DNA of 64,000 nt from positions 186,001-250,000 of the forward strand of contig NZ_RBAL01000008.1 in NCBI RefSeq assembly GCF_003626535.1. Direction: 5' to 3'. The notes under the pieces are model-generated. The model was given only the letters and a program-made list of their open reading frames with translations, ran no database searches and was not told where the DNA came from. The position numbers and the translations under genes were made by a program. The DNA is from Streptomyces hoynatensis. GTDB taxonomy: Bacteria > Actinomycetota > Actinomycetes > Streptomycetales > Streptomycetaceae. Positions 1-64,000 of the stretch are shown here, piece after piece. Within the stretch, counting starts at the first letter, position 1; each line of letters begins with the position of its first letter.

Positions 1-1
1 G

Positions 2-841
2 CTCGCGGCGGGCCAGACCCTCGTCGTGGTCACCCGCAACATCGACCTGTCGGTGGGCTCCGTCCTCGGCCTGGCCGCCTTCGCCACCGGCAAGCTGTTC
101 GTCGCGCAGCCCGGCGCCCCGCTGCCGCTTGCGCTGCTGGTGGGACTCGCCCTCGGCGCCGCCTGCGGGCTGCTCAACGGCGCGCTGATCGCCGCCGCCA
201 GGGTGCCCGCGCTCGTCATCACCCTCGGCACCCTCTACGTGTTCCGCGGCCTCGACCACTCCTGGGCCTCGGGCGAGCAGATCAACGCCGCCGACATGCC
301 GCACGGCTTCCTCGACTTCGGCACCGCCACGGTCCTCGGCGTCCCGGTGCTCGCGCTCATCGCGGCGGCCGTGCTGCTGGCCGTCGGCGTCTTCCTCGGC
401 TCCTACCGCACCGGCCGGGAGCTGTACGCCATCGGCTCGGAGCCCACCGCGGCCCGGCTGTCCGGGATCAGGGTCGGCCGCCGGGTCTTCCTGGCCTTCG
501 TGATCAGCGGTGCGCTGGCCGGCCTCGCCGGCGTCCTGCACGCCGCCAGGTTCGGCACGGTGGACGCCACCGTGGGCACCGGCATGGAACTCCAGGTCGT
601 CGCGGCCGTGGTGGTCGGCGGCGTCGCGATCTTCGGCGGCAGCGGAACGGCGTACGGGGCGGCGCTCGGCGCACTGCTGCTGACGACCATCGGCAGCGCG
701 CTGACCGTGCTGCGCGTCGATCCCTTCTGGCAGCAGGCCGTCGACGGCGGCCTCATCCTGGCCGCGATCTGCCTGGACCGGGTGCTCGCGCTGCGGGGTA
801 CGCGGCGGGCCAGGGCGAAGGAGGCCCCGCATGGCGCATGA
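2..841 (+). CDS. rhaP: Sugar (rhamnose-type) ABC transporter permease, 5' end outside window
   Basis: Membrane permease of a CUT2-type ABC importer (BPD_transp_2 family). The open frame is already running at the left edge, so the N-terminus is missing; 279 residues are visible. They begin in the typical CUT2 segment TRNIDLSVGSVLGL and run through about seven hydrophobic segments to the conserved glycine-rich stretch VVVGGVAIFGGSGT. Its stop lies inside the next permease gene (11-base overlap), so the two are probably translationally coupled. The rhamnose assignment rests on the binding protein two genes downstream; the permease alone only says pentose or deoxyhexose importer. The ATPase gene is presumably just upstream, outside the window. 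Confidence 0.82.
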   Translation, partial: LAAGQTLVVVTRNIDLSVGSVLGLAAFATGKLFVAQPGAPLPLALLVGLALGAACGLLNGALIAAARVPALVITLGTLYVFRGLDHSWASGEQINAADMPHGFLDFGTATVLGVPVLALIAAAVLLAVGVFLGSYRTGRELYAIGSEPTAARLSGIRVGRRVFLAFVISGALAGLAGVLHAARFGTVDATVGTGMELQVVAAVVVGGVAIFGGSGTAYGAALGALLLTTIGSALTVLRVDPFWQQAVDGGLILAAICLDRVLALRGTRRARAKEAPHGA

Positions 842-1940
842 CACCCTCTACGCCTCCCGCCCGCGGCGCGCCCGCCGGGCCCGCCGCGCCGCGGGCCCGG
901 GGCCGCTGCGGCCCCTGCTGCGCTGGGACGGGGCGGTGGGCCTCGCCCTGCTGCTCGTGGCCCTCGGGGCCGCGCTGCTCGTGGACGGCTTCGCCACCGC
1001 GGGCAACGTGCGGTTCCTGCTGCTCGACGCCGTCGCCGTCGCCCTGGTGGCCCTGCCGATGACCCTGGTCGTCGTCACCGGCGAGATCGACCTCTCGGTG
1101 GCCAGCGCCCTCGGCCTGTGCAGCGCCGTGATGGGGCGGCTGTGGGTGGCGGGGCTGCCGCTGGAGCTGATCGTGGTGCTCGCCGTGGCGCTCGGCGCGG
1201 TGCTCGGCGCCGTCAACGGGCTGTTCGTGACCGCCTTCGCGCTGCCCTCGCTCGCCGTCACCATCGGCACCCTCGCCGCCTACCGCGGCCTGGCCTTCGT
1301 GGTGCTCGGGGACGACGCGGTGGCCGACTTCCCCTTCGAGTGGACCGACGCGGTCGCCGGCACGCTGCCGGGCGGCGCCGTGCCCTGGGCGATGCTGCTG
1401 ACCGCGCTGCTCGCGGTCGCCTTCGGGGTCCTGCTGCACGGCACGCCCTTCGGCCGCGGCCTGTACGCCATGGGCAACAACGCGGAGGCCGCCGCCTTCG
1501 CCGGGATTCGGGTGGCACGCGCCAAGTTCTGGCTCTTCGTGGCCTCGGGCGCCACCTCGGGGCTGGCCGGCGTCTTCTGGACCCTGCGCTACGCCAGCGC
1601 CCGCGCCGACAACGGGCAGGGCCTCGAACTCTCCGTGGTGGCCGCCGTGTTGCTCGGCGGCGTCTCGATCTTCGGGGGGCGAGGCACGCTGCCCGGCGTG
1701 TTCTTCGGCGTGCTGCTGCTTGCCACCCTGCGCAACGCGCTCCAACTGGCCGACGTTCCGGCCGACACCCTCGACATCGTGACGGGCTCGCTGCTGATCG
1801 CCTCGGTCGTGGTGCCGAACGCGATCGCGAGGGCGCGGGCCCGGCCGGCGACGGGGCGCGCCGCCCCGGCCGGCGAGCCGACAGCACCGCCCCGCCAGGA
1901 GCGGCCCGAGAGGGAGGACACCGAAGATGCCCCTGCGTAG
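831..1940 (+). CDS. rhaQ: Sugar (rhamnose-type) ABC transporter permease
   Basis: Second CUT2 permease (369 aa) of the same importer, expected to form a heterodimeric membrane channel with the preceding permease. The first 30 residues are Arg/Ala-rich and cytoplasmic. The CUT2 signature VVVTGEIDLSVASALGL follows near residue 85, and the glycine-rich VVAAVLLGGVSIFGGRGTLPG sits in the last third. The start ATG is preceded by AGGAGG six bases upstream. It overlaps the previous gene by 11 bases and the binding-protein gene by 14 bases, a tight operon. The C-terminal 35 residues are low-complexity Pro/Glu/Ala and specific to this protein. Confidence 0.85.
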   Translation: MAHDTLYASRPRRARRARRAAGPGPLRPLLRWDGAVGLALLLVALGAALLVDGFATAGNVRFLLLDAVAVALVALPMTLVVVTGEIDLSVASALGLCSAVMGRLWVAGLPLELIVVLAVALGAVLGAVNGLFVTAFALPSLAVTIGTLAAYRGLAFVVLGDDAVADFPFEWTDAVAGTLPGGAVPWAMLLTALLAVAFGVLLHGTPFGRGLYAMGNNAEAAAFAGIRVARAKFWLFVASGATSGLAGVFWTLRYASARADNGQGLELSVVAAVLLGGVSIFGGRGTLPGVFFGVLLLATLRNALQLADVPADTLDIVTGSLLIASVVVPNAIARARARPATGRAAPAGEPTAPPRQERPEREDTEDAPA

Positions 1941-3084
1941 TGTGCGTATCCCGCGCATTCCCCGCACCCCGCACAGCCCCCGCGGCCCACGGCGGGCCGC
2001 GGCGCCCGGCCGCGCGGCGCGCCTGGGCGTGGCCGCCCTCGCGGCCTGCGCGCTGCTGGCCACCGCGGCCTGTTCCGGCACGACCCGCGAGGACGGCGAG
2101 AGCGACCGGGACGCGGGCGCAGGCGCCTCGTCCACGGCGACCGCCGACCCGAACGCCCCGCTGGCCGAGGACCTGGCCGTCGCCTTCCTGCCCAAGCAGG
2201 TCAACAACCCGTACTTCACGGTCGCCGACGAGGGCGGCCACGCGGCGGTCGAGGAGTTCGGCGGCGAGTACAAGGAGGTCGGCCCCTCGGAGGCCAGCGC
2301 CTCCTCCCAGGTCAGCTACCTCAACACCCTCGCCCAGCAGCACACCGACGTCATCGTCACCTCGGCCAACGACCCCAACGCCGTGTGCGGGGCCCTCAAC
2401 AGCGCCCGCTCGGCCGGGGCCAGGGTGGTCACCTTCGACTCCGACGCCAGCCCGGAGTGCCGCGACCTGTTCGTCAACCAGGCCACCGCGGAGGACATCG
2501 CCCGCACCCAGATCGAGCTGATCGCCGAGGAGATCGGCGGCAGCGGCCAGATCGCGATCCTGTCGGCGACGCCGAACGCCACGAACCAGAACGCGTGGAT
2601 CGAGCTGATGCAACAGGAGCTGGAGAAGCCCGAGTACGCCGGCATCGAACTCGTCACCGTCGCCTACGGAAACGACGAGGACGAGAAGTCCTTCCAGGAG
2701 ACCCAGGGCCTGCTCAGCTCCTATCCCGACCTGGCCGGCATCATCTCGCCGACCACCGTCGGGCTGGCCGCCGCGGCGCGGTACCTCTCCGGCTCCGAGT
2801 ACGGCGGGCGGGTCGCGCTGACGGGCCTGGGCACGCCCGACCAGATGCGGGAGTTCGTCCACGACGGCACGGTGGCGCAGTTCGCCCTGTGGGACCCGGC
2901 CGACCTCGGCTACCTCGCCGCCTACGCCGGCGCGGCCCTCGCCTCGGGACAGATCACCGGGGCCGAGGGCGAGACCTTCACCGCCGGCGAACTCGGCGAG
3001 TACACCATCGGCGCGGACGGCGAGATCGTCCTCGGCCCCCCGACGATCTTCACCGCGGACAACATCGACGACTACGCGTTCTGA
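1927..3084 (+). CDS. rhaS: Rhamnose ABC transporter substrate-binding lipoprotein
   Basis: Extracellular sugar-binding lipoprotein, 385 aa, of the periplasmic-binding-protein fold used by CUT2 importers. The blocks LPKQVNNPYF, EVGPSEAS, TSANDPNAVC, VTFDSDASPECRDLFVNQA and ILSATPNATNQNAW match what I know of the RhaS family (TIGR02637). A lipobox-like TAAC puts the lipidated cysteine at residue 49, after an unusually long Arg/Pro-rich n-region; no better in-frame start is visible and GGGAGGA lies nine bases before this ATG. It is the last gene of the operon and is followed by a strong hairpin. The substrate rhamnose is inferred from family resemblance; no catabolic gene is seen downstream. Confidence 0.85.
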   Translation: MPLRSVRIPRIPRTPHSPRGPRRAAAPGRAARLGVAALAACALLATAACSGTTREDGESDRDAGAGASSTATADPNAPLAEDLAVAFLPKQVNNPYFTVADEGGHAAVEEFGGEYKEVGPSEASASSQVSYLNTLAQQHTDVIVTSANDPNAVCGALNSARSAGARVVTFDSDASPECRDLFVNQATAEDIARTQIELIAEEIGGSGQIAILSATPNATNQNAWIELMQQELEKPEYAGIELVTVAYGNDEDEKSFQETQGLLSSYPDLAGIISPTTVGLAAAARYLSGSEYGGRVALTGLGTPDQMREFVHDGTVAQFALWDPADLGYLAAYAGAALASGQITGAEGETFTAGELGEYTIGADGEIVLGPPTIFTADNIDDYAF

Positions 3085-3127
3085 CCCGCGCGCCGGCCCG
3101 CGCGGCCACGCGCGCCGGCGCCCGTCC

Positions 3128-3159
3128 GGCGGCGGGGGAACGCCCCCTCCCCCGCCGCC
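3128..3159 (+). terminator. Hairpin terminator after the rhamnose importer operon
   Basis: A perfect 11-bp stem (3128-3138 GGCGGCGGGGG with 3149-3159 CCCCCGCCGCC) closes a 10-base loop, 43 bases after the rhaS stop. There is no U-tract, as is common for Streptomyces terminators. Confidence 0.6.
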
Positions 3160-3335
3160 TCCCGGCACCGTGGTCTCAGCCCGGTCGGCACCGCGTGCGC
3201 CGCGCGGCTGCCCGCCGCCGGGCCCTGCCCGCCGGGCCCTGCCGGGCTTCGTCGCGCGTACCGGGCGCGCCTACCAAGGCGTCCACAACGGGCGGGTATC
3301 CCAACCGTCCTGGTTTCGTGACGATTTTCGGTCCG

Positions 3336-3352
3336 ATACGGAGAAACCGTAT
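3336..3352. promoter_or_regulatory. Inverted repeat in promoter region of the lipoprotein gene
   Basis: The 319-base gap between rhaS and the lipoprotein gene holds the terminator above and, at its right end, a relatively AT-rich stretch. A perfect 6-bp inverted repeat (ATACGG, loop AGAAA, CCGTAT) lies here, and a possible -10 (GATGAT at 3361) follows about 40 bases before the start codon. I infer a regulated promoter; the regulator is unknown. The rest of the gap shows nothing recognisable. Confidence 0.4.
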
Positions 3353-3403
3353 GCGCGTGCGATGATCTAGCCGCAGTAACGAGGCAGTTCGAGGGGACTC
3401 AAC

Positions 3404-4246
3404 ATGACATTCAGGACGCGCCGTCTGCCCATGGTCGCGGTGGCGGCCGCCGGCCTGCTGGCGCTGACCGCTTGCGGCAGCGACGACGACTCCTCTTCTC
3501 AGGGGGCCGACGGCCAGAAGAACTCCGAGGGCGCCACCGGCAGCGGCGGCGCGTCCGGCGAGGGCGAGGACGCGGCCGCCGGCGACTCGCTCGCGAGCCT
3601 GCCCCCGGAGGAGATCGCGGACCGCGCCCAGCACGCGCTGCAGTCCGCCACCTCGGTGCGTATGAGGACGCTGGGAGACCCCGCGGTGACCGGCATGGGT
3701 CTCGACCTCCACATGGACCAGGAGGGCTCCTGCGCGGGCTCCGTCACCCAGGGGGGCGCGGGCACGGTCGAACTCCTCGTGCGCGCGGACGACGAGGTCT
3801 GGATGAAGCCGGACACCCAGTTCTGGCAGTCGCAGCTGGCCGTCGCGAACCCGTCGGTGCTCAACCTGCTCGACGGCGTCTACCTGTACGGCCACACCAG
3901 CGACCCGGAGATGTCGCAGCTGGCCGGGGTCTGCTCGCTGGCGGCGATGCAGGAGGACATGGGGTCGGACGACGGCTCGGGCGCGCCGGACGAGGTCGGC
4001 CCCGAGACCGAATACAACGGCGTCCCCGTCGTCACCCTCTCCGGACCCGACGACGAGGGCAACCCGGTGACGATGCTCATCGCCACCGAGGGCGAGCCCT
4101 ACCCGCTGCTGGTCCGCACCACGGAGGGCGGCACGGAGACCGAGATCGAGCTGAGCCAGTACAACGAGCCGGTCGAGTTCCAGGAGCCCCCGGCCGACCA
4201 GATCCTGAACGTCGCCGACTTCCGCACCGGCAACATCACGGCCTGA
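3404..4246 (+). CDS. Putative secreted lipoprotein, LppX/LprAFG-like
   Basis: Lipoprotein of 280 aa with a clear signal peptide: basic MTFRTRR, a hydrophobic core, and the lipobox LTAC with Cys24. A Ser/Gly/Glu/Asp-rich linker (25-65) follows, then one globular domain. The segment SATSVRMRTLGD and a later TVELLVRADDEVWMKPD resemble the LppX/LprG type of actinobacterial lipoproteins, which carry lipid or bind envelope components. I do not claim a ligand. Two Cys in the mature domain (CAGSV and CSLAAMQ) could form a disulfide. Start chosen at the ATG after a GAGGGGAC ribosome site. It is a single gene flanked by a candidate regulated promoter and a U-tract terminator. Confidence 0.65.
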   Translation: MTFRTRRLPMVAVAAAGLLALTACGSDDDSSSQGADGQKNSEGATGSGGASGEGEDAAAGDSLASLPPEEIADRAQHALQSATSVRMRTLGDPAVTGMGLDLHMDQEGSCAGSVTQGGAGTVELLVRADDEVWMKPDTQFWQSQLAVANPSVLNLLDGVYLYGHTSDPEMSQLAGVCSLAAMQEDMGSDDGSGAPDEVGPETEYNGVPVVTLSGPDDEGNPVTMLIATEGEPYPLLVRTTEGGTETEIELSQYNEPVEFQEPPADQILNVADFRTGNITA

Positions 4247-4270
4247 TCCCGCCCCCGGCCCCGCGCCGCA

Positions 4271-4315
4271 GGCCCCGCCAGCCGAGCCCCCTCGACCGGC
4301 GGGGCCGTTTTTTCC
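4271..4315 (+). terminator. Rho-independent terminator after the lipoprotein gene
   Basis: A perfect 9-bp stem GGCCCCGCC (4271-4279) / GGCGGGGCC (4298-4306) is followed immediately by GTTTTTT. It is the only textbook U-tract terminator noticed in the window. Confidence 0.85.
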
Positions 4316-4431
4316 TGCGCCGGTCGAGGCATGCGGCGTGCCTCCTCGCCCGGCGTGGAGTGACGGGTGCGGGCCGCTTTCCCCGGGGACGGCCATGTGT
4401 GCCGCACCCACTCCCCCGGGGGCCCGCGCGT

Positions 4432-5265
4432 TCAGGCGCTGAGGTGGCGGTAGAGGCGGATGGAGGCGAGGAAGAAGGCGAGGAAGATGCCGAGGCTCCA
4501 CAGGAGGGTCAGCCACAGGGAGTGGACGACGGGGCCGCCGTGGAAGAGGGCGCGCATCAGGTCGATGGTGTGGCTGACCGGCTGGTTGCGGGCGAACCAC
4601 TGGAGCCAGCCGGGCATCGTCTGGACGGGGACGAAGGCGGTGCTGGCGAAGACGAGGATGAAGAACGGCAGGATTCCGGCGACCTGGGCGGTCTCCGGGT
4701 CCCTGGTGAGCAGGCCGAGCGTGGCGTAGATCCAGCAGAAGGCGTAGCCGAAGACGAGGGCGATGCCGAGGCCCGCGAGTGCCGACAGCCAGTTGGCGTG
4801 GAACCTGAAGCCGACCAGGACGCCGAGGCCGACCATCAGCGCCAGGGAGAAGATGCTGCGGCACAGGTCCGCGAGGGTCCGGCCGGCCAGGACGGCGGAC
4901 CTGGCCATGGGCAGGCTGCGGAAGCGGTCGACGATGCCGCCGCCGATGTCCTGGGCCAGGCCGATGGAGGTGGCCATGAAGCCGACCAGGACGGCCTCCA
5001 GGAAGATCGCCGGGACCACGAAGTCCACGTATTTCATGCCGGGGATGCGGATTGCGCCGCCGAGGGCGTAGCGGAAGAGCAGCAGCATCATGGCGGGCTG
5101 AACGGCGGTGAAGACGAGGAGTTGCGGGGTGCGCACCAGCCGGCGGAGGTTGCGTCCCGTGATGCCGGCGATGTCGCGGGCGGCGGTCGCCGGGTTCATC
5201 CGCTGGGTGTGCGGCTGCCCGGCCCCGGGGGCGGCGCCCGGGCGGGCGGCGTCGGCGGCGGCCAT
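4432..5265 (-). CDS. ABC-2 type multidrug transporter permease (DrrB-like)
   Basis: Membrane component of a two-gene ABC exporter, 277 aa. After about 25 cytoplasmic residues there are six hydrophobic segments, with the ABC-2 family signature between segments: DIGGGIVDRFRSLPMARSAVLAGRTLAD. This is the DrrB / daunorubicin-resistance permease type, which exports hydrophobic drugs or lipids. Its ATG overlaps the TGA of the upstream ATPase gene by one base, so the two proteins are coupled. The exported substrate cannot be deduced; no biosynthetic cluster adjoins it. Confidence 0.85.
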   Translation of the reverse strand: MAAADAARPGAAPGAGQPHTQRMNPATAARDIAGITGRNLRRLVRTPQLLVFTAVQPAMMLLLFRYALGGAIRIPGMKYVDFVVPAIFLEAVLVGFMATSIGLAQDIGGGIVDRFRSLPMARSAVLAGRTLADLCRSIFSLALMVGLGVLVGFRFHANWLSALAGLGIALVFGYAFCWIYATLGLLTRDPETAQVAGILPFFILVFASTAFVPVQTMPGWLQWFARNQPVSHTIDLMRALFHGGPVVHSLWLTLLWSLGIFLAFFLASIRLYRHLSA

Positions 5266-6362
5266 CAGGAGCCGCCCTCCGCGCCGGGGCCGCCCGGGCC
5301 GGGGTTTCCCGCGCCGGGGCCGCCCGGGCCACGGCCGCCGGGGCCGCCCGGGCCGCCGGACGGGGGCCGGTCGGGGCCCGGGGTCTCGCCGTCGGAGGAG
5401 GGCGCGGCGTCGGGCGGCTCGTCGGGGGCGCCGCCGGTGAAGGTGAGGAACACGTCGTCGAGCGAGGGGCGGCGAAGCCCGAGGTCCTGGAGGTCGATGC
5501 GGCCCTGGCTGAGGTGCTGCCCCGCGGCGATCAGGGCCTTCGTGCCCCCGCCCGTGGGCACGCTCACCCGCCGCTCCTCGGCCGCCACCTGGGCGGGGCC
5601 GGCGCCGACCTCGTCGAGGATGGCGCGGGCCCGCTCCAGGTCGCCGCGGTCGACGACGCGCGCTTCGAGCACGTCGCCCCCCACCTGCGACTTCAGTTCG
5701 TCGGCGGTGCCCTGGGCGATGACGCGCCCCTCGTTGAGCACCGCGATGTGGTGGGCCAGCGCCTCCGCCTCCTCCATGTGCTGGGTGGTCAGCAGCACCG
5801 TGGTCCCCTCCGCGACGAGGTCGCGCACGAACTGCCACAGGTGGTTGCGGGTGCGGGGGTCGAGGCCCGTGGTCGGCTCGTCGAGGAAGAGGACGGGCGG
5901 GCGGGCGACGAGGCAGGCGCCCACGTCCAGGCGCCTGCGCATGCCGCCCGAGTAGGTGCGCACCTGGTGGTCGGCGGCGTCGGTGAGGGCGAAGCGCTCC
6001 AGCACCTCCTGGGCCCTGCGGCGGCGTTCGGCCCGCCCCAGGTGGTAGAGGAGGCCGACGAGTTCGAGGTTCTCGCGGCCGGTGAGCAGTTCGTCGACCG
6101 CCGCGTACTGGCCGGCGAGCCCGATGTGGGAACGCAGCCGCACGGCCTCGGTGGCCACGTCGCAGCCGGCCACGGTGGCCGAGCCCTCGTCGGGGCGCAA
6201 CAGGGTGGTGAGGACCTTGACCAGGGTGGTCTTGCCCGCGCCGTTGGGGCCGAGCAGGGCCAGGACCCGGCCCTGGCCGATGGACAGGTCGATGTCGGTC
6301 AGCGCCCGCTTGCCCTTGAAGCACTTGGTGACCCCGCGGGTCTCGATCATGGGTGCGGGCAT
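5265..6362 (-). CDS. ABC transporter ATP-binding protein (DrrA-like) with Gly-Pro-rich tail
   Basis: ATPase of the exporter, 365 aa. Walker A GPNGAGKTT is at 38-46, the signature YSGGMRRR at about 137-144, and Walker B VLFLDEPTTGLDP starts near residue 157. The C-terminal regulatory domain typical of DrrA proteins is present to about residue 320. The last 40 residues are a low-complexity run built from GGPG units, not part of the family fold. A start 12 bases downstream (MIETRGV) is possible. The pair resembles self-resistance exporters, but here it stands alone between a lipoprotein and a hydrolase gene. Confidence 0.88.
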   Translation of the reverse strand: MPAPMIETRGVTKCFKGKRALTDIDLSIGQGRVLALLGPNGAGKTTLVKVLTTLLRPDEGSATVAGCDVATEAVRLRSHIGLAGQYAAVDELLTGRENLELVGLLYHLGRAERRRRAQEVLERFALTDAADHQVRTYSGGMRRRLDVGACLVARPPVLFLDEPTTGLDPRTRNHLWQFVRDLVAEGTTVLLTTQHMEEAEALAHHIAVLNEGRVIAQGTADELKSQVGGDVLEARVVDRGDLERARAILDEVGAGPAQVAAEERRVSVPTGGGTKALIAAGQHLSQGRIDLQDLGLRRPSLDDVFLTFTGGAPDEPPDAAPSSDGETPGPDRPPSGGPGGPGGRGPGGPGAGNPGPGGPGAEGGS

Positions 6363-6486
6363 GGGCAGCGCCTCCGCTTCCTCCCGGCCGGACTCCTGCC
6401 CAGATTGTCCTGGTTCGCCCCGCCGTCCGCATCCGGGCCACCCCCGGCCCCGGCCCCGGCGCGGGGCGGGAGAGGGGGCGGCGGGA

Positions 6487-7203
6487 TCAGGCGAAGGACT
6501 CGGCGAGGAAGGAGCCGCAGGTCTCCCAGGCGCGGCGGGCCGCCTTCTCGTCGTAGGCGATGCCGGCCTCGGGGGCGTCGGCGGCCGGGGCCATGAAGGA
6601 GTGCATCGCGTGCCCGTAGGCGTGGAGCTGCCAGTCGCAGCCGCGCTCGGTGAGCTCGCGGGCCAGGCCGAGGACGTCGGCGGGCGGCGCGTAGGGGTCG
6701 TCCCAGCCGTGGAAGACCGCGATCCTGGCGCGGATCTCGGGGCGTTCTGCCTGCTCGGGCGGGGTGAGGACGCCGTGGAAACTCGCGACGGCGCGCAGCG
6801 AGGCGCCGCCGCGGGCGAGGTCGAGGACGCACAGCCCGCCGAAGCAGAACCCGATCGCCGCCACCCGCTCCGGGTCCACCTCGGGCTGCTCCTTGAGCAC
6901 GTCGAGCAGGTGCCGCATCCGCCGCAGCAGGCGGGCGCGGTCGTGGAGGAAGGCGTTCATCAGGGGCTCGCCGCGCGCGGCATCGCCCGCGTCGCCGATG
7001 CCGAACAGGTCGGCGGCGAAGCCGGCGTAGCCCCACCGCGTGAGCCGGGCGGCGAACTCCGTCTGCGCCTGGCTCCTGCCCTCCATCCCGTGGAGGACGA
7101 GCACCGCGGGCCGCCTGACCGGCGCGTCCCCGTCCAGGGTGAGAACGCCGGACAGCGGCGTGCCCTCGTGGCTGTACCCGACCTCGCGCACGTGCACCGT
7201 CAT
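6487..7203 (-). CDS. Dienelactone hydrolase family protein
   Basis: Cytoplasmic alpha/beta hydrolase of 238 aa, dienelactone-hydrolase type. The nucleophile motif GFCFGG carries a Cys nucleophile, as in true dienelactone hydrolases; the acid sits in HGWDDPYAPP and the catalytic His in YGHAMHSFM. Family members open lactone or ester bonds, but the natural substrate here is not evident. I chose the inner ATG (MTVHVREV), preceded by a GAGGGGGC site, over an upstream ATG that adds 16 low-complexity residues. The gene stands alone on the minus strand, 124 bases upstream of the ABC exporter. Confidence 0.8.
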   Translation of the reverse strand: MTVHVREVGYSHEGTPLSGVLTLDGDAPVRRPAVLVLHGMEGRSQAQTEFAARLTRWGYAGFAADLFGIGDAGDAARGEPLMNAFLHDRARLLRRMRHLLDVLKEQPEVDPERVAAIGFCFGGLCVLDLARGGASLRAVASFHGVLTPPEQAERPEIRARIAVFHGWDDPYAPPADVLGLARELTERGCDWQLHAYGHAMHSFMAPAADAPEAGIAYDEKAARRAWETCGSFLAESFA

Positions 7204-7253
7204 GTGTCCGCCCCCTCGGCCGGCGCCCGGCCGCTCGTCGCTCCGCGTCACCC

Positions 7254-7686
7254 ATGCTCACGCTAACGAGCACGGCGGGCCCGGGCGGGGCGCTCTGCCG
7301 CAGGCAGAAACGGGAACCACGGGTCGGGGGCGGGGTGAGCGGGGGCGAACGGGGCGGGGCGGCGGCTCCGGCCCTGGGCCGGGCGGGGGCCGGGTCGGGG
7401 TGGCGGCGGGGTCAGCGGCCGTGGGGCCCGAGGACGGCGTCCACCGGAACGCCGAAGCCGTCCCGCAGGCCGGAGCTGCCGAGGTCGGTGACGTGGACGA
7501 CGCGGCGGTACCGGCCGCGCCTGAGCCGGCCCGGGTCGACCATCCGCCCGGTCAGCGCCGTGCCCAGCGGCCCGGCCAGGTGCGGGCGGCGCTCGGACCG
7601 GTCCAGGCAGCAGCGGATGGAGGCGCGGGAGCCGGTCGACGTCCAACGCCGAGGGCGGCGAGCCGCGCCGCCGCCGCGCCCTGGCG
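7254..7686. other. Gene-free stretch with gene remnants
   Basis: No intact gene is supported here. The left part (7254-7410) is GC-rich filler. From 7412 to about 7690 the minus strand has an open frame whose end reads like a real protein C-terminus (RRVVHVTDLGSSGLRDGFGV then DAVLGPHGR and stop). It has no convincing start and I cannot name a family. With the headless MFS gene to its right, it looks like a deletion junction where two genes lost their 5' parts. Confidence 0.4.
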
Positions 7687-8493
7687 CGGCCGGGCCGGCG
7701 GGGGCTGGACGTTCCGGCGCAGGCCGCCGGGGCCCCGGCCCTCGCGGCCGGGGCCGGCGGCCTGATCGAGGCGGGCGAGCTGGGCTGGGCGCATCCGCTC
7801 GTCCTCGGCTGCTGCCCGGCGGCGGGCGCGGCGTTCCTCCTGCTGGAGCGGCGGGCCGAGGCGCCGATGCTGCCGCCCGCGCTGTTCGCCCGCGGGCAGT
7901 TCTCCGGGGCGGTGGCGGTGGGGGCGCTGCTGAACACCGGCTTCCACGGCCTGCTCGCCCCGCTGTACTTCCCGCGCGTGCACGGCTACGGCACCGTGCG
8001 CGCGGGCTTCGCGCTGCTGCCCGCGGTGGGTCTGGTGGCGCTCGGCTCCGGGCCGGCCGGGCGGGTCACGGCGCGCACCGGGCCGCGCCTGCCGGTGGTG
8101 GTGGGGCTGCTGGTGGGGGCGGCCGGGCTCGCCTGCCGGACGCTCGCCGGTCCCGGCACGCCCTGCCCGGCGCTGGTGGCGCCGCCGGCCGCGGCCGGGT
8201 TCGGCACCTCCTTCACCATGCCTGCGGCCACGGCCGCGGCGCTGGAGGCGGCGCCCGCCGCCCTCGGCGGCGCCTCCGCCGTGCTGAACGCGGCGCGGCA
8301 GACGGGCAGCGCCGTCGGGGTGGCGGTCTTCGGCACGCTGATCGCCCGGGACACTCCCGCGCACGCCCCGGGCGTGCGGGCGGCGGCCGCGGTCGGCGCC
8401 TGTGCCTTCCTGCTCGGGGCGGCCCTCGCCGCCCGGCTGCTCGCCGGGCGCGGGGAGCGGCGGGCGGCCCCACGGCCCCGGCGCCCGGGCTGA
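7687..8493 (+). pseudogene. C-terminal half of a 14-TM MFS drug exporter, 5' deleted
   Basis: The frame encodes the second half of an EmrB/QacA-type MFS exporter. It begins at the central linker (RRGLDVPAQAAG), has the mid-protein motif ERRAEAPMLPPALFARGQFSG, and continues through roughly six or seven membrane segments to a normal stop. The first half (TM1-6 with the motif A loop) is absent. Upstream the frame is open back to a stop near 7522, but I find no ATG, GTG or TTG before 7867. A protein starting at ATG 7867 would have 208 residues and no N-terminal bundle. I judge it a truncation pseudogene; a functional half-transporter is less likely. Confidence 0.65.
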
Positions 8494-8569
8494 GCCGGCG
8501 GCCCGGGCCCCCGGGGGCGGGTGCGCACCGGGGCCCGGGGAGCGGAGCGTCGTCCTCTAGGGTGCGGTC

Positions 8570-9214
8570 ATGCGTTTTCCCGGACTGCCGCACCTCGTGG
8601 CGCGCGCGGCGGCGCTGGCCCCGGGCGAGGGGCGGGCCGTGCTCGGCCTCGCCGGACCGCCAGGCGCGGGGAAGTCGACGCTGGCCACGCGGCTGGTCGC
8701 CGCGCTCGGCGAGCGCGCGGCCTACGTCCCGCTCGACGGCTTCCACCTGTCCAACGCCCAGCTCGACCGGCTCGGCCTGCGCTCCCGCAAGGGCTCCGAG
8801 CCGAGCTTCGACGTGTGGGGGTACGAGGCGCTGCTGCGCCGCCTGGCCGGGGAGCGCTCGCGCGGGGTGTACGTGCCCGACTTCGACCGCACCCTGGACG
8901 AGCCGGTGGCCGCCCGCCACCACGTGCCGGCCGGGGCCCGGCTGATCGTCACCGAGGGCAACTACCTGGCCTGCGAGGGCGAGGGCTGGCGCGCGGCGCG
9001 CTCCCTGATGGCCGAGGTCTGGTACGTGGACGCGCCGGACGAGGTCCGCGACGCGCGCCTGATGCGGCGGCACACGGGCAACGGCCGCAGCCCCGAGGCG
9101 GCCCGGGCCTGGATCGACGCGAACGACGCGCCCAACGCCGCACTGGTCAAGGCCTCACGTGCCCGCTGCGACCTGGTGCTCGAAGCCGAGGGCCGGGCCG
9201 GCCCCGGGGACTGA
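8570..9214 (+). CDS. Nucleoside/nucleotide kinase family protein (uridine kinase / PanK-like fold)
   Basis: P-loop kinase of 214 aa. Walker A GPPGAGKST is at about 29-37 and DGFHLSNAQLDRLG follows, the substrate-binding DGFH motif shared by uridine kinases, phosphoribulokinases and type I pantothenate kinases. VTEGNYLACEGEGW and the arginine lid RDARLMRRH complete the fold. Related actinobacterial proteins are annotated as fructose- or nucleoside-kinase-like; the substrate is unknown. It converges on cebG on the opposite strand and has no obvious partner. Confidence 0.75.
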   Translation: MRFPGLPHLVARAAALAPGEGRAVLGLAGPPGAGKSTLATRLVAALGERAAYVPLDGFHLSNAQLDRLGLRSRKGSEPSFDVWGYEALLRRLAGERSRGVYVPDFDRTLDEPVAARHHVPAGARLIVTEGNYLACEGEGWRAARSLMAEVWYVDAPDEVRDARLMRRHTGNGRSPEAARAWIDANDAPNAALVKASRARCDLVLEAEGRAGPGD

Positions 9215-9296
9215 CGGGGCCGGCCCGGCGCAACGGCCCGGCGGGACGGGCCTGCCGGGGCGGGTCTGGCGCAACGTGCCTGGCGGGAGGGGCCGT

Positions 9297-10223
9297 TCAG
9301 CCCTTGACCGCGCCCTGCATGATCCCGCTGACGATCTGCCGCCCGAAGACGACGAACATCGCCAGCAGCGGCAGCGTGCCCAGCAGGGCGCCGGCCATGA
9401 TGACCGACTGGTCGCGCACGTAGCCCGCGCTGAGCTGGGTGAGGGCCACGGGCACCGTCGGGTTGCTCATGTCCAGGGCGATGTACGGCCAGAAGAAGTC
9501 GTTCCACGCGTGCACGAACGTGATCATGAAGAGCACGGCCATCGCGGGCCTGGCGATGGGCAGCACGATGCTCCAGAAGATCCGCAGCGAGTGGGCGCCG
9601 TCCACCCGGCCCGCCTCCACCAGCTCGTCCGGCAGCGCCTCGGCCAGGTACTGCCGCATGAAGAACACGCCGACCGCGCTCACCAGGGTGGGGAAGATGA
9701 CCGCGGGCAGCTGCTGCCCCCAGCCCAGGTCCGACATCATCATGAACAGCGGGACGACCCCCAGCTGCGGCGGCACCAGCATCGTGCCGATGACCAGCAT
9801 CAGCAGGATGTTGCGGCCCCGGAAACGCAGCTTGGCGAAGGCGAACCCGGCCAGCGTGGCGAAGAGCACGGTGGCGGTGGCGATGGCGCTCGCGACGATC
9901 AGGCTGTTGCCCATCGCCTTGCCGAGCGTCGCGTCCTGCCAGGCCGTCGAGAGGTTCTTGAACAGGTTCGGGCCCGGGATGAAGGGCGGCGGGGTCTGCG
10001 TGACCCGCGTGTTGTCGGTGGAGGCCGCCACCGTCGTCCAGTACAGCGGGAAGAGGGACAGCAGCGCGGCGAAGCCGAGCAGCACGTACGCGACCGGGCC
10101 GGCGTGGTGCTGCCGCCCGGCGCCCTGGCGCAGGGACAGGCGCGCCCGCCGCCGGGGAACGCCTGCGGCCTCGGCGGGGTGGCGCCGCGGGGCCGGCCGG
10201 CCCCGGAGGGTTTCCGTGGACAT
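9297..10223 (-). CDS. cebG: Cello-oligosaccharide ABC transporter permease CebG-type
   Basis: MalG-type inner-membrane permease of a CUT1 sugar importer, 308 aa. Six membrane segments follow a 45-residue Arg-rich cytoplasmic N-terminus. The EAA loop that docks the shared ATPase reads LPDELVEAGRVDGA...FWSIVLP. GAGGAAG precedes the ATG. It lies three bases after cebF and is the last gene of the operon cebE-cebF-cebG. In Streptomyces griseus and S. reticuli bglC (beta-glucosidase) follows; here a convergent kinase gene follows instead. No ATPase is encoded, as expected because MsiK serves CUT1 importers in Streptomyces. Confidence 0.85.
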   Translation of the reverse strand: MSTETLRGRPAPRRHPAEAAGVPRRRARLSLRQGAGRQHHAGPVAYVLLGFAALLSLFPLYWTTVAASTDNTRVTQTPPPFIPGPNLFKNLSTAWQDATLGKAMGNSLIVASAIATATVLFATLAGFAFAKLRFRGRNILLMLVIGTMLVPPQLGVVPLFMMMSDLGWGQQLPAVIFPTLVSAVGVFFMRQYLAEALPDELVEAGRVDGAHSLRIFWSIVLPIARPAMAVLFMITFVHAWNDFFWPYIALDMSNPTVPVALTQLSAGYVRDQSVIMAGALLGTLPLLAMFVVFGRQIVSGIMQGAVKG

Positions 10224-10226
10224 GGC

Positions 10227-11222
10227 TTACCGCTTCCTCCTCGCGGGCCGGCGGGACGCAAGGCGCGAGATCACGCGCTGGAGCACGAAGACGAGGACCA
10301 GCAGCAGGAACATGGCCCAGGCGATGGTGGCGGCGCGTCCCATCTGGTAGTTCCGCCAGCCCTCCTCGTACAGCAGCAGGCCGAGCGTCTGGTACTGGTT
10401 GTCCGCGCCGCCGGTGACCCCGTTGGGGCCCTGCCCGAAGATCAGCGGCTCGCCGAACAGCTGGGTGGCGCCGATGGTGGACAGCACGATGGTGAAGACG
10501 ATGGTGGCGCGGATGCCCGGGATGGTGACGGTGCGGAACTGCTGCCAGCGGGAGGCGCCGTCGATCGCCGCCGCCTCGTAGCGGTCGCGCGGGATGGCCT
10601 GCATCGCGGCCAGGTAGAGCAGCGCGTTGTAGCCGGTCCAGCGCCAGATGACGATGGTGGAGATGGCGAACTGGGCGGGCCACTTCTCGTTCTCCCAGTC
10701 GACGTCGCCGAAGCCGACCAGGTTCAGGCCCCAGTTGATCATTCCGAAGTCGCGCTCGAAGAGCATGCTGAAGACGAGCGCGGCGGCGCCGACCGAGGTG
10801 GCGTAGGGCGCCAGGGCGGCCACCCGGAAGAAGAGGGAGCCGCGCAGGTGGTAGTTGAGGAGGTGGGCGAGGCCGAGGGCCATCAGCAGCTGCGGGACGG
10901 TGGAGATGACGCCGATGGTGAAGGTGTTGCGCAGCGCGTTCCAGAACCTGTCGTCCTGCCACAGGTCGGTGTAGTTGCCCAGGCCCTTCCAGGACATGAC
11001 GTCCAGCGTGGACAGCTCGACCTGGTGCAGCGAGACCCAGAAGGTGTAGAGCAGCGGGTAGAAGCTGAAGGCGGCGAACACGACGAAGAACGGGGCGATG
11101 AACCCGTAGGGCGCCGCCCGGATGTCGAACCGGTGCAGGAGGGTGCGCCGTCGCTGCCCGGACGTGGGCCCGGGGCCGGAGGGACGCAGGTCCGCCGCGG
11201 GAGTGGAGGTGGAGGCGGCCAC
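10227..11222 (-). CDS. cebF: Cello-oligosaccharide ABC transporter permease CebF-type
   Basis: MalF-type permease, 331 aa, partner of CebG. It has six membrane segments, a periplasmic region around GYNALLYLAAMQ, and the EAA loop IPRDRYEAAAIDGASRWQQFRTVTIP. I prefer the GTG at 11222 because AAGGAAGGGAGG lies five bases upstream; a GTG 24 bases earlier lacks a ribosome site. The 153-base gap to cebE contains only GC-rich sequence and possible attenuating stems, so the permeases may be expressed at a lower level than the binding protein. Confidence 0.85.
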   Translation of the reverse strand: MAASTSTPAADLRPSGPGPTSGQRRRTLLHRFDIRAAPYGFIAPFFVVFAAFSFYPLLYTFWVSLHQVELSTLDVMSWKGLGNYTDLWQDDRFWNALRNTFTIGVISTVPQLLMALGLAHLLNYHLRGSLFFRVAALAPYATSVGAAALVFSMLFERDFGMINWGLNLVGFGDVDWENEKWPAQFAISTIVIWRWTGYNALLYLAAMQAIPRDRYEAAAIDGASRWQQFRTVTIPGIRATIVFTIVLSTIGATQLFGEPLIFGQGPNGVTGGADNQYQTLGLLLYEEGWRNYQMGRAATIAWAMFLLLVLVFVLQRVISRLASRRPARRKR

Positions 11223-11375
11223 GAGGGCCTCCCTTCCTTGGGGCACTTCTTGGCGCGCGGTGGTTTCGCGGAGTTTCCGCGGGAGGGCGGCGCCGGGCGC
11301 GCCGCCCGGGGGGCGGCCCGGGGGCGCCGGAGCGCTCCTCGGGCCGCCCTGGAAGCCGGCGTGCGGCCTGGCGGG

Positions 11376-12689
11376 TCAGCCGACGGCGTGCTGGATGTCC
11401 TCGTCGGTGGCGTCCCAGGCGTCGTCGGGGCTCTGCCCCTGCGACTCGATGCGCTGGAGTCCCTGGGCGAAGAGGTTCTTGATGGTGCCGTCCTTGCGGC
11501 CGAGCACCTGCTCGTCGGGGATCTCCTGGGCGGCGGCGCCGAAGATCCGGCCGATCGGCGCGTCGTTGAAGTACTCCGAGGTGACGTTCTGCACCTCGGG
11601 AGACTCGATGGCCTCCTGGGACGAGGGGAAGAAGCCGAGTTCCTGGAACAGGTACGCCTGTTGCTCAGGCGCCGTCAGCCAGGCGATCAGGTCGATGGCC
11701 TCCTGCCTGACCGGGCTGTCCTGGTTGACCGCGAGGAAGGAGCCGCCCCAGTTGGCGCCCTGCGGGGCGGGGGCCACGTCCCACTTGCCGGCGTTCTCGG
11801 GGCCCGCCTTCTCCTGGATGTGGGCGAGCATCCACGCCGGGCACACGGTGGTGGCGAAGGTGCTGTTGGCCAGGCCCGGGTCCCAGCCGGTCTGGAACTG
11901 CCGCAGGGCCGCGGTCATTCCGGAGGAGGCGGCCTGGGAGGCCAGCTCCCAGGCGTCGTGGACGGCCGGGTTGTCCTGGTAGATGAGGTCGCCGTCCGCG
12001 TTGTAGAACTGCTCGGAGCTGCCGTAGATCATGGCGTTGAACAGGCCGCTGGACGTGTCCATGTAGGAGAGTTCCGGGTCCTGCGAGTCGGCCATGAAGC
12101 GCTCGCCGACGTCGACGTACTGCTCCCAGCCGTCGGCCCACAGCGCGCCGACCTCCTCGCGGTCGGTGGGCAGCCCGGCCTGCTCGAACATGTCCCGGCG
12201 GTAGCAGACGGCCATCGGACCCATGTCGGTGCCCAGGCCGAGGACGGCGCCGTCCTCCGTGGTGATCTGGTTCTGCTTCCACGGCAGGAAGTGGTCGGTG
12301 CCCGGCACGTCCGACAGGTCGGCGAACCGGTCGGCCTGGGTGTCCACGATCTCCCTGACCCGGCCGATCTCGATGCCCTGAATGTCCTTCAGCCCGCTGC
12401 CGGCGGCCAGGTGGGTCTGGAGGGACGTGTAGTAGGTCTCTTCGTCACCGGCGACCTCGGCCTCGATGGTGACGTCGGGATGCTCCTCCATGTACCGGTC
12501 GAGGAGATCGGTTTCCTTGTACCCCATCACCCCGAACAGGCCCATGGTGATGGTGACCTTGCCGTCCTCGGACCGTCCGCCCCCGGTCCCTGTGTCGCTG
12601 CCGCCGCAGCCCGCGAGCAGGGCGAGCGAGACGACGGCGGAGACGATCCCTACGACTCTTGTACGCGGTAACACGCGAGCACTGCGCAT
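11376..12689 (-). CDS. cebE: Cellobiose/cello-oligosaccharide-binding lipoprotein CebE-type, with a TTA codon
   Basis: Extracellular solute-binding lipoprotein, 437 aa, CUT1 family 1. The signal peptide ends in LLAGC. Blocks TMGLFGVMGYKETDLLDRYM, GLGTDMGPMAVCYRRDMFEQ, AALRQFQTGWDPGLAN and APIGRIFGAAAQ closely follow what I know of CebE. The start is fixed by AAGGAG five bases before ATG 12689; an upstream ATG would run through the operators. Codon 7 is TTA (12669-12671), the rarest leucine codon in Streptomyces, and several neighbouring codons (AGT, GCT, CGT, ACA, AGA, GTA) are also atypical. In Streptomyces, TTA translation needs the developmentally controlled bldA tRNA, so uptake may be tied to development. 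Confidence 0.88.
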   Translation of the reverse strand: MRSARVLPRTRVVGIVSAVVSLALLAGCGGSDTGTGGGRSEDGKVTITMGLFGVMGYKETDLLDRYMEEHPDVTIEAEVAGDEETYYTSLQTHLAAGSGLKDIQGIEIGRVREIVDTQADRFADLSDVPGTDHFLPWKQNQITTEDGAVLGLGTDMGPMAVCYRRDMFEQAGLPTDREEVGALWADGWEQYVDVGERFMADSQDPELSYMDTSSGLFNAMIYGSSEQFYNADGDLIYQDNPAVHDAWELASQAASSGMTAALRQFQTGWDPGLANSTFATTVCPAWMLAHIQEKAGPENAGKWDVAPAPQGANWGGSFLAVNQDSPVRQEAIDLIAWLTAPEQQAYLFQELGFFPSSQEAIESPEVQNVTSEYFNDAPIGRIFGAAAQEIPDEQVLGRKDGTIKNLFAQGLQRIESQGQSPDDAWDATDEDIQHAVG

Positions 12690-12721
12690 CACTTCTCCTT
12701 GCGTAGCAGCTGCCGACCGAG

Positions 12722-12779
12722 TGGGATCGATCCCAGTGTCGGTGGGAACGATCCCAGTGGGCTGTGGGAACACTCTCCC
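12722..12779. promoter_or_regulatory. Three CebR-type operator boxes upstream of cebE
   Basis: Three copies of a TGGGA-N4-TCCCA-type element lie directly upstream of cebE. They are TGGGATCGATCCCA at 12722-12735 (perfect palindrome), TGGGAACGATCCCA at 12743-12756 (one mismatch pair), and a looser TGGGAACACTCTCCC at 12765-12779. The known CebR box is TGGGAGCGCTCCCA. Start-to-start spacing is 21 and 22 bp, two helical turns, which favours cooperative binding on one face of the DNA. They lie 33-90 bases before the cebE start. Confidence 0.8.
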
Positions 12780-12957
12780 GCCCCGATTTGACATGTCAAG
12801 AGCGAGAGGTCAAATCTGTTGGGAAGAAACGTGAAGAGCCGTCGGGGCCGCGGGGGCCGGCGCGTCGCGTCCGCCCGGACGTGGCGGAAGAATCCCTGGC
12901 CAAGGGCGAGTTCCGGCGCCGGTTGCGGGTGTGGGTCAGGAGAGGGGGCGGGTTGTC

Positions 12958-13974
12958 GTGGGCGGTACCCAACGGCCAACTATTAAAACCGTGGCCGCGC
13001 GGGCGGGCGTCGGACGCACCACCGTCTCCCGGGTCCTCAACGGCTCGCCCCTGGTGAGCGCGCAGGCGCGGGCGGCGGTGCTGGCGGCGATCGCGGAGCT
13101 GAACTACGTGCCGAACTCGGTGGCCCGCAGCCTGGTCACCAGCAGAACGCACTCGATCGCCCTCGTCATCCCGGAGTCGGAGAGCCGCCTGGGCGGCGAG
13201 CCGTACTTCTCGGCGGTGATCCGCGGCGTCAGCGCCGGCCTGGCGGGCACCAAGAACCAGCTGCTGCTGATCCTGGTGCGCGACGAGCGGGAACTCGACC
13301 GGCTGACCGAGTTCCTGACGGCCGGGCGGGTGGACGGCGTGCTGCTGGTCTCGGTGCACCGGGACGACCCGCTGCCCGGGCTGCTGGAGAAGCTGGGGCT
13401 GCCCACCGTGCTGGCCGGGCGCCGCTCCCCCGCCGAGCCGCTGCACCACGTCCACTCGGACAACGTGGCCGGCGCCTCGGCGGCCGTGCGCCACCTGCTC
13501 GACCGCGGGCGCGCCACGATCGCCACCATCGCGGGGCCGCTGGACATGGACGCGGGCCGAAGCCGCCTCGAGGGCTGGCGGCGGGCGCTGCGCGCGGCGG
13601 GGCGGGCGGCCGAGGAGGCGCTGATCGCCCCCGCCGACTTCACCGAGGAGGGCGGCAGGCTGGCGATGCGGGAACTGCTGGCGCGCCGCCCCGACCTCGA
13701 CGCCGTCTTCGCCGCCTCGGACGTGATGGCCGCGGGCGCCCTGGCCGAACTGCGCCGCCAGGGGCGGCGGGTGCCCGGGGACGTGGCGCTCGTCGGCTAC
13801 GACGACTCGATCGTCGCCAGGCACACCGACCCGCCGCTGACCAGCGTCAGGCAGCCGGTCGAGGAGATCGGGCGCACCATCACCGGGATCCTGCTCCAGG
13901 AGATCGCCGAGCCGGGCAGCGCCCGGCGGCACGTGGTGCTGCCCACCTCCCTCATCCCGCGGGATTCGAGCTAG
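12958..13974 (+). CDS. cebR: LacI-family repressor CebR-type
   Basis: Transcriptional repressor, 338 aa from GTG 12958. The LacI helix-turn-helix (TIKTVAARAGVGRTTVSRVLNGS) occupies about residues 7-30, with the hinge helix NSVARSLVTSRT after it, then a periplasmic-binding-type effector domain to the end. It is divergent from cebEFG and closely resembles CebR, which releases its operator on binding cellobiose. The start is uncertain: GTG 12931 adds nine residues but has no ribosome site, whereas 12958 follows a GGAGAGGGGG stretch. No box lies immediately before this gene, so autoregulation would have to act from the shared upstream boxes about 180 bases away. Confidence 0.85.
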   Translation: MGGTQRPTIKTVAARAGVGRTTVSRVLNGSPLVSAQARAAVLAAIAELNYVPNSVARSLVTSRTHSIALVIPESESRLGGEPYFSAVIRGVSAGLAGTKNQLLLILVRDERELDRLTEFLTAGRVDGVLLVSVHRDDPLPGLLEKLGLPTVLAGRRSPAEPLHHVHSDNVAGASAAVRHLLDRGRATIATIAGPLDMDAGRSRLEGWRRALRAAGRAAEEALIAPADFTEEGGRLAMRELLARRPDLDAVFAASDVMAAGALAELRRQGRRVPGDVALVGYDDSIVARHTDPPLTSVRQPVEEIGRTITGILLQEIAEPGSARRHVVLPTSLIPRDSS

Positions 13975-14148
13975 CCGCGCCGATGCCGGCCAGGCCGCCA
14001 CGTTGGCCGGACAGGTCCTGGACGGGCGGACCCGCATCTGCGTTCATGGGGTGTCACATTCAGGCAGTGAGGGCTGCTCACCACGCCATCGGCCACCGGA
14101 AACCGGCCGTGACGGGTCGTCGCCCCGAAAACGAGGAGGACAGCACCG

Positions 14149-14586
14149 ATGCGCTTGCGTGCCCTTTCCAGACGGGTGGTTCTCGCCACGAGCGCCGCCA
14201 CCGTCGCCACGGTGGTCTTCGGCGCCCAGACCGCCTTCGCCACCGACGACAGCTTCACGGTGTACTCCGACGACAGCGGCTTCTGCGGCTCGGCCGAGTT
14301 CGTGGACTACGGTCCGGGCGCCGCGGGTGGGGGCAACAACGACGACTATCTCGTCATCCACGACCTGTGCTCGGACTCCAGGGGCGTCAGGGCCTACGCC
14401 TGGGTCAACGGCGAGTACCTCGGCGCCAAGAACAACACCAACGGGCTGAGCGGCGCCCCCGTCGTCTGGGACCCCTTCGGCAACGTCACGGGCATGCAGG
14501 TCGTGGGCCTCAAAGTGTGCCTCTTCGACTCGGACAACGTGCTCACCCATTGCCACGAGGGCGAGAACACCATTCTCGACGGCTGA
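14149..14586 (+). CDS. Small secreted protein of unknown function
   Basis: A 145-residue preprotein with a clear Sec signal peptide (basic MRLRALSRR, hydrophobic core, cleavage likely after TAFA at residue 31 or 32). The mature part of about 114 residues is acidic and rich in Asp, Asn and Gly, with four cysteines (FCGS, DLCS, KVCLF, HCHE), enough for two disulfides. The patterns VYSDDSGFCGSAEFVDYG and AYAWVNGEYLGAKNN suggest a small beta-rich extracellular domain seen in Streptomyces hypothetical proteins; I assign no function. GAGGAGGA precedes the ATG. It stands alone between cebR and a convergent gene. Confidence 0.7.
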   Translation: MRLRALSRRVVLATSAATVATVVFGAQTAFATDDSFTVYSDDSGFCGSAEFVDYGPGAAGGGNNDDYLVIHDLCSDSRGVRAYAWVNGEYLGAKNNTNGLSGAPVVWDPFGNVTGMQVVGLKVCLFDSDNVLTHCHEGENTILDG

Positions 14587-14648
14587 GGGGGCGCACAGCG
14601 CGCCGAGCCGGGCCCGCGCGGCCTGCCCGGCCGCGGCGGCGGACGGGG

Positions 14649-15032
14649 TCACCGCAGGCGCAGGAAGTTCCGGACGTCGTCGTATCCGTCGCGGGCCCGG
14701 CCGTCCACGTCCGCCGGGTCCGCCTCGGCCCGCGCCGCCAGCGACCGCGCCAGCGCCAGGGCCTCGTCGCCGAGCCGCCCGAAGCGCCGCGCGGTGTGTC
14801 CCAGGCACAGGCCGGCCAGCCCGAGCAGCGGACTCCCCGGCACGGCCCGGGTCCCGACCTGCACGCACCAGTGCTCGACGAACTCCGCGTCCTCGTCGAA
14901 CAACGCGGCCCCGACCAGGACTTCCGCCGCCTCGTCCGCCGCCGAACGGTCGCGCAGCGCCCGCTCCAGCGTCTCGGCCACCACCTCGTGAGGGAGCGCC
15001 GGAGGATTCCCGAAGCCAGGACGAGAAGGCAT
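14649..15032 (-). CDS. Hypothetical cytoplasmic protein
   Basis: A 127-residue soluble, acidic, helix-rich protein with no signal peptide or membrane segment and no family I recognise. The sequence alternates Ala/Leu/Glu helices (VVAETLERALRDRSAADEAAEVLVGAALF; LGDEALALARSLAARAEAD), reminiscent of HEAT-like helical repeats seen in some immunity or adaptor proteins, but that is only a resemblance. Third-position GC and length support a real gene. It converges on the secreted-protein gene and diverges from the aldo/keto reductase. Confidence 0.55.
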   Translation of the reverse strand: MPSRPGFGNPPALPHEVVAETLERALRDRSAADEAAEVLVGAALFDEDAEFVEHWCVQVGTRAVPGSPLLGLAGLCLGHTARRFGRLGDEALALARSLAARAEADPADVDGRARDGYDDVRNFLRLR

Positions 15033-15231
15033 CCCACAAGACTACGCGGTCGCGCCCTCCTGCCGCCTGCCCCCGTCCCCTCGGACCGGAGGGGCCGACG
15101 GGGCCCGCGCCGCGCCGGTGCCGCGGGCGCGGGGCCCGGCTTGTGCGGCCGGCGCCACCGATCGAGCATGATCGAGAAGGTATCCGGATGTGCTCCGGCC
15201 CGGCGTTCCACCGACCTCAGGAGATCGAGCC

Positions 15232-16161
15232 GTGACTTCGAACGATCCCGCGTCGCCCGGCGCACGCCGCGGCCCCGCGGCGTCCCCCACCCCGGCTTCG
15301 CCCGCTTCCGCCGCCTCGCCCGGCTCCCCCGCCTCCGCCGCCCCCGTCCACACCCTCAACGACTCCCACCCCCTGCCCGCCCTCGGCTTCGGCACCTACC
15401 CGCTGCGGGACGCCGAGGCCGCGCAGGCGGTCGCCGGCACCCTCCGGATGGGCTACCGGCTGATCGATTCCGCGGTCAACTACCGCAACGAGACCGGCGT
15501 GGGCCGCGGCATCGCCGCCTCCGGCGTGCCGCGCGAGGAGATCGTCGTCACCACCAAGCTGCCCGGGCGGCACCACGGCTACGAGGAGACCCTGGCCTCC
15601 TTCGAGGAGTCCCGCGCCAGGCTCGGCCTGGACCGGGTCGACCTCTACCTGATCCACTGGCCGCTGCCCCGGGTCGGCAGGTACGTCGACTCCTGGCGCG
15701 CCATGATCAGGCTCCGCGAGGAGGGCCTGGTCAGGTCGATCGGCGTCTCCAACTTCACCGTCGGGCAGCTGGAGCGCCTGCACCGGGAGACCGGGGTGCT
15801 GCCCGCCGTCAACCAGATCGAGTTGCACCCCCTGCTCCCGCAGGAGGAGCTGCGGGCCTTCCACGCCGCGCACGGCATCGTCACCGAGAGCTGGAGCCCG
15901 CTCGGCCGCGGCAGCGCCCTGCTCGGCGACCCGGCCATCGGCGAGATCGCCCGGGCCCACGGGATCACCCCCGCGCAGGTGATCCTGCGCTGGCACGTGC
16001 AGCTGGGCGCGGTGCCGATCCCGAAGTCGGGCGACGAGCGGCGGCAGCGGGAGAACCTCGACGTGTTCGGCTTCTCCCTCACGCCGGAGGAGATGGCGGC
16101 CGTCGCGGCCAGGCCGCAGCGGCGGCTCGGCGGCGATCCCGAGACGCACGAGGAGTTCTGA
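15232..16161 (+). CDS. Aldo/keto reductase
   Basis: Cytoplasmic NADPH-dependent oxidoreductase, 309 aa, (beta/alpha)8 barrel. The catalytic tetrad is visible: Asp and Tyr in DSAVNYRNE, Lys in VVTTKLPG and His in LIHWPLP. The cofactor segment VPIPKSGDERRQRENLDVFGF is near the C-terminus. The first 35 residues are an Ala/Ser/Pro-rich extension outside the fold. Start GTG 15232 is chosen for the CAGGAG site eight bases upstream. It resembles 2,5-diketo-gluconate reductase-type enzymes; the substrate is not predictable. Monocistronic. Confidence 0.85.
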   Translation: MTSNDPASPGARRGPAASPTPASPASAASPGSPASAAPVHTLNDSHPLPALGFGTYPLRDAEAAQAVAGTLRMGYRLIDSAVNYRNETGVGRGIAASGVPREEIVVTTKLPGRHHGYEETLASFEESRARLGLDRVDLYLIHWPLPRVGRYVDSWRAMIRLREEGLVRSIGVSNFTVGQLERLHRETGVLPAVNQIELHPLLPQEELRAFHAAHGIVTESWSPLGRGSALLGDPAIGEIARAHGITPAQVILRWHVQLGAVPIPKSGDERRQRENLDVFGFSLTPEEMAAVAARPQRRLGGDPETHEEF

Positions 16162-16493
16162 CCGACCCCGCCCGGCCGTCCCCGCGAGTGGCCGGGCGTG
16201 CGGCCGGGCGTGCGCCCCGGTGGCCGGGCGTGCGGCGGCGGCCGGCCGCCGGTGCGGTTGCGAACGCGCCGCGGGCTGCTTGCATGGAAGCGCGGCGGGG
16301 TGCGCGGCACAAAGGCACGCGAGGGGCGCGGGCGACCGGGGTGGGCGCCGGGGTACGCGCCCCGCTCCCGGCGCCCGGATCGGCGCGGAGGGGGCGGGCG
16401 AAGGGGCGCATGGAAGTGCGCGGGGCGGGGGACCCGGGGGCGCGGAAAGGACGGCGACGGCGGCGGACGGCCACCGGGTAGGGAGCTTGTGAG
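16162..16493. other. 332-base intergenic region without a recognisable gene
   Basis: Extremely GC-rich sequence between the reductase and gnd. It contains repeated GTGGCCGGGCGTGCGGCC-like runs just after the reductase stop (16189-16235), which may terminate transcription. Open frames here have no homologue I recognise and no ribosome site. The gnd promoter must lie in the right half, but no confident -35/-10 pair stands out. Confidence 0.45.
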
Positions 16494-17936
16494 ATGGCCG
16501 AGCGGCAGGCCCACATCGGCGTGACGGGACTCGCGGTCATGGGCCGCAACCTGGCCCGCAACCTCGCCAGGCGCGGCCACACGGTGGCCGTGCACAACCG
16601 CACCTCGGCCCGCACCAGGGAGCTGGTCTCCCGGTTCGGCGACGAGGGCGACTTCGTGGCCTGCACGTCGCCGCGGGAGCTCGTCGAGGCCCTCCAGCGG
16701 CCCAGGCGCCTGGTGGTGATGGTGAAGGCGGGGGCGGCCACCGACGCGGTGCTGGAGGAGTTCGCGCCGCTGCTGGAACCCGGCGACGTCGTCATGGACG
16801 GCGGGAACGCGCACTTCGAGGACACCAGGCGCCGGGAGGCGGCGCTGCGGGAACGAGGGCTGCACTTCGCCGGCTGCGGCATCTCGGGCGGCGAGGAGGG
16901 CGCGCTGCACGGCCCGAGCATCATGCCGGGCGGCTCCGCCGAGTCCTACCGGGCGCTCGGCCCGCTGCTGGAGAGCATCGCGGCCTCCGTGGACGGCGAG
17001 CCGTGCTGCGCCCACCTGGGCCCCGACGGGGCGGGCCACTTCGTGAAGATGGTCCACAACGGCATCGAGTACTCCGACATGCAGCTGATCGCGGAGTCCT
17101 GCGACCTGCTGCGCCGGGTCGCGGGGTACGAGCCGGCCAGGATCGCCGAGGTCTTCCGCGAGTGGAACGCCGGGCGCCTCGACTCGTACCTCATCGAGAT
17201 CACCGCCGAGGTCCTCGCGCACCCGGACGCCGCCACCGGGCGCCCGTTCGTGGACGTGGTGGCCGACGCGGCGGAGCAGAAGGGCACCGGGCGCTGGACG
17301 GTGCAGACGGCGCTCGACCTGGGGGTGCCGGTGCCCGGCATCGGGGAGGCGGTCTTCGCCCGCTCGCTGTCCGGGCACGGCCGGCTGCGCGCGGCGGCCC
17401 GCGGGCTGCCCGGCCCGGCCCGGCCCGTGCTGCACCCGGACGACGCGGCCCGCTTCGCCGGGAACGTCGAGTCGGCGCTCTACGCCTCGAAGATCGTGGC
17501 CTACGCCCAGGGCTGGCAGCTGCTGGCGGCGGGCAGCGCGGCCTTCGGCTGGGACCTCGACCTGGGGAAGGTGGCCGCGATCTGGCGGGACGGCTGCATC
17601 ATCAGGGCCAGGTTCCTCGACGACATCAGGGCCGCCTACCAGGACGCCGCGCAGGCGCCCGTGACGCTGCTCGCCGACCCGACCTTCGCCGAGGCGCTGC
17701 ACGCGGCGCAGAACCCCTGGCGGCACGTGGTGGCCCAGGCCACGGAACTCGGCGTGCCCGCGCCCGGGTTCTCCTCCGCCCTCTCCTACTACGACGCGCT
17801 GCGCGCCGAACGGCTGCCCGCGGCACTGGTCCAGGGGCTGCGGGACTACTTCGGCGCGCACACCTACGAGCGGGTTGACCGGAAGGGCACCTTCCACACC
17901 CGCTGGGGCGGGGACCGCGGCGAGGAACCCGCCTGA
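16494..17936 (+). CDS. gnd: 6-phosphogluconate dehydrogenase, decarboxylating
   Basis: Enzyme of the oxidative pentose phosphate pathway: 6-phosphogluconate + NADP to ribulose 5-phosphate + CO2. It has 480 aa, the usual bacterial long-form length. The nucleotide-binding motif GLAVMGRNLARN is at 11-22, with HNRTSAR after beta-2 favouring NADP. The substrate loop GCGISGGEEGALHGPSIMPGG follows, and the catalytic helix VKMVHNGIEYSDMQ gives Lys185, His188 and Asn189. GGGAG precedes the ATG by eight bases. It lies close to an F420-dependent glucose-6-phosphate-dehydrogenase-like gene, and a transketolase is found 8 kb downstream. Confidence 0.93.
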   Translation: MAERQAHIGVTGLAVMGRNLARNLARRGHTVAVHNRTSARTRELVSRFGDEGDFVACTSPRELVEALQRPRRLVVMVKAGAATDAVLEEFAPLLEPGDVVMDGGNAHFEDTRRREAALRERGLHFAGCGISGGEEGALHGPSIMPGGSAESYRALGPLLESIAASVDGEPCCAHLGPDGAGHFVKMVHNGIEYSDMQLIAESCDLLRRVAGYEPARIAEVFREWNAGRLDSYLIEITAEVLAHPDAATGRPFVDVVADAAEQKGTGRWTVQTALDLGVPVPGIGEAVFARSLSGHGRLRAAARGLPGPARPVLHPDDAARFAGNVESALYASKIVAYAQGWQLLAAGSAAFGWDLDLGKVAAIWRDGCIIRARFLDDIRAAYQDAAQAPVTLLADPTFAEALHAAQNPWRHVVAQATELGVPAPGFSSALSYYDALRAERLPAALVQGLRDYFGAHTYERVDRKGTFHTRWGGDRGEEPA

Positions 17937-17951
17937 CCGGCGGCGCCCACC

Positions 17952-17976
17952 CGGCGCCCGCTCGCCCCGGGCGCCG
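17952..17976. terminator. Hairpin between convergent gnd and LacI genes
   Basis: A perfect 9-bp stem CGGCGCCCG (17952-17960) / CGGGCGCCG (17968-17976) with a 7-base loop, 16 bases after the gnd stop. A second GGCGCCGTTCCCGTCG copy follows directly. No U-tract; likely works for gnd. Confidence 0.5.
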
Positions 17977-18013
17977 TTCCCGTCGCCCCCGGCGCCGTTC
18001 CCGTCGTTCCCGC

Positions 18014-19015
18014 TCAGGCCGGGGCCGAGGGGCGCGCGACCAGCTCGGTCGGCAGCACGACGGGCTCGGTGGTCAGCCGGGCGGTGCCGGCGAGGTGGCC
18101 GAGCAGGAGCCGGGTCGCGGTCTCGCCCATCTCCCGCACCGGCTGCCGCACGGTGGTCAGCGGCGGCTCGGTGAACGCCGCCACCGGGATGTCGTCGAAG
18201 CCGACCACGGCCACGTCCTCGGGGACCCGGCGGCCCGCGGCCCGCAGCGCGCGCAGGACGCCGGTGGCGCTGAGGTCGTTGTGCGCGAAGACCGAGTCGA
18301 AGGCCACGCCCTCCGCGAGGGCCCGCGCGATCGCCTCCTGGCCGCCGCCTGCGGTGAAGTCGCCCTGGCGGACGCGGTGTTCCGGCTGCTCGATGCCGTG
18401 CTCGCGCAGCACCTGGCCGAAGCCGAGGAGCCGGTCGCGCACGCAGCCGAAGTGCGGCGGGCCGGTGACGACGAGCGGGGCCCTGCGGCCGGTGGCCAGC
18501 AGGTGGTGGGCCGCCGCCCGCGCGCCCGCCACGTTGGTGGTGGCCACCGAGGGGAAGGCGGGGCGCCTGCCGCGGTCGTCGATCACCACCAGGGGGAGGC
18601 CCTGCCGGGGCAGCGCGGACATCGCGCCGAGCGGGTTCTCCGGCTCGATGACCAGCACGCCGTCGAAGGCCCTGGCGGAGACCTGGCTGGTGAACTGCGC
18701 CATGGACTCCTCGCCGCGGTTGCAGGTGAACAGCAGCAGGCCGAAGCCGGCGGCCTCCGCCGTGTCGGCGACGCCCTGGAGCATCTCCCCCACCCAGGGC
18801 CAGGTGAGCGAGGGCACGAGCAGGGCGAGGGTACGGCTGCTGCCCCGGGCCAGTCCGACGGCCCTGGCGCTCGGCACGTAGCCGAGTTCGGCGATGACCG
18901 CCCTGACCCGGTCCGCGGTGAGGGCGTCCACCTCGCCCTTGCCGTTGAGGACGCGGGAGACGGTGGTCTTGCTGACCGAGGCGTGGCGGGCGACATCGGT
19001 GATGGTGACGCGCAT
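18014..19015 (-). CDS. LacI-family transcriptional regulator
   Basis: DNA-binding regulator, 333 aa. The N-terminal helix-turn-helix is TITDVARHASVSKTTVSRVLNGKGEVD (about 3-29), with hinge PSARAVGLARGSSRT and a sugar-binding-type effector domain to the C-terminus (NDLSATGVLRALRAAGRRVPEDVAVVGFDD). GGGGAGG lies six bases before ATG. It is divergent from the F420-type dehydrogenase gene, and the 237-base space between them holds a 28-bp perfect palindrome, presumably its operator. The effector is unknown; the adjacent genes suggest a sugar or sugar phosphate. Confidence 0.88.
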   Translation of the reverse strand: MRVTITDVARHASVSKTTVSRVLNGKGEVDALTADRVRAVIAELGYVPSARAVGLARGSSRTLALLVPSLTWPWVGEMLQGVADTAEAAGFGLLLFTCNRGEESMAQFTSQVSARAFDGVLVIEPENPLGAMSALPRQGLPLVVIDDRGRRPAFPSVATTNVAGARAAAHHLLATGRRAPLVVTGPPHFGCVRDRLLGFGQVLREHGIEQPEHRVRQGDFTAGGGQEAIARALAEGVAFDSVFAHNDLSATGVLRALRAAGRRVPEDVAVVGFDDIPVAAFTEPPLTTVRQPVREMGETATRLLLGHLAGTARLTTEPVVLPTELVARPSAPA

Positions 19016-19073
19016 GGCGGGCCTCCCCTGCGGCGAGCGTGGCGGTGCGGCACCACGGTGGACCTGACACGGT

Positions 19074-19101
19074 CCGGTACCGGTTCCGGAACCGGTACCG
19101 G
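19074..19101. promoter_or_regulatory. 28-bp perfect palindrome, probable LacI-family operator
   Basis: A perfect palindrome of 14+14 bp (left arm CCGGTACCGGTTCC, right arm its exact complement) centred between the LacI gene and the dehydrogenase gene. It nests smaller palindromes (GGTACC twice, TTCCGGAA in the centre). Its position 59 bases before the regulator start suits an operator controlling both genes. Confidence 0.7.
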
Positions 19102-19252
19102 GGGCTTTTGTGGCAGTGAACCCGCAACCGGCCGCGCCGTCAACCGCGCGCACGCGCCCGGGAAATTCACCCGGCTGCCCCCGGGTGCGGGACGACGGCA
19201 CGGGGAACCCGGGGGGCCGGTGCACGCGACCTTTCGGAGCGGTGAGCGACAG

Positions 19253-20233
19253 ATGCAGATCGGGTACAAGCTGGCGACCGAGGCCTTCGGGCCCAACGAG
19301 CTGATCCGGCAGGCGGTGCGCGCCGAGCGCGCCGGCTTCGACTTCGTCGAGATCAGCGACCACTACCACCCCTGGCTCGACGACCAGGGCCATTCGGCGT
19401 TCACCTGGCCGGTCCTCGGCGCGATCGCGGCCCGCACCCAGCGCATCGGCCTGGCCACCGGCGTCACCTGCCCGACGGTGCGCTACCACCCCGCGGTGAT
19501 CGCCCAGGCCGCGGCCACGATGGCGCTGATGTCGGACGGCAGGTTCACCCTCGGCGTCGGCGCCGGCGAGCGGCTGAACGAGCACGTCGTCGGCGACGGC
19601 TTCCCCGGCTCGGTGCACGAGCGCCACGAGCGGCTGCGCGAGGCCCTGGAGATCATCAGGCTGCTGTGGCGCGGCGGTTACCGCTCCTACGAGGGCACGT
19701 ACCTGAAGCTGGTGGACGCCCGCGTCTTCGACCTGCCGAGCGACCCGCCGCCGATCGCCGTGGCCGCGGGCGGCACCGGCTCCGCGCGGCTGGCCGCCGA
19801 GCTCGGCGACGCCCTGTTCGCGACCGAGCCGAAGCCGGAACTGGTCAGGCGCTACCGCGAGTCGGGCGGGCGCGGCCCGCACTACGCCGAGGTGCCCCTG
19901 GCCTGGGCGCCCGACCAGCACACCGCGGCCAGGGCGGCGCTCGCGACCTCGCGCTGGGCGGTCACCGGCTGGAAGGTGATGAGCGAGCTGCCGAATCCGG
20001 CGAACTTCGAGGCCGCCACCGCCACCGTGCGGGAGGAGGACATCCTGGCGCACTTCGCCTGCGGGGCGGACCCCGAGCGCTGCGTCGAGGTGGCGAAGCC
20101 CTTCGTGGAGGCCGGCTTCAACCGGATCGCGCTGCTGAACGCGGGCCCGGACCCGGACGGCTTCTTCGAGTTCTACGAGAGCGAACTCGACCACAGGCTG
20201 CGGGCGCTGTCCGCGGAGGAGGCGCTGGTGTGA
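19253..20233 (+). CDS. F420-dependent LLM-class oxidoreductase, glucose-6-phosphate dehydrogenase-like
   Basis: Luciferase-fold enzyme of 326 aa using coenzyme F420. N-terminal MQIGYKLATEAFGPNELIRQAVRAE, EISDHYHPW, GVTCPTVRYHPA and LGVGAGERLNEHV match the F420-dependent glucose-6-phosphate dehydrogenase (FGD) subfamily. FGD oxidises glucose 6-phosphate to 6-phosphogluconolactone while reducing F420. Several FGD-like paralogues act on other substrates (for example the hydroxymycolate enzyme in mycobacteria), so the substrate is not proven. No classic purine-rich site precedes the ATG beyond GGAGC. The gene is divergent from a LacI regulator across the palindrome, and gnd lies just beyond. Confidence 0.78.
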   Translation: MQIGYKLATEAFGPNELIRQAVRAERAGFDFVEISDHYHPWLDDQGHSAFTWPVLGAIAARTQRIGLATGVTCPTVRYHPAVIAQAAATMALMSDGRFTLGVGAGERLNEHVVGDGFPGSVHERHERLREALEIIRLLWRGGYRSYEGTYLKLVDARVFDLPSDPPPIAVAAGGTGSARLAAELGDALFATEPKPELVRRYRESGGRGPHYAEVPLAWAPDQHTAARAALATSRWAVTGWKVMSELPNPANFEAATATVREEDILAHFACGADPERCVEVAKPFVEAGFNRIALLNAGPDPDGFFEFYESELDHRLRALSAEEALV

Positions 20234-20313
20234 GCGGCCGGGCAGGGGCGGCACGCCGGCGGGCCACGACCCCTAGGGACCTTTCTAGTTCCGCGCGGAT
20301 TGGGGTGGTTCGC

Positions 20314-20342
20314 CCCCCATAGGGGGCTATGTAGGGGTCCCC
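20314..20342. promoter_or_regulatory. G/C-run inverted repeats upstream of the SARP gene
   Basis: CCCCC-ATA-GGGGG (20314-20326) and GGGG-T-CCCC (20334-20342) are two short inverted repeats; TAGGGG recurs at a 12-base offset. Palindromic CCTAGG elements flank them at about 20271 and 20369. The cluster is unlike the surrounding sequence and probably forms the control region of the regulator gene starting at 20399. Protein binding is unproven. Confidence 0.35.
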
Positions 20343-20398
20343 TTCCCGGCGCGGGGTTCCTAGGATGCCGCCGAGCCCCGGCCTCGGTGGATGAGGGG

Positions 20399-22255
20399 AT
20401 GAGGAGGGGGGGTCGGTTGTCCGGAAACGGCCTCGCGCCGCGTCAGGCGGCGGATGTTCCGGCGCCTGACGGCGCGGAACGCGCACCACACGCCCGGCCC
20501 GGCGTGCGGTTCGGCGTGCTCGGCCCGATGGAGGTGTTCGCGCCGGGCGCGGGCGACCTCCCGGTGACGCCGCAGGCGCCCAAGATCCGGGTGGTGCTCG
20601 GCGCCCTGCTGGTGCGGGCCAACGACATCGTCTCGGCCGACGCCCTCATCGACGAGCTCTGGGGCGACGCCCCGCCCCGCACGGCCACCACCACGCTCCA
20701 GGTCTACGTCTCCCAGCTGCGCAAGCTGCTGCACCGGGCCGACCCGCACGGAGGCCGGGCCGCGCTGGTCACCCGCCGCCCCGGCTACCTGCTGCGGGTG
20801 GCGCCGGGAGGGCTGGACCTGACCGAGTTCGAGGAACTGCACGCCAGGGGCGGCGCCGCGATGGAACGCGGCGACTTCGCGGCGGCGGCGCACCTGGAGC
20901 GGCGCGCCCTCGCGCTGTGGCGCGGGCCGCTGCTGTGCGACACCCCGCACGGCACGCTCCTCGGCTCGGCCGCGGTGCGGCTGTCCGACCTGCGGATCAC
21001 CGCGGTCGAGCGGCGGGTGCGGGCCGACCTCGGGCTCGGCAGGCACGGGGACCTCGTCGCCGAACTACAGGAACTCGCCACGCAGTTCCCGATGCGGGAG
21101 GTCATCCACGAGCTGCTGATGGTGGCGCTGTACCGCTCGGGCCGGCAGGCGGACGCGCTGCGGGCCTTCGACCGCATCAGCCGCACCCTCGCGGAGGAGC
21201 TGAACATCACGCCGGGACCGCGGCTCGGGCGGCTGCACCGCCGGATTCGGGCGGGGGACCCGGCGCTGCTGCACCCGGCCGACCGCGAGCGGCTGCCAGC
21301 CCGCCCCCCGGCCGTGCAACTGCCCGCGCGCGACCCGCTGTTCACCGGGCGCGACGATGTGCTTCCGGCCGTGGTCGACAAGCTGCTCGGCGCGGCGGCC
21401 GAGGGCGGCCACGTCGCCGTCACGGGCATGGCGGGGGTGGGCAAGACCGCCCTCGCCCTGGCCGCCGCCCACCGCAGCGCCCCGCTCTTCCCCGACGGGC
21501 GGCTGTTCCTCGGGCTGCGCTCGGCCGCCGGGGAGCCGCTGACAGCGGCGCAGGCGGTCGAGCAGCTGCTGCGGCAGCTGGGGGCGCCCGTGCCGCCGCG
21601 CGGCGGCGGCCGGGAGGCGCAGGCGCTGCTCGCGCGGCTGTGGGAGGGCAGGAGGGCGCTGCTGCTGCTGGACGACGTGGCCTCGGCGGAGCAGGTCCGG
21701 GCCCTGCTGCCCACCTCCCTGGGCAGCGCCGCGCTGCTCACCGGCCGCAGGCCGCCCGCGGGCCTGGAGGGGCTGCGCACGGTGGTACTGCGGGTGCCAG
21801 GCGCGCGGGAGGCCGCCCGGATCTTCGCCGCCGCGGCCGGCGTCCCCGCCGAGGACCCGGCCGTGGCCGAGGTGGTCGAGCTGTGCGGGCGGCTGCCGCG
21901 GGCGCTGCGGCTCGCGGCCGAGCGCCTGCGGGGCGCGGGCGCCGCCGGCCTGGCCGAGCGGCTCGACGCCGACCGGGCCGGGCTGCGGGAACTCGGCCGC
22001 CGGGTGCTGCTCGCCGCCTACGAGCACGCCGCCGTGGCGGAACGCCGCGCCTTCCGGCTGCTGGCCACGGCCCGCGCGAGGCCCTTCGGCCCGGCCGCCG
22101 CGGCCGCCGTGCTCGGCATCGACCCGGCCGCCGCGGAGAGCGCCGCGGAGTCCCTGGTCGCGGCCGGGCTCCTCGGCCGCCACGACCCGGCCCACGGCAG
22201 CGAGGGCCCCTACCGCCTGCACCCCCTCTCCCAGCTCCTGGCCCTGGAACACTGA
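20399..22255 (+). CDS. SARP/AfsR-family regulator with BTAD and NB-ARC domains
   Basis: Transcription activator of the Streptomyces antibiotic regulatory protein type, about 618 aa. The winged-helix OmpR-like domain runs from RFGVLGPMEVFAPG to TRRPGYLLRV (about 30-125). The bacterial transcriptional activation domain follows to about residue 265 (EELNITPGPRLGRLHRRI). The STAND-type NTPase has Walker A GMAGVGKTALAL near residue 342 and kinase-2 LLLLDDVAS. The C-terminal TPR domain of AfsR is missing, so this is a shortened AfsR-like protein. The start is ambiguous: ATG 20399, or TTG 20417 with a better AGGAGGGGGG site. No large biosynthetic cluster is adjacent, so its targets are unknown. Confidence 0.85.
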   Translation: MRRGGRLSGNGLAPRQAADVPAPDGAERAPHARPGVRFGVLGPMEVFAPGAGDLPVTPQAPKIRVVLGALLVRANDIVSADALIDELWGDAPPRTATTTLQVYVSQLRKLLHRADPHGGRAALVTRRPGYLLRVAPGGLDLTEFEELHARGGAAMERGDFAAAAHLERRALALWRGPLLCDTPHGTLLGSAAVRLSDLRITAVERRVRADLGLGRHGDLVAELQELATQFPMREVIHELLMVALYRSGRQADALRAFDRISRTLAEELNITPGPRLGRLHRRIRAGDPALLHPADRERLPARPPAVQLPARDPLFTGRDDVLPAVVDKLLGAAAEGGHVAVTGMAGVGKTALALAAAHRSAPLFPDGRLFLGLRSAAGEPLTAAQAVEQLLRQLGAPVPPRGGGREAQALLARLWEGRRALLLLDDVASAEQVRALLPTSLGSAALLTGRRPPAGLEGLRTVVLRVPGAREAARIFAAAAGVPAEDPAVAEVVELCGRLPRALRLAAERLRGAGAAGLAERLDADRAGLRELGRRVLLAAYEHAAVAERRAFRLLATARARPFGPAAAAAVLGIDPAAAESAAESLVAAGLLGRHDPAHGSEGPYRLHPLSQLLALEH

Positions 22256-22452
22256 GCCCCCGCCGTCCCGGCCCCGGCCCCTCTCCCCCGGCACGGCACG
22301 GTCCCGCGCCCGCCACCCGCCCCGCCGCGCGACGGCACCCGGGGCGGCGGCCGTACGCGCGAAAGCGGGCGGACGCGCGGCGGCACGCGCGGCAGCGGGC
22401 GGGGCCGGGCGGACGCGCGGGACATCCGGTGGCGAAACGCGGCCGGACGGGT

Positions 22453-22477
22453 GTTTTGCCACAGGGGCGCCGGTTAC
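22453..22477 (+). promoter_or_regulatory. SigB-type stress promoter candidate
   Basis: GTTT, 15 bases, then GGTTAC fits the Streptomyces SigB-family pattern (G-N-N-T, 14-16 bases, GGGTAY) with one mismatch. It lies about 35 bases before the DJ-1/PfpI start, and the downstream genes have stress-type functions. It could equally be chance in a 74% GC background. Confidence 0.4.
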
Positions 22478-22511
22478 TCGGAAGCCGCGTATACCGCGTC
22501 TACGAAGGACG

Positions 22512-23066
22512 GTGAACTACCCGATGCGCATCGCATTCCTGGTCGCTCCCGAAGGCGTCGAACAGGTGGAGATGACCGAGCCCTGGAAGGCCGTCTCCGA
22601 GGTCGGGGAGACCCCGCAGCTGGTGTCGACGAAGCCGGGCCGCATCCAGGCGTTCAACCACCTCGACCGGGCCGACACCTTCCCCGTCGACGCGACGGTC
22701 GGGGAGACCTCGGCCGACGAGTACGACGCGCTCGTGCTGCCCGGCGGCGTGGCCAACCCGGACGCGCTGCGGCTCGACGAGCAGGCCGTCGGCTTCGCCA
22801 GGCGGTTCTTCGAGACCGGCAAGCCGGTGGCCGCGATCTGCCACGCGCCGTGGACGCTGGTGGAGGCCGGCGTGCTCGAAGGGCGGGTGCTCACCAGCTG
22901 GCCGAGCCTGAAGACGGACATCCGCAACGCCGGCGGCACCTGGGTCGACGAGCGGGTGAAGGTCTGCGAGAACGGCCCCAACACGCTGGTCACCAGCCGC
23001 AAACCGGACGATCTGCCCTACTTCGACGAGACGATGCTCCGCGAGTTCGGCAAGGTCTCCGTCTGA
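22512..23066 (+). CDS. DJ-1/PfpI family protein (type 1 glutamine-amidotransferase fold)
   Basis: Cytoplasmic protein of 184 aa with the DJ-1/PfpI fold, the class that includes YhbO/PfpI stress proteins and deglycases or glyoxalases. The nucleophile elbow AAICHAPWTL places Cys110-His111, and the upstream acid lies in LVLPGGVANPD. GTG 22512 follows GAAGGAC very closely; ATG 22524 (MRIAFLVAPEG) is an alternative start. Members protect against carbonyl and oxidative damage. The candidate SigB-type promoter upstream and the baeRF2 gene 28 bases downstream suggest a stress operon. Confidence 0.82.
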   Translation: MNYPMRIAFLVAPEGVEQVEMTEPWKAVSEVGETPQLVSTKPGRIQAFNHLDRADTFPVDATVGETSADEYDALVLPGGVANPDALRLDEQAVGFARRFFETGKPVAAICHAPWTLVEAGVLEGRVLTSWPSLKTDIRNAGGTWVDERVKVCENGPNTLVTSRKPDDLPYFDETMLREFGKVSV

Positions 23067-23094
23067 CCCGGAAGCCAGAAAGGGGGTCAACGCC

Positions 23095-24267
23095 ATGAAG
23101 CTCGACTTCCTCCGGCCGCTGCTGCGTCCCGGACCCTGGGCTTCGGTCTACCTGGACACCTCCTACCTCGCCGAGGACGTCGTACGGCGCCAGCAACTCC
23201 AGGCGCGGGAGGCCGACGACCGGCTCGCCGCATCCGGCGCGGACGAGGCGACCCGCCAGGCCCTCGCCGAGGCGCTGCCCGGGCTGTCCCGGGACACGGC
23301 GGGGCACGCCGTGTTCGCCGCGAACGGCCGCGTCGTGCTCGACGTGCCGCTGTCCGCCGCGCCGCCCTCTCCCCCGCTCAGCCACTGGGCCCCGCTGCCG
23401 CGCCTCGGGCCGCTGTTCGACCACGGTGGCCCCGACCCCGCCTGCCTGGTCGCCTACGTGGACCGCAGGGGCGCCGACCTGGAACTGCTCGGGATCAGGC
23501 GCCACCCGGAGCCGGCCGGCGAGGTGACCGGCAAGGAGTGGCCGATGCACCGCACCGCGCGGGCCCAGTGGTCCGAGCGGCACTTCCAGCTGGCCGTCGA
23601 GAACACCTGGGAGGAGAACGCCGCCCGCATCGCCGAGACCGTGGCGACCGACGCCGAGGAGGCGCACGCCGAACTGGTCGTGCTGGCGGGAGACCCGCGG
23701 GAGCGGCGCGAGGTGCGCGAGCGGCTGCCCGAGCAGGTGCGCGCGCGCACCGTGGAGTCGGAACACGGCGGCCGGGCCGCCGGCTCGGACAACCGGCGGC
23801 TGGCCGCCGAGGTCGAGACCGCCAGGGCCGAACGCGCCAGGGCCGTCGCGGACGAGGCCATGGACCGCTTCCGCGAGGGCCGTGAGCCCGGCCACGGGGC
23901 GATCGAGGCCGCCGAGGGCGTGCCCACCCTGGTCGAGGCGGCGCGCGAGCACCGCATCGGCGCACTGCTGGTGCGGCCGGGCGGGGCCGACCTGCGCCGG
24001 GACGTGTGGGTGGGCCGCGAGCCCGATCAGCTCGCCGTCCGCCGCACCGAGTCCCGCTACCTGGGCGCCTCCGAGCCGGTGGCCGCCCGCGCCGACGACG
24101 CGCTGCTGCGCTCCGCCGTGGCCAACGACGCCGAGGCGGTGGCGCTGCCGGAGCAGCCCGCTGACCCGGGCCGGCTTCCGGTGGGCGGGCTCGGCGCGCT
24201 GCTGCGCTGGCCCTTCGCGGGCCCGGTGCCGGGCGGCGGCTACCGGACGGGGCCCCAGTTCCCGTGA
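23095..24267 (+). CDS. baeRF2 domain protein (Vms1/eRF1-like, Rv2629 type)
   Basis: Protein of 390 aa with a bacterial/archaeal eRF1-like fold, family 2. Opening MKLDFLRPLL...WASVYLDTSYLAEDVVRR, LVAYVDRRGADLELLGI and the C-terminal VEAAREHRIGALLV/ADDALLRSAVANDAEA are recognisable from actinobacterial Rv2629-like proteins. The eRF1-like fold and kinship to Vms1/ANKZF1 suggest a peptidyl-tRNA hydrolase or ribosome-rescue factor; function in Streptomyces is not established. The central part (about 205-290) is highly charged and may be coiled coil. GGGGGTCAA precedes the ATG. It is in one transcription unit with the DJ-1 gene. Confidence 0.75.
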   Translation: MKLDFLRPLLRPGPWASVYLDTSYLAEDVVRRQQLQAREADDRLAASGADEATRQALAEALPGLSRDTAGHAVFAANGRVVLDVPLSAAPPSPPLSHWAPLPRLGPLFDHGGPDPACLVAYVDRRGADLELLGIRRHPEPAGEVTGKEWPMHRTARAQWSERHFQLAVENTWEENAARIAETVATDAEEAHAELVVLAGDPRERREVRERLPEQVRARTVESEHGGRAAGSDNRRLAAEVETARAERARAVADEAMDRFREGREPGHGAIEAAEGVPTLVEAAREHRIGALLVRPGGADLRRDVWVGREPDQLAVRRTESRYLGASEPVAARADDALLRSAVANDAEAVALPEQPADPGRLPVGGLGALLRWPFAGPVPGGGYRTGPQFP

Positions 24268-24301
24268 GGACCGGCGTCGCGAAGGGCTCCGCAGGCCGCT
24301 C

Positions 24302-24326
24302 GTTAGCGCCCTCGGAGCCCGGGTAC
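24302..24326 (+). promoter_or_regulatory. SigB-type promoter candidate before transketolase
   Basis: GTTA, 15 bases, GGGTAC: a perfect SigB-type -10 (GGGTAY) with the same spacing as at 22453 and an imperfect -35. It is also flanked by GGGCTCCG/CGGAGCCC, an inverted repeat around the -35. Transketolase starts 35 bases downstream. Confidence 0.45.
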
Positions 24327-24360
24327 CCGCGGACCGCAGGACGTGACAGGAGGGCTTCGC

Positions 24361-26223
24361 ATGACCACGACGATGGACACGACCACCGACCGGTATCTGA
24401 CCGAGCTCGGCCAGCAGCTGCGCGTGGACTCGGTCCGCGCCTCGTCGAACGCCGGCTCCGGGCACGCGACCTCGTCGATGTCGGCCGCCGACCTGATGGC
24501 GGTGCTGCTGGCGCGTTACCTGCGGTACGACTTCGACTGGCCCGACCACCCGGGCAACGACCACCTGATCTTCTCGAAGGGGCACGCCTCGCCGCTGCTT
24601 TACGCCTGTTACAAGGCGGCCGGGGCGATCACCGACGAGGAGCTGCTGTCGTTCCGGACCCTGGGCAGCCGGCTGGAGGGGCACCCCACGCCGCGGCTGC
24701 CGTGGGTGGACGTGGCCACCGGCTCCCTCGGCCAGGGCCTGCCGGTCGGCACCGGCATCGCCCTCGCCGGGCGGCGGCTGGACGAGCAGCCCTACCGGGT
24801 GTGGGTGCTGTGCGGCGACAGCGAGATGGCCGAGGGCTCCGTCTGGGAGGCGTTCGAGCACGCCGGGTACGAGGGCCTGTCCAACCTCACCGCCCTCGTG
24901 GACGTCAACCGGCTCGGCCAGCGGGGCCCGACCCGCCACGGCTGGGACCTGGACGCCTACGCCGCGCGCGCGGCGGGTTTCGGGTGGCACGTGATCGAGG
25001 TGGACGGGCACGACGTGGCCGCGATCGACGCGGCCTACGCCGAGGCGCTCGGCGTGCAGGACCGCCCCACGGTGATCCTGGCCCGCACCCGCAAGGGGCG
25101 CGGCGTCTCGGCCGTGGAGGACCGCGAGGGCATGCACGGCAAGCCGGTGCCCGACGCCGAGGAGGCCGTGGCCGAACTCGGCGGCCCGCGCGACCTGCGG
25201 GTCGAGGTGGAGCGCCCGGCCGCGGCCACGGCGCCGCGCCGGGCGCACGGCACCCAGGCCCGGCTGCCCCGCTACGAGCGGGGCGACGAGGTCGCCACCA
25301 GGACCGCCTACGGCCGCGCCCTGGCGGCGCTCGGCGCCGACCGGACGGACGTGGTGGCGCTGGACGGCGAGGTGGCGGACTCGACCAGGTCGGAGTACTT
25401 CGCCAAGGAGCACCCCGACCGGTTCTTCGAGTGCTACATCGCCGAGCAGGAGATGGTGGCCACGGCGGTCGGGATGCAGGCCCGCGGCTGGACGCCCTTC
25501 GTGTCCACCTTCGCCGCGTTCCTCACCCGGGCGCACGACTTCCTGCGGATGGCCTCGATCAGCCGCGCCGGCCTCGCCCTGGCCGGCTCCCACGCCGGCG
25601 TGTCCATCGGCCAGGACGGGCCCTCGCAGATGGGCCTGGAGGACCTGGCGATGTTCCGCTCGCTGCACGGGAGCACGGTCCTCTACCCGTGCGACGCCAA
25701 CCAGACCGCCCGTCTGGTGGCGGAGATGGCAGACGCCGCAGGCATTCGCTACCTGCGGACGACGCGCAGTGACAGCCCGGTCATCTACGCTGCGGACGAG
25801 CGGTTCCCCATCGGCGGCAGCAAGCTGCTGCGCTCCTCCCCCGAGGACGTGCTCACCGTCGTCGCGGCAGGCGTCACGGTGCACGAGGCGCTGGCCGCCG
25901 CGGAGGAACTGGCCGGCGAGGGCATCCGGGTGCGGGTCCTCGACCTGTACTCGGTGAAGCCGGTGGACGCGGCGGCGTTGCGCGAGGCGGCGGAGGCGAC
26001 CGGCTGCCTGCTGACCGTCGAGGACCACAGGCCCGAGGGCGGCCTCGGCGACGCGGTGCTCGACGCGTTCACCGACGGGCAGCCGGTGCCGCGGCTGCTG
26101 CGGCTCGGCGTGACCTCCATGCCGGGCTCGGCAAGCGGCTCCGAACAGCTGCGGGAGGCGGGGATCGACGCGGCGGCCATCGCCACGGCGGCCCGCCGCT
26201 ACGCCGCCGCCCGCACCCGCTGA
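24361..26223 (+). CDS. tkt: Transketolase (short form)
   Basis: Thiamine-diphosphate enzyme transferring two-carbon units between sugar phosphates in the non-oxidative pentose phosphate pathway. It has 620 aa, shorter than the usual bacterial 660-700 and close to the short transketolase class. The TPP-binding block is GDSEMAEGSVWEAFEHAGYE...LVDVN; the proton-relay Glu lies in YIAEQEMVATAVGM; the C-terminal transketolase domain carries LDLYSVKPVDAAAL. AGGAGGG lies before ATG 24361. Standard Streptomyces transketolases sit with tal and zwf; this one does not, so it is probably an additional copy, possibly stress induced. Confidence 0.85.
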   Translation: MTTTMDTTTDRYLTELGQQLRVDSVRASSNAGSGHATSSMSAADLMAVLLARYLRYDFDWPDHPGNDHLIFSKGHASPLLYACYKAAGAITDEELLSFRTLGSRLEGHPTPRLPWVDVATGSLGQGLPVGTGIALAGRRLDEQPYRVWVLCGDSEMAEGSVWEAFEHAGYEGLSNLTALVDVNRLGQRGPTRHGWDLDAYAARAAGFGWHVIEVDGHDVAAIDAAYAEALGVQDRPTVILARTRKGRGVSAVEDREGMHGKPVPDAEEAVAELGGPRDLRVEVERPAAATAPRRAHGTQARLPRYERGDEVATRTAYGRALAALGADRTDVVALDGEVADSTRSEYFAKEHPDRFFECYIAEQEMVATAVGMQARGWTPFVSTFAAFLTRAHDFLRMASISRAGLALAGSHAGVSIGQDGPSQMGLEDLAMFRSLHGSTVLYPCDANQTARLVAEMADAAGIRYLRTTRSDSPVIYAADERFPIGGSKLLRSSPEDVLTVVAAGVTVHEALAAAEELAGEGIRVRVLDLYSVKPVDAAALREAAEATGCLLTVEDHRPEGGLGDAVLDAFTDGQPVPRLLRLGVTSMPGSASGSEQLREAGIDAAAIATAARRYAAARTR

Positions 26224-26265
26224 GCCGGGCCCCCGAGCCAGACCCACGAGCCAGGCCCACGCCAC

Positions 26266-26288
26266 GGCCCCCGGCGACGCCGGGGGCC
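26266..26288 (+). terminator. Hairpin terminator after transketolase
   Basis: A perfect 10-bp stem GGCCCCCGGC (26266-26275) / GCCGGGGGCC (26279-26288) with loop GAC, 43 bases after the stop; no U-tract. Confidence 0.6.
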
Positions 26289-26411
26289 CGCGCGTGTCCG
26301 GGGGCCTGCCCGGGGCCGCCGGCTTCGGGAATGTTCCGCCGGTGCACGGGAGTTGAGGCTGGGGCAACGGCCGGGCAGGGGGCCCGGCGGCGTCGGGAGG
26401 AGGGGGCGCAG

Positions 26412-26788
26412 GTGAGCGCTGGACAGCGGCCGACCGTACTGGTGACGGGGCGAGCGGCGGCGTGGGAGGCGGGGCCGTCTACCCGCTGGCGGTGGAGGCG
26501 CTGACGCTGCCGGAGGTGACGCGGGTGCTCTCCGAGGAACTCGGCGAGCCGCTGCGGTACGTCTCGCGCTCGCCCGACGAGTGGCTTGCCGCCGTGCTCG
26601 CGGCGGGTCTCGAACCCGCCTACGCCGCCTGCGTGCACAACGTCTTCCGCCGCCAGGCCGAGGGCTCGCTGGGCGAGGCGGCCGACGTCTTCCCCACCGT
26701 GCGGGAGCTCACGGGGCGCGAGCCGATCACCTGGCGCGAGCACGCCAGGCGGCACCGGGCCGCGTACGCGGGCCGGCTCGCCTCCTGA
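26412..26788 (+). pseudogene. NmrA-like NAD(P)-binding protein with internal deletion
   Basis: GTG 26412 begins SAGQRPTVLVTG, the first strand of a Rossmann NAD(P)-binding protein, but the frame closes after about 30 codons. From about 26462 another frame gives the C-terminal third of the same family: ALTLPEVTRVLSEELGEPLRYVSRSPDEWLAAVLAAGLEPAYA and RELTGREPITWREHARRHRAAY, then a normal stop. The Gly-rich loop and all of the middle of the fold (some 170 residues by family length) are gone and the reading frame is shifted at the junction near 26450. This is a clean internal deletion, not a small gene. Confidence 0.75.
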
Positions 26789-26792
26789 GCGG

Positions 26793-26876
26793 AGACGGGC
26801 CCGTCCTGGACGAAGAAGGGCCCGTCCCGCGCGAAGACGGGTCCCTCCCGCGCGAAGGCGGGCCCGTCCTATCCGG
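26793..26876. repeat. Four tandem 21-bp repeats with palindromic core
   Basis: Four consecutive 21-bp units (26793, 26814, 26835, 26856) share the core GACGGGCCCGTCC with a few substitutions; units 2 and 3 both end in CCCGCGCGA. The core is itself a 12-bp palindrome in unit 1. They occupy the space between the convergent pseudogene and the nucleotidyltransferase gene, whose stop codon lies in the last unit. They may act as a bidirectional terminator or be a slippage-prone minisatellite. Confidence 0.75.
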
Positions 26877-27924
26877 GCAGGCGGCGTGCGGCGAGGGTGG
26901 CGGCGAGGGTCTCCTCGGCCCACTCCTCCAGGGTGGGCAGGAAGGCCAGGACCCGCGCCGCGCGTTCGCGGAGGTCGGCGGGCGAGGCGATGCCCAGGTC
27001 GGCACACATCTCGTGGAAGGCGGGGGCGAGGGCGCTTTCGGTGCCCGCGTCCCCGTCGGCGCCCAGGATGACGTGGCAGCGGGCGAAGGTCGCGGCGAGC
27101 CAGAACGCCACCTCCCGGTGGCGGCCCGCCTCGATCAGCCGGCGGCTCGCGTCGAGGGCGATGGGCCTGGCGGCCTGGCTGATGTCCGAGCGGAAGGGGA
27201 AGGGGGTGCGGGCCACCGCGGCGGCCGCGTCGAAGGCGACCGCCAGCGCGTCGAGGTGGCGGGCGGCGCGCCCGGCGGTGAGCGCGCCGCAGCCGAGCAG
27301 GTCGAGCAGCCGGGCGTGGCGCTCCGGGTGGCCGAGGCCGTCGAGGAGTTCCCCGACCGCCAGGTAGCGCAGCCGCACCGTCGGGTTGCGCAGGCCGGCC
27401 ACCAGCAGCACGTGGGTGGTGACGCCGGTCGGGAAGAGCCAGCCGAGCACCGCGCGCGGCCAGTCGGCGGCAGGGTCGAGGCCGCGCAGCCCGTCCTCGA
27501 CGCGCCGCCGCGCCTCGCCCCAGCGGGCCCGCACCCAGCGCGGCTCGGCGAACTCGCGGGCGACCGCCGCCCGCAGCCGCGCCAGGCGGCCGGTGGGGTC
27601 GGCGAGGATCGTGTCCGTCACGAAGGGCGTGGCCAGGTGGTAGGAGGAGAGCACCGCCTCGGGGGAGGACAGCTCGCTCGCGGCCTGGTGCGTGACCTCC
27701 AGCAGGGCCCCCTGGTGGAGGAACTTGCCCAGCTTGACCTCGGGCGGCGCCAAGGTGACCACCACGAGGTCGAGGTCGGAGCCCGGCGGCAGCCGGGCCT
27801 CGTCCGCCATTCCCACGGTCGAGCCGGTGACGTAGGCGCCGAGGAACCCGGGCTCCCGGCTGCCGTGCCGCTCGATCCAGTCCCTCGCCGCCGCCCGCGC
27901 GCTCCCCACTCGCATGCCCGCCAT
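26869..27924 (-). CDS. Nucleotidyltransferase-like protein
   Basis: Protein of 351 aa with a polymerase-beta-type nucleotidyltransferase signature near the N-terminus: GAYVTGSTVGMADEARLPPGSDLDLVVVTL. The GS and the DLD metal-binding pair are present, with a longer than usual insert between them. The remainder is helical and resembles the helical domain of aminoglycoside or nucleotide-modifying enzymes. I cannot name the substrate. ATG 27915 is an alternative start. It follows the TPR gene by 51 bases and may be co-transcribed with it. Confidence 0.65.
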   Translation of the reverse strand: MAGMRVGSARAAARDWIERHGSREPGFLGAYVTGSTVGMADEARLPPGSDLDLVVVTLAPPEVKLGKFLHQGALLEVTHQAASELSSPEAVLSSYHLATPFVTDTILADPTGRLARLRAAVAREFAEPRWVRARWGEARRRVEDGLRGLDPAADWPRAVLGWLFPTGVTTHVLLVAGLRNPTVRLRYLAVGELLDGLGHPERHARLLDLLGCGALTAGRAARHLDALAVAFDAAAAVARTPFPFRSDISQAARPIALDASRRLIEAGRHREVAFWLAATFARCHVILGADGDAGTESALAPAFHEMCADLGIASPADLRERAARVLAFLPTLEEWAEETLAATLAARRLPG

Positions 27925-27975
27925 TCTCGCCGCCGCCCCGGGCAGCCGCCGCCCAGGGGCGCGGGCGGCCCGGGC

Positions 27976-28344
27976 TCAGCCGGCCTGCCCGAACCCGGCG
28001 GCGGCCACGTAGTCGGGGCGCGGGTCGAGGGCGGCGGCGAGCCGGAAGTGCCGGCGCGCCTCGCCGTCCCGGCTGGCCCGCTGCAGGGTGCGGGCGAGCG
28101 CGAAGTGCGCGAAGGCGTTGTCCGGCTCGCGCTCCAGGACGAGCTGGAACTCCAGCTCGGCCGCCCGCAGCTGGGCGGCGAGGAAGAAGGCGCGCGCCCG
28201 CAGCAGCCGCGCGGCGGTGTTCTCCGGGTGGGCGGTGACGACCGGGTCCAGCAGCTTCAGGGCCCCGCGGGGGTCCCGGGCGGCGAGCAGTTGCTCGGCC
28301 GCGCGGTAGGCGATGACGTTGCTCTCGGGTGAGGCGTGTGACAT
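27976..28344 (-). CDS. Small tetratricopeptide-repeat protein
   Basis: A 122-residue protein almost wholly made of TPR helices: ARDPRGALKLLDPVVTAHPEN, ARLLRARAFFLAAQLRAAELEFQLVLEREPDN and AHFALARTLQRASRDGEARRHFRLAAALDPRPD, about three repeats. Such proteins are protein-protein adaptors. The start at 28344 is fixed by AAGGAGGGG right before ATG. Upstream it faces the MFS exporter gene across 267 bases; downstream is the nucleotidyltransferase-like gene. Confidence 0.78.
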   Translation of the reverse strand: MSHASPESNVIAYRAAEQLLAARDPRGALKLLDPVVTAHPENTAARLLRARAFFLAAQLRAAELEFQLVLEREPDNAFAHFALARTLQRASRDGEARRHFRLAAALDPRPDYVAAAGFGQAG

Positions 28345-28611
28345 GGTCCCCTCCTTGCGGGCGGCGACATGACGGCGCGAGGACAGACGTCGTACAGCGC
28401 CCGGCGGCGCACCGTTATTCCCTTTCTTCCCCCGCCAGGCGCCCTCTGCTCCCTTTCCGCCCCCGTGGCCCGCTCCGCTCCCCCGCCGGGCGCGGCCTCC
28501 GCTCTCCGGCCTGGCGCGCCCTGCGCTCGCCCCGGCTCGCCCGGGGCGGGCCACCACCCGCCCACGTGCCGGTGCGTTCGGCCAGGTCGGCCGGGGTTAG
28601 CCTGAGGCGAC

Positions 28612-30024
28612 ATGCCTGCGACCGAGAATCTTTCCCGCCGGCGCCGCCTGCTGGTGCTCGCCATCTGCTGCATGAGCCTGCTGATCGTCAGCCTCGACGT
28701 CACCGCGCTCAACGTCGCGCTGCCCTCCCTCCAGCGCGAGATGGACGCCTCGGTCTCCGGACTCCAGTGGATCATCGACGTCTACACGGTGGTCCTGGCC
28801 TCGTTCCTCATGCTGTCCGGCTCCACGGCCGACCGGGTCGGGCGCCGCCGGGTCTTCCAGACCGGGCTGGTGATCTTCACCACCGGCTCGGTGCTCTGTG
28901 CCCTCTCCCCCGGCCTGGGCTGGCTGGTGGCGTTCCGGGCCGCCCAGGCGGTCGGGGGCTCCATGCTCAACCCGGTGGCGATGTCGATCATCACCAACAC
29001 CTTCCGCGACCCCAAGGAGCTGGCCAGGGCGATCGGCGCCTGGGGCGCGGTGGTCGGCGTGTCCATGGCGCTGGGCCCGATCGTGGGCGGGGCGCTGGTG
29101 CAGCTGTTCAGCTGGCGGGCCATCTTCTGGCTGAACCTGCCGATCGGCCTGAGCGCGCTGCTGCTGACGATGCGTTTCGTGCCCGAGTCCAGGGCCCCGC
29201 ACCCGCGGCGCCCCGACCTGGTCGGGCAGCTCCTGGTGATCGTGCTGCTCGGCTCGCTCACCTTCGGCATCATCGAGGGCGGCAAGGACGGCTGGGGCTC
29301 GCCCGTCCTGCTGATCTGCTTCGCCCTCGCCCTGCTGGCGCTGCTCGGCCTGCTGCTGTACGAGCCGCGCCGCCGGCAGCCGCTGCTCGAACTGCGCTTC
29401 TTCCGCAGCGCGCCCTTCAGCGGCGCGTTCGTCATCGCGATCAACGCCTTTGCCTGCCTGGGCGGTTTCCTGTTCCTCAACACGCTCTACCTGCAGGACG
29501 AGCGGGGTCTTTCTGCCTTCGACGCGGGCCTGCACCTGCTGCCCATGGCCGCGGTCACGCTGGTCTGCTCGCCGCTCTCCGGCTACCTGGTGAGCCGGGT
29601 GGGGGCGCGGCTGCCGCTGCTGGTCGCGGGCGCCGCGGTGACGGCGAGCGGCATGCTGCTGACCCGGCTTCGGGTGGATTCCTCGCTGTGGCTGCTCTTC
29701 GGCGCCTACGTCCTGTTCGGCATCGGGGTCGGCCTGGTCAACGCGCCCATCACCAACACCGCGGTGACCGGCATGCCGCGTTCCCAGTCCGGGGTGGCCG
29801 CGGCCGTCGCCTCCACCGGGCGGCAGGTGGGCTCGGCGCTCGGCGTGGCCGTGGTGGGCACCGTCCTGTCCACCGGCTCGCGCTCGGCGGCCTGGTGGGT
29901 GATCGCCGGGTGCGGCGCCCTGGTGCTGACGCTGGGGGCGCTGACCACGGGCGCCTGGGCGCGCGGCACCGCGCAGCGGGCCACGGCCCGCATGTCGGAA
30001 CCCTCGCACGCGCCCCCCGGCTGA
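28612..30024 (+). CDS. MFS exporter, DHA2 (EmrB/QacA) family
   Basis: Membrane drug/H+ antiporter, 470 aa with about 14 membrane segments. DHA2 hallmarks: LDVTALNVALPSLQREM in TM1, the QWIIDVY segment, motif A GSTADRVGRRRVF, and motif C GAVVGVSMALGPIVGGAL in TM5. It is complete, unlike the headless relative at 7687. A possible -10 TTAGCCT lies 15-20 bases before the ATG, so the transcript may be almost leaderless. The adjoining regulator-like gene on the opposite strand is convergent, so no dedicated regulator is evident. Confidence 0.87.
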   Translation: MPATENLSRRRRLLVLAICCMSLLIVSLDVTALNVALPSLQREMDASVSGLQWIIDVYTVVLASFLMLSGSTADRVGRRRVFQTGLVIFTTGSVLCALSPGLGWLVAFRAAQAVGGSMLNPVAMSIITNTFRDPKELARAIGAWGAVVGVSMALGPIVGGALVQLFSWRAIFWLNLPIGLSALLLTMRFVPESRAPHPRRPDLVGQLLVIVLLGSLTFGIIEGGKDGWGSPVLLICFALALLALLGLLLYEPRRRQPLLELRFFRSAPFSGAFVIAINAFACLGGFLFLNTLYLQDERGLSAFDAGLHLLPMAAVTLVCSPLSGYLVSRVGARLPLLVAGAAVTASGMLLTRLRVDSSLWLLFGAYVLFGIGVGLVNAPITNTAVTGMPRSQSGVAAAVASTGRQVGSALGVAVVGTVLSTGSRSAAWWVIAGCGALVLTLGALTTGAWARGTAQRATARMSEPSHAPPG

Positions 30025-30081
30025 CCCGGCGGGCCGCGGCCCGGGAACGCGCTTCCCCCTGTGCGCCCCGGGCCGCGGGCC

Positions 30082-31011
30082 TCAGCCCACGGGCTCGCCA
30101 GGACCCTGCGGCCCGGCCTCCTCCCGTGCCCCGGCCGGATCTTCCGGCGCGCCCGGCACCGCGGGCTCGCCGGGCGGCGGGGCCGTGGTGCCGCGGCCGA
30201 CGAAGCCGAGGGCGGGCGACCAGCGCCGCGCGGCCTCGCCCTCGTCGATCAGTTCGAGGGCCGACTGGGCCACCGACATGCCGTACTGGTACGTGTCGCC
30301 GCGCATCGCGGACAGCGCCGGGGTGGTCAGCTGGCACATCGTGGAGTCGTCCCAGGCGAGCAGCGAGAGCTCGCCCGGCACCTCGACCCGCAGCTCCTTG
30401 GCCGTGCCGAGCCCGGCCACGGCCATGACGTCGTTGTCGTAGACGATCGCCGTGGGCCGCGGCGTCCTGCCGAGCAGTTCCGCGGTCGCCCGCGCGCCCG
30501 ACTCGGCCGAGTAGTCGCCTTCCACCAGCATCGGCTCGATCCCGGCCTCCCGGCAGCTGTCGAGCAGCGCCTTGGTCCTCGTCCTGGTGTGCACCAGCTC
30601 CGCGGGCCCGGTGACCCGGGCGATGCGGCGGTGGCCGAGGGCGTACAGCCGCGAGAAGGCCTCACGCACCGGCTGGTAGTCGTCGGTCGGCACCGCCGCG
30701 GTGCCCGGCTGGTCGCCCTGCCAGGCGCCGGCGACGACGGTGGGCAGGCCCAGCTCGCGCAGCACCGCGGGACGGCGGTCGTCCGCGGTCAGGTTGACCA
30801 CGACGACCGCGTCCACCAGGGCGCGGCCCGCCCAGCGCCGGTAGGTGGCGATCTCCTCCTCGTGGGTGGTGACCACGTGGAAGAGGACGGAGAGGCCGCG
30901 CTCGGCCAGCCGTTCCTCCATCCCGGCGATGAACTCCGCGAAGAAGGGCTCGACGCCGAGCAGTCTGGCCGGCCTGGCGAGCACCAGGCCGACGGCTTCG
31001 GAAAGGCTCAC
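30082..31011 (-). CDS. LacI-type effector domain protein lacking the DNA-binding domain
   Basis: A 309-aa protein whose first residues (VGLVLARPARLLGVEPFFAEFIAGMEERLAERG) correspond to the start of the LacI-family core domain. The usual 50-60-residue helix-turn-helix and hinge are absent. The core is otherwise complete (YDNDVMAVAGLGTAKELRVEVPGELSLLAWDD). GTG 31011 lies two codons after the beta-mannosidase stop and in the same frame, so there is no room for a hidden N-terminus. A 40-residue Pro/Gly/Glu tail ends it. It could be a decayed regulator, an effector-binding partner of another LacI protein, or a sugar sensor. Translation is probably coupled to the mannosidase. Confidence 0.75.
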   Translation of the reverse strand: MSLSEAVGLVLARPARLLGVEPFFAEFIAGMEERLAERGLSVLFHVVTTHEEEIATYRRWAGRALVDAVVVVNLTADDRRPAVLRELGLPTVVAGAWQGDQPGTAAVPTDDYQPVREAFSRLYALGHRRIARVTGPAELVHTRTRTKALLDSCREAGIEPMLVEGDYSAESGARATAELLGRTPRPTAIVYDNDVMAVAGLGTAKELRVEVPGELSLLAWDDSTMCQLTTPALSAMRGDTYQYGMSVAQSALELIDEGEAARRWSPALGFVGRGTTAPPPGEPAVPGAPEDPAGAREEAGPQGPGEPVG

Positions 31012-31014
31012 CCC

Positions 31015-33519
31015 TCACGCTCGCACCGGTGGCGTCAGCGAGTTGACGCTGCGGAGCACCAGCGGCGCGGTGAACTCCGCGGGGTCGACCTCGGCCGCGG
31101 TCCGCACGGTGAAGGAGCGGGTCTCGCCCGGCAGCAGCGTCACCAGCATCTCGTCCACCGTGGCGTCGGGCGCCACCCGGTCGGCCAGCACCGCCACGTC
31201 CCTGGCGAGGGAGGCCGCCGTGACGTCGATCCGGTACCCGCCGGGCACGGCCTGGGCGCGGGCGCTCAGCGCGTCCCGGTCGTAGGCGAGTTCGCGGTCC
31301 TCGGCGAACAGGTGGACGGTGCGCACCTCCCCGGCCGTGGCGACGAGGAACTCCCGGGCCGGGTCGCCCGGCTTGAGCAGCGAGTCCGTCAGGTCGAGCC
31401 CGGCCACCGAGCGCGGCGCCACCTCCAGGGCCAGCGCGGTGCTCTCCAGCCACTCGCCGCCGAAGGTCACCCGCTGCACCTCGACCTGCCCGTTCCAGGG
31501 GGCGTCGGTGTCGTTGACGGCGATCAGGGTGGGCCGCCCGTCGCGCGGCTGCACCGTCAGCAGGCGCGGCGCGTAGGCGTGCCGCAGCCCGTACCACAGC
31601 GGCTTGGGCCGCTCCTCGCCGTCCACCGCGGCCCAGGAGGTCACCGGCCAGCAGTCGTTGAGCTGCCACACCAGGGTGCCGGCGGTCCGCGGCCACCAGG
31701 AGCGGAAGTGCTCGATGCCGTAGGCCACCGCGCGGGCCTGGTTGAGCTGGGTCGCCCAGTGCCACTCGGCGAAGTGCCCGGGCTCTGCCGGGTCGGGCAG
31801 GTCGGGCAGGTGCGGGGCGAGGCCGCGGTCGAGCTTGCCGTTGCCGTCCTCCGCCTTCTGGTGCAGCAGGAAGGCCGGGGAGGTGGGGGTCAGCGGCTCG
31901 TCGTGCACCCAGTCGGTGAGCGTCGCCCAGGTGGGCGGGCCCTGGAAGCCGAACTCGGAGCAGAACCGCGGCACGTGGTTGCGGTAGGTCGTGTAGTCGA
32001 GGCGGTTCCACACCTCCCACTCGTGCCGGGTGCCGTGGTCCTGGTCGTTGGGGTGCTTGTCCTGGGGCGAGAACCGCGGGCTGTACGGGCTGCCGTCCGC
32101 GTAGGCGCGGGTGGGGTCGAGTTCGGCGACGATGCGGGGGAAGAGCTCGGTGTAGTAGCGCAGGCCCCAGGTGCGGCCCTCCAGCTGCTGCTGCCAGCCC
32201 CAGTCCATGAAGCCCCACAGGTTCTCGTTGCCGCCGTTCCACAGCGCAAGCGAGGGGTGGGAGGTCAGCCGCGCGACGTTCTCCCTGGCCTCGGCCTCGA
32301 ACTCGCTCCACAGCGGCTCCTCCTCCGGGTAGGCGGAGCAGGCCAGCAGGAAGTCCTGCCAGACGAGGATGCCGCGCTCGTCGCAGACGTCGTAGAAGTC
32401 CTCGGTCTCGTAGATGCCGCCGCCCCACACCCGCAGCATGTTCATGTGGGCCGCGACGGCCTGGTCCACCCGGCGCTCCAGGCGCTCGCGGGTGATGCGG
32501 GTGAGGAAGTGGTCGTCGGGGATCCAGTTGGCGCCCTTGGCGAAGATCCTGGTGCCGTTGACGACGAAGGTGAAGGGGGTGCCGATCTCGTCCGGGGTGG
32601 TGTCGACGGTGACGGTGCGGAACCCGATGCGGCGCTCTGCCGTGTCGAGGACGGCGTCCGGCCGGTCGCCGACCGGGCCCGACAGCTCGACGCGCAGGTC
32701 GTACAGCGGCTGCTCGCCGTAGCCCGCGGGCCACCACAGGCGGGCGGCGGGCACCTCGACCGTGACGACCCCGCTCGTCGCGTCCGCCGGGATGACCGCG
32801 GTGGCGCGGTGGCCGTCCACGGTGGCGGTGAGGGTCAGTTCGGTGGCGGCTTCGAGTCCCGAGCGCTCCACCTCGGCGTGCACCTCGGCGCGCCCGGTGC
32901 CGTCCTCGGCGACCGTGACCAGGGGGCGGACCTGCGCGAGGCGCGCGGTGCGCCAGCGCTCCAGCCTGACGGGCTTCCAGATGCCGGCGGTCTGCAGGTC
33001 GGGGCCCCAGTCCCAGCCGAAGCTGCAGGCCATCTTGCGGACCATGTTCAGCGGGTGGGAGTAGGCGCCGGGGCGGTGGCCGAGCCGGTCCCTGATCTCC
33101 TCGGCGTACTCGAGCGCGGACCTGAAGGTGACGACCAGTTCGGCCGGGTTGCCGTCCAGCAGGTCGCGGACGTCGAAGCGGTAGGAGCGGTGCATGTTGG
33201 CGGTGCTGCCCAGCACCCGGCCCGCCAGCTCGACGGTGGCCACGGTGTCCAGGCCGTCGAAGGCCAGGTCGACGCGTTCGCCCGGCTCCGCGGCCGGGGC
33301 CTGGACGGTGGTGGCGTAGCGCCAGTCGGTGCGGTGGGCCCAGACCAGCTCCTCCTCGACGCGGTCGAGGTAGGGGTCGGGGATCAGCCCGGCCGCCAGC
33401 AGGTCCACATGCGCGCTGCCCGGCACCTGGGCAGGCACGGTGCGGCCCTTGATGTGCTCGGGTACCGGCCCGTCGGCCGCCGTCAGGTGCCAACCGTCGT
33501 GCAAGGCGTGGCGGATCAT
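31015..33519 (-). CDS. Beta-mannosidase, glycoside hydrolase family 2
   Basis: Exo-acting enzyme releasing mannose from the non-reducing end of beta-mannosides; 834 aa, no signal peptide, so cytoplasmic. N-terminal sugar-binding domain to about residue 190 with the mannosidase signature CSFGWDWGPDLQTAG, then an immunoglobulin-like domain and the barrel. The acid/base Glu432 is in WNGGNENLWGF and the nucleophile Glu522 in CSEFGFQGPPTW. Its promoter carries the ROK-type motif shared with the Opp importer. It fits intracellular hydrolysis of imported mannan or galactomannan fragments. Gene symbol left open because several names are in use. Confidence 0.9.
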   Translation of the reverse strand: MIRHALHDGWHLTAADGPVPEHIKGRTVPAQVPGSAHVDLLAAGLIPDPYLDRVEEELVWAHRTDWRYATTVQAPAAEPGERVDLAFDGLDTVATVELAGRVLGSTANMHRSYRFDVRDLLDGNPAELVVTFRSALEYAEEIRDRLGHRPGAYSHPLNMVRKMACSFGWDWGPDLQTAGIWKPVRLERWRTARLAQVRPLVTVAEDGTGRAEVHAEVERSGLEAATELTLTATVDGHRATAVIPADATSGVVTVEVPAARLWWPAGYGEQPLYDLRVELSGPVGDRPDAVLDTAERRIGFRTVTVDTTPDEIGTPFTFVVNGTRIFAKGANWIPDDHFLTRITRERLERRVDQAVAAHMNMLRVWGGGIYETEDFYDVCDERGILVWQDFLLACSAYPEEEPLWSEFEAEARENVARLTSHPSLALWNGGNENLWGFMDWGWQQQLEGRTWGLRYYTELFPRIVAELDPTRAYADGSPYSPRFSPQDKHPNDQDHGTRHEWEVWNRLDYTTYRNHVPRFCSEFGFQGPPTWATLTDWVHDEPLTPTSPAFLLHQKAEDGNGKLDRGLAPHLPDLPDPAEPGHFAEWHWATQLNQARAVAYGIEHFRSWWPRTAGTLVWQLNDCWPVTSWAAVDGEERPKPLWYGLRHAYAPRLLTVQPRDGRPTLIAVNDTDAPWNGQVEVQRVTFGGEWLESTALALEVAPRSVAGLDLTDSLLKPGDPAREFLVATAGEVRTVHLFAEDRELAYDRDALSARAQAVPGGYRIDVTAASLARDVAVLADRVAPDATVDEMLVTLLPGETRSFTVRTAAEVDPAEFTAPLVLRSVNSLTPPVRA

Positions 33520-33567
33520 CGTTGAACACTCCCATGGGAAAAATTCCGGCCTCGGACCGGGAAGAGA

Positions 33568-33597
33568 TTCTTATGCAGCCGAATAAAGTAAGTCAAC
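33568..33597 (-). promoter_or_regulatory. Promoter with ROK-type operator motif, beta-mannosidase side
   Basis: On the minus strand TTGACT (33596-33591), 17 bases, TAAGAAT forms a good promoter about 40 bases before the mannosidase start. Overlapping it is the plus-strand motif GCCGAATAAAGTAAGTCAAC (33578-33597). The same arrangement recurs at 43809-43838 and the motif again at 43992. This AT-rich island stands out in the GC-rich gap (33520-33719), which also serves the divergent GH36 gene. Confidence 0.7.
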
Positions 33598-33719
33598 ACA
33601 TGCTCGGAAGGGCGGCGGGGCCGCCCCGGCCGGCATGCGGAACAGTGAGAACGGCACCACCTCCGCGGCTCCCCGCGGCATCGAATGCACCATCGAACGC
33701 GTAAGGACATCGACCCCCC

Positions 33720-35915
33720 GTGACACCCCCTTCTTCGGCGGGCACCCCCGCCCCCCAGCCTTCTGCCCCCGCCGGGTCCGGCCTTATCCACCTGCGCCGG
33801 GCCGGCGTCAGCCTGCTCCTCGACGTCTCGGGAGGCACGCTGCCCCGGGTCGTGCACTGGGGCGCCGACCTCGGTGCCCTCGGCGAGGAGCAGCTGACGG
33901 CCTTCCGGCTGGCCCAGCGCCCGCAGCCCATCGGCTTCTCCGTGGACGGCCCCGTGGAGGTCGCCGTGCTGCCCGAGCAGTCCGCCGGCTGGCTCGGCAC
34001 CCCGGGCCTGGTGGGCAACCGGGGCGGTGCCGACTTCTCCACCGCCTTCCGCGTCGAGCGCGTCGAGACCGGGGAGGGCCGGGTCGCCATAACGGCGGCC
34101 GACCCCACCGCCGCCCTCGGCCTCGCGCTGACCGTGGAGCTGACCCCCGCCGGACTGGTGCGGCAGCGCGCCACCCTTACCAACACCGGGGACAGCCCCT
34201 TCGCCCTCGACGCGCTCCACCTGACCCTGCCGGTGCCGGCCGAGGCCACGGAACTGCTCGACTTCACCGGCCACCACCTGCGGGAGCGGGCCCCGCAGCG
34301 CACGGCGTTCACGCAGGGCCTGCGCGTGCGGGAGAACCGCACCGGCCGCACCGGGTTCGACGCGGCCTACCTGCTCGCCGCGAGCACCGAGGGCTTCGGC
34401 AACCGCTCGGGCGAGGTGTGGGCCCTGCACACCGCCTGGTCGGGCAACCACAGGACCTTCGCCGAGCGCACCTTCCACTCGATCTCCCTGCTGGGGTCCG
34501 GCGAACTCCTGCTCTCCGGCGAGGTCGTCCTGGAACCCGGCTCCTCCTACACCTCGCCCTGGAGCTACGCCTCCTGGGGGCGCGGGCTCGACGAGGTCTC
34601 CGAGCGCTTCCACCGCCACCTGCGCGCCCGCGGGAACCACCCGAAGACGCCGCGCCCCGTCGTCGTCAACACCTGGGAGGCGGTCTACTTCGACCACGAC
34701 CTGGAGCGGCTGCGCCGGCTCGCCGACGCCGCCGCCCAGGTGGGCGCCGAGCGGTTCGTGCTGGACGACGGCTGGTTCGGCGCGCGCCGCGACGACCGCA
34801 GGGCCCTGGGCGACTGGTACGTCTCCGACGAGGTGTGGCCCGAGGGGCTCGGCCCGCTGATCCGTCACGTCACGGGGCTCGGCATGCAGTTCGGGCTCTG
34901 GGTGGAGCCCGAGATGATCAACGAGGACTCCGACCTGGCCCGCGCCCACCCCGACTGGATCATGGCCACCGGCGGCAGGCTGCCCGGCCGGGCCCGCTCG
35001 CAGCAGGTCCTCGACCTCGCCAGGCCCGAGGCGTTCGCATACATCCTGGAGCGCCTGGACGACCTGCTGACCACCTACCCCATCTCCTACCTCAAGTGGG
35101 ACCACAACCGGGACCTCGTGGAGGCCGGGCACCAGCCCGCGGGACGGGCCGGGGTGCACGACCAGACGCTGGCCGTCTACCGCCTGCTCGACGCATTGCG
35201 CGCCAGGCACCCCGGGGTGGAGATCGAGTCCTGCTCCTCGGGCGGCGGCCGGGTCGACCTGGAGATCCTGGAGCGCACCGACCGGGTGTGGGTGTCCGAC
35301 TGCATCGACGCCCTGGAGCGGCAGCGCATCCAGCGCTGGACCAACGCCCTGATTCCCCTGGAGCTCATGGGCACGCACGTCGGCGCGGGCCTCGCCCACA
35401 CCACCGACCGCCGCCACCCGCTCGACTTCAGGGCGGGCACCGCGCTCTTCGGCCACTTCGGCATCGAGTGGGACCTGACCAAGGCCGAGCCGCTCGACCT
35501 GCTGCGGCTGCGGGAGTGGGTCGACCTCTACAAGGAGCTGCGCGGGCTGCTGCACACCGGCCGCTCGGTGCACGCCGACCACCCCGACCCCGCGCTCGAA
35601 CTGGGCGGCGTGGTGGCGCAGGACGGCTCCGAGGCCGTCTACGCCCTCGTCGCCCATGGGACCTCCGCGCTCTACCCGCCCGGGCCCGTGCGGCTGCCCG
35701 GGCTGCTGCCCGGCGCCGTGTACCACGTGCGCCCGCAGGCGCCGGGCGACCACCCCGACGGCAATGCGCACCGCTGGGGCGTGCCGCTGCCCTGGTGGAC
35801 CGAGGAGGGAGTGCGGCTGACCGGCCGCGCCCTGGAGAGTGCCGGCGTCCAGGCCCCGGTGCTCTTCCCCGAGCGGCTGGTCCTGCTGCGCGCCACCCGC
35901 GTGGACGCGGGCTGA
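33720..35915 (+). CDS. Alpha-galactosidase, glycoside hydrolase family 36
   Basis: Removes terminal alpha-galactose from oligosaccharides such as raffinose-type sugars or galactomannan side chains. 731 aa, no signal peptide. N-terminal beta-supersandwich to about 330, then the catalytic barrel starting at VVVNTWEAVYFDHD with LDDGWFGARRDD and GLWVEPEMINEDSDL, typical of classical GH36. Nucleophile Asp461 is in YLKWDHNRD and acid/base Asp527 in VSDCIDALER. The GTG start has only a distant AAGGA. It is divergent from the mannosidase, with the ROK-motif region between, and converges on the second GH36. Confidence 0.9.
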   Translation: MTPPSSAGTPAPQPSAPAGSGLIHLRRAGVSLLLDVSGGTLPRVVHWGADLGALGEEQLTAFRLAQRPQPIGFSVDGPVEVAVLPEQSAGWLGTPGLVGNRGGADFSTAFRVERVETGEGRVAITAADPTAALGLALTVELTPAGLVRQRATLTNTGDSPFALDALHLTLPVPAEATELLDFTGHHLRERAPQRTAFTQGLRVRENRTGRTGFDAAYLLAASTEGFGNRSGEVWALHTAWSGNHRTFAERTFHSISLLGSGELLLSGEVVLEPGSSYTSPWSYASWGRGLDEVSERFHRHLRARGNHPKTPRPVVVNTWEAVYFDHDLERLRRLADAAAQVGAERFVLDDGWFGARRDDRRALGDWYVSDEVWPEGLGPLIRHVTGLGMQFGLWVEPEMINEDSDLARAHPDWIMATGGRLPGRARSQQVLDLARPEAFAYILERLDDLLTTYPISYLKWDHNRDLVEAGHQPAGRAGVHDQTLAVYRLLDALRARHPGVEIESCSSGGGRVDLEILERTDRVWVSDCIDALERQRIQRWTNALIPLELMGTHVGAGLAHTTDRRHPLDFRAGTALFGHFGIEWDLTKAEPLDLLRLREWVDLYKELRGLLHTGRSVHADHPDPALELGGVVAQDGSEAVYALVAHGTSALYPPGPVRLPGLLPGAVYHVRPQAPGDHPDGNAHRWGVPLPWWTEEGVRLTGRALESAGVQAPVLFPERLVLLRATRVDAG

Positions 35916-35920
35916 GACCG

Positions 35921-35956
35921 GGCGGCACCCCGGGGCGCGTCCCCCGGGGTGCCGCC
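35921..35956. terminator. Strong bidirectional hairpin between the two GH36 genes
   Basis: A perfect 15-bp stem GGCGGCACCCCGGGG (35921-35935) with its exact complement at 35942-35956 and a 6-base loop. It fills the whole 44-base gap between two convergent stops, so it should end transcripts from both sides. Confidence 0.8.
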
Positions 35957-35959
35957 GCC

Positions 35960-38179
35960 TCATCGCCGGCGCAGCCTGACGACCCTGGCGGTGGCCTCCG
36001 GCCCCGCCCCGGGAACGGCCAGGCGCAGGACGCCGGACTCGGGCCGCCAGGTCAGCGACCACTCGGCGGCGCCGTGCCCGGGACCGGGGAAGAGCACCTC
36101 GGGTTCCACGTCCGCCCCCCGCAGGTGCGGCATCGGCACCTCGATCTCGGGGGCGGCGCCGGGTCTGCGCCACAGGGTGAGCAGGCTGTCGCCCGCCGGG
36201 TCCTGCGGCGTGAGGCCCATCGCCACCCAAGGCCCCGGCGTGCCGGTCAGGCCGAGCGGCCAGCAGGGCAGGCCCGCGGCGATCTCCGGGCGCAGGGCCT
36301 TGTGCACCGCCACCGCCTCGCGCACCAGGGCCAGTTGGCCGGGCGTCATCCGGTTCAGGTAGCCGGACAGGTACAGGCGGCCCAGGATGCCGGTGGCCAG
36401 GGTGAAGGCCGAGCCCTCCACCGTCATCTCCGGCTGCGTGTAGGCCCAGTTGCCCGCCTGCTCGGGAAGCACCGAGGCCGGCGCGGCGGCCGCGATCGGC
36501 GGGTAGAGCAGCGGGTTCTGCTGGTCGGAGGTCGACTGCAGGTGCAGCCGGGAGAGCATGGCGTAGTCCATGCGCATCGCGCCCGAGGCGCAGTTCTCGA
36601 TCAGCAGGTCCGGGTGGCGGCGCAGCAGGGCGTCGAGCCAGGCGAGGTGGGCCCGGTTGTGGCCGAGCAGGCCCTCGCCCGGGGCGAGCCCGCCCAGGTC
36701 GGTGCCCGGGCCCGGCATGATGTTGTAGTCGAACTTGAAGAAGCCGATGCCGAATTCGGCGATCAGCCGGTCCACGACCTCGTCCACGTGCGCCCGCGCG
36801 GCCGGGTGGCGCAGGTCCAGGTGGTAGCGGCCGTGCTCGACGACGCGGGAGCCGTGCCGCCGGAAGAACGCCTCCTCGGGCAGCCGCCCCGCGACGGGCG
36901 AGCGCACGCCGACCACCTCGGGCTCCAGCCAGATGCCCGGGGTCATCCCGCGGGCCGTGATGCGGTCGATCACCTCGCCGAGGCCGCCGGGGAACCTGGT
37001 GCGCGAGGGCAGCCACTCCCCCACGCTGTCCCACCACTTGCCGTCCTCGTCGTACCAGCCGGCGTCGATGCAGAAGTAGTCGGCACCCGCCTCGGCCGCG
37101 GCGTCGATCAGCGGCAGCAGCTTCTCGGTCGTGGGGTTGCCCATCAGGGTGTTCATGTAGTCGTTGAACACCACGGGCAGTGCCCTGGCGCGGCCCGCGC
37201 GCAGCGCCCTGCGCTGCCGGGTGAGGGCGCCGAACGCCTCGTCGACGCCGCCCGCGGCGACCGCAAGGGACACCGGCACGCTGGTGAAGGGCCGGCCGGG
37301 CGCGACCACGGTGCTCCACTGGTGCTCGGCGTCGGTGGGGCCGAGCAGGGCCAGGTAGGCGCCGACGCGCCGCTCCCCCACCTCCCAGTGCCAGGCGCCG
37401 TTGTGCTCGATCTGCCAGGCCAGGGCCCAGGAGTCGTCGGCCGCGACGAGGGCGCCGGTGGGCAGGCGCTCGCCGGTGGACCAGGAACTGCGCGAGGTGA
37501 CCGCGAGGCGGCCGCGGGAGGCGTGGTGGTGGACGTCGGGGTCCATCTCCGCCAGCCCGGCCTCGCGCAACGGCACCCGCCGCCACCGGGACTCGGCCAC
37601 CCAGTCGCTGTCGCCGAAGACGGCGTCCACGCCGTCCACCTGCCGGCCGGAGTCGGCGAGGAAGGCCCCCGTGACCGCGGAGGTGACGGCCTGGAGGCGC
37701 GCCTGGTGCCCCTCGGCGGCGTGCACCTCGGTCCAGGTCCGCACCGCGGGCACGCCCTCGGCGGCCCGGAAGACGGTGGTGACGCGCAGTCCGGTGCGCT
37801 CCTCGGCCTGCTCGACGCGCAGTTCCGCCCAGCCCCGGCCCCCCTCGGCGCCGGCCGGGCCCTGCGGGCCCTCCTGGTCCGCCGGGGAGACCGTGGCTTC
37901 CGTGTGCCCGGTGTAGCGCAGCGCGGCGCCCACGGTGGTGTCGGCGTAGCGGTGGCTGCCGGGGAACCTGCCGTGCCCGAGGACCTGGAGCTCGGCGAGC
38001 GGCGCGGCCGCCTCGTCCGCGGCCGCCGGGTCGGCGAGCGGGGGCGCGCCGGCCGGGCGCAGCGAGAGCAGGGCCGCGGGGCGGTCGCCGCCGATGCCGA
38101 GCACCAGGCGGACGCCGCCCCCGGTCCACGTCAGGTGGGAACGGGCCGCCGGGTCGTGCGGGGCGGTCCGGTCCCTCAT
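35960..38179 (-). CDS. GH36-family alpha-galactosidase, second type
   Basis: 739 aa, cytoplasmic, GH36 but of another subgroup than the neighbour: barrel motifs are NDYMNTLMGNPTTEKLLPLIDAAAEAGADYFCIDAGWYDEDGKWWDSVGEW and GIWLEPEVVG. Nucleophile Asp484 is in FFKFDYNIMPGPGTD and acid/base Asp552 in LQSTSDQQNPLLYP. The specificity may be alpha-galactose or alpha-N-acetylgalactosamine; GH36 covers both. Its ATG overlaps the stop of the ATPase gene by four bases, making it the last gene of the importer operon and linking the enzyme to the imported sugar. Confidence 0.85.
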   Translation of the reverse strand: MRDRTAPHDPAARSHLTWTGGGVRLVLGIGGDRPAALLSLRPAGAPPLADPAAADEAAAPLAELQVLGHGRFPGSHRYADTTVGAALRYTGHTEATVSPADQEGPQGPAGAEGGRGWAELRVEQAEERTGLRVTTVFRAAEGVPAVRTWTEVHAAEGHQARLQAVTSAVTGAFLADSGRQVDGVDAVFGDSDWVAESRWRRVPLREAGLAEMDPDVHHHASRGRLAVTSRSSWSTGERLPTGALVAADDSWALAWQIEHNGAWHWEVGERRVGAYLALLGPTDAEHQWSTVVAPGRPFTSVPVSLAVAAGGVDEAFGALTRQRRALRAGRARALPVVFNDYMNTLMGNPTTEKLLPLIDAAAEAGADYFCIDAGWYDEDGKWWDSVGEWLPSRTRFPGGLGEVIDRITARGMTPGIWLEPEVVGVRSPVAGRLPEEAFFRRHGSRVVEHGRYHLDLRHPAARAHVDEVVDRLIAEFGIGFFKFDYNIMPGPGTDLGGLAPGEGLLGHNRAHLAWLDALLRRHPDLLIENCASGAMRMDYAMLSRLHLQSTSDQQNPLLYPPIAAAAPASVLPEQAGNWAYTQPEMTVEGSAFTLATGILGRLYLSGYLNRMTPGQLALVREAVAVHKALRPEIAAGLPCWPLGLTGTPGPWVAMGLTPQDPAGDSLLTLWRRPGAAPEIEVPMPHLRGADVEPEVLFPGPGHGAAEWSLTWRPESGVLRLAVPGAGPEATARVVRLRRR

Positions 38180-39101
38180 CGGGTGTCCCCGCCCGCCGGG
38201 TTGGCGACCGCGGCGGCGATGGGCCGCGCCTTCTCGAAGGTCTGCCAGGACTTGGTGTGGTGGTCGAAGGTCCTGGTCAGGTCCTCGGGCGCGATGGCGC
38301 CCGGGCTGTCGGCCAGCGAGCGGCCGCGTTCCTCCGGGTTCGGCGCGGCGGCGGCCAGCAGCTTCGTGTAGGAGTGCTGCGGGGTGAGGATGACGTCGTC
38401 CGCGGGGCCGCGCTCGACCACGTGGCCGCGGTACATCACGAGGATCTCGTCGGAGAAGTGCCTGGCGGTGGCCAGGTCGTGCGTGATGTAGAGGACGGCG
38501 AGGTTGTCCTCGCGCTGGAGGCGGGCCAGCAGGTTGAGCACGCCGAGCCGGATCGAGACGTCGAGCATCGACACCGGCTCGTCCGCCACCACCACCTTGG
38601 CGCCGGGCGCCAGCGCGCGGGCGATCGCCACGCGCTGGCGCTGGCCGCCGGACAGCTCGTGCGGGCGGCGGGGCGCGATGGTCCCGGCCGGGGTGAGGTT
38701 CACGCGTTCGAGCAGCTGCTCCACGCGCTTCCTGGTCTCGGCCCCGCCCCTGGTCACGCCGTGCAGCCGCAGGGGCCTGGCGATGTGGTGCTCGATGGTG
38801 TGGAACGGGTTCAGCGAGGCGAACGGGTCCTGGAAGACCATCTGCACGTGGTCGCGGTACTCCCGGTTGCCGACCGGCCGCCCGTCGGGCTTGGTGGCGA
38901 TGATCTGCCCGCCGGTGGGCTTCTCCAGGCGGGCGATCATCTTGGCCACCGTGGACTTGCCCGAGCCGGACTCGCCCACGAGCGCCACGGTGCGCCCCGG
39001 GGTCAGGGTGAAGGACACGTGGTCCACGGCCCGCAGCGTCGAGCTGCGCAGCCCGGACCTGATGCGGTAGTCCTTCACCAGGTCGCGGACCTCGAGTGCG
39101 G

Positions 39102-39105
<4 letters not shown>
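38176..39105 (-). CDS. Oligopeptide/oligosaccharide ABC transporter ATPase (OppF-like)
   Basis: 309-aa ATPase of an Opp/Dpp-class importer. Walker A VGESGSGKSTVAK is near residue 40, Q-loop FQDPFASLNP, signature LSGGQRQRVAIARAL and Walker B VVVADEPVSMLD. Only one ATPase gene is separate; the other is fused to a permease in the next gene. ATG overlaps the preceding stop by four bases (ATGA), as does its own stop with the GH36 gene, giving a chain of translationally coupled genes. In this context the substrate is more likely an oligosaccharide than a peptide. Confidence 0.87.
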
Positions 39106-41042
<1,937 letters not shown>

Positions 41043-41058
41043 GGTGCCTGCTCCCTCC

Positions 41059-42048
41059 TCAGTTCTCGACGCGGGTGCGTGGATCGATGAAGCCGTAGAG
41101 CAGGTCGACGACCAGGTTGGCCGCGAGCACCGCGACGGTGATCACGAGGAAGATCCCCTGCATCAGGGCGTAGTCGTTGTTCTGCACGGCGTCGAGCAGC
41201 TTGGAGCCGATGCCGGGGTAGGAGAACACTTGCTCGGTGATGATCGAGCCGGAGACCACGAAGCCGAGGGAGATCGCAAAGCCGGCCACGGAGGGCAGGA
41301 CCGCGTTCCTGGCCGCGTAGCGGGTCATGATCCGGCTGTTGCGCAGGCCCTTGGCCCGCGCGGTGAGGACGTAGTCCTCGGAGATGGTGGAGACCATCAT
41401 GTTCCGCATGCCGAGCAGCCAGCCGCCGACCGAGGAGACCACGATCGTGAGGGCGGGCAGGGTGCCGTGGTAGATGGCGGAGCTGATGAAGTCGTAGTTC
41501 CAGCCGGTGTCCAGCGTCACGTCGTAGCCGCGGTTCAGCGGGAACCAGCCGAGGGTCGTGGAGAAGAGCAGCACGAAGATCAGGGCCAGCCAGAAGTACG
41601 GCACGGCGGACAGCAGCGTGGTGACGGGGATGAGGTTGTCCAGCCACGTCCCGCGGCGCCAGCCGACGAGCGCGCCGAGGCCCACGCCGAGCAGGAACGA
41701 CAGCAGGGTGGCGATGCCGACCAGCACGATCGTCCAGGTCAGCGACTCCTGGATGACGTCACTGACCTTCGAGGGGAAGGCGCTCACGGAAACACCGAGA
41801 TCGCCACGAATAAGATTGCCCAGGTAGTGGTAGTACTGATCCCACAAGGGCTCGTCGGAGTTGGTGCCGAGCATCAGCTCGAAGGCCCTGCGGGCGGAGG
41901 GGTCAACCGTGCCGCCGCGCTGCTGGAACTTGGCCAGCAGCGCGTCGACAGGGTTGCCCGGCATCATGCGAGGGATGAAGAAGTTCAGCGTCAGTGCCGC
42001 CCAGAGGGCGACGACGTAGAACCCCAGTTTCCGGGCGTAGTACCTCAT
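41059..42048 (-). CDS. Opp-type importer permease (DppB-like)
   Basis: Inner-membrane permease of 329 aa. The N-terminal MRYYARKLGFYVVALWAALTLNFFIPRMMPGNPVD is the typical DppB opening, followed by five further membrane segments and the EAA-type loop TARAKGLRNSRIMTRYAARNAVLP. It pairs with the permease half of the DppCD fusion. Ten bases separate it from the binding-protein gene upstream and 16 from the next gene downstream. Confidence 0.88.
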   Translation of the reverse strand: MRYYARKLGFYVVALWAALTLNFFIPRMMPGNPVDALLAKFQQRGGTVDPSARRAFELMLGTNSDEPLWDQYYHYLGNLIRGDLGVSVSAFPSKVSDVIQESLTWTIVLVGIATLLSFLLGVGLGALVGWRRGTWLDNLIPVTTLLSAVPYFWLALIFVLLFSTTLGWFPLNRGYDVTLDTGWNYDFISSAIYHGTLPALTIVVSSVGGWLLGMRNMMVSTISEDYVLTARAKGLRNSRIMTRYAARNAVLPSVAGFAISLGFVVSGSIITEQVFSYPGIGSKLLDAVQNNDYALMQGIFLVITVAVLAANLVVDLLYGFIDPRTRVEN

Positions 42049-42058
42049 GCGTGTGCTT

Positions 42059-43759
42059 TCACTCGCCCCTGGGGGACAGGCTCGCGAAGATCTGAGCCTG
42101 GTCCGGGCGGCTCCAGACGGCGGGGAAGGCGTACAGGTTGACGTCGGTCGGCCAGCCGTCGAACTTGTCGGCGTTGAACTCGCTGGTCGTGCCGCCCGTC
42201 ATGATCGGGATGTACGGCATGTCCTCTTCGATCTGGGCCTGGATCTGGTCGTAGTAGGGCTGCCTGGCCTCGGTGTCGGCCGGGTCCATGCCCGCGATGG
42301 CCTCCAGGGCCGCGTCCACGTCGGGGTTGGAGTAACGCGACCAGTTCGGGTTGGCGTTGCCGCCGACCTCGGCCGTGGTGTTGGAGCTGAAGAAGTAGCT
42401 GTACAGGTAGTACGGGTCGGGCGAGGGGCCCTGCCACAGCGAGTCGATCAGCAGCTGGTAGTTGCCGGTCGACCTGGCGTCGCTCATCTCCTGGTTGGCG
42501 ACCTGCTGGACGTTCAGCTCGATGCCGGCGTCCTTCAGCTGCTCGGTCATGGTCTGGAGCGCGGTGATGTAGTCGTTCCAGCCGGCGACGACGACGACGG
42601 AGAGGGACAGCTTCTGGCCGTCCTTGGCGTAGATGCCGTCGCTGCCGCGGGTCCAGCCGGCTTCCTCCAGGATGGACTGCGCCTGCTCGACGTCCGGGCT
42701 CATCGGGGCGGTCCGGTCGTTGAGGTCGGCCGAGAGGTAGGCCGCGTCACGCTCGGGCAGCGCGAAGCCGGGGGACATCTCGCTCGCGGTGTTCTGGAAG
42801 GCAAGCGAGTTCAGCTGGGTGCGGTCCATCGCGTAGTAGATGGCGTGGCGCACGGCCGGGTCGGTCTGCGGGCCCTCGCAGCCGAGGTCCGGGTTGGAGC
42901 AGGTGTCGAGCACCATCTGGTTCATCGGAACCGTGATGGCCTTGTAACCCGGGTAGTCGCGCTCGACGTTGGCGATGTCGGGGACCGGTCCGGTCTGCCA
43001 GTCGATCTCGCCGGCCGACAGGGCGTCGGCGGAGGCCTGGTTGCCGGAGAGCGCCACGTACTGGATGTTCTTCAGCTCGGGCTGGTCGCCCCAGTAGTTC
43101 TCGTTCGCCGTGAGGGTGAACGCCTGCGGCTTGAAGCTGCCCAGGGTGTACGGGCCGGTGCCCACCGGCTCGCTGATCTGGTCGGTCACCGGGTCCTCGA
43201 TGCCCTCCCAGATGTGCTTGGGCACGATCCAGGTCTTGCCGAGCAGCTGCGGGCCGTCCATGTAGCTGGGCGCGTCGAAGGTGATCGTGACGTGGGTGTC
43301 GTCCACCACCGTCGTCTCGCCCTCGAAGCCGACCGCGTTCATGGCCTCGTTGGCCACGATCATGTCGAACGTGAACTTGACGTCGTCGGCCGAGAAGGGC
43401 TCGCCGTCCGACCACTTGACGCCGTCGCGCAGGGTGATGGACAGCTCGGTGCCGTCGTTGTTCCACTCGTAGGCCGTGCCGAGCAGCGGCTTCGGGTCGT
43501 CGGCACGCACGGTGTTGTAGAAGAACAGCGGCTCGAAGATCGAGCCCGCCCCCTCCACCGGATTCGGCGAGTACGGGTTGAATATCGCCTGGTAGTCGCC
43601 GCTCTGACCGTTATAGGCGACCAGGGTGTCGTCAGGGGTCGAGCTGCCGCCGCCCGAATCGCCGCATCCGGCGGCGAGCAGCCCGACCGCGACCGCTCCG
43701 ATCGCCGCGGTGCGCGCGCGCCGCCACCTTACGTGCAGGGACATGTTCGTTCCTCTCAT
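42059..43759 (-). CDS. Extracellular solute-binding lipoprotein, family 5 (Opp/Dpp type)
   Basis: Surface lipoprotein capturing the substrate of the importer; 566 aa from ATG 43759 (AAAGGAGG nine bases upstream). ATG 43744 with AGGA is a possible alternative. The lipobox GLLAAGC gives Cys32. SBP_bac_5 blocks: NPVEGAGSIFEPLFFYN, SITLRDGVKWSDGEPFSADDVKFTFDMI, PVGTGPYTLGSFKP, AIYYAMDRTQLNSLAF. This class binds peptides or oligosaccharides; in Thermotoga several members bind beta-glucosides or mannosides. Here the flanking mannosidase and galactosidases argue for oligosaccharides. First gene of a five-gene operon. Confidence 0.88.
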   Translation of the reverse strand: MRGTNMSLHVRWRRARTAAIGAVAVGLLAAGCGDSGGGSSTPDDTLVAYNGQSGDYQAIFNPYSPNPVEGAGSIFEPLFFYNTVRADDPKPLLGTAYEWNNDGTELSITLRDGVKWSDGEPFSADDVKFTFDMIVANEAMNAVGFEGETTVVDDTHVTITFDAPSYMDGPQLLGKTWIVPKHIWEGIEDPVTDQISEPVGTGPYTLGSFKPQAFTLTANENYWGDQPELKNIQYVALSGNQASADALSAGEIDWQTGPVPDIANVERDYPGYKAITVPMNQMVLDTCSNPDLGCEGPQTDPAVRHAIYYAMDRTQLNSLAFQNTASEMSPGFALPERDAAYLSADLNDRTAPMSPDVEQAQSILEEAGWTRGSDGIYAKDGQKLSLSVVVVAGWNDYITALQTMTEQLKDAGIELNVQQVANQEMSDARSTGNYQLLIDSLWQGPSPDPYYLYSYFFSSNTTAEVGGNANPNWSRYSNPDVDAALEAIAGMDPADTEARQPYYDQIQAQIEEDMPYIPIMTGGTTSEFNADKFDGWPTDVNLYAFPAVWSRPDQAQIFASLSPRGE

Positions 43760-43808
43760 GGCCTGCCCCTCCTTTGGGGCATGGGCGAGGTCGCCCAGGG
43801 GTATGTGA

Positions 43809-43838
43809 TTGTTAAGCCGCCGAATTAACAAAGTCAAC
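43809..43838 (-). promoter_or_regulatory. Promoter with ROK-type operator motif, importer side
   Basis: Minus-strand TTGACT (43837-43832), 17 bases, TAACAAT lies about 50 bases before the binding-protein start. The overlapping plus-strand motif GCCGAATTAACAAAGTCAAC (43819-43838) differs from that at 33578 at only four positions. The 316-base gap 43760-44075 is the most AT-rich stretch in the window and contains this element and the copy at 43992; nothing else was recognised in it. Confidence 0.7.
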
Positions 43839-43991
43839 CCTCCAATGACACGAACAGACAACGACCCCCACACACATGGCGGCCACGCCTGCCCGCGGAC
43901 GGGTTGCCATCCGTGAACAATGGGGCACCGCGCGTCACATCGGGCACTTTGTCACTCCTTTCCCCGACGCCCCTGGCGGCGGTCTTCATAA

Positions 43992-44011
43992 GCCAAATAA
44001 ACTAAGTGACG
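43992..44011. promoter_or_regulatory. Third copy of the ROK-type operator motif
   Basis: GCCAAATAAACTAAGTGACG matches the other two copies at most positions. It lies 65 bases before the ROK gene start, where it may mediate autoregulation. It lacks the TTGACT -35 of the other two. Confidence 0.6.
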
Positions 44012-44075
44012 CGTAGCGTTACCCTTGCAACGCACAACGAAGTCGCGAACTCCCGCGAGGGAGGCGGAGGAACCA

Positions 44076-45362
44076 GTGAGCGGACCGGCGGGAGCGACCC
44101 CCCACGCGAGCAGTCGAGCGGCGATCCTGGATGTCATCCGCGCCGCGGGAACCATCAGCAGGGTCGGCCTCGTCCATGCCACCGGGTTCACCGGTGCGAC
44201 GATCTCGACCGTGGTGCGGCGCCTGATCGACGACGGCCTCGTGCTGGAGACGGGCCGGGCCGAATCGACGGGTGGCAAACGCCGGGTACTGCTCCAGCTC
44301 AACCAGTCCTCCCGGTTCGCTGTGGGCGTGCATCTGGACCACGCGGGAATCACCTACGTGCTCACCAATCTCGGTGGTTCTGTGGTGGCCCGGATGTCAC
44401 GCGCCGGTGTCGGCACCGATGATCCTCCGGTCATCGTGGCGAGAATGGCCACGGAGGTCGACGCGTTGATCGACGGGGCCGGCGTTGACCGCAGCAGGAT
44501 ACTTGGCCTCGGTCTGGTCGCACCCGGCCCCATGGATCAGACCAGCAGCATGCGCCTCGTGCCTCCCGCCATGCGTCACTGGGAGGACTTCCCGCTGGAG
44601 CGCGAGCTGTTGGCGGCCACCCACCTGCCCGTCGTGCTGGACAACGACGCGACCGCCGCGGCCCTCGGCGAGCACTGGTCGGGCGACGTGGGCGGGGCCT
44701 CCACCTTCGCCGCGGTCTACATGGGCACCGGCATCGGCGCGGGCCTCATGGTCAACGGGATCACCTACCGCGGCGCGAGCGGCAACGCCGGGGAGATCGG
44801 CCACATCTGCCTGGACATCGAGGGGCCCGAGTGCTGGTGCGGCGCCCGCGGCTGCACCGAGGCGCTCGCGGGCCCGGCCGCCGTGGTCGCCGCGGCGCGC
44901 GCGGACTCCGCGCTCGCCCGCGCCGCGGGACTGACCCGGGGCCCGGCCCAGACGCCGCGCCGGCTCGCCGACTTCGCCGCCGTCACGCGCGCCGCCCTGC
45001 GCGGCGAGGCCGCCGCGCGCGCCCTGCTCGAACGCTCCGCGCGCCACCTCGCGGTCGCCGCCCGCACCCTGGCCAACGTGATGGACCTGGACCACCTGGT
45101 GCTCACCGGGCCGAGCCTGGCGATCGCCGGCTCGATCTACCTCCCGGTCGTGCAGGAGGAGCTGGACCGCGCCTTCTTCTCGCGCAACACGCACTCGGTG
45201 AGCGTACGCCTGTCCAGGTCCGCCTCCACCGCCCCCGCCATCGGGGCCGCGGCCCTCGTCCTGCAGTCGGAACTGGTGCCGCTGCGCGAGGGCCTGCGGC
45301 TGCCGGACAACCTGGCGGACGCGGAGCCGAGCGGTCCGCCGGTGGTGCGCCAGGCGTACTGA
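44076..45362 (+). CDS. ROK-family transcriptional repressor
   Basis: Regulator of 428 aa. An N-terminal winged helix (SSRAAILDVIRAAGTISRVGLVHATGFTGATISTVVRRLIDDGLV, about 10-55) precedes a ROK sugar-kinase-like domain. That domain keeps the nucleotide loop MGTGIGAGLMVNG and the zinc motif CWCGARGC that positions the sugar-binding His/Glu (GEIGH). GTG 44076 follows GGAGGAACCA; a TTG 51 bases upstream is less likely. ROK repressors in Streptomyces control sugar importers. It is divergent from the Opp-type operon, with two motif copies between, and the same motif before the mannosidase suggests those as targets. Confidence 0.87.
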   Translation: MSGPAGATPHASSRAAILDVIRAAGTISRVGLVHATGFTGATISTVVRRLIDDGLVLETGRAESTGGKRRVLLQLNQSSRFAVGVHLDHAGITYVLTNLGGSVVARMSRAGVGTDDPPVIVARMATEVDALIDGAGVDRSRILGLGLVAPGPMDQTSSMRLVPPAMRHWEDFPLERELLAATHLPVVLDNDATAAALGEHWSGDVGGASTFAAVYMGTGIGAGLMVNGITYRGASGNAGEIGHICLDIEGPECWCGARGCTEALAGPAAVVAAARADSALARAAGLTRGPAQTPRRLADFAAVTRAALRGEAAARALLERSARHLAVAARTLANVMDLDHLVLTGPSLAIAGSIYLPVVQEELDRAFFSRNTHSVSVRLSRSASTAPAIGAAALVLQSELVPLREGLRLPDNLADAEPSGPPVVRQAY

Positions 45363-45436
45363 GCGCCCAGCGCGCCGGGCGTATGCGAGTGCGACGCCCG
45401 CCGGCCGGGGAGTTCCGGCCCAAGGAGGCACGCGCC

Positions 45437-45466
45437 GTGAGCGCATGCGGCGCCTTGGTCCCCTAA
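45437..45466 (+). CDS. Nine-codon leader ORF upstream of the P450 gene
   Basis: A near-perfect ribosome site AAGGAGG (45422-45428) stands eight bases before a GTG that opens a nine-codon frame (MSACGALVP) ending in TAA. Downstream is a potential stem, TCCCCG with CGGGGA and an inner GCGGC/GCCGC, whose loop holds CCTCC. It looks like a leader peptide with an attenuator or translational-coupling role before the P450-rppA pair, 111 bases upstream of the P450. Could also be a relic of a longer gene. Confidence 0.35.
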   Translation: MSACGALVP

Positions 45467-45576
45467 CGGGTTAATTCCCCGGGCGCGGCACATGACCTCC
45501 TGGGCCGCCGGGGACACATCCGTCGTCCAGCGCGAGGCCATCGCCGATGGCCGTGCCGACGAAGGGGAGCGACGGA

Positions 45577-46782
45577 GTGGACACCTCGGAACACGTGTGG
45601 AACTGCCCGTTCGACTTCGCCGAGGGGCTCGAATTCGACCCGTTGCTGCGGCAACTGATGACCGAGGCGCCGGTGGCCCGCGTCCGGATGTCCTACGGCT
45701 CGGGCACGGCCTGGCTGGTCACCAGGTACGAGGACGTCAGGACCGTCACGACCGACCGCAGGTTCAGCCGGGCGGCCGTGGCCGGGCGGGACTTCCCGCG
45801 GATGACGCCGGAGCCCATCGTCCAGTCCGAGTCGATCAACCTGCTCGACCCGCCGGCGAGCAACCGGCTGCGCCGCCTGGTCTCCCAGGCCTTCACCGCC
45901 CCGCGCGTGGAGGCGATGAAGGCCACCACCCAGCGGATCGTCGACGGCCTCTTCGACGAGATGACCGCGCACGGCTCGCCGGCCGACCTGGTCAAGCACC
46001 TCTCGGCCCAGCTGCCGCTGACGACGATCTGCGAGGTGCTCGACATCCCCGCCGACGACCGCACCGAGCTGCGCCGCCGCGTGGTGGCGATGGCCTCCAC
46101 CACGGCCGAGACCAAGGATCTTGCCGTCCAGGCCAAGGCCGAGCTGCGGGCCTACTTCGCCGACCTCACCAGGCGGCGGCGCGCGTCGCCCGGCGAAGAC
46201 CTGATCAGCTCCCTGGCCACGGCCAGGGACGGGGACGACGTGCTGGGCGCCGACGAGCTGACCGTCATGGCGATGGTGCTGCTGATGACGGGCCACGACA
46301 CCAGCACCTACCAGCTGAGCAATCTCACCTACACGCTGCTGACGCACCCGAAGCAGCTCGCCCTGCTGCGCGCGCGCCCGGAGCTGCTGCCGCAGGCCGT
46401 GGAGGAGCTGCTGCGCTACATCCCGTTCCGCAAGGGGGTCGGCATCCCCCGGATCGCCACCGAGGACGTCGAACTCGGCGGGGTGACGATCAGGGCGGGC
46501 GACGCGGTGCACGTCTCCTACCTGGCGGCGAACCGGGACCCGGGCCGCTTCGAGCGTCCGGACGAGCTGGACTTCGAGCGGCCCGCCTCGCCCCACATGA
46601 CGTTCGGCTGGGGCGCGCACCACTGCATCGGGGCGCCGCTGGCCCTCATGGAGATCCAGCTGGCGCTCGGCACGATGCTGCGCCGCTTCCCGGGGCTGCG
46701 GCTCGCGGTGCCGGCCGCCGAGGTGCGCTGGAACGCGGAGTCGATCTGGCGCTACCCCCACGAGCTCCCGGTCGCCTGGTGA
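45577..46782 (+). CDS. Cytochrome P450, probably acting on the RppA product
   Basis: Heme monooxygenase of 401 aa, soluble bacterial class. Heme-ligand loop FGWGAHHCIGAPLA contains the axial Cys; ExxR is in EELLRY...; the I-helix reads LMTGHDTSTYQ, with Thr where Ala is usual. Start GTG 45577 follows AAGGGGAG; ATG 45547 would add ten residues without a site. The phrase RAGDAVHVSYLAANRDP is shared with CYP158A-type flaviolin-coupling enzymes, and rppA follows 80 bases on. I infer oxidative coupling of tetrahydroxynaphthalene or flaviolin to pigment; CYP107-type P450mel is an alternative name. Confidence 0.82.
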   Translation: MDTSEHVWNCPFDFAEGLEFDPLLRQLMTEAPVARVRMSYGSGTAWLVTRYEDVRTVTTDRRFSRAAVAGRDFPRMTPEPIVQSESINLLDPPASNRLRRLVSQAFTAPRVEAMKATTQRIVDGLFDEMTAHGSPADLVKHLSAQLPLTTICEVLDIPADDRTELRRRVVAMASTTAETKDLAVQAKAELRAYFADLTRRRRASPGEDLISSLATARDGDDVLGADELTVMAMVLLMTGHDTSTYQLSNLTYTLLTHPKQLALLRARPELLPQAVEELLRYIPFRKGVGIPRIATEDVELGGVTIRAGDAVHVSYLAANRDPGRFERPDELDFERPASPHMTFGWGAHHCIGAPLALMEIQLALGTMLRRFPGLRLAVPAAEVRWNAESIWRYPHELPVAW

Positions 46783-46817
46783 CCGGGATTCACCACTGAA
46801 CAACGCGTAAGCCATCG

Positions 46818-46850
46818 ATGCCGCGGCCCGCGCGTGCGCGACCGCGGCAT
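46818..46850 (+). other. Hairpin between P450 and rppA
   Basis: A perfect 9-bp stem ATGCCGCGG (46818-46826) / CCGCGGCAT (46842-46850) encloses a loop that can pair further (CGCG/CGCG). It ends just before the GGGGAGGGG ribosome site of rppA. It may attenuate readthrough, stabilise the rppA message or limit translation. Confidence 0.5.
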
Positions 46851-46862
46851 GGGGAGGGGATC

Positions 46863-47963
46863 ATGGCAACTCTGTGCAGGCCATCCATCGCCGTTCCGGA
46901 ATACGTGCTCACCAGAGAGGAGACCCTGCGCCTCGCCCGCACCATGCACGCCGACCACCCGCAACTCGGCCTGGTGCTGCGCCTGATCGAGAACACCGGG
47001 GTGCGCACCCGGCACATCGTCCAGCCCATCGACGAGACCCTGAAGCACCCGGGCTTCGAGCGGCGCAACAAGATCTACGAGGCCGAGGCCAAACGCCGGG
47101 TGCCGCAGGTGGTCTACGGGGCCCTCGACAACGCGGGACTCGGCGTCGGCGACATCGACATGATCGTCTACGTCTCCTGCACCGGGTTCATGATGCCCTC
47201 GCTGACGGCCTGGCTGATCAACACGATGGGCTTCGGCACCGAGACCAGACAGCTGCCGATCGCCCAGCTCGGCTGCGCGGCGGGCGGCTCGGCCATCAAC
47301 CGGGCCCACGACTTCTGCCTGGCCTACCCGACGGCCAACGTGCTGATCGTGGCCTGCGAGTTCTGCTCGCTGTGCTACCAGCCGATCGACGTGGGGGTGG
47401 GCTCGCTGCTGTCCAACGGCCTGTTCGGCGACGCGGTGGCCGCCGCCGTGGTGCGCGGCCACGGCGGCGCCGGGGTGCGCCTGGAGCGCAACGGCTCCCA
47501 CCTGGTGCCCGACACGGAGGACTGGATCTCCTACGCGGTGAAGGGCACCGGCTTCCACTTCCTGCTGGACAAGCGGGTGCCCACCACGATGCAGATGCTC
47601 GCCCCCGCGATGCGCGCCCTCGCCTCCCAGCACGCCTGGGACGTCTCGGGGCTCGACTTCCACATCGTGCACGCCGGCGGCCCGCGCATCCTGGACGACC
47701 TGTGCCACTTCCTCGGCGTCGCCCCCGAGATGTACCGCTACAGCCGTGCCACCCTGACCGAGCGCGGCAACATCGCCAGCTGCGTGGTCTTCGACGCCCT
47801 CGACCGGCTCTTCGAGGACGGCGGCGCCGACGAGTCGGCCCGCGGGGTGATCGCCGGCTTCGGCCCCGGCATCACCGCCGAGATCGCCCTCGGCCGGTGG
47901 ACCGGCAGCGCCCGGCTCGGCGAGCCCGGCAGGCGGGCCGCCGCACGGGCCGGGGTGGCCTGA
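46863..47963 (+). CDS. rppA: 1,3,6,8-tetrahydroxynaphthalene synthase (type III polyketide synthase)
   Basis: Condenses five malonyl-CoA into 1,3,6,8-tetrahydroxynaphthalene, which oxidises to flaviolin and polymerises to a brown pigment. 366 aa, start ATG after GGGGAGGGG. The chalcone-synthase-type catalytic triad is at the positions known for Streptomyces THNS: Cys138 (QLGCAAGG), His270 (FHIVHAGGP) and Asn303 (ERGNIAS); the second active-site Cys106 (VSCTGFMMP) is also present. Together with the P450 it forms the two-gene pigment unit seen in many Streptomyces, though the order P450 then rppA is inverted relative to the S. griseus arrangement. Confidence 0.93.
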   Translation: MATLCRPSIAVPEYVLTREETLRLARTMHADHPQLGLVLRLIENTGVRTRHIVQPIDETLKHPGFERRNKIYEAEAKRRVPQVVYGALDNAGLGVGDIDMIVYVSCTGFMMPSLTAWLINTMGFGTETRQLPIAQLGCAAGGSAINRAHDFCLAYPTANVLIVACEFCSLCYQPIDVGVGSLLSNGLFGDAVAAAVVRGHGGAGVRLERNGSHLVPDTEDWISYAVKGTGFHFLLDKRVPTTMQMLAPAMRALASQHAWDVSGLDFHIVHAGGPRILDDLCHFLGVAPEMYRYSRATLTERGNIASCVVFDALDRLFEDGGADESARGVIAGFGPGITAEIALGRWTGSARLGEPGRRAAARAGVA

Positions 47964-47975
47964 CGGGCGGCCGGC

Positions 47976-48515
47976 TCAGGGCAGGGCGGCCACCGGGGAG
48001 CCGGAGGGGCGGCCGGAGAAGTAGGCGTCGACCACCGCGGTGTGCGTCGGGAAGGCGAGGTCCGCCGGCTCGGTGAGCACCAGCCACTCGGTGGCCTCCG
48101 CGGTGGCGGCCGGGGCGGGCAGCGCGGCGGCGTCCACGGCGGGGAGCAGGGCGAAGAGGTTGAGCGTCCGCTCCGCGCTGCGCACGTCGAACAGCGTGAC
48201 CTCCTCGGCCGCCGCCGCGAGCCCGGTCTCCTCCCGCAGCTCGCGGACCGCGGCCTGCTGCCAGGTCTCGCCGACCTCGATGTAGCCGCCAGGCAGGGCG
48301 AGCCGGCCCAGGCACGGCTCGATGGCGCGGCGGACCACGACCAGCCCGCTGCCCGCGCCGCCCGCGACCGGGAGCAGCGCCACGGCGACCGGTATCGGAT
48401 TGGCCCAGCTGGTCTCCCCGCACCCCGGGCAGTCCCGGGGCCAGCCCGCTCCCGGCACATAGGCCGCCCCGCAGTACGGGCAGTGTGTGATCGTGCGCCC
48501 GAGTGTGTAAGCCAC
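47976..48515 (-). CDS. NUDIX hydrolase with N-terminal zinc ribbon
   Basis: 179-aa hydrolase of nucleoside-diphosphate-linked compounds. The NUDIX box is complete: GGYIEVGETWQQAAVRELREETGL (Gx5Ex7REUxEExGU). Before it is a zinc ribbon CPYCG...CPGCG (about 13-34), as in NADH pyrophosphatase-like NUDIX proteins, though the full NudC signature is not seen. GTG 48515 (VAYTLGRT) is the likely start, with GAGGCGGG upstream. It converges tightly with rppA (12 bases), and is not obviously related to pigment formation. Confidence 0.85.
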   Translation of the reverse strand: MAYTLGRTITHCPYCGAAYVPGAGWPRDCPGCGETSWANPIPVAVALLPVAGGAGSGLVVVRRAIEPCLGRLALPGGYIEVGETWQQAAVRELREETGLAAAAEEVTLFDVRSAERTLNLFALLPAVDAAALPAPAATAEATEWLVLTEPADLAFPTHTAVVDAYFSGRPSGSPVAALP

Positions 48516-48711
48516 CGTGCCGGCACCCGCCTCTCGTTCGTTTCCGCCGCTGGTCTCCCGCGGCGTCCTCTCGCCTGCTCGGGTGTCCGGCGCCTCGTGC
48601 GCCCGGGCCCCGGCCCGTCCCGCGGCCCCTCCCATGCTGGCACGCGAGGGTCGCCGCACGCCGGGCCGGCTTCGTTGCGCCGCCTTCCGCCGTCCTCCCG
48701 CGCCGCCCGCC

Positions 48712-49530
48712 TCAGGGCTTGCGGCCCACCCCGCCGAAGATGTCCACCGCGTGCTCGGGGCCGGGTTCCCCGCAGCCCTCCGCCACGGCCGGAACCCGCG
48801 CGGGCCGCCACAGCGGGCAGGACACGAGGCCGGGTTCGATCAGGTCGAGCCCGGCGAAGAAGCCGCCGATCTCCTCGGGGCTGCGCAGGTGGTACGGCAC
48901 CGCCCCGCTGGCGTTGTAGTCCCGCTGGGCCCGGCGGATGGCCCGGGAGATGACGCTGGTGCCGTCGTTGAGCGAGAGGTGGCTGCCCGCGGCCAGCGCC
49001 TCGATCAGCTCGGCGACGATGGCGCGGGCCCGGCGGTAGGAGTCGATGTGGCCGAGGACCCCGCTGAGGATGAGTCCCACGGGCTCGCCGAAGTCGAGGG
49101 TGCGGACCGCCGCGGCGAGGATGGCGGCGGGTTCGCGCAGGTCGGCGTGGATGTAGTCGGTGACGCCCGCGGGGCCGCTGGTGAGCAGCGCCCTGGCGTG
49201 GGCGAGGACCAGCGGGTCGTTGTCGACGTAGACGATGCGCGCCTCGGGGGCGACGGCCTGCGCCGTCTCGTGGGTGCTGCCCGCGGCGGGCAGGCCGGTG
49301 CCGATGTCGAGGAACTGGCGGATGCCCGCCTCGCCGGCCAGGTGGCGGACGGACCTGATGCGGAAGTCGCGGGAGGCGCGGGCCAGGTCGACGATGCCGG
49401 GAAAGGTGGTGCGGTAACGCTCGCCCGCCGCGCGGTCCACCTCGTAGTGGTCGCGGCCTCCGAGCCAGTAGTTCCAGATTCTGGCGGAGTGCGGCACCGA
49501 GGTGTCGATGACGGGGGCGTCGTCGGTCAC
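48712..49530 (-). CDS. PF04672-type S-adenosylmethionine-dependent methyltransferase
   Basis: 272-aa protein of the Streptomyces-rich DUF574/PF04672 family. The family opening IDTSVPHSARIWNYWLGGRDHYEVDRAAGE is followed by the SAM-binding motif FLDIGTGLPAAGSTHETAQ and the acidic VYVDNDPLVLAHA. The C-terminal region has SGAVPYHLRSPEEIGGFFAGLDLIEPGLV. The family has a methyltransferase fold, but substrates are mostly unknown. GTG 49530 follows CAGGAGAG. A close paralogue of the same length occurs at 57572. Confidence 0.85.
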   Translation of the reverse strand: MTDDAPVIDTSVPHSARIWNYWLGGRDHYEVDRAAGERYRTTFPGIVDLARASRDFRIRSVRHLAGEAGIRQFLDIGTGLPAAGSTHETAQAVAPEARIVYVDNDPLVLAHARALLTSGPAGVTDYIHADLREPAAILAAAVRTLDFGEPVGLILSGVLGHIDSYRRARAIVAELIEALAAGSHLSLNDGTSVISRAIRRAQRDYNASGAVPYHLRSPEEIGGFFAGLDLIEPGLVSCPLWRPARVPAVAEGCGEPGPEHAVDIFGGVGRKP

Positions 49531-49830
49531 GGGGCGTCTCTCCTGTCGCGATGCCGGGTGCGGTGGGCCGCCAAGGGTCCGCGGCGGGGCGGGCACGGGC
49601 GCCGACGGCGGGCGGCGGCGCACCGGACGGGGCGGCGTCCGGGGCGGCCGGGAGGGCGCCCGGTGGCGGTGGCCGTCCGCGGCGGCGCCTGGCGTGAGCG
49701 GCTCGCGGAGGAACATAACAGGACGGCATCATAGATCGTTTTCATCACTACGTCGACAAAGCTGTTTTGGCAGGCCGCCGCCCTGCCCGGGCGCCGGGGA
49801 GGGGGCCCGGATCGGCAAGGGTGGCGGCGG
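49531..49830. other. 300-base intergenic region with candidate methyltransferase promoter
   Basis: GC-rich sequence except for an AT-richer patch at about 49720-49770. On the minus strand this contains TATGAT (49733-49728), a good -10, giving the methyltransferase gene a leader of nearly 190 bases. No clear -35 at the right distance and no gene is seen. Confidence 0.35.
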
Positions 49831-50937
49831 TCAGGCCGCCGGTTGGCCCGCCTCCGCCAGGGCGGCCGGCGCCCCGGGGCCCGGCAGGCGGAGGATCTCG
49901 TGGACCGCGGACCGCCCGGCGCGGTTGGCGCCGATGGTGCTCGCCGAGGGCCCGTACCCCACCAGGTGCACCCGGGCGTCGCGCACCGCGCGGGTGCCGT
50001 CCAGCGCGATGCCGCCGCCCGCCTCGCGCAGCCGCAGGGGCGCGAGGTGGCCGAGGGCGGCGCGGAAGCCGGTGGCCCACAGGAGGGTGTCCGCGGCCAG
50101 CGTCCGCCCGTCGGCCCAGGCCACGCCGTCCGGGGTGACGCGCTCGAACATCGGCTGCCGGTGGAGCAGTCCGCGCTCCCTGGCGCGGGCCAGCGCCTCG
50201 GTCAGCGGCAGCCCGGTCACCGAGACGACGCTGCCGGGCGGCAGCCCCCGCCTGACCCGTTCCTCGACCAGCGCGACGGCGGCCCGGCCCTCGACCTCGC
50301 CGAAGGAGCCCTCCCGGAAGGCCGGCGGCCGCCTGGTCACCCAGGTGGTCCCGGCGGCCACCTCGGAGACGTCGAGCAGGTGCTGGACGGCCGAGGTCCC
50401 GCCGCCCACGATCACCACCCGGCGGCCGGCGAACCCGGCCGGGCCGCGGTACTGCGCGGTGTGCAGCTGCCGGCCGCGGAAGGTCTCCTGTCCCGGCACC
50501 CGCGGCCAGAACGGCCGCTCCCAGGTGCCGGTGGCGTTGATCAGGGCGTGCGCGGTCCACTCGCCGGCCGTGGTCTCGGCCCGCAGCCGCCCGTCCCCCG
50601 CCTCCCGGACCGCGGTGACCCGCACCGGGCGCAGGACGGGCAGGTCGAAGGCCCGCTCGTAGGCCGCGAAGTAGCCGCCGACCACCTCGGCGGAGGGCCG
50701 TTCGGGATCGGGGTGCGGATCGACCTCGGCCAGGGCGAGTCCCGGCAGCGAGTGCAGCCCGTGCACCCGGCCGAAGGTCAGGCTCGGCCAGCGGAACTGC
50801 CAGGCGCCGCCGGGGTGCGGGGAGTGGTCGAGCACCACGAAGTCCCGCCACGGGGCCAGCCCGCGGCGGCGCAGGTGGTAGGCCGCGGAAAGGCCCGCCT
50901 GTCCGGCTCCCACCACCAGCACCCGTACGTCGCCCAT
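49831..50937 (-). CDS. FAD-dependent oxidoreductase, flavin monooxygenase-like
   Basis: 368-aa flavoprotein. The N-terminal FAD motif is VLVVGAGQAGLSAAYHLRRRGL, the second NAD(P)-binding motif VVIVGGGTSAVQ lies mid-protein, and ATGFRAALGHLAPL is the terminal ATG motif of flavin-containing monooxygenase/thioredoxin-reductase relatives. GGAWQFRWPSLTFGRVH resembles the Baeyer-Villiger/FMO substrate loop. ATG 50937 is used; upstream codons lack a site. It is divergent from the HIT gene across 53 bases. Substrate unknown. Confidence 0.8.
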   Translation of the reverse strand: MGDVRVLVVGAGQAGLSAAYHLRRRGLAPWRDFVVLDHSPHPGGAWQFRWPSLTFGRVHGLHSLPGLALAEVDPHPDPERPSAEVVGGYFAAYERAFDLPVLRPVRVTAVREAGDGRLRAETTAGEWTAHALINATGTWERPFWPRVPGQETFRGRQLHTAQYRGPAGFAGRRVVIVGGGTSAVQHLLDVSEVAAGTTWVTRRPPAFREGSFGEVEGRAAVALVEERVRRGLPPGSVVSVTGLPLTEALARARERGLLHRQPMFERVTPDGVAWADGRTLAADTLLWATGFRAALGHLAPLRLREAGGGIALDGTRAVRDARVHLVGYGPSASTIGANRAGRSAVHEILRLPGPGAPAALAEAGQPAA

Positions 50938-50990
50938 GTCTGTGTGAACCCGCCGCGCCCGCCGGAACTTCCCGTAGTTCACTGGAGGGC

Positions 50991-51398
50991 GTGGCATGCG
51001 TGTTCTGCCGGATCGTCCGCGGCGAGGCGCCGGCGCACCGGGTCTTCGAGGACGGGGTGGCGGTGGCCTTCCTCGACGCGCGGCCCCTGTTCCCCGGGCA
51101 CGCGCTGGTGGTGCCGCGGGCGCACCTGGCGACGCTGACCGACCTGCCGGCCGCGGACGTGGGGCCCTTCTTCGAGCGGGTGCGGCTGGTGGCCGCGGCG
51201 GTGGAGCGCGCGATGGCGGCGGAGGGCTCGTTCGTGGCCGAGAACAACCGGGTCAGCCAGTCCGTGCCGCACCTGCACGTCCACGTGGTGCCGCGGCGCC
51301 GCGGGGACGGCCTGCGCGGCTTCTTCTGGCCGCGGCACCCCTATCCGGACGAGGCGGAGGCGGCGCGGGTCGCCGCCCGGGTGCGGGACGCCTTCTGA
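50991..51398 (+). CDS. HIT-family hydrolase
   Basis: 135-aa histidine-triad protein. CVFCRIVRGEAPAHRVFEDG opens the fold, and the catalytic motif HLHVHVVP gives the H-x-H-x-H triad. Such enzymes cleave nucleoside phosphoramidates or dinucleoside polyphosphates. GTG start (VACVFCRI) with GGAGG three bases upstream; ATG is not available in a sensible position. Convergent with the amidohydrolase gene. Confidence 0.87.
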   Translation: MACVFCRIVRGEAPAHRVFEDGVAVAFLDARPLFPGHALVVPRAHLATLTDLPAADVGPFFERVRLVAAAVERAMAAEGSFVAENNRVSQSVPHLHVHVVPRRRGDGLRGFFWPRHPYPDEAEAARVAARVRDAF

Positions 51399-51440
51399 CC
51401 CGCTCCGCGGCGGCCTCCCGGGGCGCGGCCGCCCCGGCCC

Positions 51441-52481
51441 TCAGGCCGCCGGGCGGGGCAGCGGGGCGCGGGAGACGAGGCGCTCCCAGTTGCGGTGCGC
51501 GATGCCGGCCTTCTCCTCCTCGGTGAAGGGGGCGTTCTCCAGGAAGGACCTGGCGGCCCCCGCGCCGGTGTCCACGTAGGGGAAGCCGCCGGGGCGGAAT
51601 CCGTAGGTGAAGGGGTAGTCGGTGGAGTACAGCATCCGCTCGGTCCCCACGACCTCGGCGGTCCAGCGGAGGTAGCGGGGGCTGACGGTGCCGCTGCCGG
51701 CGATCCAGAAGTTCCGGCGGAAGTAGTCGGCGAGCGGGCGTTCCAGGCCGCCCGCCTCGGCCAGGCAGCCGGTGTGGTCCAGGTAGAAGAGCACGACCTC
51801 GCCCCAGTGCCCTGCGATCACCTGGAGCTCGGGGAACCGGTCGAAGACGCCGGAGAAGATCATCCGCAGGTACTGCACGCCCAGGTCGTAGTACCAGCCG
51901 ATCCCGGGTCCCGCCAGGGCGGTGCCCACCGGCCCGAGTCCCGCGTAGTAGGCGTCCACCACCGCCTGCACCGGCATCTGCGGGTGGAAGTGCAGGGGGA
52001 CCCGCAGCCGCTGGGCGGCGGCGTAGAGCTCGTCGTTGGCGGGGTCGTCGGCGAGCCTGGCGCCGGTGCGCCCGTACAGCATGGCGCCGGGGAAGCCCAG
52101 CCGGGTGACCGCGCGCTCCAGCTCGGCGGCCGCGGCGGCGGGCGACTGGGTGGGGATCGCCGCGAACGCCCGGAACCGCTCGGGGTTGCGGGCCACGACC
52201 TCGGCCAGCTGGTCGTTGGTGTCGCGGGCCACGGCGATGGCGTCGGCCTCGGGCAGGTCCTGCACGCCAGGGGTGGAGATCGAGAGCACCGCCACGTCGA
52301 TCCCCTGGTCGTCCATGTGCGCGAGCCGCGTCTCGCCCGTGTCGCGCAGCCGCCGGGCGACGGGGCTGTCGCCGAAGCCGCGGGAGGGCAGGTCCGGCGC
52401 CCCCAGCCGCTGCCACGCCTCCAGGATCGCGGGCAGGACGACGTGCTCCTCCAGCGCGGTGATGGGCCATCGAGCGGGCAT
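51441..52481 (-). CDS. Amidohydrolase-2 family protein, gamma-resorcylate decarboxylase-like
   Basis: 346-aa TIM-barrel metalloenzyme. The opening ALEEHVVLPAI places Glu11 and His13 exactly like the metal ligands Glu8/His10 of gamma-resorcylate decarboxylase. LHFHPQMP, VIAGHWGE and MLYSTDYPF supply the remaining His and Asp ligands of that subgroup (ACMSD/LigW-like). Members decarboxylate hydroxybenzoates non-oxidatively or hydrolyse related compounds. TGGAGGT precedes ATG 52481. A CTAAC-ACC-GTTAG element lies 45 bases upstream of the start, suggesting a regulated single gene. Confidence 0.75.
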   Translation of the reverse strand: MPARWPITALEEHVVLPAILEAWQRLGAPDLPSRGFGDSPVARRLRDTGETRLAHMDDQGIDVAVLSISTPGVQDLPEADAIAVARDTNDQLAEVVARNPERFRAFAAIPTQSPAAAAAELERAVTRLGFPGAMLYGRTGARLADDPANDELYAAAQRLRVPLHFHPQMPVQAVVDAYYAGLGPVGTALAGPGIGWYYDLGVQYLRMIFSGVFDRFPELQVIAGHWGEVVLFYLDHTGCLAEAGGLERPLADYFRRNFWIAGSGTVSPRYLRWTAEVVGTERMLYSTDYPFTYGFRPGGFPYVDTGAGAARSFLENAPFTEEEKAGIAHRNWERLVSRAPLPRPAA

Positions 52482-52525
52482 GACGGGACCTCCACAGAGA
52501 TGTTTCCGCTGAAAACCCCGATAGC

Positions 52526-52538
52526 CTAACACCGTTAG
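52526..52538. promoter_or_regulatory. Inverted repeat upstream of the amidohydrolase gene
   Basis: CTAAC-ACC-GTTAG, a 13-bp perfect inverted repeat in an AT-rich island (52500-52545). It resembles TetR/MarR-family operators. No regulator gene adjoins it. Confidence 0.5.
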
Positions 52539-52649
52539 TACCGCTGGAATGCCTCAGGCGGTAACGCCGGAATCCATCTCGTGGGGCGGGCGCCGCCCGG
52601 GCCGGGGAGAGGGGGTCCGGCGAGGGCGGAACCCGAGGCCGGTGCGGGC

Positions 52650-53717
52650 TCAGCGGGGTGCGGTGAGGACCTGCGCGAGGTCGTAGCTCACCGGCTCCTC
52701 CAGCTGCGCGTACGTGCAGGAGTCCGGCTCCCGGTCGGGCCGCCAGCGCCGGAACCGCGCGGTGTGCCGGAACCTGTCGCCCTGCATGTGGTCGTAGGCC
52801 ACCTCGCAGACCCGCTCCGGCCGCAGCGGCACCCAGGACAGGTCCTTGCCGCCGCTCCAGCGGCTGGGCGCCCCCGGCATCCTGCCCTCCGCGTGGGCCT
52901 CCTCGCGCGCCCAGTCCGCCCAGGGGTGCCCCTCGGCCGAGTCCATCACCAGCGGCCGCAGCTCTTCCATCAGCTGCCGGCGGCGCTGCATGGTGAACGC
53001 CGCGCTGACCCCGACGTGCTGCAGCCGCCCCCGCGCGTCGTACAGGCCGAGCAGCAGCGAGCCGACGACGGGGCCCGTGCGGTGGTGCCGCAGCCCGGCC
53101 ACCACGCAGTCGGCGGTGCGCTCGTGCTTGACCTTCGTCATGACCCGCTCGTCCGGACGGTAGGGCAGGTCGGGCGGCTTGGCGACGACGCCGTCGAGCC
53201 CGGCGCCCTCGTACTGCCGGTACCACTGCTCCGCCACCGCGAGCTCCCGGGTGGCCGGGGCGACGAAGACCGGCTGCCGGGTGCCGCGCAGGGCCGCGGT
53301 GAGCGCGGCGCGCCGCTCGTGCAGGGGGGCGTCGAGCAGGGCGGTGCGGTCCAGGGCCAGCAGGTCGAAGGCGACGAAGCTGGCCGGGGTCCGCTCGGCG
53401 AGCAGCCGCACCCTCGACTCGGCCGGGTGGATGCGCTCCAGCAGGGCGTCGAAGTCGAGCCGGGGGCCGCGCGCCACGACGATCTCGCCGTCCAGCACGC
53501 AGCGTCCAGGCACCCGCTCGCGCAGGCCCTCCACCAGCTCGGGGAAGTAGCGGGTGAGGGGCTTGGTGGTGCGGCTGGTGATCTCGATCTCGTCGCCGTC
53601 CCGGAAGACGAGGGCCCGGAAGCCGTCCCACTTGGCCTCGTAGTGCATCCCGGGCGGGATCTCGGCCACGGCCCTGGCCAGCATCGGCCGAAGCGGGGGC
53701 ATCACCGGAAGGTCCAT
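52650..53717 (-). CDS. ligC: ATP-dependent DNA ligase, LigC type
   Basis: 355-aa ATP-dependent ligase that seals DNA nicks, cytoplasmic. The nucleotidyltransferase motif I is EAKWDGFR, with the adenylated Lys29; VLDGEIVV is motif III, DGVVAKPPDLPY motif IV and MTKVKHER motif V. An OB-fold domain follows (CVVAGLRHHRTGPVVGSLLLGLYD). Size and layout match mycobacterial LigC. Divergent from a LigD-type polymerase gene across 77 bases, so the two probably act together in break repair. Confidence 0.88.
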   Translation of the reverse strand: MDLPVMPPLRPMLARAVAEIPPGMHYEAKWDGFRALVFRDGDEIEITSRTTKPLTRYFPELVEGLRERVPGRCVLDGEIVVARGPRLDFDALLERIHPAESRVRLLAERTPASFVAFDLLALDRTALLDAPLHERRAALTAALRGTRQPVFVAPATRELAVAEQWYRQYEGAGLDGVVAKPPDLPYRPDERVMTKVKHERTADCVVAGLRHHRTGPVVGSLLLGLYDARGRLQHVGVSAAFTMQRRRQLMEELRPLVMDSAEGHPWADWAREEAHAEGRMPGAPSRWSGGKDLSWVPLRPERVCEVAYDHMQGDRFRHTARFRRWRPDREPDSCTYAQLEEPVSYDLAQVLTAPR

Positions 53718-53794
53718 GATCCGGATTCTGCGGTCCCCGGGGCCGGCCCGCCCGCCGACGGGCGCGTCCGGGTACCCCGGCCTACGGTGGCGGT

Positions 53795-54898
53795 ATGGGC
53801 GGCACGAAGGGCGAGGGCGCGAGCGGGGCCGGGGAGGGGCGCCGGGCGGGCGCGCGAGGCGGGGCCGGAAAGGGCGCCGCGCTGGAGCTGACGGTGGGCA
53901 CGCGCACGGTGCGGCTGTCGAACCCGGACAAGGTCTACTTTCCCGAACGGGGCTTCACCAAGCTGGACGTCGCCCGGTACTTCCAGGCCGTGGGCGAGGG
54001 CATGCTGCGGGCGCTGCGCGACCGGCCCACCACCCTGGAACGCTTCCCCGAGGGGGTGACGGGCGAGTCGTTCTACCAGAAGCGGGCCCCGAAGAACCTG
54101 CCCGAGTGGATTCCCACCGGCCGGATCTCCTTCCCCAGCGGCCGTCACGCCGACGAGATCTGCCCCACCGAGGTGGCGGCCGTGCTGTGGGCGGCGAACC
54201 TGGGCTGCCTGACGTTCCACCCCTGGCCGGTGCGCCGCCGGGACACCGAACACCCCGACGAGCTGCGGATCGACCTGGACCCGCAGCCCGGCCGCGGGTT
54301 CGCCGACGCGGTGCGCGCCGCGGGGCTGCTGCGGGAGGTGCTGGAGGGGCTCGGGCTCACCGGCTGGCCGAAGACCTCGGGCGGGCGCGGGCTGCACGTC
54401 TTCGTGCCCATCGCGCCGGAGTGGACGTTCCCGCAGGCCAGGCGGGCGGTCATCGCGATCGGCCGGGAGCTGGAGCGGCGCGACCCCGAACTGGTCACGA
54501 CCGCCTGGTGGAAGGAGGAGCGCGGCGCCAAGGTCTTCGTCGACTACAACCAGATGGCCAGGGACCGGACCATCGCCAGCGCCTACTCCGTCCGTCGCCA
54601 CCCGCGGGCCACGGTCTCCGCGCCGCTGCGCTGGCCGGAGGTGGCCGAGGTGGAGCCGGAGGACTTCGACCTGGCCAGCATGCCCGGCCGCTACGCCGCG
54701 GAGGGCGACGTGCACGCCGACATGGCGGAGCGCTCCTTCCGGCTGGAGGCGGCCCTCGAACTCGCCGCCAGGGACGAGCGCGAGCACCGGCTCGGCGACC
54801 TGCCCTACCCGCCCGAACACCCCAAGGTGGCGGGCGAGCCGACGCGGGTCCAGCCGAGCCGGGCCAGACGCGGCGGCACCTCCTCGCCCCGCGCCTAG
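53795..54898 (+). CDS. LigD-type DNA repair polymerase domain protein (stand-alone PolDom)
   Basis: 367-aa archaeo-eukaryotic primase-type polymerase. Family blocks VRLSNPDKVYFPERGFTK, FYQKRAPKNLPEWI, LWAANLGCLTFHPWPVRR, LRIDLDPQPG (metal-binding DxD) and TSGGRGLHVFVPI are all present. A 30-residue Gly/Ala/Arg-rich N-terminus and a basic C-terminus flank the domain. Such stand-alone polymerases fill gaps with ribo- or deoxynucleotides in bacterial end joining. No Ku gene and no nuclease domain are seen in the window. Confidence 0.87.
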   Translation: MGGTKGEGASGAGEGRRAGARGGAGKGAALELTVGTRTVRLSNPDKVYFPERGFTKLDVARYFQAVGEGMLRALRDRPTTLERFPEGVTGESFYQKRAPKNLPEWIPTGRISFPSGRHADEICPTEVAAVLWAANLGCLTFHPWPVRRRDTEHPDELRIDLDPQPGRGFADAVRAAGLLREVLEGLGLTGWPKTSGGRGLHVFVPIAPEWTFPQARRAVIAIGRELERRDPELVTTAWWKEERGAKVFVDYNQMARDRTIASAYSVRRHPRATVSAPLRWPEVAEVEPEDFDLASMPGRYAAEGDVHADMAERSFRLEAALELAARDEREHRLGDLPYPPEHPKVAGEPTRVQPSRARRGGTSSPRA

Positions 54899-54931
54899 GC
54901 CCCGCCCCTCGGATCGCGGGGCCGCCCGGCC

Positions 54932-56152
54932 CTACCCCTCGGGGGCCGTCAGGGCGATGCGGCGCAGGAATTCGGCGTTGGAGCCGGTGGCGCGCAGCCG
55001 GTCGAGCAGCAGCTCGGCCGCCTGCCGCGGCTCGCGTTCCGACAGGCTGCGCCGCAGCCGGTGCAGGAGGGCCGACTCGGCCGGGGTGGTGAGGAGTTCC
55101 TCGCGCCTGGTGCCGGAGGAGGCCGGGTCGAAGGCGGGGAAGACGCGGCGCTCGGCGAGGACGCGGTCCAGGCGCAGCTCCATGTTGCCGGTGCTCTTGA
55201 GCTCCTCGAAGTAGAAGTCGTCCGCGCGCGACCCGGTGTCGACGAGAGCGCTGGCGAGGATGGTCAGCGAGCCGCCGCCCTCGATGTTGCGGGCCGCGCC
55301 GAAGAGCCGCTTGGGCGGGTGCAGGGCCGCGGCGTCGATGCCGCCGGTGAGGACGCGGCCCGAGGCCCGGCCCGACTGGTTGTAGGCGCGGCACAGGCGG
55401 GTGAGGGAATCCAGCAGGACCACGACGTCGCGGCCGAGTTCGACCAGCCGCTTGGCGCGTTCCACGGCGAGGGTGGCCACGGCGGTGTGGTCGTGGGCCG
55501 GCCGGTCGAAGTGCGAGGCGACGACCTCGGCCGGCACGGAACGCGCCAGGTCGGTGACCTCCTCGGGCCGCTCGTCGAGCAGCAGGAGCATGAGGTGGCA
55601 CTCGGGGTGGTTGTGGGCGATGCCGGCGGCGATCTCGCGCAGCACCGTCGTCTTGCCGGTCTTGGGCGGGGCGACGATCAGGCCGCGCTGCCCCTTCCCG
55701 AGGGGGGCGAGCAGGTCGACGACGCGGGTGACCAGCTGATTCCTGCCGGTTTCCAGCCGCAGCCGCTCGTCGGGATGCAGGGGCACCAGGTCGGCGAAGT
55801 GCGGGCGGGCGGCCGCGGTCGCGGGGTCCTGGCCGTTGACCGCGGTCACCCGGGCCAGGCGGGGGGCGCCGCGCCGCTCCCCCGGCGGCCGCGCGGCGAG
55901 CTCGCCCTCGACGAGGTCGCCGGGGCGCAGCCCGTGGCGGCGGACCTGCGCGGGCGGAACCTGCGGGTCGCGGGGGCCGGGGAGGAAGTTCTCCAGGCGC
56001 AGCACCGCCTGTCCCCCGGTGATGTCGAGGACGCCGCTCACGGCCTGGGCCCGGGCCGTGACCTGCCCGGCCTCCGGGATCTCGGGGGCGGGGGAGGCGG
56101 GTTCCGCGGCGGGTTCCGCGGCCTGCGGGGTGGAGTGAAGGGTGAGGGTCAT
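54932..56152 (-). CDS. Transcription termination factor Rho, short paralogue
   Basis: 406-aa hexameric RNA-dependent ATPase. P-loop APPKTGKTT 161-169, Walker [11 protein letters not shown] 243-252, and the secondary RNA-binding and arginine-finger region [26 protein letters not shown]...[20 protein letters not shown] are intact. The N-terminal cold-shock-like domain is present ([15 protein letters not shown]...), but the GFGFLR motif that binds RNA in housekeeping Rho reads GGQAVLR. It also lacks the long acidic insertion of the main actinobacterial Rho. AAGGAG precedes ATG 56152. Probably a second, specialised Rho. Confidence 0.85.
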
Positions 56153-56663
56153 GGGACTCCTTGCGGTGAAAACGGATATCTGCCAAGGAAAGGGAGAAGG
56201 GGAGAAGGGGGAGAGTGGGAGAAGGCGCAGGGGCGGTGGTGCCGGCGCGCCTCGGCCGACGGCCCACGCCCGCACGGGACTTCGCCCGGCCCGGGCGCCC
56301 GCCGGCCCCGGGCCGCCGCGGCCCGCGGCCCACGCCCGTCGAAGGCGCGGATCGGCGAGGGGGCACGCGGCAGGGACTCAAGCGTTCCGAGGCGGTGCCA
56401 CGGAAGGCGAAGGAACCGGGAAAGCCGCCGTCGAATGCGCCGCGCCGATGCCGGAGGTGACTGCCCGCTTGGAGCGGGCGGCGAGGGGGCCGTGGGAAGA
56501 AACCCGAAGGGCGAACTCGCCTGCTCCGGCCAGCGTACACCCCTCGCCCGTCGGCGTGCACCGGGGAAGACGGCCTTGCGGTGGAGTGGGCTCAAGGCCG
56601 TAACGTGCCCGGCGGGGCCGCGGTGGGCGCGGTCCGGGGAAGCGGCGATACCGGAGGGCACAG
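56153..56663 (-). promoter_or_regulatory. 511-base intergenic region with possible rho promoter and long leader
   Basis: No gene is supported; open frames are Arg/Pro/Gly-rich and lack ribosome sites. On the minus strand TGCACG (56560-56555), 17 bases, TACGCT (56537-56532) is a plausible promoter for the rho paralogue and would give a leader of about 370 bases. Housekeeping rho genes often have long autoregulated leaders. Confidence 0.35.
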
Positions 56664-57551
56664 ATGCGGCTTGGCATTCACCTGGCGGAGTTCCCCGCCG
56701 AGGGCGGCCCGGAGGGCATCGCCCCGGGCCTGGCGGCGGTGGCCGATGCGGTCGAGGAGGCGGGCATCTCCTGGCTCTCCGCGATGGATCACTACTTCCA
56801 GATGGACAACATGTATCCGGTGGAGAACCCGATGCTGGAGGGCTACACCACCCTCGGCTACCTGGCCTCCCGCACCTCCACCGTCCGCCTCGGCCTGCTG
56901 GTGACCGGCGTGACCTACCGGCACCCCGGGCTGCTCGCCAAGATCGTCACCACGCTGGACGTGCTCTCGGGCGGGCGGGCCACGCTCGGCATCGGGGCCG
57001 CCTGGTACGAGCGGGAGCACCGCGCCCTCGGCGTGCCCTACCCGCCGCTCGCCGAGCGTTTCGAACGGCTGGAGGAGGCGGTCAGGATCTGCCTCCAGAT
57101 GTGGGACCCGGAGCACAACGGCCCCTTCGAGGGCAGGCACTACGCGCTGGCCGAGACGCTGTGCTCCCCGCTCCCCGTCTCCCGTCCCCACCCGCCCGTC
57201 CTCATCGGGGGCGGCGGGGAGCACAAGACGCTGCGCCTGGTCGCCGGGTACGCCGACGCCTGCAACCTCTTCGCCTCCACGCCCGCCGAGGTGGCGCACA
57301 AGCTGGAGGTGCTCCGGGGGCACTGCGAGGCGCTCGGCCGCGACCCCGCCACCATCGAGAAGACCGCCATCTACGCCGGGCCGCTGCTGCAGGAGGGCGA
57401 CGTGGACGGGTTCGTCGCGGCGATGGCCGAGTACGCCAGGCTGGGCATCGGCACCGTGATGGTGGTGCCGCCGGCCGAGCGGCAGCCCGAGTGGATCGCC
57501 CGCAACGCCGCCCCCGCCGCGGCGCGCCTCGCGGAGCTGCCCGGCGCCTGA
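56664..57551 (+). CDS. LLM-class F420-dependent oxidoreductase
   Basis: 295-aa luciferase-like barrel protein. MRLGIHLAEFP, SWLSAMDHYFQMDNMYP, RLGLLVTGVTYRHPGLLAKIVTTLDVLSGGRATLGIGAAWYEREH are typical of the F420-dependent TIGR03560-like subgroup. Cofactor F420 is assumed from the subgroup; the substrate is unknown. CGGAGGGCACAG precedes the ATG. Divergent from rho and convergent with the second PF04672 methyltransferase 20 bases away. Confidence 0.83.
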   Translation: MRLGIHLAEFPAEGGPEGIAPGLAAVADAVEEAGISWLSAMDHYFQMDNMYPVENPMLEGYTTLGYLASRTSTVRLGLLVTGVTYRHPGLLAKIVTTLDVLSGGRATLGIGAAWYEREHRALGVPYPPLAERFERLEEAVRICLQMWDPEHNGPFEGRHYALAETLCSPLPVSRPHPPVLIGGGGEHKTLRLVAGYADACNLFASTPAEVAHKLEVLRGHCEALGRDPATIEKTAIYAGPLLQEGDVDGFVAAMAEYARLGIGTVMVVPPAERQPEWIARNAAPAAARLAELPGA

Positions 57552-57571
57552 GGCGGGGCGAGGCGGCCCGG

Positions 57572-58390
57572 CTAGGGTTTGCGGGCCACTCCCCCGGCCT
57601 GGCCGATGTCCGCGGGCCGCGGGCGGCCGGGCCCGTGGTCGGGGCGCCAGCGCGGGACCTGCACGACGCCGGGTTCCACCAGGTCGAGGCCGTCGAAGTA
57701 CGCGGCGATCTCCGTCATCGGCCGCAGGTGGTAGGGGATGGCGCCCGACTCGTTGTAGGCGCGCTGCGCGGCGACGTACTCCGGGTCGGTGTCGGTCCCC
57801 TCGTTGAGGGACAGGTAGCTGCCCGAGGACAGGCCCGCCATCAGCCGCCGCACGAGGGAGCAGGCCTCGCGGTGGGAGGGGACGTGCCCCAGGATGCCGC
57901 TGAGGATCAGCGCGACGGGCCGCGAGAGGTCGAGGGTGCGCCCGGCCTCGGCCAGGATCTTCTCCGGCTCGTGCAGGTCCGCCTCCAGGTACCGGGTCAC
58001 GCCCTCGGGCGTCGAGGTGAGCAGGGCGTGGGCGTGCAGCAGCACCAGCGGGTCGTTGTCCACGTAGACGACGCGGGCCTCGGGCGCCACCCGCTGGGCG
58101 ACCTGGTGGGTGTTGTCCACGGTGGGCAGCCCGGTGCCCACGTCGAGGAACTGCCGTACGCCCGCCTCCTGGGCGAGGTGGCGGACGCTGCGGGCGAGGA
58201 AGCCGCGCGAGGCGCGGGCGATGTCGACGATGCCGGGGAACGCCTCGCGGTAGGCGTCGCCCGCGGCCCGGTCCACCTCGTAGTTGTCGTGTCCGCCCAG
58301 CCAGTAGTTCCAGATCCTGGCCGAGTGCGGCACGGAGGTGTCGATCTTGGAGATGGGCTCCTGCGGGGCCGGCCGGCGCTCCTTCGTCAC
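57572..58390 (-). CDS. PF04672-type SAM-dependent methyltransferase, second copy
   Basis: 272 aa, exactly the length of the copy at 48712, and alike throughout: IDTSVPHSARIWNYWLGG, FLDVGTGLPTVDNTHQVAQRVAPEARVVYVDNDPLVL, SGAIPYHLRPMTEIAAYFDGLDLVEPGVV and the terminal GVARKP. GTG 58390 (VTKERRP) is chosen because it gives the family length; the ribosome site is weak (GAGAAG). Function unknown beyond the methyltransferase fold. Confidence 0.83.
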   Translation of the reverse strand: MTKERRPAPQEPISKIDTSVPHSARIWNYWLGGHDNYEVDRAAGDAYREAFPGIVDIARASRGFLARSVRHLAQEAGVRQFLDVGTGLPTVDNTHQVAQRVAPEARVVYVDNDPLVLLHAHALLTSTPEGVTRYLEADLHEPEKILAEAGRTLDLSRPVALILSGILGHVPSHREACSLVRRLMAGLSSGSYLSLNEGTDTDPEYVAAQRAYNESGAIPYHLRPMTEIAAYFDGLDLVEPGVVQVPRWRPDHGPGRPRPADIGQAGGVARKP

Positions 58391-58492
58391 CTTCTCAACG
58401 TAACCCCGCGCGCCGGCACCGGCGCGGCTTTCCCGCCCGGCCGGTGAGCCGCGGCCCGGCCCCGTCCGGCCGCGCGGCAGCGCCAAGAGGCG

Positions 58493-59710
58493 CTACCCGC
58501 CACGGCGCGCCCCGGCGGGGGCGGTCTCGGCCACCGCCTCGACGGCGCGGGCCAGTTGATCCTCCGTCAGGTCGGCCCGGGCGGTGAGGCGCAGCCGGAA
58601 GACGCCCCGGGGCACGGAGGGCGGGCGGAAGCAGCCCACCTCCACGCCCGCGGCCCGGCAGCCGGCCGCCCAGGTCACCGCGGCCTCGGCCGAGGGCGCG
58701 GCCACGGCCACGACGGCGGTCTCGGGCGCGATCGCCGGCAGGCCGCGGTCCGCCAGCCGCCGGTACAGCTCCCGCGCCACCGCGAGGACGCGGGCCGGGC
58801 GCGCGGGCTCGCGGCGCAGCAGGCGCAGCGCGGCGAGCGCTCCCCCGGCCGAGGCGGGCGCCAGGCCGGTGTCGAACATGAAGGTCCGCGCGGCGCTCAC
58901 CAGGTGCCGGATCACCCGCGCGGGGCCGAGCACCGCCCCGCCCTGGCTGCCGAGCGCCTTGGACAGGGTCACCGTGGCCACCACGTCGGGCGCGCCCGCG
59001 AGCCGGGCCGCGGCGAGCGAGCCGCGGCCGCCCTCGCCGAGGACGCCCAGGCCGTGCGCGTCGTCCACGAGCAGCCCGGCCCCGGCCGCCCGGCAGACCG
59101 CGGCCAGCTCCGGCAGCGGGGCCCGGGCCCCGGCCACCGAGAACACGCCGTCGGTGACCACCAGGGCGCGGCCCCGGTGGCCGTCGAGCGCCTTGGCGAA
59201 GGCCGCCGGGTCGGCGTGCGGGGCCACCACCACCTCGGAACGCGCCAGGCGGCAGCCGTCGATGAGCGAGGCGTGGTTGGCGGCGTCCGAGACGATCAGC
59301 CCGCCGGGGCCGCCGAGGGCCGCCACCGCGGCGAGGTTCGCGGCGTAGCCCGAGGCGAAGACGAGTCCGGCCTCGAAGCCGCAGAACGCGGCGAGTTCGG
59401 CCTCCAGGCGGGCGTGCAGCGCGGTGGTCCCGGTGACCAGCCGGGAGCCGGTGGATCCGGCGCCCCAGCGCAGGGCGGCGTCGGCCGCCGCGGCCTTCAC
59501 CTCGGGGTGGCGGCACAGGCCGAGGTAGTCGTTGCCCGCCAGGTCGAGCGTTTCCGCGTCCGGCCGGCGTGGGCGCAACTCCCTGACGAGTCCGGCGCGT
59601 TCCCGCTCCCGGCGCGCCGCGTCGACCCAGTCGAAGACCTCCGCGCCCGGCCGCCCCGGGCCCGCCGCCTGTGCGGGACCCGCCGCCTTTGCCGCGTCCT
59701 CCGTGCTCAC
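58493..59710 (-). CDS. bioF: 8-amino-7-oxononanoate synthase
   Basis: PLP enzyme joining pimeloyl thioester and alanine in the first ring-building step of biotin synthesis. 405 aa. LAGNDYLGLCRHPEVKAAA, GSTGSRLVTGTTALHARLE, VDDAHGLGVLG and the PLP lysine Lys251 in VTLSKALGSQGG define the family. The first 22 residues are a low-complexity extension. It is divergent from bioB, sharing a 234-base control region. Confidence 0.92.
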   Translation of the reverse strand: MSTEDAAKAAGPAQAAGPGRPGAEVFDWVDAARRERERAGLVRELRPRRPDAETLDLAGNDYLGLCRHPEVKAAAADAALRWGAGSTGSRLVTGTTALHARLEAELAAFCGFEAGLVFASGYAANLAAVAALGGPGGLIVSDAANHASLIDGCRLARSEVVVAPHADPAAFAKALDGHRGRALVVTDGVFSVAGARAPLPELAAVCRAAGAGLLVDDAHGLGVLGEGGRGSLAAARLAGAPDVVATVTLSKALGSQGGAVLGPARVIRHLVSAARTFMFDTGLAPASAGGALAALRLLRREPARPARVLAVARELYRRLADRGLPAIAPETAVVAVAAPSAEAAVTWAAGCRAAGVEVGCFRPPSVPRGVFRLRLTARADLTEDQLARAVEAVAETAPAGARRGG

Positions 59711-59810
59711 CGCGCCCTCCCCGCCCGTCCTGCCCGCCGTGCCCCGCCGCCCGCCTCCCGGGCCCCCACCGGGAGGCCGGCCGGCCGCGGGACGGGCCGG
59801 GGAATTGTGA

Positions 59811-59823
59811 GTTACCGATAAAC
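59811..59823. promoter_or_regulatory. Imperfect palindrome between bioF and bioB
   Basis: GTTACCGATAAAC is an imperfect inverted repeat (GTTA...TAAAC) in the only AT-rich part of the 234-base bioF-bioB gap, next to TTGTGA. By position it may be the operator of a BioQ-like or other biotin regulator. No regulator gene is in the window. Confidence 0.35.
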
Positions 59824-59944
59824 GCCCTCCACGGTAGCGGCCGGGCGGGCCGCATCAGCATGTGGTGACGCCAACGAACCTGCCGATGCCTCTTGTAGGT
59901 TTCCTCCTTGGCCACGGGGGCGCCTCTGGGCGAGGATCGCCCTC

Positions 59945-61006
59945 ATGGACCTCCTTTCGACCCTGGTGGACAAGGGACTTCGCCGCGAAGCGCCCACCCG
60001 TGCCGAGGCACTGGCGGTGCTGGCGGCCCCGGACGAGGAACTGCTCGACGTGGTGGCCGCGGCGGGCCGGGTCAGGCGGAAGTGGTTCGGGCGCCGGGTG
60101 AAGCTCAACTACCTGGTCAACCTCAAGTCCGGCCTGTGCCCCGAGGACTGTTTCTACTGCTCGCAGCGCGTCGGCTCGCAGGCGGGCATCCTGAAGTACA
60201 CCTGGCTGAAGCCGGAGGAGGCGGCGGCCGCGGCCGGCGCCGGCGTGGCCGGGGGCGCCAAGCGGGTCTGCCTGGTGGCCAGCGGCCGGGGCCCGACCGA
60301 CGCCGACGTGGGCCGGGTCTCCGAGACGATCGCGGCGATCAAGGAGCAGCACGCCGAGGTCGAGATCTGCGCCTGCCTCGGCCTGCTGTCCGAGGGCCAG
60401 GCCGAGCGGCTGCGCGAGGCGGGGGCGCACGCCTACAACCACAACCTCAACACCTCGGAGGCCGCCTACGGGGGCATCTGCACCACGCACGGCTTCGCCG
60501 ACCGGGTGGCGACCGTCGGGGAGGCCAGGTCGGCGGGCCTCTCGGCCTGTTCCGGGCTGATCGCGGGGATGGGCGAGAGCGACGAGGACCTGGTGGACGT
60601 GGTCTTCGCGCTGCGGGATCTTGACGTGGACTCGGTGCCGGTCAACTTCCTGATCCCCTTCGAGGGGACGCCGCTGGCCAAGGAGTGGCACCTCACCCCG
60701 CAGCGCGCGCTGCGCATCCTGGCGATGGTGCGCTTCGTGTGCCCGGACGTGGAGGTCAGGCTGGCCGGGGGGCGGGAGCTGCACCTCCGGTCGTTGCAGC
60801 CCCTCGCGCTGCACATGGTGAACTCCCTCTTCCTGGGCGACTACCTCACCAGCGAGGGGCAGGCGGGGCGGGCCGACCTGGAGATGATCGCGGACGCCGG
60901 TTTCGTGGTGGAGGGGGCCGAGGAGCACACGCTGCCTGCCCACCGGGCGGACCTGGTGGCGGTGCGCCGCCGCGGGGCGGGGACGGAGCTGCCGCCCAAT
61001 GCCTGA
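59945..61006 (+). CDS. bioB: Biotin synthase
   Basis: Radical-SAM enzyme inserting sulfur into dethiobiotin. 353 aa. The [4Fe-4S] motif CPEDCFYC gives Cys65, Cys69 and Cys72; YNHNLNTS and the later [12 protein letters not shown] are family blocks. GAGGATC precedes the ATG. It overlaps bioA by eight bases. The divergent bioF and downstream bioA and bioD make a nearly complete biotin ring-assembly set. Confidence 0.94.
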
Positions 61007-62306
61007 ACCTGCCACCGCCGCCGCGGAGTTGCTGGCACTGGACCGCAGGCACGTCTGGCACCCCTACGGGCCGATGCCGGGCTCGGCCGCGCCGCTGCTG
61101 GTGCGCTCGGCCTCGGGCGTGCGGCTCAGGCTCGCCGAACCGGCCGAGGGGCGGCAGGAGCTGGTGGACGGCATGGCCTCCTGGTGGTCGGCCGTGCACG
61201 GCTACAACCACCCGGTGCTGAACGCGGCGGCGCGCGAACAGGTGGCGCGGATGAGCCACGTGATGTTCGGCGGGCTGACCCACGAGCCGGGGGTGCGGCT
61301 CGCGGCGCGGCTGGCCCGGCTCGCGCCGGGGGACCTGGAGCACGTGTTCTTCGCGGACTCGGGCTCGGTGGCGGTCGAGGTGGCCCTCAAGATGTGCCTG
61401 CAGTACTGGAGTTCGCTGGGCCGCCCGGCGAAGCGGCGGCTGCTGACCTGGCGCGGCGGCTACCACGGCGACACCTGGCACGCGATGTCCGTGTGCGATC
61501 CGGAGGGCGGCATGCACCGGCTGTGGTCCGGGGCGCTGCCGCGGCAGGTGTTCGCCGAGGCGCCGCCGCCCGGTTTCGACGCCCCGCCCGACGAGGGCTA
61601 CGCGGCCTCGCTGCGGGAGCTGGTCGCGCGGCACGCCGCGGAACTCGCGGCGGTGATCGTCGAGCCGGTGGTGCAGGGCGCGGGCGGGATGCGCTTCCAC
61701 TCGCCGGCCTACCTGCGGGTGCTGCGGGAGGCCTGCGACGCGCACGGGGTCCTGCTGGTGTTCGACGAGATCGCCACCGGATTCGGCCGCACCGGGGCGC
61801 TGTTCGCGGCGGAGCACGCCGGGGTGACTCCCGACGTCATGTGCCTGGGCAAGGCCCTGACCGGCGGCTACCTGACGCTGGCCGCGACGCTGTGCACCCC
61901 GCGGGTGGCGGAGGGGATCTCCCGCGGGGAGCCGCCGGTCCTCGCGCACGGGCCCACGTTCATGGGCAACCCGCTGGCCACCGCGGTCGCGGGCGCCTCG
62001 CTCGACCTGCTGCTCGACGGCGACTGGGCGGGCGAGGTGAAGCGGATCGAGAGCGGCCTGCGCGCGGGGCTCGCGCCGGCGCGCGGGCTGCGGGGCGTGC
62101 GCGACGTCCGGGTGCTGGGCGCGATCGGGGTGATCCAGCTCGACCACGAGGTGGACCTGCCCGCGGCGACGCGGGCCGCGGTGGCCAACGGCGTCTGGCT
62201 GCGGCCGTTCCGCGACCTGATCTACACGATGCCGCCCTATGTCACGCCGGACGAGGACGTGGCCCGCATCGCCCACGCCGCCCTCGCGGCGGCGGAGGCG
62301 GCATAG
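60999..62306 (+). CDS. bioA: Adenosylmethionine-8-amino-7-oxononanoate aminotransferase
   Basis: PLP aminotransferase converting 8-amino-7-oxononanoate to 7,8-diaminopelargonate with SAM as amino donor. 435 aa. The family start [29 protein letters not shown], the PLP Asp in [13 protein letters not shown] and the PLP lysine Lys285 in [10 protein letters not shown] are clear. Overlaps bioB, so it is translationally coupled. Confidence 0.94.
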
Positions 62307-62431
62307 GCCGCGTCGTTCGGATCACGCGATCGCCGATCGGCGGCGGGGCCGTGACCTGGGCGAAGCAGGGGAGACCGGGGTGGGGACGCCACCGCGAAGA
62401 GGGCCGAAGAGCCGGCCGGGAAGAGAGTGCT

Positions 62432-63154
62432 GTGTCCGAAGGGCGGGTCCTGTTCGTCTCGGGGACCGGGACCGAGATCGGGAAGACGGTGGTGACGGCG
62501 GCCTGCGCGGCGGCCGCGCTGGCCGCGGGCCGGTCGGTCGCGGTGCTGAAGGCCGCGCAGACCGGGCTGGCGGCGGGTCAGCCGGGGGACGCCGCCGAGG
62601 CGGCCCGGCTGGCCGGACCCGTGCACGCGGTCGAACTCGCCCGTTTCCCCGAGCCCTTGGCGCCGGAGACGGCGGCCAGGCGGGCGGGGCTGCCGCCGGT
62701 GCGCCCGGCCGAGGTGGCGAAGGCGGCCGGGGCGCTGGCCGAGGAGCACGACCTGGTGCTCGTGGAGGGCAGCGGCGGGCTGCTGGTGCGTTTCGACGAG
62801 ACCGGCGGGACGCTCGCCGACGCGGCGCGGCTGCTGGGCGCGCCGGTCCTGGTCGTCACGGCCGCGGGCCTGGGGACCCTCAACGCCACCGCGCTGACCA
62901 CGGAGGCGCTGCGGGCCCGCGGCCTGGACTGCCGCGGCCTGGTCATCGGCAGCTGGCCGCGGCGCCCCGGCCTGGCGGCCCGCTGCAACCTGGACGACCT
63001 GCCCGCCGCCGCGGGCGCCCCGCTGCTCGGGGTGCTTCCGGAGCGGGCCGCGGCCCTGCCGCTCGCGGACTTCCGCTCCGGCGCCCTGGGCTGGCTCGCC
63101 CCCGCCCTCGACGGCCGCGGGTCCGGCCGGTTTGCCGCGGGCTCCCGCGGCTGA
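62432..63154 (+). CDS. bioD: Dethiobiotin synthetase
   Basis: ATP-dependent carboxylase closing the ureido ring. 240 aa. P-loop GTGTEIGKT at 11-19, catalytic Lys in VAVLKAAQTG, and VEGSGGLLVRF. GTG 62432 gives the usual N-terminus; a GTG 81 bases upstream would add 27 unrelated residues. The 125-base gap after bioA is gene-free and contains a CGCCGATCGGCG palindrome. Confidence 0.92.
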   Translation: MSEGRVLFVSGTGTEIGKTVVTAACAAAALAAGRSVAVLKAAQTGLAAGQPGDAAEAARLAGPVHAVELARFPEPLAPETAARRAGLPPVRPAEVAKAAGALAEEHDLVLVEGSGGLLVRFDETGGTLADAARLLGAPVLVVTAAGLGTLNATALTTEALRARGLDCRGLVIGSWPRRPGLAARCNLDDLPAAAGAPLLGVLPERAAALPLADFRSGALGWLAPALDGRGSGRFAAGSRG

Positions 63155-63212
63155 CCCCCGGGCGGGGCCGGGACCCCGGACGGGGCGGGCCCCGGGCGGC
63201 CGGGGCGGGCGG

Positions 63213-64000
63213 TCAGCCCTCGCCCACGGCCGCCGTGGCCCGTTCCGCGCCGGACTCGCGAGGTGCCTCGGCCGCGCCGCCTGCGGCCTGGCGGGCCGGG
63301 GCGCGGCGCGCCGCCGGGACCAGGCAGGCGGCCAGGGCGGCGGCCAGGCACAGCAGGGTGAGCACGAGGAACCCGTGGCTGAAGCCGGCCTCGCGCGGCA
63401 GCCCGTCGGGGCGCGGGTTGCCGGTGACGACGGTGCTCATCACCGCGGCGCCGATCGCCCCGCCCACGGTGCGGATGTTGGCGTTCATGCCGCTGGCCGC
63501 GCCGGTCTGCTGCGGGGGGACGCTGCCGACGATGAGGTTGGTCATGGCCGAGAACGCCAGGCCGATGCCCGCCCCGAACACCCCGGCGGCCAGCCCGATC
63601 TGCCAGCGTTCGCCGTGCCAGGCGGCCAGCGATGCGCAGGGCAGCCCGCACAGCACGGCGCCGGTGGCGAGTTGGGCCTTGGCGCTGAAGACGCCCTGCA
63701 CCCGCCCGCTGACGATGCCGAAGACGAACATGGTGACCAGCATGGGCAGCATCAGCAGGCCGGCCTCGGTGACGCTCGCGCCGAAGCCGTAGCCGGCCTC
63801 GCGTGGGATCTGGACGAGCTGCGGCAGGAAGGCGAAGACCCCGAACATCCCGGCGCCGAAGAGCAGCGCGGCGCTGTTGGTGGTCCACACGCCGGGCAGC
63901 CGCATGATGCGCATGTCGATCAGCGGGGTGGCCGAGCGCGCCTCGGTGAGGACCCACGCCACCAGCAGCACCGCCGCGGCCGCCAGCAGGCCGAGGACCC
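63213..64000 (-). CDS. MFS exporter, N-terminus outside window
   Basis: The C-terminal half of an MFS transporter, running off the right edge; about 262 residues are visible. PLIDMRIMRLPGVWTTNSAALLFGAGMFGVFAFLPQLVQIP and PPQQTGAASGMNANIRTVGGAIGAAVM are typical of DHA2-family exporters. The tail of about 35 residues is Ala/Arg/Glu-rich. Convergent with bioD; no substrate can be inferred. Confidence 0.85.
   Translation of the reverse strand, partial: VLGLLAAAAVLLVAWVLTEARSATPLIDMRIMRLPGVWTTNSAALLFGAGMFGVFAFLPQLVQIPREAGYGFGASVTEAGLLMLPMLVTMFVFGIVSGRVQGVFSAKAQLATGAVLCGLPCASLAAWHGERWQIGLAAGVFGAGIGLAFSAMTNLIVGSVPPQQTGAASGMNANIRTVGGAIGAAVMSTVVTGNPRPDGLPREAGFSHGFLVLTLLCLAAALAACLVPAARRAPARQAAGGAAEAPRESGAERATAAVGEG

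Follow-up and report, generated by a model that had tools for sequence, protein, structure and literature searches.

A TTA codon at position 7 of cebE2, a gene for a predicted auxiliary cello-oligosaccharide importer in Streptomyces hoynatensis

The closest described counterpart of the locus analysed here is the cebR2-cebEFG2-bglC2/bcpE1 cluster of Streptomyces scabiei (scab2391-2431; PMC9953190), for which the CebR2 consensus operator is TGGGAACGTTCCCA (PMC9953190). TTA codons in genes of cellulose utilisation have already been described. About half of the genomes examined carry TTA in celB/celS2 (PMC4255298). In S. scabiei, TTA was reported near the start of two cellulose genes and also in txtR (PMC5332605), with the codon at nucleotides 22 and 13 of celS2 and scab51081, respectively (PMC4255298, PMC5332605). 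TTA codons are biased towards the 5' ends of genes in streptomycetes (PMC4255298) and are overall poorly conserved between species (PMC10327506), and polarity of the bldA effect in operons has been proposed (PMC2000904). No published TTA in cebE or cebE2 was found in the literature searched; cebE2 of S. hoynatensis adds one more gene to the cellulose-utilisation set.

The window, i.e., the whole stretch of 64,000 nucleotides analysed here, shows the same order as the S. scabiei cluster, with a divergent LacI repressor gene, a binding-protein gene and two permease genes. The window protein shares with S. scabiei CebE2 (scab2421; PMC9953190) the contact residues at equal spacing and operators of the CebR2 kind; compared with the S. 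scabiei CebR2 operators (PMC9953190), those of the window include TGGGAT half sites in addition to TGGGAA. The locus differs from S. scabiei cebEFG2 (PMC9953190) in the absence of bglC2, in Glu and Ala at contact positions 72 and 396, and in the presence of TTA. With celB/celS2 and scab51081 (PMC4255298, PMC5332605), cebE2 has in common a role in cellulose utilisation, a secreted product and an in-frame TTA. However, those genes encode extracellular enzymes under CebR boxes, whereas cebE2 encodes the binding protein of an importer, is preceded by CebR2-like operators, and has an unconserved TTA. S. scabiei txtR (PMC5332605) likewise stands under a cello-oligosaccharide-responsive repressor and possibly also under bldA, but it encodes a pathway activator and has TTA at nucleotide 621 and a CebR-type operator.

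Typing of the binding-protein gene and its locus

The following features were assigned in the window:
9297..10223, minus strand: cebG2, permease (BPD_transp_1), TTA-free
10227..11246, minus strand: cebF2, permease (BPD_transp_1), TTA-free
11376..12689, minus strand: cebE2, cello-oligosaccharide-binding lipoprotein of the predicted auxiliary importer, 437 amino acids (SBP_bac_8; match to 8bfy with E 2.9e-114; CebE2 contact residues at published spacing)
12606..12608, minus strand: codon 28 of cebE2 for the lipobox Cys, end of the signal peptide (from the sequence; almost every orthologue has this Cys at codon 27-28)
12645..12686, minus strand: codons 2-15 of cebE2, rich in A/T-ending codons (7 of 14 by codon count; family-wide trend; weak predicted folding)
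12669..12671, minus strand: TTA, codon 7 of cebE2 (minus-strand reading; sole in-frame TTA of the 53 called window genes)
12695..12700, minus strand: AAGGAG, ribosome-binding site at a distance of 5 nt from ATG 12689
12722..12735, no strand assigned: CebR2-like operator TGGGATCGATCCCA (from the sequence; same pair in relative L004)
12743..12756, no strand assigned: CebR2-like operator, on the minus strand TGGGATCGTTCCCA (from the sequence; same pair in relative L004)
12931..13974, plus strand: cebR2, divergent LacI-family regulator (domain match; 60% identical to the CebR of the second locus described below)

In a preliminary description the binding-protein gene had been named cebE and placed under CebR. 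Elsewhere in the genome, at G000:C1 (L100), the genes cebR-cebE-cebF-cebG-bglC form a locus of their own that carries the canonical CebR box TGGGAGCGCTCCCA; its CebE is 44% identical to the window protein. The solved S. scabiei CebE (8bfy) matched both paralogues about equally, and typing by this similarity was dropped; contact residues and operators were therefore used. The CebE2 contacts F40, V42, M43, E71, G93, D143, F253, W274, H278, W302, G304, and Q397 were matched at the published spacing, which is also kept in most of the orthologues that could be placed. Both operators are of the CebR2-like type TGGGATCGWTCCCA, with 1 or 2 differences from the consensus TGGGAACGTTCCCA that is present at many orthologous loci, and cebR2 is divergently oriented. 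The perfect CebR box TGGGAGCGCTCCCA occurs 25 times in the genome and not once in the window, which contains neither a cebR-cebEFG-bglC locus nor bglC. The operator, the paralogue and the contact residues thus all argue against a canonical cebE under CebR and type the window gene as cebE2, the predicted binding protein of an auxiliary importer; the name cebE had to be given up, and control "on top of CebR" was not found here, where the operators are CebR2-like and the CebR box belongs to the second locus. A search for an NCBIfam family for CebE2 returned none.

Two contact positions differ in the window protein: Gln is replaced by Glu at 72, and Ser by Ala at 396. Among 90 placed orthologues, only the window CebE2 has Glu at 72 together with Ala at 396 (CebE2 numbering). 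These substitutions could shift sugar binding.

No beta-glucosidase match was found in the window, where bglC2 was expected 3' of cebG2, its position in most orthologous loci. The gene is likewise missing there in three close relatives (L283, L284, and L285) and is kept in L004. The protein is classed as CebE2, and the gene cluster is classed as incomplete, being without bglC2. The gap was noted at window positions 8570-9297; a convergent P-loop kinase-like gene comes next in place of bglC2. Upstream of cebE2 in L283, L284, and L285, the closest relatives, TGGGAGCGGTCCCA or TGGGACCGCTCCCA replaces the CebR2 form; operator identity therefore drifts inside the clade. A perfect palindrome, TTGACATGTCAA, lies between the divergent cebR2 and cebE2 genes (window positions 12788-12799) and could provide TTGACA -35 elements in both directions.

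The TTA codon and the start region

The minus-strand reading of cebE2 from its ATG at 12689 is ATG CGC AGT GCT CGC GTG TTA CCG CGT ACA AGA GTC GTA GGG. Direct reading thus agreed with the preliminary description, which had placed TTA at codon 7; that it is the only in-frame TTA of the window was confirmed for the 53 genes of the codon-usage gene call. The reported short stretch of atypical codons was found as well: 7 of codons 2-15 end in A or T, and only 0.5% of the 991 genes sampled have as many. The assembly has draft status, and an error of sequencing at this single base is possible.

The N-terminus MRSARVLPRTRVVGIVSAVVSLALLAGC is a lipoprotein signal peptide whose lipobox Cys is residue 28. 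Codon 6 is an in-frame GTG, and a start there would keep TTA as codon 2. The codons that separate TTA from the lipobox Cys include no ATG, GTG or TTG, and every workable start of cebE2 therefore translates the TTA. An upstream start at ATG 12794 was rejected, since the reading frame would cross both operators and relatives begin at the proximal ATG.

The A/T-rich start is a property of the family. The frequency of A or T at third codon positions (AT3) across cebE2 genes was 0.25 in codons 2-15 versus 0.04 after codon 30. In the signal peptide n-region, the codons CGA 5, AGG 6, TTG 8, CGT 9, and AGA 11 are common across orthologues, a shared choice that suggests a family-wide rare-codon or low-structure start. 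Predicted folding around the start of the window gene was -20.8 kcal/mol, compared with -30.8 kcal/mol for synonymous versions, none of 500 being as weak; TTG at codon 7 gave nearly the same weak folding as TTA. Compared with all genes, the cebE2 start is only moderately weakly folded (16% as weak or weaker).

Frequency, conservation and decoding of TTA

The TTA rate of this genome was estimated from a nonrandom sample of 1.26 Mb (about 17% of the genome) comprising 991 genes, which were called by a simple codon-usage caller with approximate starts. TTA was found in 26 of the 991 genes (2.6%), with one codon each. A window of 53 genes would have at least one TTA gene with a probability of about 0.76 and at least one with TTA inside codons 2-15 with a probability of about 0.31. 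As an occurrence, the lone TTA in this window is not beyond chance. Per codon, TTA was about 9-fold more frequent in codons 2-15 than later in the sampled genes (7 versus 19; Fisher p 5e-5), in agreement with the published 5' bias. Because such codons generally cluster near starts, a lone early TTA says little in favour of developmental control of a Streptomyces gene, which is the main lesson as it stands.

Comparison of relatives, which the preliminary description had proposed as a check, did not reveal conservation of the codon. Only 5 of the 102 distinct orthologues of cebE2 carry an early TTA, and the four nearest relatives (73-77% identity) are not among them. Its distribution requires four changes on the maximum-likelihood protein tree, in which support is weak near some TTA tips. 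In the other TTA orthologues the codon is number 8, one codon after the window position in an ungapped alignment, and so at a different site. At this neighbouring site, 46 of the 65 orthologues with Leu use UUG; UUR accounts for about 3% of early leucine codons in the S. hoynatensis genome.

A single tRNA-Leu(UAA), bldA, is encoded in the genome, in addition to leucine tRNAs with the anticodons CAG, UAG, GAG, and CAA. The idea that tRNA-Leu(CAA) is missing, which would make UUG dependent on bldA too, was rejected: a strict sequence pattern had overlooked this tRNA, and ARAGORN placed it on C49. The gene has two sequence marks of a candidate bldA-dependent gene, namely an in-frame TTA past the true start and a single tRNA-Leu(UAA) in the genome; conservation of TTA, a mark of adaptive use that is not strictly required, is lacking at 5 of 102. 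No in-frame TTA was found in the open reading frames of the second locus, cebR-cebEFG-bglC, which encodes the main importer, and the codon therefore does not put cello-oligosaccharide uptake as a whole under bldA. Of the earlier proposal that uptake could be under developmental control, the part concerning this one gene has support from the sequence, with UUA in frame under any plausible start and one tRNA to read it; uptake in general need not depend on bldA.

Origin and possible consequences of the codon

The reading that we favour, with a probability of about 0.6, is that the TTA is a lineage-specific by-product of the A/T-rich 5' end of cebE2 and that it would impose a bldA requirement on the auxiliary CebEFG2 importer only. 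The family-wide A/T-rich, rare-codon 5' end, weakly folded in the window gene, would favour UUR leucine codons and occasionally yield UUA, so that the codon would have arisen without selection for developmental control. Weighing against this reading are the only moderate weakness of the folding among all genes and the offset of one codon between the window TTA and that of the other TTA genes. Ribosomes on the cebE2 mRNA would then require the bldA tRNA at codon 7, and translation would be reduced without bldA. While charged tRNA-Leu(UAA) is scarce, CebE2 would be made poorly, and later in growth it would be made better; a block at codon 7 might by polarity also lower CebF2 and CebG2. Transcription would respond to cello-oligosaccharides independently of this, probably by way of CebR2 acting on the two TGGGATCGWTCCCA operators. 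Judged from these sequence features, the auxiliary importer is probably bldA-sensitive through its TTA. If UUA does limit CebE2, exchange of a single codon would cleanly test whether bldA controls nutrient uptake, independently of the main transporter, and an importer would join the TTA cellulase genes already known.

A start downstream of the TTA, which would leave the codon untranslated, is next to negligible: the stretch from TTA to the lipobox Cys lacks a start codon, the compared orthologues place the Cys about 26-28 codons after the start (with the start of L004 reset to the proximal Met), AAGGAG is spaced for ATG 12689, and the sequence offers nothing in favour of such a start. The codon might instead be translated and silent, without measurable effect, if enough bldA tRNA were available when cebE2 is transcribed or if UUA were misread. 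Expression of UUA-containing genes without bldA has been reported (PMC4932002), and AdpA production was leaky in Streptomyces ghanaensis without bldA; however, MoeE5 was undetected in the same S. ghanaensis bldA strain (PMC3814723), and UUA has no standard decoding route besides bldA (PMC4932002), which makes a silent codon unlikely.

That TTA was gained four times independently within a single signal-peptide region may also point to selection rather than a by-product. TTA would then have been kept as an adaptive bldA gate that delays a back-up importer to late growth or stress, alongside TTA-bearing cellulases sharing an 'expression space'. Consistent with a gate are the approximately four gains in cebE2, the frequent TTA of celB/celS2 (PMC4255298), the early TTA of the two S. 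scabiei cellulose genes (PMC5332605), and, in this genome, a GH9 cellulase gene with a CebR box whose signal-peptide region includes TTA. Against it, the codon is unconserved and absent in the nearest relatives, TTA occurs in only 1 of the genes adjoining the 25 CebR boxes, the main importer is ungated, and 5' bias alone explains the position of the codon. We regard such a gate as rather unlikely. A broader version, in which UUA was recruited about four times in the CebE2 signal-peptide n-region and the auxiliary importer forms a bldA-gated late-growth cellulose module with TTA-bearing CebR-regulated cellulases, the main importer remaining ungated, appears unlikely.

The GH9-CBM3 cellulase gene (L255:917-2830; G000:C8, approximately 134.7 kb) has a perfect CebR box upstream and a TTA codon in its signal peptide. 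Besides cebE2, it is a further gene of this genome that combines TTA with a role in cellulose utilisation.
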